Assembly: GCA_026399755.1 (NCBI GenBank)
Contig: JAPLQI010000092.1
Location: 1 to 33,623, forward strand
Reading direction: 5' to 3'
Origin: Pseudomonadota bacterium
GTDB lineage: Bacteria; Pseudomonadota; Gammaproteobacteria; Burkholderiales; Chitinibacteraceae
DNA: 33,623 nt
Shown: in pieces, positions 1-33,623 of the stretch
Layout of the letters: each line of letters starts with the position of its first letter
How positions within the stretch are numbered: position 1 is the stretch's first letter
Program-made: the position numbers and the translations under genes
The notes under the pieces: generated by a model
Told to the model about the DNA's origin: nothing
The model's input: the letters and a program-made list of their open reading frames with translations, nothing else
The model's database searches: none

Positions 1-1
1 A

Positions 2-121
2 CTAAAACTGGCACTGAATGAGCTATGCAAAGCAGTGATTTACTTCGACCCTCATGCAAAAAAAGATCGCCCCAAACACCCTAAGCCGCATGATTTTACA
101 GCCTATAAATCAGGGGTTTGA
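2..121 (+). CDS. 3' end of an unrecognised gene (partial)
   Basis: A reading frame is open from the left edge of the window to a TGA at 119-121 and gives 39 residues. The tail is basic and hydrophilic (it includes FDPHAKKDRPKHPKPHD) and ends YKSGV. The stop lies 45 bp before the start of metY, on the same strand, so the two could be cotranscribed. The fragment is too short for me to assign a family. It could be a chance open frame, but its regular composition and clean stop before a ribosome binding site favour a real C-terminus. Confidence 0.4.
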   Translation, partial: LKLALNELCKAVIYFDPHAKKDRPKHPKPHDFTAYKSGV

Positions 122-166
122 GCTTAAGTTGATAGGATTGACTTTTCACCCCCTCGGAGGCTTTGC

Positions 167-1438
167 ATGAAATTTGATACGCTTGCTCTACACGCTGGTT
201 ATGAAATTGATCCCACCACAAAGTCGATGGCGGTGCCTATTTACCAAACCACCAGTTATGCTTTTGACGACACGCAGCATGGTGCGGATCTATTTGATTT
301 AAAGGTTAAAGGCAATATCTATACACGGATCATGAACCCGACTTCCGATGTATTAGAGCAACGTATTGCAGCGCTAGAAGGCGGCGTTGGCGCGCTGGCG
401 CTGGCTTCAGGCTTGGCTGCCATTACTTACGCCATCATGACCATTGCCGAGGCGGGCGACAATATTATTGCCACCTCTGCGCTCTATGGCGGCACTTACA
501 ATTTACTCGCCCATACCTTGCCGCAATATGGCATTAGCGTGCAATTTGTTGACGCCAATGATCCGCAAGCTGCCGCTGCACTGATTAATGATCGCACCAA
601 GGCTATTTTTTGCGAATCGATTGGTAATCCGCTGGGTAATGTAGTCGATTTCGCCGCTTTTGCCGCGGTGGCCCATGCGGGCGGCGTGCCGTTGATTGTA
701 GATAACACCGTGCCCACGCCTTATATCACCCGCCCTTTTGAGCATGGTGCAGATATTGTGGTGCACTCCCTCACCAAATATATCGGCGGCCACGGCAATA
801 GCATCGGCGGCATGATTGTGGATAGCGGCAAATTCCCTTGGGCAGATCACAAGCAACGCTTCAATCGCCTAAATGAGCCAGAAGTCAGCTATCACGGCGT
901 GATTTACACCGAAGCCTTTGGCCCCGCCGCCTTTATCGGCCGCGCCCGCACCGTGCCACTGCGCAATATGGGCGCGGCAATTTCCCCCTTTAATAGCTTT
1001 TTGATTCTGCAAGGCTTAGAAACACTGGCGCTGCGCATGGACAGACATGTGGAAAACGCCCTTAAAGTGGCGCAATACCTGCAAGGCCATAGCAAGGTGC
1101 AGTGGGTTAATTACGCAGGCTTACCCGATCACCCATCACACGCTCTGGTGCAAAAATACTTTGGCGGTAAGGCATCAGGGCTGCTGACATTTGGAGTAAA
1201 AGGTGGAGCCGCTGCTGGTGCGCGCTTCCAAGATGCGCTGAAACTGATTACCCGCTTAGTTAATATTGGCGACGCCAAATCACTGGCTTGCCACCCTGCT
1301 AGCACCACCCACCGCCAGCTGACACCAGATGAATTAGCCAAAGCTGGGGTAAGCGAAGATATGGTGAGGTTGTCGATTGGGATTGAACATATCGACGATA
1401 TTTTGGATGACTTGGAGCAGGCGCTGGGGTCGGTTTAA
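167..1438 (+). CDS. metY: O-acetylhomoserine sulfhydrylase (MetY-type)
   Basis: A PLP enzyme of the Cys/Met metabolism family, 423 residues, the usual length for O-acetylhomoserine aminocarboxypropyltransferases. It would make homocysteine from O-acetylhomoserine and sulfide in the cytoplasm during methionine synthesis. The N-terminus (residues 1-16, MKFDTLALHAGYEIDP) is typical. The PLP-binding Asp is D179 (IVDNTVPTPY) and the Schiff-base lysine is K204 (HSLTKYIGGHG). The C-terminal substrate segment CHPASTTHRQL and the ending GIEHIDDILDDLEQAL are family hallmarks. A strong ribosome binding site, CGGAGG at 155-160, lies six bases before the ATG. A paralogous cystathionine gamma-synthase or MetZ is possible, but the length and C-terminus fit MetY better. 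Composition is GC-richer than the glycan genes, as expected of a core gene. I see no SAM riboswitch in the short upstream gap. Confidence 0.93.
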   Translation: MKFDTLALHAGYEIDPTTKSMAVPIYQTTSYAFDDTQHGADLFDLKVKGNIYTRIMNPTSDVLEQRIAALEGGVGALALASGLAAITYAIMTIAEAGDNIIATSALYGGTYNLLAHTLPQYGISVQFVDANDPQAAAALINDRTKAIFCESIGNPLGNVVDFAAFAAVAHAGGVPLIVDNTVPTPYITRPFEHGADIVVHSLTKYIGGHGNSIGGMIVDSGKFPWADHKQRFNRLNEPEVSYHGVIYTEAFGPAAFIGRARTVPLRNMGAAISPFNSFLILQGLETLALRMDRHVENALKVAQYLQGHSKVQWVNYAGLPDHPSHALVQKYFGGKASGLLTFGVKGGAAAGARFQDALKLITRLVNIGDAKSLACHPASTTHRQLTPDELAKAGVSEDMVRLSIGIEHIDDILDDLEQALGSV

Positions 1439-1947
1439 TAAGCTAAGCAATTCGTCTCAGGCGCCTAAAAGGGCGGGTAAAACCCCATACGCGCTAACCG
1501 AAATGGTTTTGTATCAGCACGCAATGAAAAAACGTACTGGTCACTCTCTTTGCATGGGGCTTAAAAGTCCCCTTGAAGCACGCCGAAGCGAGGAACAAGC
1601 GGGGCGGGGTTTCGGAAAAGGGGTAGCGGGCTTGCTCCCGAGCAGCCTTTTTCGCCGAGACGATTATCCGCAGTGAGGGGCCTTCGTGCTTTTGGGGTTG
1701 CGGCTTGGCTTCGTTTCTTGGCCGTTCAAGAAAGGAAGGCCCCCGCGGTGGCCAACCGCTCCAAAATCAACGTGCCGAAGGCACTAAAAAGGTCTTTTTG
1801 ACTTTGCTTAGCGCGCATGGAGTGCAACCCGCGTACTTTTTCGATATAGCTCGCGGGTTGCACCCGCCCTACGAATGATGTGCGGCTTGCAAATAACACG
1901 GCAAATACCTGCTCGATACGCAAAGGGATAAGCCACAAGCTCCACAC
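1439..1947. repeat. 509-bp spacer holding dispersed intergenic repeat material
   Basis: No convincing gene lies in this gap. It contains a GGGCGGGTAAAACCCC palindrome-like motif near 1471 and a 12-bp perfect inverted repeat, GTGCAACCCGCG (1822-1833) and CGCGGGTTGCAC (1852-1863), with an 18-base loop. The second arm is followed by CACCCGCCCTACGAA, which closely matches a motif at 30785-30799. The arm-loop-arm unit is echoed in degraded form at 5263-5311. Open frames crossing the gap have no ribosome binding site and run over the repeats, so I treat them as spurious. The gap separates metY from the convergent barrel gene. Confidence 0.6.
1822..1863. repeat. 12-bp perfect inverted repeat (hairpin)
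   Basis: GTGCAACCCGCG at 1822-1833 is the exact reverse complement of CGCGGGTTGCAC at 1852-1863, with an 18-base loop. There is no T-run directly after it on either strand, so it is not a classical terminator, although it could still halt transcription between the convergent metY and barrel genes. A degraded relative lies at 5263-5311. Confidence 0.7.
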
Positions 1948-3123
1948 TTAAAAATCCTGCTTATAAGACAGCGAAACCATTTTCTTTTGCCATGAAAATA
2001 GCGGCAATCTGTCGTTTTGTTCCTGATACTGATATTCCAAACGCCATCTCCCCTGCCATGGGCTCAGCCACTGATAGGCAAAAGAAGCTTGGCTTTGCAG
2101 GCTTTGCCTCGCTTGGTTGTATTCCAGCAGCGGGCTATAGCCATCTTGATCTTGGGCGATTCGGGCGCGCAGCTGCAGCTCTAAACTATGCGGCCCTAAG
2201 GGATAAATCAGCCTGCTGCTCAACTCGCCACTGTATTGATTGCCACCGGGGCGCAGGGGGGACAGTTCAAAGCCAAGTTGAGCGCGATTATCCAACCATA
2301 AATCTCGCCACTGGCTAATATACTGGCCTCGCCATTCGCTATGCAGGCTTTGATAACGCGGGGTGATATCAACAAATTGCGCACGTAAACGCAGCAAAGA
2401 TTCAAGGCGGCCAAGCGATGGCAGGCCACGGTATTCAAGCAAGACACTGCTCTGATAAGGCTCGCTCTCCAACCAAAATTGCTGCACACCCACACCCCAA
2501 TCACTACGAGCTTGCGGCTGCCAAAAACCACCAAACCAGCGCATGCTCTGGCTGCTTTGTGGCCAGCTTTGTACCGCTCCCGCATGAATCGCCCATTGCT
2601 GCCCGCCTGGCGGAGTCGCCATCGCCTGTACTTCTAGCCCAGCCAACCAGCCTGATCGCGGCAAGCTACTTTGATCGACTTCCAGATTAAAAATCCCATC
2701 GGGTAAGGTGACTTCCAGCCAACGCTTGGAGCTACCCTGATCCAGATTACTATCGCTCGCCACCCAGCTTTGCAACTGCCCCTGCCACTGTGTTTTTTCA
2801 ATACAGCCTTGTTCTGTTTTTTGCCGAATCAGATCACTGATGGCTTGTGGCAGAACCGGCAAGGCGCGCAATTGCTGCTGCAAAGCCGCCGCCCTCGTGA
2901 AGTCTTCAAGCTGGCAATAGGCCAGCATTAAATCAACTTTAGCGCCTTGGTGGTTTGGGTTGAACTGTAGCACTTCTTCTAATAACCAACTCGCCTCTTG
3001 CCACTGCTGTTGTGCAATACCGTCGATAGCCTGCTGGTACAACTCATCCCCAATCTGGGCGTGGGCCACAGGCTGGTAAGCGACTTGCAGAAAAGCCATA
3101 AAGACGAAAGAGAAGAAGCGCAT
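1948..3123 (-). CDS. TPR plus beta-barrel outer-membrane protein (Slam/DUF560-like)
   Basis: 391 residues. Residues 1-23 form a signal peptide ending AHAQ. Residues 25-95 look like TPR helices (DELYQQAIDGIAQQQWQEAS and NHQGAKVDLMLAYCQLEDFT). From about residue 115 to the end there are alternating amphipathic strands rich in W, Y, Q and R, and the chain ends in Phe (SLSYKQDF), the usual outer-membrane barrel signature. This order, periplasmic TPR then a C-terminal barrel, is that of Slam-type (DUF560) translocators of the type XI secretion group, but the protein is shorter than classical Slam and I did not confirm the family. The gene follows the CHASE2 cyclase and FecR genes on the same strand. 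No Shine-Dalgarno is obvious before the ATG. It might instead be a general TPR-linked porin-like barrel. Confidence 0.7.
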   Translation of the reverse strand: MRFFSFVFMAFLQVAYQPVAHAQIGDELYQQAIDGIAQQQWQEASWLLEEVLQFNPNHQGAKVDLMLAYCQLEDFTRAAALQQQLRALPVLPQAISDLIRQKTEQGCIEKTQWQGQLQSWVASDSNLDQGSSKRWLEVTLPDGIFNLEVDQSSLPRSGWLAGLEVQAMATPPGGQQWAIHAGAVQSWPQSSQSMRWFGGFWQPQARSDWGVGVQQFWLESEPYQSSVLLEYRGLPSLGRLESLLRLRAQFVDITPRYQSLHSEWRGQYISQWRDLWLDNRAQLGFELSPLRPGGNQYSGELSSRLIYPLGPHSLELQLRARIAQDQDGYSPLLEYNQARQSLQSQASFAYQWLSPWQGRWRLEYQYQEQNDRLPLFSWQKKMVSLSYKQDF

Positions 3124-3214
3124 TCATTGATTGTATATGCTCAGAATCACAAATCTAGAAATTTACTAGCTTATTTTTTCTGTAATATTAGAGAATAATG
3201 TAAGAATAAATAAA

Positions 3215-5092
3215 CTAAGGCAGGCGATAAACTTGCTCAATTCCTCTTCTACCTTTAAGTGATACGGTGCCATAGAGCTGTAATGGCGAGTACGCAAGTT
3301 GGCGCTCTGTGCTCTCCCCCACCAAAATCTTTTCATTATGCAGGCTGGCTAAGTTTTGCAAGCGAGCGCTTACATTTACCGCATCACCAATAGCGGTATA
3401 GGTACTACGAAACGGCGTGCCCATATCACCCACCACCACCAAGCCGGTTTGAATGCCGATATGCACTTTAATTTGCTTGTCTATGGCGGCAGTCTGGTTA
3501 TGCTTATCCACTGCCTGCTGCATGGCAATCGCGGCATTAACCGCTCTATTGGCATGATCACTTTGCGCTACAGGCGCGCCCCAAAATGCAAACAAGGCAT
3601 CCCCCATATATTTATCCAAAGTACCTTGCTGATCTAATACCGCCTGAGTAAGTAGCATCAAAGCATGGCGCGTGTAATGTGCCAGCTCCTCGGGGGGCAG
3701 TCTTTCGGCAATGCCGGTGTAGCCTTGTAAATCGGCAAAGAGGCTGGTGATTTCTGCACGGTGAGGCAACATGATGGCTTGGCTATTATGGCCAATCAGC
3801 TGATCAATAATTGCCGGTGGCACATATTGATGAAAGGCCAAATACAACTGCCGCCGCCCGAGCTGGGCATACCACCACTCCAAACCGCCTTCTAAAATCA
3901 ATAGCACCACTCCGCCCAACAGAGGCGCCAGCGAATTGGCTCCCACTTCCAGAGTGGTATGGCTTAACCACAGCAACCAAGCCATCAGCAGCAAGAATCC
4001 CCAAGCAAGGCGCAAAGCATTATTGCGCCTATGCAGCAAAATGACCCCCAGTAATAAAGCTGCCCACACCGCCATAATGGTCGAAAAACCAATCGCCACC
4101 ACCGGCCGATTTTGCTCTAGCTGATCGATCGCTTTAGACAACCATTGTGCATGCAGCAACATGCCAGGCGTGCGCCCGCCAAGGATGGTAGCGACATAAT
4201 CGCCAAGCCCCAAGGCGCTTGATCCCACAATCACCAACCGATTACGCAGCAGCGCTACATCGGCTTTGCCCGCCAAGATATCGCTGGCGGGAATGGCGAT
4301 ATAGGCTTCGGTTTTACGTAAAAATGGAATCGCAGCCATTCCAGCTTGATCGATCATCTGTTGGCCTGATAGCCCTTCTAGCCATTCAATTTTGCCCCTA
4401 CTCGCCTGCAAAGGCCCCTGCTGCCCTAGCCAGCAACGCAATAAAACCGGCGCAAATGCGGGATAAAGTTTAGCTTGGTACTGCACCAACATACTCTGAT
4501 GCCGCACCACCCCATCTGGGTCTGCCGTAATCGCGATATGCCCCACACAGGGTGCTTGGGCCGCCAGCTTAGGATGATTGGCTAAGAAGCCAAAAGCGGG
4601 GGTTGAAGGAATGGAGGCCCAAGGTATTGCAGCGCTAAGCTGCCCCACCTGCATACTTTGGCTGCGATCAAAACCAAAGGTTTGCGCTAAAGTCAGCTGC
4701 CTTGACGCCGCTAATTGGGCAATTTGCTGATCGCCTAATAAATCGCCACTTTCTGGGAAAATCATATCCAAGCCGATATGCGCCACTTGGTAATGCTGAT
4801 TTAATTGCTGCAGTAATTGAGCCATTTGCTGCCTAGACCAAGGCCAGCGCCCATATTGAGCGAGCGATCTTTCATCAATATCCACCAACACAATCCGCAG
4901 CTCTTGATTGGCAGTTAATCTTTGCTTCATTAATTGGTCATGCAGGCGATCTAAAAGATCAAAAGGAAAAGGGTAAGCATTGCCACGCGGCATGGCTACC
5001 CAAATAACGAGCAGAGTGCTGAGCAAAAAAAATAAAATTCGCCCCAGCCAAATCAAATGAAGTTTTTGCCAAATCGATTTGAAATTTATCAT
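3215..5092 (-). CDS. CHASE2-domain class III adenylate cyclase
   Basis: 625 residues. One membrane segment near residues 15-34 is followed by a periplasmic CHASE2 sensor (about 40-325, with VLVDIDERSLAQYGRWPWSR and RLVIVGSSALGLGD). Three membrane segments (about 332-354, 362-378, 385-402) lead to a C-terminal cyclase domain (445-625). Metal-binding aspartates are D454 (LFADLQGYTG) and D498 (KYMGDALFAFWG). K494 is the adenine-selecting lysine, and N573 and R577 (AVNVSAR) are the transition-state residues. The second purine-selecting position, seven residues before N573, is T566 rather than Asp, as in class IIIb cyclases. The product should be cAMP. The gene lies between the FecR and barrel genes on the same strand, and a Crp-type regulator sits just beyond FecR, a plausible receiver. 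The 350-bp gap upstream could hold its own promoter. Confidence 0.92.
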   Translation of the reverse strand: MINFKSIWQKLHLIWLGRILFFLLSTLLVIWVAMPRGNAYPFPFDLLDRLHDQLMKQRLTANQELRIVLVDIDERSLAQYGRWPWSRQQMAQLLQQLNQHYQVAHIGLDMIFPESGDLLGDQQIAQLAASRQLTLAQTFGFDRSQSMQVGQLSAAIPWASIPSTPAFGFLANHPKLAAQAPCVGHIAITADPDGVVRHQSMLVQYQAKLYPAFAPVLLRCWLGQQGPLQASRGKIEWLEGLSGQQMIDQAGMAAIPFLRKTEAYIAIPASDILAGKADVALLRNRLVIVGSSALGLGDYVATILGGRTPGMLLHAQWLSKAIDQLEQNRPVVAIGFSTIMAVWAALLLGVILLHRRNNALRLAWGFLLLMAWLLWLSHTTLEVGANSLAPLLGGVVLLILEGGLEWWYAQLGRRQLYLAFHQYVPPAIIDQLIGHNSQAIMLPHRAEITSLFADLQGYTGIAERLPPEELAHYTRHALMLLTQAVLDQQGTLDKYMGDALFAFWGAPVAQSDHANRAVNAAIAMQQAVDKHNQTAAIDKQIKVHIGIQTGLVVVGDMGTPFRSTYTAIGDAVNVSARLQNLASLHNEKILVGESTERQLAYSPLQLYGTVSLKGRRGIEQVYRLP

Positions 5093-5442
5093 GTCATTGG
5101 AAATGAAGCTTCATCAAGGAGAAAAACCTAGAGGGGAGACAATAACCCTATCAACTTAAAATCAAAAATATTCAAAGTCAGGATTTGTATAGGATGTGTA
5201 AGTAGTACCTATTGCGTACCGCTCTTGCACAATTACAAGCATTAAACCATCGCAGGGAGGGGAACCCACGTATTTTTCAACACTGCTCGCGGGCTTCTCC
5301 CCCCTAGGACAAACATTTACTTAAATTGATAAGATAGGAAAGTTAGAGGCATTCAGCCTTATTATTTTTATCTAGCAGAAATTACATATTTTTATTGAAT
5401 TCCCCATAAAATCACTCAGAGATTATGACTTAACCGGCTCTG
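5093..5442. other. 350-bp AT-rich spacer between FecR and cyclase genes
   Basis: I see no gene here. The right half is AT-rich. At 5263-5311 lies AACCCACGTATTTTTCAACA followed by TGCTCGCGGGCTTCTCCC, a degraded version of the hairpin repeat at 1826-1874 (about two thirds of bases line up, including CTCGCGGG). A promoter for the cyclase gene may lie on the minus strand, but no clear -35/-10 pair stands out. Confidence 0.45.
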
Positions 5443-6954
5443 TTAACGCTGACGTAGCCAATAAGTACCGCCACTTAAAATCTCATTCGCACCCGGCGAT
5501 AAATAATAGGTATAGCCAGCCTCACCTGCATCTTTACCAGAAACAACACCGCGTAATTGAGCTTCACTCACAGCTCCATTCATAAAAAAACCATTCGCCT
5601 CGACGGCCCCTTTTACATTAATAGGAATATCTCTGCCCGCTGCATTTAATAATAGATGGGTATTAAAGCTCTGCGCTGAAAAATTGATCTGTAAAGAAGA
5701 TTCTTTTGCCACCGTAGCACTAATTGCATTATTAAATGTATTCACCAAAATGCCATCATGTTTGACCATTGCAAAATTAACCGTTCCCAATTCGGGGCCA
5801 TAACGCACGCTGGTATTATCCCTAGACATCACATAATAAATCCCTGCATTCACGACCTCCTGTCCAGGCTTATAGATATCAGTAAAATTGGCTGTAGCAG
5901 GTAAATTAGCCAGCTCCTGCCAGCGCCCCCAATGAATAGAAGGGGTGAGTACAACAACAGGCTTAGGCGGTTCAATTACAGGCGGCGACACTGGTATTGT
6001 CGGAACAACCACCACTACCGGCGGTAATGGTGCAGGGCTTGGTGAGGGAGTAGGCATAGGCGGTGGCGTAACGCTAGTAGCAGGCTCTAGCGGTTTAGAA
6101 ACCACGACCACGGGCTTTGCCGCCACAGATCCATCAAGCACATTATAATTATTGGCAACACCGCGGGTATTACTCAAATCCCCTGCATTCATTTGTGTTT
6201 GTTCCGCCCCTAATGCCATTACTTTAGGAGCGTCTTTGGGGGCTTCTTTCCCAGCCTCCTTACCCGCCTCTTTAGGTACTTCTTTGGCTATTTCTTTTTG
6301 TAATTCTTTTTGCAAAGCAGGTGACGAATCTTTTTGAATTGCGGCCTTCTGCCCACGCATCACCTCCAGCATGTGCGCTGTTGACGCGAATAGTTCCCTC
6401 GAGTTAATCCCCTGACAAGGGCCACCCTGCTCCACACTACAGGCGGCAGAAAAAGGCTCCATCACCACACCGCCTTTTTTAACCGCAACTTGCGTGGCAT
6501 GCTCATCAGCAAAAACCACAAAATCAGTACCACGTAAACCAATTGCGGCAACCGGCGTATTTAAACGATATTTATCTTTTTCTTTTTGTACATCTTGCCC
6601 CGTCACAGACCGCATCAAGCCAGACTTTAATTGCAACTTAAATTGGCTAAGTGATCCCTGTTTGCCCTGATGATATTTCTCAATCAATAAAACACTATTC
6701 GGCCGCACCGCAATAAAACCTTGATCGTAGGTACGTAAATACACACTAGTTTGCTCAGAAGTCTGCAGCTCATCCCCTTCTTGCAAGGTGTCGCCCTTAG
6801 CTAAAGGCCGCTGCTGAGCATCTCGCAGCAATATAGGCTGTCCGATAATTGCAATAACTGTCCCGATATTTACTGAATCTTGTGCTAAAACACCTTGCGG
6901 TGCAGACAATATGCCAGCTAAAACAAAAACAAATTGATCTAATCGCTTCAGCAT
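5443..6954 (-). CDS. periplasmic FecR-domain protein with C-terminal beta domain
   Basis: 503 residues. A signal peptide (1-25, ending VLAQ, no lipobox cysteine) leads to a FecR domain at about 40-165 with the hallmark NTPVAAIGLRGTDFVV (132-147). C172 and C180 may pair. Residues 214-244 are a charged KE-rich repeat (units like KEAGKEAGKEAPKDAPK), and 280-338 is a Pro/Val-rich linker. The C-terminal 165 residues are strand-rich with glycines and the pattern GVVSGKDAGEAGYTYYL, which recalls the small barrel of TbpB-like proteins. It is not a classical FecR sigma regulator: there is no N-terminal cytoplasmic part or ECF sigma gene nearby. The minus-strand ribosome binding site AAGGAGG (6962-6968) fixes the ATG start. 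It is first of the three minus-strand genes, and its start is only 33 bp from the divergent Crp/Fnr gene, so the two probably share control. Confidence 0.88.
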   Translation of the reverse strand: MLKRLDQFVFVLAGILSAPQGVLAQDSVNIGTVIAIIGQPILLRDAQQRPLAKGDTLQEGDELQTSEQTSVYLRTYDQGFIAVRPNSVLLIEKYHQGKQGSLSQFKLQLKSGLMRSVTGQDVQKEKDKYRLNTPVAAIGLRGTDFVVFADEHATQVAVKKGGVVMEPFSAACSVEQGGPCQGINSRELFASTAHMLEVMRGQKAAIQKDSSPALQKELQKEIAKEVPKEAGKEAGKEAPKDAPKVMALGAEQTQMNAGDLSNTRGVANNYNVLDGSVAAKPVVVVSKPLEPATSVTPPPMPTPSPSPAPLPPVVVVVPTIPVSPPVIEPPKPVVVLTPSIHWGRWQELANLPATANFTDIYKPGQEVVNAGIYYVMSRDNTSVRYGPELGTVNFAMVKHDGILVNTFNNAISATVAKESSLQINFSAQSFNTHLLLNAAGRDIPINVKGAVEANGFFMNGAVSEAQLRGVVSGKDAGEAGYTYYLSPGANEILSGGTYWLRQR

Positions 6955-6987
6955 TGCGCCCCTCCTTACCCCAGTTCACATCGGGAA

Positions 6988-7677
6988 ATGCTTATGACAC
7001 GCCACCCTATTTACTCTTTAGATTTTTTTTCTGGGCTACCTGATGCCACCCTAAAATCGATTGCGTGCGACTCTCACCTTAGGACAGCAGTACGCAACCA
7101 GCAAGTAATTACCAAGGGTTCATTAGGCGATGAGCTATTCTTCTTGATCAAAGGGCGATTGCAGGTCATTGATGTCACTGAAGATGGCAGAGAGCTCTGC
7201 ATTCACATCATTAACGAAGGCGAGTACTTTGGCGAACTGGCCGTGATTGATGGCGGATCACGCTCTACCAGTGTGGTCTCTATTGGCGATGCCGAGTTGA
7301 TGGTCATGAGCCGTCATACTGCGCTGCAACTTATCTATTCGCACCCGATTCTAGCCGAGCGATTAATGAAAAAACTCGCCTATCTAGTGCGCTTATCCTC
7401 ACAAAACCGCGCCATGCTAAGTATCCAAAATCCATATCAGCGCATTTGTACCGTGCTAACCAGCTTAATACGCACATTGCCAGGCAACTTAATCATTATC
7501 GAGCTTCCCCCCCAACAATCACTCGCCGGAATGACCAATTGCAGCCGCGAAACCGTTTCCAGAGCAATTGGGCAACTTCTCAATACAGGCATCGCAGAAA
7601 AAGACAGAAAAACCCTAATCGTACGTAAACCCGAGCGCCTACAACACATCGTGCAAGGCAAAATCACCATCGAATAA
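6988..7677 (+). CDS. Crp/Fnr-family transcription regulator
   Basis: 229 residues. Residues 12-130 form a cyclic-nucleotide-binding fold. The phosphate-binding cassette FGELAVIDGGSRSTSV (81-96) contains G82, E83, L84, R92 and S93, the positions that hold cAMP in Crp. A dimerisation helix follows (115-145), then a winged helix-turn-helix at about 172-213 (QQSLAGMTNCSRETVSRAIG is the recognition part). The set of N-terminal cysteines used by Fnr for an iron-sulfur cluster is absent. It is transcribed away from the FecR/cyclase/barrel genes, which makes it a candidate reader of cAMP from the CHASE2 cyclase. An internal ATG at 6994 is an alternative start; neither has a strong Shine-Dalgarno. It could also regulate the glycan cluster that begins 400 bp downstream. 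Confidence 0.9.
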   Translation: MLMTRHPIYSLDFFSGLPDATLKSIACDSHLRTAVRNQQVITKGSLGDELFFLIKGRLQVIDVTEDGRELCIHIINEGEYFGELAVIDGGSRSTSVVSIGDAELMVMSRHTALQLIYSHPILAERLMKKLAYLVRLSSQNRAMLSIQNPYQRICTVLTSLIRTLPGNLIIIELPPQQSLAGMTNCSRETVSRAIGQLLNTGIAEKDRKTLIVRKPERLQHIVQGKITIE

Positions 7678-8079
7678 GTACGATAAAGCCTAGGCAACAT
7701 ATCCAAGTAGCAGCGCCTCGGCGGATTGAATAAGCGGCATCTCCACATTGTCATTGCATAAAAATGTCTTATAAAACAATCGCTCATACGCGATTTAATG
7801 ATTTAACTATGCCTCAAAAAAAACATCATCAAAATACGAACAAAAATACAACACCCGCACAAAAAAAATCCTCACGAAATTTTCTTGTAATTATTAAATT
7901 CAATTACTAATATAAAAACAGCCGAAAAATATCGGCCAAATAAGATAACAGGGGCAAGCCAAACTACCCGCATGATCAGCTCAGCATTAGCCATCTAGAA
8001 GCTGCAAGCCACCTCTCGGTTAACAAATCATTAAACATAGCAAACTTAATAAAAATACAACCTTATAAGAGCTATATTT
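7678..8079. other. 402-bp AT-rich leader before the ABC-type glycan cluster
   Basis: No gene is supported here. A 33-codon frame at 7809-7910 is lysine-rich and lacks a ribosome binding site. A promoter-like pair lies at 7885-7913, and a small hairpin GCCGA (7921-7925) and TCGGC (7932-7936) with a 6-base loop follows it. A second weak pair, TTGTCA (7748-7753) and TATAAA (7770-7775), lies further upstream. No JUMPstart/ops element was found. Confidence 0.4.
7885..7913 (+). promoter_or_regulatory. candidate sigma-70 promoter for the plus-strand glycan operon
   Basis: TTGTAA at 7885-7890 and TAATAT at 7908-7913 are separated by 17 bases. The spacer region contains a dyad GTAATT (7887-7892) and AATTAC (7902-7907), so a dimeric regulator could bind over it. 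It would leave a leader of about 160 bases before the ATG at 8080. The surrounding DNA is AT-rich, so chance matches are likely. Confidence 0.25.
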
Positions 8080-9300
8080 ATGAATATCATTCACCTTGGA
8101 AAATTCTACCCGCCTGAATACGGTGGAATAGAAACGGTAACCTTTGATTTAGTTGAAGGTCTCAACCGGCAAGGTGTCAATGCAGACGTGCTTTGTAGTA
8201 ACAAGGGAAAACAGACCAAAATAGATACACCCAATACTCGCTATACGGTGATCAGGGCGGGAACATTAGCCGTTGTTAATTCAACCTCTATTTCACTAAA
8301 ACTCATCACAGAGCTGCAAAAATGTATACATCAATATGATGCGGTGCATATTCATCTACCCAATCCAATGGCCAATTTGGCGATCTGGCTAATCCGGCCA
8401 AAATGTAAGATTTATCTTCATTGGCATAGTGATATCGTCAAACAAAAACACATGCTGAAACTCTACTCGCCATGGCTTAAATGGCTAATTAACCGAGCGG
8501 ACGGCATTGTCGCCACCTCCTTGCAATATGCAAACTCATCCAAATGGCTTGCTAACAATATGGGAAAAGTTTCCATCATCCCCATTGGCGTTGCAGATAA
8601 AAGCCAGCAAGCCTCACCAGAGCTGGTTAATAAAATTAGATTAGAACATAAAGATAAAAAAATAATTTTATCAATCGGCAGATCAGCCATTTACAAAGGA
8701 ATTAGCTATTTAATTGAAGCATGCAAGTACACACGCGATGATGTAGTGGTCTTAATTGGTGGGCCAGGTGTAGAAAGCTTTCAACCCTTAATCCATAAAT
8801 TAGGGTTGGAATATAAAGTTAAGCTTCTGGGCGCCATTGCCGATCAGCAATTGGCCTCGTATTACGCCGCTTGCGATATTTTTTGCTTGCCTTCTATTTA
8901 TCGATCAGAAGCCTATGGCATTGTCCAAGTTGAAGCGATGAGCTTTGCTAAGCCCATTATCTCTTGTGATATTTCTGGCTCCGGTGTTTCTTGGGTTAAT
9001 GAGCATGAAAAATCAGGATTACTAGTTCCTCCCTCTAATCCACAGGCATTAGCAGACGCGATTAATCGATTAAGCCAAGATAATGGGCTCAGAAACAAAA
9101 TGGCCATTTATGCACGCAAACGATTTGAACAAGAGCTAACGGCCGAAAAAATGGTAAGTAAAACCATAAAAATGTATAAAGAAAGCATATTTTCTATTGC
9201 TAAAATAAGCCTTGAATCCTTTAATTTAGAACAGGGCATTATAAAAAATGAACCTACTCCAATTATTCGAGCGATACCCGAAAAAGAACAAGCCAATTAA
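8080..9300 (+). CDS. GT4-family glycosyltransferase
   Basis: 406 residues with a two-lobed GT-B layout. The N-lobe begins MNIIHLGKFYPPEYGGIETV, the usual glycine-rich acceptor loop. The C-lobe carries ILSIGRSAIYKGISYLIEA (196-214) and the EX7E motif with E277 and E285 (SEAYGIVQVEAM), which binds the nucleotide-sugar donor with retention of configuration. It would act on the cytoplasmic face of the inner membrane, adding a hexose such as mannose to a lipid-linked glycan; the actual sugar cannot be read from sequence. It is the first gene of the plus-strand operon that leads into wzm and wzt. A tail of about 45 residues after the GT fold is unusual and rich in charged residues. Confidence 0.88.
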   Translation: MNIIHLGKFYPPEYGGIETVTFDLVEGLNRQGVNADVLCSNKGKQTKIDTPNTRYTVIRAGTLAVVNSTSISLKLITELQKCIHQYDAVHIHLPNPMANLAIWLIRPKCKIYLHWHSDIVKQKHMLKLYSPWLKWLINRADGIVATSLQYANSSKWLANNMGKVSIIPIGVADKSQQASPELVNKIRLEHKDKKIILSIGRSAIYKGISYLIEACKYTRDDVVVLIGGPGVESFQPLIHKLGLEYKVKLLGAIADQQLASYYAACDIFCLPSIYRSEAYGIVQVEAMSFAKPIISCDISGSGVSWVNEHEKSGLLVPPSNPQALADAINRLSQDNGLRNKMAIYARKRFEQELTAEKMVSKTIKMYKESIFSIAKISLESFNLEQGIIKNEPTPIIRAIPEKEQAN

Positions 9301-9383
9301 TATCTTTATCCTCTATAGCAAGGCGATGAAAATATAGAGCTTTAATAATATATGTCTCAATAAAATCAACATAAAGATAAAAT

Positions 9384-10517
9384 ATGGACAAGATGAATAT
9401 CTTATTTTCAGCCCAAGGCATGATCCCTCCACTCACAGGGATTGGAAGATATGCCACTAGCCTTTCTAGGGCAATGCAAGCTTATGAATCAGATATCGAT
9501 CTTGACTACTATCAATTTGGCCGTGTGAGCAAGAAAACCAATAATGAATTTCTACTTTCTAAAATAAGAAATATGGTTAATCGCTTTCCAGTACTAAAAT
9601 CTTATCTTAGGAAAAAATATCATGCTAATCGAGGCGTGCATACCATCAAAGCTAAAAATTATATTTACCATGAACCAAACTATATTCCTACCGTATTGCA
9701 ATACCCCTACTTAGTTACGGTGCATGATCTATCTCATATTATTAACCCCGAGTGGCACCCTATAGAAAGAGTGCGTTTTTTAAATGAGCACTTGCCCATT
9801 ACACTAGAAAAAGCAGACGCTATTTTTGTAGTTTCTAAATCAGTAAAAAAAGAACTGATCCGCTGGATGCCAGAAGTCAGTAATAAACTGCATATTACTT
9901 ATAACGGCGTGGACCATACAAAATTCTCGCCCGAATCATATAACCGCAGCATTTTAGAAAAATACAATTTACCCAGTAAAGAATACTTTCTTTTCCTAGG
10001 AACAATAGAGCCTAGAAAAAAAATTGAAGACTTGCTCATTGCCTATCAAATGCTGATACAAAATAAAAAAACAACGCTACCACTTATCATTATTGGCGGT
10101 GTAGGTTGGAAATGTGATGATATTTTAGACCGAATAAAACAAAGCAAGAATGTTCGTTGGCTGCAATATGTAACAGAGAAAGATTTACCTGCGCTATTAG
10201 CAGGGGCACGCTGTATGGTTTATCCATCGGCTTATGAAGGATTTGGTTTACCCGTATTGGAAGCCATGACCGTAGGCACGCCAGTGATTACCACATCAGG
10301 CGGGGCCATTCAGGAAATTGGCGGTTCAGCCCCTTTCTATTTTAATCGCGGAGATATAGAAGGCTTAGCAGAACATATGACTAATCTAGCCCTATCTCCA
10401 GAATGCGCCTGTGATCACATTACAGAAGGTTTAATTCGATCGAGTTATTTCACTTGGGATCGATGTGCCACTAGAACGCTAAATACTTATAGGGATGTAT
10501 GGGCGAATCACTATTAA
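9384..10517 (+). CDS. GT4-family glycosyltransferase
   Basis: 377 residues, GT-B fold. The N-lobe begins near MNILFSAQGMIPPLTGIGRY, with the acceptor loop PPLTGIGRYA. Y-H-E-P-N at 95-99 and TVHDLSHI (112-119) are typical of the mannosyltransferase-like branch. The donor site has FLGTIEPRKKIEDLL (204-218) and EX7E residues E285 and E293 (YEGFGLPVLEAM). The role is addition of a sugar to the growing polymer at the inner membrane; specificity is unknown. The ATG at 9384 is used here, but the ATG at 9393 (Met4) would give a more typical N-terminus. It is 83 bp downstream of the previous GT and its 3' end overlaps the VanZ-like gene by 19 bp, so the two are translationally coupled. Confidence 0.88.
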   Translation: MDKMNILFSAQGMIPPLTGIGRYATSLSRAMQAYESDIDLDYYQFGRVSKKTNNEFLLSKIRNMVNRFPVLKSYLRKKYHANRGVHTIKAKNYIYHEPNYIPTVLQYPYLVTVHDLSHIINPEWHPIERVRFLNEHLPITLEKADAIFVVSKSVKKELIRWMPEVSNKLHITYNGVDHTKFSPESYNRSILEKYNLPSKEYFLFLGTIEPRKKIEDLLIAYQMLIQNKKTTLPLIIIGGVGWKCDDILDRIKQSKNVRWLQYVTEKDLPALLAGARCMVYPSAYEGFGLPVLEAMTVGTPVITTSGGAIQEIGGSAPFYFNRGDIEGLAEHMTNLALSPECACDHITEGLIRSSYFTWDRCATRTLNTYRDVWANHY

Positions 10518-10831
10518 ACGGCTTGCTAATTGCACTGACTATTAGCTTAATCATTGCAGGATCATTTTATGATCTGCAAAAGTACTCACCTATACAAAAT
10601 GATAAAGCCATTCACTTTTTAGCTTACTTTACACTCAGCCTATTAATTTCTCCTTACTTTAGCCAAATAAAAATATTCATTACGCTATTTATAATGGGGG
10701 CAAGCATAGAAATCATTCAGCCACTCGCCGGCAGAAAATGCTGTATTTATGATCAAATTGCCAATACCTCTGGGATTATCTCTTCAATCGCCTTAGTTTA
10801 TATATGGAGAATTCTTTTTGGAAATCATTAA
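10499..10831 (+). CDS. small VanZ-like membrane protein
   Basis: 110 residues with four predicted membrane helices (about 5-21, 38-52, 57-72, 88-106). The segment DKAIHFLAYFTLSLLI and the later EIIQPLAGRKCCIYDQIANTSG fit the VanZ family, where a His in helix 2, an acidic residue in helix 3 and an Asp before the last helix recur. The function of VanZ-like proteins in glycan loci is not established. It overlaps the upstream GT by 19 bp and the downstream permease by 14 bp, so it is embedded in the operon. A ribosome binding site AGGGA lies just before the ATG, inside the GT coding sequence. Confidence 0.75.
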   Translation: MGESLLNGLLIALTISLIIAGSFYDLQKYSPIQNDKAIHFLAYFTLSLLISPYFSQIKIFITLFIMGASIEIIQPLAGRKCCIYDQIANTSGIISSIALVYIWRILFGNH

Positions 10832-11606
10832 AAGAATTTTTGCCAGCCGTTGGCTTTTGCATGCAATGGTAACGCGAGAAATTAAATCAAGATACAGCGG
10901 CTCTTTACTAGGTATATTTTGGTTATTCTTCGCTCCTGTTTTAATGATATTAACCTATAGTCTCGTTTTCGCTGATTTAATGAAATCAAGACTACCTGGG
11001 GTTAATAGCCATTATGCTTATACCATGTATCTAACCAGTGGCATGCTAGTGTGGCAATACTTTTCTGAAGTAATAAGCAGAGGTAAATTATTTCTAGTAG
11101 AAAATGCGGGATTGCTTAGAAAAAACAATATATCAAAGATCATCCCATTGATGTCGGTTGTTGTCATTGCGCTAGTTAATAGTTTTGTTTTGGCTGGTTT
11201 CTACTTTGCATTTCTTTTTTTACTTAATCTATTTACCTTTCAAATTTTCGTTATTTATATATTACAAATATTAGTGATGACCCTATTTTCATTTAGTATT
11301 GCAGGTTTACTTGCACTTGCCCATGCCTATGTGAGAGATGTTGGCCAATTTATAGATGCCTTTATGCAAATTTTATTTTGGGCCACGCCTATCGTCTATG
11401 CGCCGCAAATCCTACCCGCGTGGGCTGCCAATTATATTTATTTAAATCCAGTCTACTGGGTATCACAGCTAGGGCAACAAGCAGTATTAGATTGGCCTAT
11501 TGCATGGGATTGGCTGCTTTATTCTGCAATGCTATCCACCTTTTTATTTGTGATGTTTTATTTGTTTTATTCAAAAAATATTCAAATCATCATGGATGAT
11601 CTATAA
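10818..11606 (+). CDS. wzm: ABC-2 type polysaccharide export permease (Wzm)
   Basis: 262 residues with six hydrophobic segments, matching the length and layout of Wzm/KpsM permeases. The N-terminus RWLLHAMVTREIKSRYSGSLLGIFW is the conserved amphipathic entrance of this family, and NPVYWVSQLGQQAVLDW lies in the late periplasmic loop. It would form the membrane channel moving undecaprenyl-linked polysaccharide across the inner membrane together with the ATPase that starts two bases after its stop. The start is TTG at 10818, with GGAGAA at 10805-10810 as ribosome binding site inside the VanZ-like gene. The pairing with a Wzt that has an extra C-terminal domain argues for an O-antigen-type rather than capsule-type ABC exporter. 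Confidence 0.93.
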   Translation: MEIIKRIFASRWLLHAMVTREIKSRYSGSLLGIFWLFFAPVLMILTYSLVFADLMKSRLPGVNSHYAYTMYLTSGMLVWQYFSEVISRGKLFLVENAGLLRKNNISKIIPLMSVVVIALVNSFVLAGFYFAFLFLLNLFTFQIFVIYILQILVMTLFSFSIAGLLALAHAYVRDVGQFIDAFMQILFWATPIVYAPQILPAWAANYIYLNPVYWVSQLGQQAVLDWPIAWDWLLYSAMLSTFLFVMFYLFYSKNIQIIMDDL

Positions 11607-11608
11607 CC

Positions 11609-12802
11609 ATGGCCCTTATTTCCGTTGATAATCTATCTAAATGTTTTAGTATTTACCCATCTCGCCGACACAAATTGGCCTCTTTATTTGGTGTAGATTC
11701 AAGTCAACATTGCATAAAAAAATGGGCACTAAAGCAAATATCATTTACGATTGAAGCAGGTGAATCTGTCGCCATTGTCGGTAGAAATGGCTCAGGAAAA
11801 AGTACACTACTCAAGCTAATTTGCCAAACACTGCGCCCAACAACAGGACAAATCACAGTAAATGGCCGAATTGGCGCTCTTCTAGAATTAGGCATAGGTT
11901 TTCATGAGGAATTGAGCGGCAGAGAAAACGTCTATATCTCTGGCCAGCTACTTGGGATGTCCAAGCAAGAAATTGATCAAAGAATAGAAGATATTATTGA
12001 TTTTTCTGAGCTGAGAGAATATATCGATGTGCAATTAAAAAAATATTCAAGCGGTATGCAAATGCGCTTAGCATTTAGCGTAGCTACCGCATTAAGACCA
12101 GAAATATTAATTGTGGATGAAGCGCTTTCAGTAGGGGATGCCTATTTTCAACATAAATGTTTTGATAGAATTAAAACCTTCCAAGCGCTTGGCACCTCTC
12201 TACTGTTTGTTTCACATGATCCACTGGCCGTAAAAACGCTATGCGATCGAGCTATTTTAATTGATAAAGGAATGATGCTGGCAGATGATAAACCAGCAGC
12301 AATTTTAGATTACTACAATGCTCTTATTGCTAATGCAGAAAATAATAAAATTAGCATCGACGAAGGCGTTCGTTCCGGCACCGGTGAAGCTAAATTAATC
12401 GCCGTTGATATTTTAAGTGAGAATGAGATCGCGCAAGTTGTGCTTTCTGGTAGCCAAGTTAAGCTAAGAATAACTTACCAAGTACTACAAAAAATTGAAG
12501 ACTTGACTATTGGTTTTCTAATTAAAGACAGGGTAGGAAATGAAGTGTTTGGTTCTAACACTTTTTTAATGGAAAAATCGCCACCTTTTTTACAAGGAGG
12601 CCAATATCAAGTAGTATTTAAGTTGCCCGATTTTAGATTAGCGGCGGGTAGTTATAATATAAGTGTTGCATTACATTCATCCTATCATCATCTATCAAAC
12701 AATTATGATTGGTGGGATCATGCAGCCACAATTACTGTGATTACTGAGCAAGTATTTGCGGGTGTAGTTCGACTTGATGCTCAATATTGTGAGTTAATAT
12801 GA
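11609..12802 (+). CDS. wzt: polysaccharide export ATPase with C-terminal glycan-binding domain (Wzt)
   Basis: 397 residues. Residues 1-245 are an ABC ATPase: Walker A GRNGSGKST (58-66), signature YSSGMQMRLAFS (146-157), Walker B ILIVDEALS (166-174) and switch histidine H203. About 150 extra residues follow, strand-rich and ending in WWDHAATITVITEQVFAGVV, the position and style of the Wzt carbohydrate-binding domain that recognises the modified non-reducing end of finished O-antigen chains. This predicts that export depends on a terminal modification, and a methyltransferase gene follows directly, with ATGA overlap. It energises the Wzm permease at the cytoplasmic face of the inner membrane. 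The gene begins two bases after the wzm stop. Confidence 0.94.
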   Translation: MALISVDNLSKCFSIYPSRRHKLASLFGVDSSQHCIKKWALKQISFTIEAGESVAIVGRNGSGKSTLLKLICQTLRPTTGQITVNGRIGALLELGIGFHEELSGRENVYISGQLLGMSKQEIDQRIEDIIDFSELREYIDVQLKKYSSGMQMRLAFSVATALRPEILIVDEALSVGDAYFQHKCFDRIKTFQALGTSLLFVSHDPLAVKTLCDRAILIDKGMMLADDKPAAILDYYNALIANAENNKISIDEGVRSGTGEAKLIAVDILSENEIAQVVLSGSQVKLRITYQVLQKIEDLTIGFLIKDRVGNEVFGSNTFLMEKSPPFLQGGQYQVVFKLPDFRLAAGSYNISVALHSSYHHLSNNYDWWDHAATITVITEQVFAGVVRLDAQYCELI

Positions 12803-14394
12803 AAACATTAGACGATATTATTAGCTGCGTTCAATCTTATGCACTTAAGCAAGATACTCAAGCGGTGGCCTATAAGATAGAGCCGCCTATTACTCAATAT
12901 CAGCTACTATGGCTTCCTCAATCATTTAGAGAATTAATCTCTATTCGTAATCCACATTTATTTATATTCTTTTCCTATCAAGCGATTCTAGGCCGCGCTC
13001 CAGATCAAGAAAGCGCACAGGGCTATCACGAGCTTATCGCATCTGGCCGATTAAGCATGCGTAAATTTGCCTTGCAGATGCTATCAAGTACAGAATCAGC
13101 ACATGCTAAATCATTTATTAAAATAAATAAAATAGATCGCTATTTAATTGCACTAGAGAATAAGATACTCTCATTCTGGAGTGGCCGTCGCGGTGCGGGT
13201 GTAATAGGTCGGCTGCATGATTTACTTATTAAATTAGGGCAATATAATTCTTTCCATATTCAGCACAGCGCTATTTTAGCGAAGCAAAGTTACGACATCG
13301 ATGCCAAACAAGAAAAGATTATTTCGAATATAAATGAAAAGCAAAACCATCTAAGCCAGCAATTAGCCATTACAAGTAATGATATCAGATCACACACCAT
13401 ACAAGTATTGGATCAGCATAAACACGAGCTAAATCACCATTTGAATATGCAAGTAACTTCCCTAGACAAAACCATAGCAAAAAATACAGAGTTACTTAAT
13501 GATCAGTTATCCAATAATATATTGTTAGTTAATAGCCATCACGTTAAAAGTACTGCACTGATTCAAGATGCGCTCAATAAAAATGAAGAAAAAATTGCCA
13601 TCATGGCTAATGCGAACAGTCTAAATAGCCAAGCTGTACTTTATTTAAATGAACGCATTCTTAAGCATATAGAAAATTTGACCCATATAGATCAAATTGA
13701 ATCAGCCCCCATCGGCCATGCCCTTGCGTCTGACCCTGCCGTTGATGCTTACTATTTAGCATTTGAAGAAAAATTTCGCGGCCCAGAGCATGAAATACGA
13801 ACCAAGTTAGATAAATACACCCCTTATGTAGAATCCTTTCTAGAAAGTAGCCAAGCGCCCTTACTCGATATTGGCATGGGCCGTGGCGAGTGGTTAAGCT
13901 TAATTAGCAATAAAGGCTTAAAAGCACAGGGCGTAGACCAAAGCGAAGAAATGATCCACCATTGCCGCAAAATAGGTCTGAGTGTTATCCATGCCGATGC
14001 GCTTGATTATTTAAAAACTCTAGCAGATGAATCAATAGGTGCAATCAGCTCATTCCACGTTGTTGAGCATCTTCCATTTGATATTCTATATAACATGCTA
14101 AAGCAAGCATATCGGGTACTCATGCCCGGCGGGATATTGATTCTAGAAACACCCAATCCAGAAAATATATTAGTAGGCAGTCATACTTTTTATCATGACT
14201 TTAGCCACCATAACCCAGTTACCCCCACTAGCCTGCAATTCCTTGCTGAATATCACGGTTTTAAAGATTGCGAGATTTTAAGATTAAACCCCTACCCAGA
14301 ATCAGCAAAAGTGCCTGGCAATGATTTATTAACCGAGCGCGTAAATGGGCATCTTTGTGGGCCGCAAGATTATGCACTTATCGCAAAACGATAA
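12799..14394 (+). CDS. DUF4214/coiled-coil/SAM-methyltransferase protein, likely chain terminator
   Basis: 531 residues in three parts. Residues 40-105 resemble DUF4214 (FFSYQAILGRAPDQESAQGY). Residues about 150-300 are a long, Gln/Asn-rich, probably coiled-coil stretch. Residues 315-531 form a class I methyltransferase, introduced by AFEEKFRGPEHEIRTKLDKY, with the SAM loop LLDIGMGRGEW (355-365), acidic D380 after strand 2 and FHVVEHLP (419-426). The start codon overlaps the wzt stop as ATGA. Its neighbour Wzt has a C-terminal glycan-binding domain, so I infer that it methylates the chain end and, through its coiled coil, helps set length, in the manner known for WbdD; unlike WbdD there is no kinase domain and the methyltransferase is at the C-terminus. 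It could also simply modify a sugar. Confidence 0.82.
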   Translation: MKTLDDIISCVQSYALKQDTQAVAYKIEPPITQYQLLWLPQSFRELISIRNPHLFIFFSYQAILGRAPDQESAQGYHELIASGRLSMRKFALQMLSSTESAHAKSFIKINKIDRYLIALENKILSFWSGRRGAGVIGRLHDLLIKLGQYNSFHIQHSAILAKQSYDIDAKQEKIISNINEKQNHLSQQLAITSNDIRSHTIQVLDQHKHELNHHLNMQVTSLDKTIAKNTELLNDQLSNNILLVNSHHVKSTALIQDALNKNEEKIAIMANANSLNSQAVLYLNERILKHIENLTHIDQIESAPIGHALASDPAVDAYYLAFEEKFRGPEHEIRTKLDKYTPYVESFLESSQAPLLDIGMGRGEWLSLISNKGLKAQGVDQSEEMIHHCRKIGLSVIHADALDYLKTLADESIGAISSFHVVEHLPFDILYNMLKQAYRVLMPGGILILETPNPENILVGSHTFYHDFSHHNPVTPTSLQFLAEYHGFKDCEILRLNPYPESAKVPGNDLLTERVNGHLCGPQDYALIAKR

Positions 14395-14465
14395 ATCCAC
14401 TTTAATGGATTACCTTTCTTAGGGCGGGTGAAACCCGCGGAGTTATCATCCTTTAGGGGGAATTA
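14395..14465. repeat. dispersed palindrome between two glycan genes
   Basis: GCGGGTGAAACCCGC at 14424-14438 is a 6-bp-arm palindrome with a GAA loop, preceded by AGG. The identical 15 bases occur in the other orientation at 30778-30792. A weaker AT-rich hairpin, AATCCA (14394-14399) and TGGATT (14406-14411), precedes it. Neither is followed by a T-run, so a Rho-independent terminator is doubtful, though partial attenuation is possible. The downstream gene has its own ribosome binding site in TTTAGGGGGAATT before 14466. Confidence 0.6.
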
Positions 14466-15488
14466 ATGCGCATCATGCTAGCCGCAAATATCACCCCATT
14501 TTTGCATGGCGGGGCTGATTACCATATACAGGGCACCGCGGATGCATTAACTGCAGCTGGCTGCCAAGTAGAAATCTTGCGCCTGCCATTTACATTCTCC
14601 CCTGATCAATCAATTCTAGACTTAATGCAATGGTGTAAAACGCTGGATTTAAATCAACCCAATGGCTATCGAATAGACCGCCTAATCAGCTTACAATTCC
14701 CCTGCTATGGTATTGGGCACAATAAACATACCGCATGGATTATGCACCAGCATAGAGCCGTTTATGAGCTATACGACCATCATCAATCCCCACCAGCTGA
14801 ATTAAAAAATGCGATTGAGCAATTTGATCAACAATCATTAAAACTTTGCCATCAACGCTTTGCAAACTCTAAACGAGTCGCTGAACGCCTATATCAATAC
14901 AATGATTTAAGCGCCACGGCTTTATATCACCCCCCGCCCGCTTATCAATCATTTCATTGCGCAGAAAACCTAGGCTATATCTTTTGCCCTAGCCGAATAG
15001 AAACGCTAAAGCGGCAAGATTTATTAATCAGAGCACTGGCACTCACCCCCAGTTCTTTACCTATCGTAATTGCAGGCACTGGGGGCCAATCTGATGCTCT
15101 GATTCGCTTAATTAACCAGCTAGGCTTAAATGAAAGAGTACGAATGCTAGGCGCTATTAGCGAAGCCGAGAAAATAGCCTATTACGCCCACTGCACGGCC
15201 GTTTTCTTTGCTCCCTTTGATGAAGACTATGGCTATATCACCCATGAAGCCATGCTCTCTGGTAAGCCCGTCATCAGCTGCACCGATTCTGGTGGGCCAT
15301 TAGAGTTTATTGAGAACAACCATACCGGCTGGATTATCCCCCCCAATCCTCAGGCCATAGCAGAGGTATTAAACTGGATTGCAGAACACCCAAATCAGAC
15401 AATAGAAATGGGCAAAGCCGCAAAAGCCGTATGGCCTAAATTGGGTATTAGCTGGAAGAACGTAGTTAGCCAATTATTGGAGAATTAA
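14466..15488 (+). CDS. GT4-family glycosyltransferase
   Basis: 340 residues, GT-B fold. The N-lobe begins MRIMLAANITPFLHGGADYH with the acceptor glycine loop. The C-lobe has YIFCPSRIETLKRQDLLIRA (171-190) and the EX7E pair E253 and E261 (DEDYGYITHEAM), followed by GKPVISCTDSGGPLEFI. It adds a sugar to the ABC-exported glycan; donor unknown. The N-lobe is short. GGGGG just upstream of the ATG at 14466 acts as ribosome binding site. Its DYGYITHEAM style closely resembles EDFGLITYEAM in the N-terminal domain of the next gene, so the two probably arose by duplication. The stop is directly followed by the TTG start of the next gene. Confidence 0.87.
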   Translation: MRIMLAANITPFLHGGADYHIQGTADALTAAGCQVEILRLPFTFSPDQSILDLMQWCKTLDLNQPNGYRIDRLISLQFPCYGIGHNKHTAWIMHQHRAVYELYDHHQSPPAELKNAIEQFDQQSLKLCHQRFANSKRVAERLYQYNDLSATALYHPPPAYQSFHCAENLGYIFCPSRIETLKRQDLLIRALALTPSSLPIVIAGTGGQSDALIRLINQLGLNERVRMLGAISEAEKIAYYAHCTAVFFAPFDEDYGYITHEAMLSGKPVISCTDSGGPLEFIENNHTGWIIPPNPQAIAEVLNWIAEHPNQTIEMGKAAKAVWPKLGISWKNVVSQLLEN

Positions 15489-17921
15489 TTGAAAGTCGCT
15501 ATTGTTGCCCCAAGCGGAGTGCCCTTTGTATGGGGCGGTGCCGAAAACATCTGGAAAGGCCTTTGGCTGGCTTTAAATCAGCAAGCGAGTGTTACTGCGG
15601 AGCTAATTAAACTCCCCAGCCCAGAGCATGATTTCTGGGCCATTATTCAAAGCTACCAAAACTTTGCTGATCTCGATTTAAATCACTTTGATTTAGTCAT
15701 CAGCACTAAGTATCCAGCTTGGATGATTTCACACCCTCGGCATGTTTTATTTATGCAGCATACTTTAAGAGGCTTATATGATAGCTACCCAAGCCATTTA
15801 TCAAAAAGTACTAGCCACTTAGCACAAAAGATACCTGAACTTTCACGCATATTAAACACGCCCAAGCCAAATAGAGCTCATCTATCTGAATGCTTTAATG
15901 AATTGCAGCGCATTAAAGCACTGCACATACTAGACCAACAGGATACTGCCCTACCCAGCCCGCTATTACGAGCTATTGTGCATTTTTTTGATGCCGTCGC
16001 CCTAGCCCCTGGGCAAATCATGCGCTATACCGCCATTGCCCATGAAGTAGCCAATCGCGAAGAATACTTTCCTAAAAATATTAAGCCCGAAGTGCTCTAC
16101 CACCCCAGCTCACTCCCCCAAGCAGGCATCATTGCAGATACGCAACTCGCCCCAATTTTTACCGCCAGCCGGCTCGATACACCTAAAAGAATTGATTTAC
16201 TCATTAAAGCCTATTGCAAATCAGGGGTGAAAACACCTTTAAGAATTGCTGGTACTGGCCCACAAAACGCAGCACTGCAAAAACTAATCCCCCAAAATTC
16301 AGGAATTACTCTACTTGGCCATATCTCCGAGCAACAATTAGCCCAAGAATACGCTAATGCACTATTCGTACCCTTTATCCCCGAACATGAAGACTTTGGC
16401 TTAATCACCTATGAAGCCATGATTGCGGGCAAAGCCGTATTAAGCTGCACCGATAGCGGAGGAGTTACTGAGTTAGTTAAAGATATGGAAAATGGCCTAT
16501 TAGTAAAACCAGAATGCGATGACATTGCCAGAGCAATAAAAAAACTCTGCTCAGACCCAAAGCTTTGCTCTCAGCTAGGCCAACACGCCTACAACACAGT
16601 TAAAGAAATATCCTGGCCCGTATTAGCAAAAGAGTTATTAAATCTACACAAGCAATACCAGCCCAAAATTATGGTGCTAAATACTTTTCCTATCTACCCT
16701 GTCGTGAGCGGTGGGCAAGCACGGCTATATCACCTGTATTCACAGCTATCTATGCTAGGCTATTCAATAGAAATCCTTAATTTAGATTTTAATACCAGCA
16801 CCGTTAAAAGCAGACATTTAAACGAGAACTTTATTGAAGTACTCATTCCCATAGGGGAAGAATTCAAAAAAAAATTAAATATTGAAGAAAAACGCCTAAA
16901 TATATCCTGTGTAGATTGGCTAGCAGCCCAACACCCAGAGCTATTACCAGAATGGCAAGCCGAGATTAAACGCCGCGCCCCGTGGGCCAGCTTAGTTATC
17001 TGCAGCCACCCCTATGCCTATCCAGTAATGACGCAAGCCGGAGTCAAAGAATGGCTATATGAAGCGCACAATGTGGAGGCGGATCTTAAAGCGCAGATTT
17101 ATCAGCAACACCCACAAGAAGCGCTGCAAATCAAAGAATTAGAATCCCAATGCGCCCAGGGTGCACAGCATATTATTTGCTGCAGCAGTGAAGATAGCCT
17201 GCGCATGCAAGCCCTATATCAAATTCCTGATAATCAATTTAGCGTGATTGCCAATGGTGCAGACATCCAAAATATTAAATACCTAGACCAAGCAGGCCGT
17301 AAAGCAATACGCGTACAAATGGGGCTAGAACCCACAAATAATATATCGCTATTTATGGGTAGCAACCACGGCCCTAATATAGAAGCCGCAGAACAAATCC
17401 TTAGCGCAGCAGAGCAAGATATATCTCTACAATATATTATTTTAGGCAGCGTAGCCGATGCATTTAAGCAAAGAAAAACACCCAACAATGTACGTTTCCT
17501 AGGCGTAGTCAGCCAAGCAGAAAAACAACTCTGGCTAAAAATCGCCTTCATCGCACTCAACCCAATGCTAAATGGCTCTGGATCTAATTTAAAATTAATC
17601 GAATATGCTGCAGCAGGTCTGCCGATTATTAGTACTGAATTTGGGGTGAGGGGGACAAAGTTAATGGCGGGGGTGCATTATCTAAATACAAAAAACTTGG
17701 CAAACACAATTGCAAATACACTCAAAACACCCGACTTGCAATTAGATACAATGACAAACAAGGCGATGAAGTATATAAAAAGCGAGCTATCTTGGCAGGG
17801 CTTAGCAGAAGAATACCAAAAAACAATTAAGCATGGCTTATCTAAAATAAAAAGCAAAGGGGAAAGCATCTTACTTGCCCCCTCATTACCTGAATCAAGC
17901 TCAGCTAGTTATCTTTGCTAA
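15489..17921 (+). CDS. double-domain glycosyltransferase (two fused GT4 units)
   Basis: 810 residues, about twice the normal GT length. The first GT-B unit (1-388) starts MKVAIVAPSGVPFVWGGAEN and has EX7E at about E299 and E307 (HEDFGLITYEAM). The second (about 392-790) restarts with KIMVLNTFPIYPVVSGGQAR and has GSNLKLIEYAAAGLPIIST near 695-713; there the first Glu of EX7E is replaced by Ser, as in many GT1/GT4 relatives of the GSGSNLKLLEY type. The protein could add two sugars in turn, or one domain could be structural. The start is TTG, six bases after GGAG at 15479-15482, touching the previous stop. The last 17 bp overlap the convergent WecA-like gene, and its 3' end contains that gene's terminator. 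Last gene of the plus-strand operon. Confidence 0.85.
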   Translation: MKVAIVAPSGVPFVWGGAENIWKGLWLALNQQASVTAELIKLPSPEHDFWAIIQSYQNFADLDLNHFDLVISTKYPAWMISHPRHVLFMQHTLRGLYDSYPSHLSKSTSHLAQKIPELSRILNTPKPNRAHLSECFNELQRIKALHILDQQDTALPSPLLRAIVHFFDAVALAPGQIMRYTAIAHEVANREEYFPKNIKPEVLYHPSSLPQAGIIADTQLAPIFTASRLDTPKRIDLLIKAYCKSGVKTPLRIAGTGPQNAALQKLIPQNSGITLLGHISEQQLAQEYANALFVPFIPEHEDFGLITYEAMIAGKAVLSCTDSGGVTELVKDMENGLLVKPECDDIARAIKKLCSDPKLCSQLGQHAYNTVKEISWPVLAKELLNLHKQYQPKIMVLNTFPIYPVVSGGQARLYHLYSQLSMLGYSIEILNLDFNTSTVKSRHLNENFIEVLIPIGEEFKKKLNIEEKRLNISCVDWLAAQHPELLPEWQAEIKRRAPWASLVICSHPYAYPVMTQAGVKEWLYEAHNVEADLKAQIYQQHPQEALQIKELESQCAQGAQHIICCSSEDSLRMQALYQIPDNQFSVIANGADIQNIKYLDQAGRKAIRVQMGLEPTNNISLFMGSNHGPNIEAAEQILSAAEQDISLQYIILGSVADAFKQRKTPNNVRFLGVVSQAEKQLWLKIAFIALNPMLNGSGSNLKLIEYAAAGLPIISTEFGVRGTKLMAGVHYLNTKNLANTIANTLKTPDLQLDTMTNKAMKYIKSELSWQGLAEEYQKTIKHGLSKIKSKGESILLAPSLPESSSASYLC
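17847..17881 (-). terminator. Rho-independent terminator of the minus-strand Wzx/Wzy operon
   Basis: Read on the minus strand, GGGGCAAG, a 7-base loop and CTTTCCCC (17881 down to 17859) form an 8-bp stem with one mismatch, followed by TTTGCTTTTTATTTT. This is a standard terminator layout and begins 23 bases after the stop of the WecA-like gene. It lies wholly inside the coding sequence of the convergent double-domain glycosyltransferase. On the plus strand no T-run follows the hairpin. Confidence 0.7.
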
Positions 17922-19002
17922 TCACCATCCACTGTGGGATTTTGAAATTAACAATCATTTTATATAGCAAGATATAACTAGCAATAAACAATAAAACAAA
18001 ACCTAATAAAACATAGGGGCGTTCCCAAAATATTACAGCAGGAATAACCGCAAAAGATGATAAAGCCCATAAATAAGGAGCAGTCAGCGCATTACGCTGT
18101 ACTTTATACAGAGCAACATCTTCACCTAATTGCAAACGCACCACCCGCCTATAAATAAGCGTATGCAAATGAATACCATCAGGCAGCCCTGGAGAAACAC
18201 CCTTTACAAACTTGCGACGATAAATAGTAAATAGCGTTTCAAATACTGGGTAAATACATAGCAAAAATGGAAACCATATAGAAACGTTAGGATGCCTTGC
18301 CATTAACAATACAGATAATTCTGCCACCATAAATCCAACAAAATACGCCCCACCATCACCTAAGAATATTAACCCTCTGGGGTAATTCCAAAGCAAAAAC
18401 CCCATACAGGCACCAATCATGCCCATATTAGCAATCACCAAGAACCAATCTCCTAAGGCAAAAGAAACATAGGCCAAACCAGCAAAAATCATCATTGCCA
18501 CAACGGCAGATAAACCATTAAAACCATCAATAATATTAAATGCATTAGCCACACCCGCCACTGCAAACATAGTAAAAAACAATGAAACAACCGTAAATTG
18601 CATTAACAAATCAATATAGGGCACATCCAAACGAACAATTCCCGCATCTAATAAAAAATATCCTAATAACGCCGCCAGCATGGTTAAACCCAGCCGCATC
18701 AAAACGCCTACTTTTTTAGTTAAATCCTCAATTAACCCACCTAGAAAAGCAGGCAAACTAGCCACAATCAGCATGGCAAACTGCGTAAACCAATGCGTCT
18801 CTTTAACCGCCCCAGCCAATAAAACCGCCAGCATCCCCATCATGATAGAAAGCCCACCAATCCGCGGTACCGAATGAGAATGAAACTTCTGCACCCCACC
18901 CAAATCATGATCACCAGAGATGTGGTTATGCAAATGATCAAAACGGATCACGAGCATGGTGACGATGACTGAGGTAAGGAATGCGAGAATGAGATAAAGC
19001 AT
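17905..19002 (-). CDS. WecA-like polyprenyl-phosphate HexNAc-1-phosphate transferase
   Basis: 365 residues with about ten or eleven membrane helices, the MraY/WecA family. The family motifs are visible: VPRIGGLSIM (45-54), GGLIEDLTKK (88-97, with E92-D93 in the place of the usual DD), NAFNIIDGFNGLSA (153-166, D159), FLGDGGAYFVGF (213-224, D216) and the cytoplasmic HLHTLIYRR (278-286). It would transfer a HexNAc-1-phosphate, such as GlcNAc-1-P, from a UDP-sugar onto undecaprenyl phosphate to begin the repeat unit. It is last in the minus-strand operon, 49 bp after a GT4, and its 3' end overlaps the convergent GT by 17 bp. The sugar specificity is not readable from sequence. Confidence 0.9.
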   Translation of the reverse strand: MLYLILAFLTSVIVTMLVIRFDHLHNHISGDHDLGGVQKFHSHSVPRIGGLSIMMGMLAVLLAGAVKETHWFTQFAMLIVASLPAFLGGLIEDLTKKVGVLMRLGLTMLAALLGYFLLDAGIVRLDVPYIDLLMQFTVVSLFFTMFAVAGVANAFNIIDGFNGLSAVVAMMIFAGLAYVSFALGDWFLVIANMGMIGACMGFLLWNYPRGLIFLGDGGAYFVGFMVAELSVLLMARHPNVSIWFPFLLCIYPVFETLFTIYRRKFVKGVSPGLPDGIHLHTLIYRRVVRLQLGEDVALYKVQRNALTAPYLWALSSFAVIPAVIFWERPYVLLGFVLLFIASYILLYKMIVNFKIPQWMVISKDN

Positions 19003-19051
19003 AGGTAGGCCTAATTGATATAAAAATGCTTAGTAAAAACAAAATATCATA

Positions 19052-20173
19052 TTACAAAGAAACAATTCCATATTTCGACAAGGTATTTATATACTGATCG
19101 ATAATTTTCTTTTCATCAAAGCAATCAATAACAAACTCCCGCCCCTTGCTACCCATTGCTAAGCGTTCATCAGCACTCATTTGAATCACTTTTTCAATAC
19201 AGTCTGCTAACTTGTCCACGTTTTTTACTGGGCACAAAAAACCAGTTTCCGCATCAATTACTACATCACGACAACCAACATTATCTGTAGTAATAATAGG
19301 CTTCCCCATTGAGGCCGCCTCTAATAAAGTGCGAGGTACACCTTCACGATAAAAGGAGGGTAAAACAATACAATCAGCATCAGCAATTATTGGACGAACA
19401 TCTGCTGTTGTTCCTAAATACTCAATATGCCCTGCTTTTTCCCAGCGTTGTATTTGCTCTAGGCTAATAACACTTGGGTTTTCAACCCCAGTGGCACCCA
19501 GCAATTGAAATACTGCATTAGGATATTTTAATTTAATTATTTCTGCAGCAGCAGCAAATTCACCTACACCTTTATCCCATAACATTCGTGCGATAAGTAA
19601 AAAGTGAATTTTTCCATCATCCAAAGTCTTGTTCTTAGGACTGAAAAAATTGGTATCTACACCTTCACTATGTAAAAGCACCGCACGCTTAGCACTTACT
19701 AAGTTATGCTTAATAAAAACTTGACGATCATCTTCATTTAAAAACCAAATTTCTTTTGGACTAGAAAATGAAAATTTATATAATAATTTTGCAATCTTTG
19801 AGACTAAATTATCTTTAATAAAGGTATATCCAAGCCCAGTTGTAACTGCAATGGAAGGTAAAGATAAAATTCTTGCAGCAATAGAGCCATAGATATTGGG
19901 CTTAATCGTATAATGAAAAATAAAATCAGGGTTTATTTTTTTATAATTTCTAAGCATCCTGAAAATTAAAACCATATCCTCAATAGGATTGATTCCTTTT
20001 GCGGACATCGGCAAATCATAGACCTCGCACCCCATTTTCTCCAGCCGCATAGAAGCATCATCTTGAGGAGCAAGAATGCATATTCTATATCCTTTTGAAA
20101 TCAAACTGCTAATTAATCCAAATCTAAAATTATAAATAGACCATGCAGTATTTGCTACAAATAATATTTTCAT
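19052..20173 (-). CDS. GT4-family glycosyltransferase
   Basis: 373 residues, GT-B fold. It begins MKILFVANTAWSIYNFRFGL, typical of a branch that includes PglA-like N-acetylgalactosaminyltransferases of O-antigen and N-glycan loci. FHYTIKPNIYGSIAAR (86-101) and TTGLGYTF (111-118) are recurrent in that branch. The donor site has LLIARMLWDKGVGEF (192-206) and EX7E residues E277 and E285 (FYREGVPRTLLEAA). It likely adds the second sugar onto the lipid-linked primer from the neighbouring WecA-like enzyme. The ATG follows the TAG stop of the polymerase gene with no gap, so it is probably coupled. The region is AT-rich. Confidence 0.88.
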   Translation of the reverse strand: MKILFVANTAWSIYNFRFGLISSLISKGYRICILAPQDDASMRLEKMGCEVYDLPMSAKGINPIEDMVLIFRMLRNYKKINPDFIFHYTIKPNIYGSIAARILSLPSIAVTTGLGYTFIKDNLVSKIAKLLYKFSFSSPKEIWFLNEDDRQVFIKHNLVSAKRAVLLHSEGVDTNFFSPKNKTLDDGKIHFLLIARMLWDKGVGEFAAAAEIIKLKYPNAVFQLLGATGVENPSVISLEQIQRWEKAGHIEYLGTTADVRPIIADADCIVLPSFYREGVPRTLLEAASMGKPIITTDNVGCRDVVIDAETGFLCPVKNVDKLADCIEKVIQMSADERLAMGSKGREFVIDCFDEKKIIDQYINTLSKYGIVSL

Positions 20174-21217
20174 CTATTCAAAACCCGGCCATTTATATGG
20201 AACCCAATAACTCTGCGCATAAAAAGAAAAATTCAACCAAACAAACAATATGATGCCATAGTATACTATGGTGCTTATTAATAAAGCACCTCTCATTCCC
20301 CCCTTCACCATAAATGGTAACCGTGAAAAAAGCATCAATTGTAGTGGTGCAACATATAGAGCCAATCTATCAGTCGCGGTAGATGCTACCTGCAACAACA
20401 GTACACATAAGCATGCAGCTATTGATAACCACTTTGAAATTTGATAATTATCCGGCCATGTTTTATACCATTTATTCCTAAACATAAAGAAAAGTATTGC
20501 AGGAATTAAATTCATCGTAATTCTAATAGCAGCACCATCAGACTGCATTTGTTCTTCAATATATTGAGTCCATTGAGCAGAAAATGTTTCATAAACAAGA
20601 GCAACTCCAATTGGCAAAATCAAAACCAAAGAAAGTAATATCCGAAAATTTCCCTTTCTATCAGAACATAAGGCATACAATGGTAAAATTGCGACCGCTG
20701 ACTTATGGAATAATGCACCAAGTAAAATAAAAAATATAAATGTGTATGACTTCTTTTCTTGTAACCTGTTTAATGCAAGAAAAACAAACCCCAATGCTGC
20801 ACCTTGCCTAGTATATCCCATCGCAACAACAATCAGTAAATATGGTATCGCAATAGAAAATGCGAGCCAAGGTAAAGGTTGCTTTTTACTAAATTGAATT
20901 AAACCATATACAAAAATAGCCCCACACACTAAGTTAACACCAACAATATCATAACCTAACTTTATAGATAACCAGTTTATTGCCATGTATCCTGGATCAC
21001 TAACCGATAGAGCTTCTGTAAAAGCAACATCTCTTGCTGCATCCAAAATAGGCAAATAATTACCCCAATCTGCTCCAACCTCCCAACGCAAACCAATAGC
21101 AAATGAAAACCCTAACCAAGCAACTATATATGCTAAATACTTAACATTTCTTGATCCTTTTAAAGGAAGCAACACCAATATAACTGGATATAAATATAAT
21201 AACCAATAAAGAATCAT
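20174..21217 (-). CDS. wzy: EpsG-family polysaccharide polymerase (Wzy-like)
   Basis: 347 residues from the chosen start, with about ten or more membrane helices. The segment FAIGLRWEVGADWGNYLPIL and a later SDPGYMAINW match the EpsG family, whose members act as Wzy-type polymerases joining repeat units in the periplasm. VVAMGYTRQGAALGFVFLALNR is the conserved arginine-bearing helix. A GTG/ATG choice matters: an ATG at 21247 would overlap the upstream GT by 34 bp, whereas the ATG at 21217 forms a tight ATGA overlap with the GT stop (21216-21214), so I chose the latter. It is the only polymerase candidate in the minus-strand operon, next to Wzx, GTs and a WecA-like enzyme. Confidence 0.85.
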   Translation of the reverse strand: MILYWLLYLYPVILVLLPLKGSRNVKYLAYIVAWLGFSFAIGLRWEVGADWGNYLPILDAARDVAFTEALSVSDPGYMAINWLSIKLGYDIVGVNLVCGAIFVYGLIQFSKKQPLPWLAFSIAIPYLLIVVAMGYTRQGAALGFVFLALNRLQEKKSYTFIFFILLGALFHKSAVAILPLYALCSDRKGNFRILLSLVLILPIGVALVYETFSAQWTQYIEEQMQSDGAAIRITMNLIPAILFFMFRNKWYKTWPDNYQISKWLSIAACLCVLLLQVASTATDRLALYVAPLQLMLFSRLPFMVKGGMRGALLISTIVYYGIILFVWLNFSFYAQSYWVPYKWPGFE

Positions 21218-22311
21218 TTCAAATATTCCAAGTAGATACCAAGCCACCTTGAAGTAATTGCATCAATAGAAAAATTTTTTATTATTCGTTCTCTTGATGA
21301 TTTTTCAATGAATTCCTTCTCAGCGCAATCCAACGCTAATGCTGCTATGATTCCTGCAGCAAGATCTTGTGAAGATTGAGGAGGAACAAGAAACCTTGAG
21401 TCTCCCAGAACTTCACTTACCCCACCACAATCTGTTGCTACAACAAGTCTCTCGCATGACATTGCTTCAGCAACAACTAAGCCGAAGCCTTCCCACTCAG
21501 ATGAAAGAACAAAAAGGTCAGATGCTGACATAAGTTCAGCCACATCCCTTCTTTCACCAACAAATGAAATATGAGAGCTCAATCCCAGCTCAACAGATAA
21601 TTCCTGTAGCACAGACTTTAGCTCCCCTGAACCCACTATAATCAACTTAAATTTGATGTCTGACTTTTTTACAATACAAATTGACTTCAATAAATTAGGA
21701 TAATCTTTCTCTACTGCCAGCCTACCAACAGCTAATAGTAATTTACAATTTTCATCAATATCAAATTCTTTTCTAACTCTATCCCTTATTTCTTGAAAAA
21801 AATGGAACTTTTCCGTATTAACTCCATTACATACACTAATCATTCTCCCTTCTGGTACAGACTTATTTTTCACAAATGCCCTAACTGCTTCATCACTCAC
21901 ATTAGTTGATAAATCAGTAAGAAAATCCGTGATTCTATATAAAAACTGCCGAGCCTTCCCTCCCTCATTTGTACTATGAGCAGTATTTATTAAGCACTTA
22001 ATTTCTATGACTGAACGTAAAATACGAGTAAAAATATTAGCATGCACCATATGACTATGAACAACATCAGGCTGATACACTTTAATTAATTCCCTTGCCT
22101 GAAAAAAACCTTTAATCAAGCCATAAATACTCTTTTTCATCCCCAACAATTCAACTTGTATATTCTTCTCACTTGGCAATATGACTGCTTTACCTGTTAA
22201 AGCTACAATAATGACTTGATACCCTCTAGAAGAAAATGAATCAGCTAAAGCACAAACCTGCGTTTCGGCCCCTCCCATAGTTAAACCAGTGATAAAAAAC
22301 ATAATCTTCAT
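21214..22311 (-). CDS. GT4-family glycosyltransferase
   Basis: 365 residues, GT-B fold. The N-terminus MKIMFFITGLTMGGAETQVC carries the GGAE acceptor motif. VVHSHMVHANIFTR (83-96) and CNGVNTEKF (161-169) are common in this family. The donor site has LLAVGRLAVEKDYPNLLKS (192-210) and EX7E residues E274 and E282 (WEGFGLVVAEAM). It would add a sugar to the Wzx/Wzy repeat unit; specificity is unknown. An AAGG/GTAG ribosome binding site lies shortly upstream of the ATG. Its stop overlaps the polymerase start as ATGA. Gap of 57 bp to the acyltransferase upstream. Confidence 0.88.
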   Translation of the reverse strand: MKIMFFITGLTMGGAETQVCALADSFSSRGYQVIIVALTGKAVILPSEKNIQVELLGMKKSIYGLIKGFFQARELIKVYQPDVVHSHMVHANIFTRILRSVIEIKCLINTAHSTNEGGKARQFLYRITDFLTDLSTNVSDEAVRAFVKNKSVPEGRMISVCNGVNTEKFHFFQEIRDRVRKEFDIDENCKLLLAVGRLAVEKDYPNLLKSICIVKKSDIKFKLIIVGSGELKSVLQELSVELGLSSHISFVGERRDVAELMSASDLFVLSSEWEGFGLVVAEAMSCERLVVATDCGGVSEVLGDSRFLVPPQSSQDLAAGIIAALALDCAEKEFIEKSSRERIIKNFSIDAITSRWLGIYLEYLK

Positions 22312-22368
22312 ACGACTACCTTAATTTTATTTGAACATGTCGGAGTATACTAAAACTTTTCCCTTTCA

Positions 22369-23460
22369 TTACTTAATGCCAATTTTACTTATCAGAACAT
22401 GTACTTTATTTTTTATTAAAAAAGAAAATCTCCTTTCAAACATAGTATGAACAAAGAGAGAAACGAAGAAAATCAAGAACATTGTTATATAAATAAGAGC
22501 ATATCCAGCAGAACCATTAAAGAAACCATTAAAAATCATAAAACCAATTCTTTCATGCAAAAGATACAATGGATATGTAGTTCCACCTAAAATAGATACA
22601 CATAAAAAATATTTTCTATCTATAAATTTAGAAAAATACTCAGTTAGAGAGATAAGCAAATAAAACAATGAAACTAGAGCATATACTGTACTTATATTCA
22701 AGTTCAAAACTGCGATCAAATTATAATCAACGTCAGTAATATATTTATAGATCGCGTACAATGATAAAATATAGCTAAAAATTAAGGAAGACATAAGTGC
22801 AACAAAAAACACTTTCCGACCATTATAATTTGTATTATTCAGCATACATAATAGTGCGCCTGAAATAAAAAAAGGCGAATAATTTGGCATAAAAACAATA
22901 TTTAACAACCTTATATTTATATTAAAAAAATCCATAACATGTAATATCAGACATACAAAAATCCAAAACACCATAAAAGCAAAGATATGACGTTGAGGAT
23001 TAAATAAAAAAACCAATGAAATCAATATATAAAAACGTAACTCAACAGCAAGCGTCCAATAGGTACCATCAATTGCACCTCCTACACTACCCAAAAAAAT
23101 TATATTTAGAAAATATTGCAATAAACCTACTGACTCATTAAATACAAGCGCTAAAATCACTGTTATCGAACAACAAATTAAAAATGTAGGATATAAACGG
23201 ACAGCTCTAGATACAGCGAAATTTATTATATTTTTCGAGTTCAATACACTTATAGATATAACATAGCCACTTATCATAAAAAACAAATAAACACCAAGAA
23301 ACCCATAACGCGCAGAAGGCACTAATAAAGCACTACTATCCACCCCACCTTTTAATGATAAAAAGTAAAAATAAAAGTAGTGATAAAAAACGACCATAGA
23401 GGCGGCTATAAATCTTAGTGCATCTAAAAAATGTAATCTATTCAATTTATCTTTTAACAC
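22369..23460 (-). CDS. acyltransferase family 3 membrane protein (OafA/WecH-like)
   Basis: 363 residues with about ten membrane helices. The opening LNRLHFLDALRFIAASMVVFYH is the family signature: R in helix 1 and the H of FYHY as candidate catalytic residues. FLGVYLFFMISGYVIS follows, then TYWTLAVELRFYI (WTLAVE is a hallmark). It probably O-acetylates a sugar of the glycan in the inner membrane. The start is GTG at 23460, with GGA in TGGATTAATT just upstream. The gene is very AT-rich and is preceded by a 282-bp gap, so it may have its own promoter. Confidence 0.85.
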   Translation of the reverse strand: MLKDKLNRLHFLDALRFIAASMVVFYHYFYFYFLSLKGGVDSSALLVPSARYGFLGVYLFFMISGYVISISVLNSKNIINFAVSRAVRLYPTFLICCSITVILALVFNESVGLLQYFLNIIFLGSVGGAIDGTYWTLAVELRFYILISLVFLFNPQRHIFAFMVFWIFVCLILHVMDFFNINIRLLNIVFMPNYSPFFISGALLCMLNNTNYNGRKVFFVALMSSLIFSYILSLYAIYKYITDVDYNLIAVLNLNISTVYALVSLFYLLISLTEYFSKFIDRKYFLCVSILGGTTYPLYLLHERIGFMIFNGFFNGSAGYALIYITMFLIFFVSLFVHTMFERRFSFLIKNKVHVLISKIGIK

Positions 23461-23742
23461 AATTAATCCATATGTAAATTTATATCTACCGATTATTTAT
23501 GTACAGTCCTAAACTTCAATAGCCCCCCCTACTGCAGTTAGATTTATAAGCGTATTTTTAATAAAAATAACTATTTTCTCTATGCAAACATAATTTTCAA
23601 AAAAAGCAATATATAGACATAACTAGCAGTAGTGGTTACTACTTGCATTTTTATTTTTTATAATTCACATTAAAATTACAATTACTTTCGAATCCTCCTG
23701 TTCAAAATAAAAAATAATTATTAATCCTAGTAACAAACCACA
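23461..23742. other. 282-bp very AT-rich gap
   Basis: No gene, palindrome or clear repeat is visible. It separates the acyltransferase from the GT2 gene upstream of it in the same operon. Such a gap inside an otherwise tightly packed operon, with very low GC, suggests a recombination joint or an internal promoter; I cannot pick a specific site. Confidence 0.3.
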
Positions 23743-24693
23743 CTAAATTTTTAATTTACGCCGAACATACTGCAAAGACCCCGGCCTTATAATTAAAGAA
23801 ATATATAAAAATAACACTGAAACTTTGTTTCTTTTATTTTTAAATATCTTTGAAACAAATAGCATCATCAAAGGCCAGCTCAATATTCTAAATTTTGTTA
23901 TCGCCTGATGCCAAGAAAGACTGGGGCAAATCACTAATTTATTTATCAAATACATTTCAAATATAAAATTATCATTAATCAATCTAGTTACACTATTACT
24001 AACCGAGTCAGATATACGATAATATACAGTATCCTTATCAAGGAAATGAATTTTATAGCCCTGCTTTGTAATTTTAAACCATAAGGGGTAATCTTCCATT
24101 AAAGGAAACCTTTCATCAGCAAAACCAATCTCTTCAAGTAATAATTTATTTATAAATGCAGAAGGTGCACCATGTACGCTTTGGCTCTGTAAAAACTTAA
24201 ATTGATCTGCTGAATTTAAATTAAAAAAAGGCAAAGAGTATGCGTCCGGCATTTTTCCTATAAGCTGCGCATTTCCTTCAGTATTAACTTTAAATAATTG
24301 CATACTTGAAAATACCAGTTTTGCATTTGGATGCTCGCAAACATACTGATAATTATCACTTAAACAATCTACAAATAATACATCATCCCCAGCAATAGTT
24401 TTTATCCATTTTGACGTAGCTGCTTTCCATACACTATTACAGTTCTTTGCTATGCCGCCGTTTATTACATTTTCTATTAAATGTATTTTTTTAAATTTAT
24501 GTCCATACTCATTTAACCAAGCACTCACAACTTTGATCGTATCATCAAGCGACGAATCATCACTTATAATTAACTCTATACTCTCAGCTCCGTAAGACTG
24601 AGATGCGATACTATTAAGGGTTTCAACAATTGTTAATGCGGAGTTATATGTAACAACTGCAACTGTAATAACTACTTTATTATTTAACACCAT
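23743..24693 (-). CDS. GT2-family glycosyltransferase
   Basis: 316 residues from the chosen ATG. GT-A fold: VITVAVVTYNSALTIVETLN at the N-terminus, SDDSSLDDT (44-52) for nucleotide binding, and a metal-binding GDD (102-104, IAGDDVLF). VHGAPSAFINKLLLEEIGF and EDYPLWFKITKQGYKIHFLD are typical of O-antigen GT2 enzymes. It would add a sugar with inversion at the cytoplasmic face of the inner membrane. A GTG at 24723 would add ten residues but has no ribosome binding site; the ATG at 24693 has a weak GGGTAG upstream and a typical start. It is 61 bp after the next GT2 gene. AT-rich. Confidence 0.85.
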   Translation of the reverse strand: MVLNNKVVITVAVVTYNSALTIVETLNSIASQSYGAESIELIISDDSSLDDTIKVVSAWLNEYGHKFKKIHLIENVINGGIAKNCNSVWKAATSKWIKTIAGDDVLFVDCLSDNYQYVCEHPNAKLVFSSMQLFKVNTEGNAQLIGKMPDAYSLPFFNLNSADQFKFLQSQSVHGAPSAFINKLLLEEIGFADERFPLMEDYPLWFKITKQGYKIHFLDKDTVYYRISDSVSNSVTRLINDNFIFEMYLINKLVICPSLSWHQAITKFRILSWPLMMLFVSKIFKNKRNKVSVLFLYISLIIRPGSLQYVRRKLKI

Positions 24694-24754
24694 CGCTAAG
24701 CTACCCAGAAGTATAAATGACACTAACTAATAAAAATTTACATCTAAAAAAAAA

Positions 24755-25729
24755 TCAAAGTTTAATGAACATCTTAATTAAACAAACTGCTCTTACTAAA
24801 ATTACAGCTATACACTTCACATACAATTTTAATGAAAGCTTACTTTTTAATAAAACAGTTAAACTAATACAACTTGATAAAACTCCAAGTGAAGATATCC
24901 ATAATATTTTATTATCAAGAGCACCATTCCATTTAATATAACGTATAAAAACTCCAGAAAAAACAGACAACAAATTATTCTGTGATTTTAAAAAAACAAA
25001 GTCATCATTAAATTTTTCTTTTATAAACTTATCTAGTGCAATGCCTGTATAAATTACCTTATAATAATTTTTATTAATTCGTCTAGTAGTCGAAAATACA
25101 TTATTAACATAATAGTATTTTCCTTCACACACATCAATGAGCTGGGCATAATACATACAAAACCTTGAAATCAACTCATCATCATTTATATTGTCATTAT
25201 TTTCATGCAAAGCATATGCCTTAAGAAACATGTTTTTTTTTGCTAAAAATAAGCCATGTAACCCCCAGCCATCAATGCATGAAGAAAATGCATCCAAACC
25301 TTTAATTGGCCATGTTTCAACATTAAAATAAAAATCACTTTCTGTTTTTTCTCCAATAAAGCGCAATTCAAAGCAGACTATATCAACCTCATCTGTAATT
25401 TTATTTACTGCCAATTCCAATGCATTTATTGAAAAATAGTCATCCGCATCAAGAGCACAAATCAACGCTCCTGTCGCCGCATTTTTTATTCCATTTTCTC
25501 TTGCAGCGGAAGCTCCACTATTTTTTTGTTTCAATAGCTTTATACTAAACCTGCTTGCAGAGTGTGCCGTGATGATATTTTCAACAATACCTATAGTATT
25601 ATCTGTAGAGCCATCATCCACAATAATCCATTCAAAATTGGCGTGTGTTTGCTGACATAATGACCGATAACAATTTTTAATGTTTTTTTCTTCATTAAAT
25701 ACAGGAGTAATCACTGATATTTTAACCAT
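24755..25729 (-). CDS. GT2-family glycosyltransferase
   Basis: 324 residues from the chosen start. GT-A fold: [20 protein letters not shown] at the N-terminus, EWIIVDDGSTDNT (33-45), and a metal-binding DADD (94-97). The C-terminus has a hydrophobic stretch (about residues 270-320), which may anchor it. The ATG at 25744 would give five more residues, but GGAG lies six bases before the ATG at 25729 and gives the normal family start, so I chose 25729; it overlaps the wzx stop by 8 bp. It adds a sugar in the Wzx/Wzy repeat unit; specificity unknown. Confidence 0.87.
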   Translation of the reverse strand: MVKISVITPVFNEEKNIKNCYRSLCQQTHANFEWIIVDDGSTDNTIGIVENIITAHSASRFSIKLLKQKNSGASAARENGIKNAATGALICALDADDYFSINALELAVNKITDEVDIVCFELRFIGEKTESDFYFNVETWPIKGLDAFSSCIDGWGLHGLFLAKKNMFLKAYALHENNDNINDDELISRFCMYYAQLIDVCEGKYYYVNNVFSTTRRINKNYYKVIYTGIALDKFIKEKFNDDFVFLKSQNNLLSVFSGVFIRYIKWNGALDNKILWISSLGVLSSCISLTVLLKSKLSLKLYVKCIAVILVRAVCLIKMFIKL

Positions 25730-27002
25730 GATATGCTCCATCAAGTACGTTCATTTTCTTGCTATGAAAAAAATAAAACTTAATCATAAATAGTAAGTAG
25801 ATAATATAGCAAATTATATATGCGTAATTTGCTCCTACCGCCCCTAGTTTAGGTACAGTTAAAAATGCAATGACAACAAAAATTAAATTCCAAGAAATTT
25901 CTGCTATTGCATTCAGTTTAAAGTAACCTTTTGCCAATAAAATTGTAGCAGGCACAAATGCGGCAACTCGTAAAACGTCCCCAATTAAACGTGTGAGAAA
26001 CAACTCACCCGCGCCTGAAAAATCTTTAGTAAATAGTAATTTTATTATTAATTCCCTAGAGATATAGATACTAACGGCTGCAACTATCATTAATGGCATC
26101 AAAAAATATAGCACATTTTTTGTTTCTTTATTTAGTTCTAATGAGCTGTGTATTGAAGCCACTTTGGGAAAATAATACATCCCTACCCCAATCGTTAATA
26201 TTGAAACATATGCATCAGAAACTCTGATTACGGCTTGCCAAAGACCTGCAGCATCAATAGAAGCATTTTCAGTAATTAAATTCCTAACAATAATCATTGC
26301 GGTTGGACCTGTTAGTGCCCCAATAATTCCCATAAGCATATATCCAACCATTGCTTTTCTTTTTGATGAATCCGCCTTAGCAAACCAATGACGTAATTTA
26401 AACCAAGGTTCTTTATAAACCTTGAGTAATACGACAACGGCAGAAATTCCATTATTTACAGCAACTGCAAATAGGCCACCAGATAGTCCGTAAAGATACA
26501 AACAAGCAATTGAAAAAAATGTTGTGCATATAACACCAATCATGCCGCATGCAATATTTTTTCCATTATCACCCAAGCCATTTAAAACTGACATCAAAAT
26601 GGTGCTTATTGCATTCAGAGGCAAGGCTAAGCCCGTAACGATGATCACCCAATAAAATAATTCATTACCAAAGAGCCAATTAGCAATTTCGTGAGAAAAT
26701 AGTACTGTAATTAATAAAGAAAAAACTAAATTTAATATCAATAAAGAAGTTGAAGCGACCCACCATGGCTGGCATGCCTCAATGCCCTGCTCTTTATTAT
26801 CAGCGGTATATCTGACTACCCCTTGACCTATTTGATTAGCGATTAAACCATTAAGGCCAGCTACAAAATTTTGCAACTGCCCAAGCTGGGCCATACCTGC
26901 AGGGCCTGCATAAATGGCTACACATTTTGAAATAATAAAACCAGCCAACATTCTTAGGAGGGTTAATAGCCCCCCTAAGAGCGCTACATTAAATAATTTC
27001 AT
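25722..27002 (-). CDS. wzx: O-antigen flippase (Wzx)
   Basis: 426 residues with about twelve membrane helices, the standard Wzx length. The N-terminus [20 protein letters not shown] and the following [17 protein letters not shown] resemble the WzxE-type O-antigen translocase branch. It flips undecaprenyl-linked repeat units across the inner membrane to the periplasm. Its ATG overlaps the fdtB stop as ATGA and its stop overlaps the next GT start, so it is in the middle of a tight operon. Genes for 3-amino-3,6-dideoxyhexose synthesis directly upstream suggest that the unit carries such a sugar. Confidence 0.92.
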
Positions 27003-28111
27003 ATTTTAAAACTATTCACAATATTAACTACCTGTGTTACTTCCTCATCAGTCATTACTGGTGAAATTGGGATTGATAACACTGATTGATGCAAGTGTTC
27101 AGTTACAGGGAATGAAAGTTGATTCCATTCAGGGTAAGCTTTCTGCTGGTGAGGCGGAATTGGATAATGAATTAAACTTTGAACCCCATGTTGCTCTAAC
27201 CAGCCTTGCAATTCTGAGCGAACGTCGCATTGCACTACAAAAAGATGCCAGACATGTGCTTCATGGAGCTCAACATGCGGTAACACAATAAATGGGTTAT
27301 TAATTTCTGCTAAATATCGACTAGCAATTTTTTGACGATGCTGTGTCTCCGCATCTAAATATGGCAATTTTACTTGCAACATAGCCGCTTGCATTTCATC
27401 TAGGCGGCTATTTAGTCCTTGATAAATATTTTCATATTTTTTATGCGAGCCATAATTTCTTAAAGCACAAATAACCTGAGCTAATTCATCATTGTTTGTT
27501 GTGATTGCACCCGCATCACCCAATGCACCAAAATTTTTTCCGGGATAAAAACTAAATCCGGCAGCATCTCCCCAACTCCCCGCTTTTTTACCTGCCACAC
27601 TCGCCCCATGCGACTGAGCACAATCTTCAAGCACAAGTAAACCAGACTCTTGCGCTATGGACATAATATCTGCCATTGGCGCTAATTGCCCATATAGATG
27701 AACAGGTAATATTGCTTTGGTCTTATTTGTAATTGCCGCTTTTATACCATCAGCTGTTAAATTAAACGTAAGATGACTAGGCTCCACCAATACAGGTACT
27801 AAGCCATTAGCGCTAATTGCAAGGATAGACGCAATATAGGTATTAGCCTGAACAATGATTTCATCCCCAGTTTTTAACTTACCCAGCTCCTTCCACGCTC
27901 TGAGCACTAAAATTAGTGCATCTAATCCATTAGCAACGCCAATTGCGTATCTCGTGCCACAGTAATTTGCAAATGAAGATTCGAATGCTTTTAATTCAGC
28001 GCCCATAATGTACCAACCAGAATCTAATGTGCGAGTAAATGCCTCGATCAGACCTGTACGGTGCGCTTGGTTTATTGCTTTTAAATCTAAAAAAGGAATA
28101 TTCTTATTCAT
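26999..28111 (-). CDS. fdtB: dTDP-3-keto-6-deoxyhexose 3-aminotransferase (FdtB-like)
   Basis: 370 residues, DegT/DnrJ/EryC1 PLP sugar aminotransferase. [11 protein letters not shown] (5-15), [16 protein letters not shown] (29-44), the PLP-contact D163 ([10 protein letters not shown]) and Schiff-base K192 ([15 protein letters not shown]) are all present. [18 protein letters not shown] is the conserved helix. It would place an amino group at C3 of the keto-sugar made by the FdtA-like isomerase, giving dTDP-Fuc3N or dTDP-Qui3N. Start and stop overlap neighbours by a few bases (TAATG with the acetyltransferase, ATGA with wzx). The FdtB/QdtB choice depends on the isomerase product. Confidence 0.88.
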
Positions 28112-28827
28112 TACTCAAGCCCTCTTACAAATCGTGCAGGCACTCCGGCCACAAGTGTTTTTTCTTTCACATCTTTTGTGACCACTGAACCCGCAGCAAT
28201 TGTAGCCCCTGCTCCAATTTTAATTGCTGGCAATAGAGATGCCCCAACGCCAATTACTACATTGTCTTCAATTGTTGGGCCAACAACGTGCGTCGAATAT
28301 CCATCTCTAACCACATTATCATTTGTTGTTCCTACATGAAGGCTGATAAAAACATCATTACCTACTACTGCATTTCCGGTTATATGACTGCAATCCATAA
28401 TTTTTGTGCGATCACCAATTTTTGTATTGTAATTAACTGTTACATAACGACTTAAAATACAATAGCTTCCAACCGAACATTTTTCACGAATAGATGCTCC
28501 ATCCCCCAATAATGTATTATTTCCAATAACTACATCATAAAAAACAACTGAATTAGGCCCAATAGAGCACTCATCACCAATAGTGACATGCCGTTCAAAC
28601 TCTGGCTGGCGTGCAAGAGCTCCAGCGCCTTTAGGCTCTTTACCAATAAATGCGCCAGGAAACACTTCTACCGCATATCCCAATACCACCCCATCTGCAA
28701 TAACCGTATGTGGATGAATTACGCAATTATCACCAATTATGCATTCCCCAATAACAGCAAATGGCATTACAATCACATTGTTGCCTAACTTTGCATTTTC
28801 AGAAACAATAGAAGAAGGGTGTATCAT
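28111..28827 (-). CDS. hexapeptide-repeat sugar N-acetyltransferase (FdtC/QdtC role)
   Basis: 238 residues of left-handed beta-helix made of hexapeptide turns (for example [18 protein letters not shown], then IGPNSV and IGVGAS). The closing segment [20 protein letters not shown] and [13 protein letters not shown] is the usual acetyl-CoA-side end of trimeric acetyltransferases. Being between fdtA and fdtB, it probably acetylates the 3-amino group to give dTDP-Fuc3NAc (or Qui3NAc). It is linked to both neighbours by TAATG stop-start overlaps. The N-terminal 100 residues are also hexapeptide coil. It could instead be an O-acetyltransferase, but the context makes the N-acetyl role likelier. Confidence 0.82.
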
Positions 28828-29231
28828 TATTTATTACTCTCATTTTTATTTATAAATTCTTCATGGCTTCGAATATAATCTGACTCATCGTAATAATCAT
28901 CAGCCAATACCATTAACACGCAATCTTCACTAAAATCATACATTTCGTGCCAAATCATAGGATCAATGATTAAGCCCTGTGCAGGATTATCTAATATCAA
29001 CTCTATTTTTTCTTTACCGTCATCAAGATGAAAACGACAGCTGCCTATCATTACAATAGCAACTTGCTTTAACTTTTTGTGCGCATGATATCCTCTACGA
29101 ACACCTTCTTTTGTACCAAAAAGATAATAAACACGTTTAATTGGAAAAGGAATATTTTTTTCTTCTTCCAAAGCAACTAAGGAGCCACGCTCATCACCAT
29201 GTTTTTGTAATTGTATTAATTTTAATTGCAT
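28827..29231 (-). CDS. fdtA: dTDP-4-keto-6-deoxyglucose 3,4-ketoisomerase (FdtA-like cupin)
   Basis: 134 residues, a WxcM-like single-domain cupin. DERGSLVALEEEKNIPFPIK (13-32), VRRGYHAHKKLKQ (44-56, with the active-site histidine pair H49 and H51), DDGKEKIEL and IWHEMYDF (93-100) match the FdtA/QdtA family. It moves the keto group from C4 to C3 of dTDP-4-keto-6-deoxyglucose, supplied by RmlA and RmlB. Overall wording looks closer to FdtA (galacto product, leading to Fuc3NAc) than QdtA, but the deciding residues cannot be judged safely by eye. GAGAG lies just before the ATG. Nine bases separate it from rmlC. Confidence 0.87.
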   Translation of the reverse strand: MQLKLIQLQKHGDERGSLVALEEEKNIPFPIKRVYYLFGTKEGVRRGYHAHKKLKQVAIVMIGSCRFHLDDGKEKIELILDNPAQGLIIDPMIWHEMYDFSEDCVLMVLADDYYDESDYIRSHEEFINKNESNK

Positions 29232-29240
29232 TTTATTCTC

Positions 29241-29786
29241 TCAACTAAATTTTTCTGCATTTGCAAATGGCAACCCACACTCATCTTTTTCGGAAACAAT
29301 TGGATGATAAGATAGCGGCCATTGAATATTTAAATCCTTATCATCCCAAATAATTGTACGCTCACCTTCTGGATACCAAAAATCGGTCGATTTATAATGT
29401 AAATCTGCGGTTGGGGATAACACATAAAAACCATGGGCAAAGCCCTCAGGTATCCATAATTGCTCATGATTTTCTGATGACAATATTCTTCCGGTCCATT
29501 GACCAAAAGTTGCAGAACCTGTTCTTAAGTCTACAGCCACATCAAAAACTTCACCTTGAGTCACTCGAACCAGTTTGCCCTGTGGTTTTCCAATTTGATA
29601 ATGCAAGCCACGCAAGACACGATGCATGGAATGGGAGTGATTATCCTGCACAAAATTAACAGATCTACCCAATTGATCTTCAAATTTTTGCTGATTAAAA
29701 CTCTCCAGAAAATAGCCCCGGCTGTCATAATAAATATTAGGTAAAATGACTTTTACATCAGGAATAGTGGTATCGACTATTTTCAT
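29241..29786 (-). CDS. rmlC: dTDP-4-dehydrorhamnose 3,5-epimerase (RmlC)
   Basis: 181 residues from the chosen ATG, the standard RmlC length. DSRGYFLESFNQQKFEDQLG near the start, FVQDNHSHSMHRVLRGLHYQ (with the catalytic His of GLHYQ), GEVFDVAVDLRTGSATFGQW, LWIPEGFAHGFYVLS and YKSTDFWYPEGERTI are the family motifs. It epimerises C3 and C5 of dTDP-4-keto-6-deoxyglucose on the way to L-rhamnose. An upstream ATG at 29813 would add nine residues with no ribosome binding site, whereas GGAAG precedes the ATG at 29786. It is AT-rich compared with rmlA, and it sits on the composition boundary of the locus. Its usual partner rmlD is frameshifted in this window. Confidence 0.92.
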   Translation of the reverse strand: MKIVDTTIPDVKVILPNIYYDSRGYFLESFNQQKFEDQLGRSVNFVQDNHSHSMHRVLRGLHYQIGKPQGKLVRVTQGEVFDVAVDLRTGSATFGQWTGRILSSENHEQLWIPEGFAHGFYVLSPTADLHYKSTDFWYPEGERTIIWDDKDLNIQWPLSYHPIVSEKDECGLPFANAEKFS

Positions 29787-29847
29787 AATGTCTTCCTTTT
29801 TATTTAAAACCACAAAAATTCAAAAACATTTATAAAACCGTCGATGG

Positions 29848-30753
29848 TTAACCGTTCTTTTCACTCAATATTTTAAGCAAATACTGCCCATAGGCATTTT
29901 TCTTTAAGGGCTGGGATAGTTTCTCTATTTGTGTGGCATCAATCCAACCAGAGCGGTATGCTATTTCTTCAGGGCAGCAGACTTTTAAGCCTTGGCGCGA
30001 CTCAATAGTTTGGATGAACTGGCTGGCCTCCAGCATCGACTCATGTGTTCCTGTATCTAGCCAGGCGTACCCACGGCCCATGGTTTGTACGTCTAGCTCG
30101 CCCATGGCTAGGTAAGCGGCATTTACGTCAGTTATTTCTAACTCGCCACGAGGAGATGGCTTAATTGCCTTAGCAATTTCTATTACGCGGTTGTCGTAGA
30201 AATAGAGGCCTGTTACGGCGTAGTTTGATTTCGGCTGCACTGGTTTTTCTTCTAAGCTGACGGCCTTGCCTTGTTCGTCGAATTCCACCACGCCATAGCG
30301 CTCAGGATCGGTAACGCGGTAGGCAAATACGCTGGCACCGCTGGTTTTGGCCGATGCTGCTTGCAGTAATCCAGCAAAATCGTGGCCGTAATAGATGTTG
30401 TCACCCAGCACTAGGGCGCAATTGTCCTTGCCAATAAATTCTTCGCCAATGATAAACGCTTGGGCAAGGCCGTCTGGGCTGGCTTGCACGGCGTATTGCA
30501 GCTGGATGCCCCACTGGCTACCGTCTCCCAGCAATTGTTCAAAGCGCGGGGTATCTTGTGGGGTGGAGATGATTAATATGTCTTTAATGCCCGCCAACAG
30601 CAAGGTGCAGAGCGGGTAGTAAATCATCGGCTTATCGTAAATAGGTAGTAGCTGTTTACTAACAGCCAACGTAGCTGGGTAGAGGCGTGTGCCGCTGCCA
30701 CCGGCGAGGATAATGCCTTTGCGAGTTGATGTGCTTGTATTAGAAGTTGTCAT
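29848..30753 (-). CDS. rmlA: glucose-1-phosphate thymidylyltransferase (RmlA)
   Basis: 301 residues. [20 protein letters not shown] (12-31) is the nucleotide-binding signature, followed by [30 protein letters not shown] (about 115-127) holds the metal-binding Asp, and [15 protein letters not shown] and ELEITDVN are further hallmarks. It makes dTDP-glucose from dTTP and glucose-1-phosphate, the entry step for both rhamnose and 3-acetamido-sugars. GAGAAAAAC precedes the ATG. Its composition is clearly GC-richer than the genes downstream from rmlC on. A nucleotidyltransferase pseudogene and a dispersed palindrome lie between it and rmlD. Confidence 0.95.
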
Positions 30754-30770
30754 GTTTTTCTCGTTTACGG

Positions 30771-31025
30771 TTATCTGGCGGGTTTCACCCGCCCTACAAA
30801 TTCATATTGCTTATCAGGTGGTCCCTGCATTTTCAGGAGGATCTCGTGCAGCAAATCGCTGAGTAGCTCATAGCGCTCAAGCGGATCAATCCCCGGTAGC
30901 AACGCAATAGCCACATCTCAATCAATTTGTGCATGCTCTAGCCCTTTAACACGGCTACCTACCAATACAGCAAAAGCAATCTTCGGGCTAAGCGCCAAGC
31001 AATCACACAAGCGCTGCAGTGACAT
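30771..31025 (-). pseudogene. nucleotidyltransferase (MntA-like) remnant with in-frame stop
   Basis: An 84-codon frame starts at the ATG 31025-31023, which shares a base with the rmlD stop (TAATG). Translation gives KIAFAVLVGSRVKGLEHAQI then D, a TGA at 30920-30918 (codon 36) and DVAIALLPG. This is the GS...D-x-D motif of small Pol-beta-type nucleotidyltransferases such as MntA antitoxins; the residue at the stop is usually Trp (TGG), so a single G-to-A change explains it. After the stop the frame continues with PLERYELLSDLLHEILLKMQ and ends in codons formed by the dispersed palindrome. No partner HEPN-like toxin gene is visible. It is probably a decayed cassette. Family call is by motif only. 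Confidence 0.6.
30778..30797. repeat. dispersed palindrome, second exact copy
   Basis: GCGGGTTTCACCCGCCCTAC. The first 15 bases are the exact reverse complement of 14424-14438, and the CACCCGCCCTAC part also occurs at 1861-1872. It lies just upstream of rmlA (minus strand) and forms the last codons of the nucleotidyltransferase remnant. Confidence 0.7.
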
Positions 31026-31294
31026 TATTTTTTGCTCAGCAAGGTCATCACTTGCATCACGCCGTCTTGCCAGTCTGGCAGGCAAAGACCAAATGCCGCT
31101 TGTAGCTTTTCTGTGCTTAGCTGTGAATTTGCTGGCCTTGGTGCGGGTAAGGGGTAAGCGCTGGTTGGGATGGGGAGAATTTGTGTAGCTTTAACTGGAA
31201 CGTCAGCCGCTTTTGCTCGCTCAACCACGCTCTCTGCATAGCCATGCCACGTTGTACTTCCAGCGGCAACTAGATGATAAGTACCATATAAGAC

Positions 31295-31321
31295 AGGGAG
31301 TGGGGAGTCGGGAGTTAGGGA
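31295..31321. repeat. GGGAGT-type heptamers inside rmlD
   Basis: AGGGAGTGGGGAGTCGGGAG then TTAGGGA: about four imperfect 7-base units. On the minus strand they encode roughly SLTPDSPLP in frame in rmlD, between EQ and VLYGTYHLVAAG, a place where RmlD normally has a short loop. Same motif family as the arrays at 31949, 32433 and 32557. Confidence 0.75.
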
Positions 31322-31896
31322 TTGCTCCGAGGCTAAAATTTGCCGAATCGCATGAGCGGTCACATCGGCCAATAAGCTTGCCGCAGTCGGCGCGCCGTGT
31401 TGGTCGACGATGATTTTTAGCTCTTCCCGTTCACCTGCCAAACGCAAGATAGTTTTTAAAAAGTTGCCACCGTGTGCACCAAATACCCAGCTGGTTCTGA
31501 ATATCAGATGTCGAGGATTTGCGGCAGCAATCGCCAGCTCACCGGCTAGCTTGGTTTTGCCATATACAGACTGCGGGTTCGGCGTGTCGGTTTCGCTATA
31601 CCAACCGCCTTTTGTGCCATCAAACACATAATCGGTGGAGTAATGCACCAATAGCGCACCTATCTTCGCCGCTTCCTCTGCAAAGATTTGCGGGGCGATT
31701 GTATTGATTGCGTGTGCTAGCTCTGGCTCGCTTTCAGCCTTATCCACCGCAGTATGCGCTGCAGGGTTCACAATCACATGCGGCTGTACTCTGGCAACCA
31801 GTGCACGTATCGCCTCTGGATTGCTCAAATCACAGTCTTCCCGATCAACCGCAATCACAGAGCCAAGCACGGCTAGGCTGCGTTGCAGCTCGAAAC

Positions 31897-31934
31897 CGAG
31901 TTGGCCGTTTTTGCCCGAGTTGGCCGTTTTTGCC
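31897..31934. repeat. 19-bp perfect tandem duplication in rmlD
   Basis: CGAGTTGGCCGTTTTTGCC occurs at 31897-31915 and again, without a gap, at 31916-31934. On the minus strand each copy encodes the GKNGQL part of the Rossmann loop, but in two different frames, because 19 is not a multiple of three. Confidence 0.95.
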
Positions 31935-31948
31935 GGTAAGCAAAATGC

Positions 31949-31976
31949 GGGGAGTGGGGAGTAGGGAGTAGGGAGT
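31949..31976. repeat. four tandem heptamers at the left end of the cassette
   Basis: GGGGAGT, GGGGAGT, AGGGAGT, AGGGAGT, directly adjoining rmlD sequence at 31946. On the minus strand they encode the YSLLPTP part of the new rmlD leader. Confidence 0.85.
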
Positions 31977-32045
31977 CAAGGCCATGTCCGTTACGCTTAA
32001 TGTCATTGAGGTTTATGCTTGAAATTTTTGTTCATATCGTTGTCA

Positions 32046-32414
32046 TCACTCATCATCGTGTACCTTTTGAGCAATTTTTCTATGTAAACCACTCAATAAT
32101 TTTCCAACTTTATCTACTTGCCCAAATAAACAACAATCCACTTGCACATAAGCAAGCATTGCCGAAATTTCGACTTGCGTATCAAGCTCACTTAAAGAAC
32201 CACGGGCAATATTGAGAAAGCGCAGATATTCTCTGGATGTTCCACGCGCCACACCTTCGGCAATATTTGAAGGGATAGAGACGGATGCCCGCCGCATCTG
32301 ACTACTCAAGCCATAGACCTCTTCACGAGGAAATTGAGCCGTCGTTTGATACACCATCTTCACCAACAACATCGACTGCTGCCATGTTTCCAGTGATTTA
32401 TGCGGTTTATCCAC
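32046..32414 (-). CDS. four-helix-bundle protein (S23/Avd-like)
   Basis: 122 residues. The core wording [20 protein letters not shown] then SNIAEGVAR matches the four-helix-bundle family (23S rRNA intervening-sequence protein type, also related to the Avd accessory of diversity-generating retroelements). The protein is helical throughout and ends [10 protein letters not shown]. Its function is not established; family members are small, often pentameric, basic proteins. The start is GTG at 32414, with GGAG eight bases upstream; a longer frame back to 32555 is only the translation of the heptamer array (NSQLPTP repeats) and is rejected. It lies between rmlB and rmlD, inside the repeat-bounded cassette, and has no evident link to sugar synthesis. 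No reverse transcriptase or 23S gene is nearby. Confidence 0.85.
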
Positions 32415-32432
32415 TTTATTACTCCAAAGAGG

Positions 32433-32502
32433 TTGGGAGTTGGGAGTTGGGAGTTGGGAGTTGGGAGTTGGGAGTTGGGAGTTGGGAGTTGGGAGTTGGG
32501 AG
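32433..32502. repeat. ten perfect tandem TTGGGAG heptamers
   Basis: The 7-base unit TTGGGAG is repeated ten times without error (70 bp). It lies 18 bases upstream of the GTG start of the four-helix-bundle gene, so changes in copy number could alter spacing between any promoter and that start. Because 3 x 7 = 21, the array reads as a seven-residue peptide repeat (NSQLPTP) in an open frame. Confidence 0.97.
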
Positions 32503-32556
32503 TTTATAGATTTTTCGCCAAAGCAAAACATCTCCACAAGCCCTCTCTCAATCATA

Positions 32557-32590
32557 TCCTACTCCCCACTCACTAATCCCTACTCCCCGC
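32557..32590. repeat. inverted GGGAGT-type heptamers at the right end of the cassette
   Basis: CCTACTCCCCACTCACTAAT then CCCTACTCCCCGC. On the minus strand these are GGGGAGT/AGGGATT/AGTGAGT/GGGGAGT-like units, in the opposite orientation to those at 31949-31976. The last nine bases are the inverted partner of 31947-31955. They start two bases after the rmlB stop codon on the minus strand. Confidence 0.75.
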
Positions 32591-32592
32591 CC

Positions 32593-33623
32593 TTACGCAT
32601 ACTGCTGCTCAATCCAGTTTTGATAAGCACCAGATGTCACATTTTGCACCCAATCTTGATGCTCTAAATACCAATCAACGGTTTTAGCAATACCTGTTTC
32701 AAAGGTTTCCGCAGGCTTCCAGCCTAGCTCTCGCTCTAGCTTACTCGCATCAATGGCATAGCGCTTATCGTGGCCAGGGCGGTCTGTTACGTAAGTGATT
32801 TGCTCAGCGTAAGCCTTGCCGTCGCCACGAGGCTGGCGCTCGTCAAGAATCTGGCAGATGGTGTGGACTACATCTAAATTCGGCTTTTCATTCCAGCCGC
32901 CTACATTGTAAGTTTCACCCACTACGCCGGCTTCCAACACGCGGCGAATGGCGCTGCAATGATCTTTTACATACAGCCAGTCGCGAATCTGCTGGCCATC
33001 GCCATAAATCGGCAAGGCTTTACCAGCGAGGGCATTCAAAATCACCAGCGGGATCAACTTTTCAGGGAAATGATAGGGGCCGTAATTATTGGAGCAATTG
33101 GTGGTCAATACCGGCAGACCATAGGTATGGTGCCAGGCGCGAACCAAATGATCGGATGCCGCTTTAGATGCGGAATACGGGCTATTTGGCTCGTAAGTCT
33201 TGGTTTCGGTAAAGGCAGGGTCATCAACCGCTAAAGAGCCATAGACTTCATCAGTTGACACATGCAAAAAGCGAAATGCCGCTTTGGCATCCGCTGCTAA
33301 ATCAGTCCAGTAGCCACGCACGGCTTCTAGCAAATTAAATGTGCCAACTACATTGGTCTGAATAAATTCACCGGGCCCGCTAATTGATCGATCCACATGT
33401 GATTCGGCGGCAAAATTAAGCACGGCACGGGGCTGATATTTGGTCAGCAATGCGCTAATGGCCGCTTTATCGCCAATATCTGCGCGCACAAAAATATGCC
33501 GTGCATCGTTTTTTAATGAGGCTAAGGTATCTAGATTGCCCGCGTAAGTGAGCTTATCTACATTGATAATGGCTTCATCTGATTGCGCCAACCAATCTAA
33601 AACAAAATTACCACCAATAAAAC
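32593..33623 (-). CDS. rmlB: dTDP-glucose 4,6-dehydratase (RmlB), 5' end beyond window
   Basis: The frame is open to the right edge; the last codons read [20 protein letters not shown], so only the first eight or so residues (the start of the NAD loop) are missing. [42 protein letters not shown] (catalytic Thr-Asp-Glu), [14 protein letters not shown] (YxxxK), [18 protein letters not shown] and [13 protein letters not shown] are diagnostic. It converts dTDP-glucose to dTDP-4-keto-6-deoxyglucose, the branch point between rhamnose and 3-acetamido sugars here. First gene of the minus-strand operon as far as the window shows, so the promoter lies outside. The stop lies three bases from the four-helix-bundle cassette. 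GC-richer than the downstream O-antigen genes. Confidence 0.95.

Follow-up and report, generated by a model that had tools for sequence, protein, structure and literature searches.

The window, which is the whole 33,623-nt stretch of DNA analysed here (contig 18 of a 4.95-Mb genome, G000), carries between rmlB and rmlD a segment in which one small gene is bordered by arrays of heptamers. The locus raises the question of whether this segment is an inserted unit able to move without a transposase. All genes concerned lie on the minus strand. The product of rmlB (nt 32593–33591, frame end at nt 32593) was a dTDP-glucose 4,6-dehydratase (TIGR01181, E 1e-141) whose 5′-end extended beyond the window edge, and on the other side lay the body of rmlD (dTDP-4-dehydrorhamnose reductase, nt 31025–31870). 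The only gene in the segment between them (nt 32046–32414), which was also the single gene of its kind in the genome, encoded a 122-aa protein matching PF05635 (23S_rRNA_IVP; E 8e-33, 113.2 bits against a cut-off of 33.8) and TIGR02436 (105.7 bits against a cut-off of 24), and is referred to below as the IVP gene. Comparison with G007, a genome of the same genus, indicated the GTG at nt 32414 as its likely start, the reading frame being open also through the adjacent array up to an ATG at nt 32555. Its designation as a four-helix-bundle (S23) protein is a predicted one taken from the name of TIGR02436; solved relatives found by sequence were 2gsc (XCC0516) and 2rld. We know of no catalytic function of IVP. 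PADLOC gave no match.

On the coding strand, a G-rich heptamer array (nt 32558–32590) began 2 bases past the rmlB stop codon, a perfect 10.4-copy array with the unit ACTCCCA (nt 32432–32504) lay directly 5′ of the IVP start in the orientation opposite to the array adjoining rmlB, and a C-rich array (nt 31947–31976) lay at the rmlD side; as tandem repeats the three extended over nt 32558–32587, 32432–32504 and 31950–31976, respectively. A preliminary description had recognised 9-bp inverted ends and heptamers inverted at the two ends of the segment. The 9-bp sequences were indeed present, GCGGGGAGT at nt 31947–31955 and ACTCCCCGC at nt 32582–32590, and the terminal 30-nt arms were 87% complementary, but they proved to be simply the outermost units of the heptamer arrays; likewise the inverted terminal arrays were there, but those at nt 32432–32504 and 31296–31315 had been overlooked, as had a 19-bp tandem duplication (see below). 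The array at nt 31296–31315, with three GGGAGTN units on the plus strand, lay inside rmlD in a loop that varied within the genus, a similar stretch being seen in G005 and G003 and a different one in G004, G006 and G007. The same description had placed the left boundary at rmlD codon 3 and supposed that the native ATG had been removed. Comparison with relatives showed the rmlD ATG to be intact at nt 32004–32006, 39 bp beyond the stop codon of IVP, and from this position onward the codons were like those of rmlD in the IVP-less G003 of the same genus. Because this ATG is retained, the left array lies within the rmlD coding sequence, where it codes for most of an N-terminal tail, LTPYSLLPTPR, preceding ILLTG. 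The specific insertion footprint that had been proposed is not supported, given the retained start codon, a left boundary inside coding sequence and the gene-less array pairs found elsewhere in the genome (see below). No target duplication was readable around the window's element. A 19-bp tandem duplication (nt 31896–31933, minus strand) shifted the rmlD frame just past the GKNGQLG motif; it was absent from the other 7 rmlD starts compared (G003 to G008 and G016) and may be either genuine or a product of misassembly.

At the rmlB-rmlD junction, IVP was found in G007 and in G016 (another genus of the same family) and was absent from G003, G004, G005, G006 and G008, the other readable junctions of the genus, showing that the gene is not universal at this place; its presence there in all relatives would have spoken against an inserted unit. 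Two Deefgea loci (L108 and L109) carried IVP between rmlD and a frame similar to the nucleotidyltransferase-like one of G005 described below. A left array within rmlD was shared by G007, G016, L108 and L109, and in the last three the rmlD ATG was overlapped by the IVP stop and followed by an array-coded tail, e.g. MTTPPSLLSSP. Where the window had an array of about 10 units, G007 had 2 units at the same place. The junction of G005 held other sequence with a nucleotidyltransferase-like frame, and from such sequence comparisons the region after rmlB seems to be an insertion hot spot. Nucleotidyltransferase-like frames followed rmlB in L035 (G005) and L033 (G001), and a related stretch preceded IVP in L108 and L109.

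Flanks of this type were a general property of the relatives. A scan of genome contigs gave 586 confirmed relatives, from which the best 80, belonging to many phyla, were kept; being those nearest to the query and having a seed motif in common, they do not sample PF05635 at random. Another 21 IVP loci came from viral contigs. Inverted flanks of period 7 scoring at least 16 were present at 50 of the 80 genome loci and at 17 of the 21 viral-contig loci. Among control positions, that score was reached by 3 of 955 chosen at random in the same loci and by 4 of 682 matched to ORFs. When the best of periods 6 to 12 was taken, 66 of the 80 loci qualified, 50 at period 7 and 16 at period 8, while among random positions 11/400 qualified, 3/400 of them at period 7 or 8. 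Four of the 14 loci under the threshold scored 15, and two others were no more than 140 bp from the end of their contig. Among the 66 loci that qualified, the inverted score was higher than the direct score in 58, lower in 5 and tied in 3. The period-7 flank excess is not purely inverted: flanks in the same orientation also reached 16 at 15/80 loci, with medians of 20 for inverted and 10.5 for direct flanks. Periods 5, 6 and 9 were rejected, with inverted flanks at 0/80 loci, only periods 7 and 8 winning at the 66 loci.

The sequence of the repeat unit varied among loci, and what was kept was the period together with the inverted orientation. Units around other IVPs included GTGAGGN or GAAGGGG at dnaK-dnaJ and GCAAGAR in G046; by eye, G058 had three different units, a copy of G003 borne on rRNA had a degenerate set, and G051, a weak IVP match, had no flanking arrays. 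On the coding strand the upstream motif contained more G than C in 69/84 motifs, less in 5/84 and equal amounts in 10/84. A tree was built from 98 of the 101 IVPs (three with stops excluded), 84 of them labelled with period 7 or 8 at a score of at least 15; the two periods clustered on it, requiring 9 changes against a shuffled mean of 15.7 with 0/300 shuffles as low, a clustering to be read in the light of relatedness and of many weak branches. The unit's own motif recurred elsewhere in 20 of 40 loci, compared with 38 of 240 for foreign motifs. Very long arrays (about 13 units or more) lay beside IVP in L128 (Thiodictyon), L260 and L263, which suggests strong expansion there. Within 3 kb of 79 IVP loci (L109, a near-copy of L108, being omitted) no recurrent partner gene was found; the largest neighbour cluster comprised 7 loci, and the member displayed was an RmlB-like enzyme.

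Heptamer arrays also occurred apart from IVP. The pattern GGGAGTNGGGAGTNGGGAGT matched exactly 18 times when overlaps were counted, and these matches fell at 8 places of the 4.95-Mb genome; the window held 11 of them, and the reversed control pattern gave 0 matches in the same genome. An origin of the arrays by chance or composition was ruled out by the reversed-pattern, random-position and ORF-matched controls. With one mismatch allowed, GGGAGTN arrays were located at 10 sites of G000 outside the window's contig; nine were G-rich/C-rich pairs around a short loop and without IVP, the tenth (C24) being single, so that dispersed, mostly intergenic tandem 7-mers in convergent pairs, the arrangement of heptamer repeats, are present in this genome. 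One such solo pair was traced through the genus. The pair of G000 stands where G008 has a hairpin that by eye resembles a terminator; at the same site the pair had grown to a far larger number of units in G002 and was degenerate in G003, and G004 to G007 had other sequence.

Among 61 genomes, GGGAGTN arrays were present in 8 of the 9 members of the window's genus as well as in G016 and G034, GTGAGGN arrays in 16/61, none of them in that genus, and GAAGGGN arrays in 5/61, with 39 of the 65 matches in G011. One or more of the three heptamers occurred in 11 of 12 genomes with an above-cut-off IVP versus 14 of 49 others, a count in which kinship is ignored; the exception among the 12 was G046, whose own unit lay outside the three heptamers searched. 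Since G014, G022 and G028 were rich in GTGAGGN arrays and had no detectable IVP, at dnaK-dnaJ either, arrays persist or spread without IVP in these genomes. A reading in which the arrays are pre-existing, slippage-prone repeats into or amid which IVP genes insert, so that the arrays are targets and not ends, accords with the IVP-less GGGAGTN arrays of G000, with the 14/49 genomes and with the different array lengths in G000, G007 and G002. That reading is disfavoured by the plasmids described below.

Plasmid flanks were taken from 12 of 31 matching records. These loci, of which 11 were cyanobacterial and the twelfth was from Gemmatirosa, scored at least 16 in nine cases, and the other three showed arrays by eye. 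Six filled/empty comparisons were obtained from plasmids of Nostocales and Picosynechococcus, in which array-IVP-array is present or absent as a block between otherwise similar genes. The inserts measured 413–518 bp except in L287, whose insert reached 601 bp and whose IVP is annotated as a short gene. Site 1 was empty in five plasmids, which had TTCTAGGTTATG or close variants, and filled in three; L286 had TTCTA on both sides, a duplication of 5 bp, and the alignments of L262 and L287 gave 2-bp losses. The comparison is unpolarised by a tree, and gain would be favoured over loss because five empty stand against three filled and because of the duplications. The duplication at site 2 was ATG. 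At site 3 (trb), the empty L294 and L295 had AAAAAGTAATTAACAAAT, and in L261 and L269 the element stood between two copies of GTAAT; three of the seven IVP-less candidates for this site were examined, one of them being an IVP relic. At the same site, nt 1202–1335 of L293 (Nostoc sp. C052 plasmid E) consisted of an upstream array and a piece like the IVP start, possibly an intermediate between a full element and a solo array. Sites 5, 6 and 7 had lost 32, 11 and 16 bp, respectively, and there the upstream gene ended in altered codons and an altered stop, once with an array-derived stop codon; the downstream start codon was kept at all six sites. Target duplications were thus of no fixed length, measuring 5, 5 and 3 bp at three sites, with losses of 11–32 bp at the other three.

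The empty plasmid sites shown contained no array, the arrays and the gene appearing together. Moreover, related elements in L261, L262 and L297 occupied three unrelated sites with 76–82% nucleotide identity between their IVP genes, and the DNA they shared was confined to about 410 bp and ended in arrays. Homology between copies at different sites thus enters the arrays and then stops, and it is quite unlikely that the arrays are mere targets. IVP was also observed within CRISPR operons of cyanobacterial plasmids (L260, L263 and L265), in the order cas6-IVP-cas4 (type I-D, two plasmids) and cas10-IVP-cmr3 (type III-B); no clean empty site was found for the cas6-cas4 position.

The dnaK-dnaJ junction gave a further series of states. 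It was matched in 60 genomes and 30 loci were examined; outside the count were G020, G025, G027 and G035 (no readable dnaJ), G003, G004, G006 and G007, and also G048 and G009, with gaps of more than 1.1 kb. Gaps bearing IVP measured 411–424 bp (6 genomes) versus 68–126 bp in 14 others, many of the short spacers having a terminator-like hairpin by eye, and in the 6 genomes array-IVP-array began at the dnaK stop codon and ended just short of the dnaJ start, a few bases away. Genera g3, g6 and g9 each contained both filled and empty states, and within one genus G011 differed from G021 and G029 at this junction in its IVP as well as in its heptamer. Together with the plasmid empty sites, the absences at rmlB-rmlD and the flank statistics, these states support the core of the preliminary description, namely that a small gene of the S23/Avd type travels together with heptamer arrays and lacks a transposase.

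Recurrence at dnaK-dnaJ, at rmlB-rmlD and inside CRISPR operons might instead point to a stationary operon module, in which IVP and the stem would control expression or RNA processing between adjacent genes and would be passed on vertically, with occasional loss. IVP was co-directional with both neighbours at 39 of 60 loci compared with 103 of 230 control ORFs, the 60 being those of the 80 loci with enough flank and the ORF calling being crude, with at least one known context (L135) wrong, and pairing of the arms in predicted RNA would likewise suit such a module. Patchy presence within one genus, the many unrelated contexts, the six filled/empty comparisons and the differing IVP and heptamer at a single junction (G011 versus G021 and G029) argue against it, and we regard a stationary module as very unlikely.

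The arms were predicted to pair as RNA, with z of -3.7 for the window element (20 shuffles) and of -4.0 and -4.7 in two other cases (100 shuffles each); the window element thus has terminal inverted repeats, 87% complementary in their arms, that form a predicted stem. Its IVP was distantly matched by phrog_3206, annotated in PHROG as the Avd protein of DGR (E 3.2e-5). Target-primed insertion produces junctions with short duplications or losses that vary in size. The distant Avd match and the variable short duplications and losses at the plasmid junctions are in keeping with a retroelement, the element RNA being copied by a reverse transcriptase acting in trans and IVP acting like Avd. Diversity-generating retroelements have a reverse transcriptase, whereas RVT_1 (PF00078) had 0 matches in the window's genome, and no recurrent neighbour gene accompanied the 79 IVP loci; a retroelement origin therefore appears unlikely.

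Among known systems, the closest is the intervening sequence (IVS) of the Coxiella 23S rRNA gene. According to the available text of PMC4990558, it comprises 428 nt with an S23p ORF, a 28-bp terminal inverted stem and three tandem GACAGAT heptamers before the ORF, and a mobile origin has been proposed for IVS (Ralph and McClelland 1993, cited therein). The Coxiella IVS and the window element have a protein family in common; the former lies in the 23S rRNA gene, the latter instead between the protein genes rmlB and rmlD, and the part of that account available does not present arrays that are inverted and defined by period as something that IVP genes generally have. A connection within the window's own genus was provided by G003, a one-contig genome with six IVP matches of equal score (L066, L074, L076, L078, L079 and L080), of which L066, the one locus of the six checked with Rfam, was within 23S rRNA.

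The heptamer repeats of Xanthomonas and Nostoc are described in the accessible portion of PMC4692102 as G-rich, of period 7, mostly intergenic and G-quadruplex-forming, with an unexplained role and with 70 convergent pairs in Xcc and 75 in Xac. These convergent pairs, as there described, resemble the IVP-less solo pairs of G000, and an IVP of X. vasicola (L116) was flanked by the Xanthomonas heptamer unit GGGAATC; no IVP gene and no mobility figure in that portion, and the terms 'four helix' and 'S23' have 0 occurrences in the main text. The TAACTGA repeats of Beggiatoaceae, found also in cyanobacteria and Bacteroidetes, are dispersed intergenic 7-bp repeats, but direct and mostly 5′ of start codons, in contrast to the inverted arrays here, and 'S23' and 'four helix' have 0 occurrences in the available text (PMC4679880).

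The STRR of cyanobacteria are short tandem repeats in Nostocales, whose plasmids also carry IVP elements; no link between STRR and a gene showed among the papers listed by the literature search. MITEs and insertion sequences have inverted ends and target duplications. IVP elements are like them in their inverted ends and in the short target duplications at some sites, and differ in that the ends share a period and not a sequence, in the irregular junctions and in the lack of any transposase, IVP being the only gene inside and the 79 loci having no recurrent neighbour.

Taken together, our reading, to which we assign a probability of about 0.6, is that the window segment belongs to a group of transposase-less mobile elements with ends defined by period rather than by sequence. 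That the 23S rRNA intervening sequences are members of the same class is the best reading of their relationship and one we consider somewhat probable. An element of this kind would consist of one IVP gene between two inverted tandem arrays of 7-bp, sometimes 8-bp, units, about 0.4–0.5 kb in all and with no other gene. Both its mode of movement and the role of IVP as driver are inferred from sequence. The arms may pair into a stem as RNA or single-stranded DNA, and IVP, a distant relative of Avd, may bind the repeated stem in a register of 7–8 nt, whereupon host polymerase and repair would join the element to its target and so give rise to irregular junctions. Insertion would leave target duplications of 3–5 bp or losses of up to 32 bp, and at some places the element would have replaced a whole spacer or terminator. 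Solo array pairs would then be gene-less remnants growing and shrinking by slippage, and IVP-heptamer elements may thereby seed bacterial heptamer repeats. The window copy would be an old, drifted one, with one array inside rmlD and another of about 10 units versus 2 in G007.

A wider proposal is that these elements form an autonomous class, spread over bacterial phyla and archaeal contigs, whose ends are recognised through period (7 or 8 nt) and inverted orientation and not through sequence, which encodes just one protein, a four-helix bundle, with no known nuclease, and which is the source of the Xanthomonas GGGAATC and cyanobacterial STRR heptamers and of the 23S rRNA IVS; this we hold only tentatively, at slightly under even odds. 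A general link of IVP genes with inverted heptamer flanks was not found in the literature searched, a scope outside which bioRxiv and most subscription journals lay.

If IVP elements are mobile with period-defined ends, they would represent a mode of transposition without a known nuclease and would give rise to new intergenic structure, to the replacement of terminators and to new tails on proteins. The pairs of filled and empty plasmids make this mobility directly testable. The elements may also provide one answer to two puzzles, the origin of heptamer repeats and the purpose of S23/IVP and the rRNA IVS, both left open in the available texts of PMC4692102 and PMC4990558, respectively.
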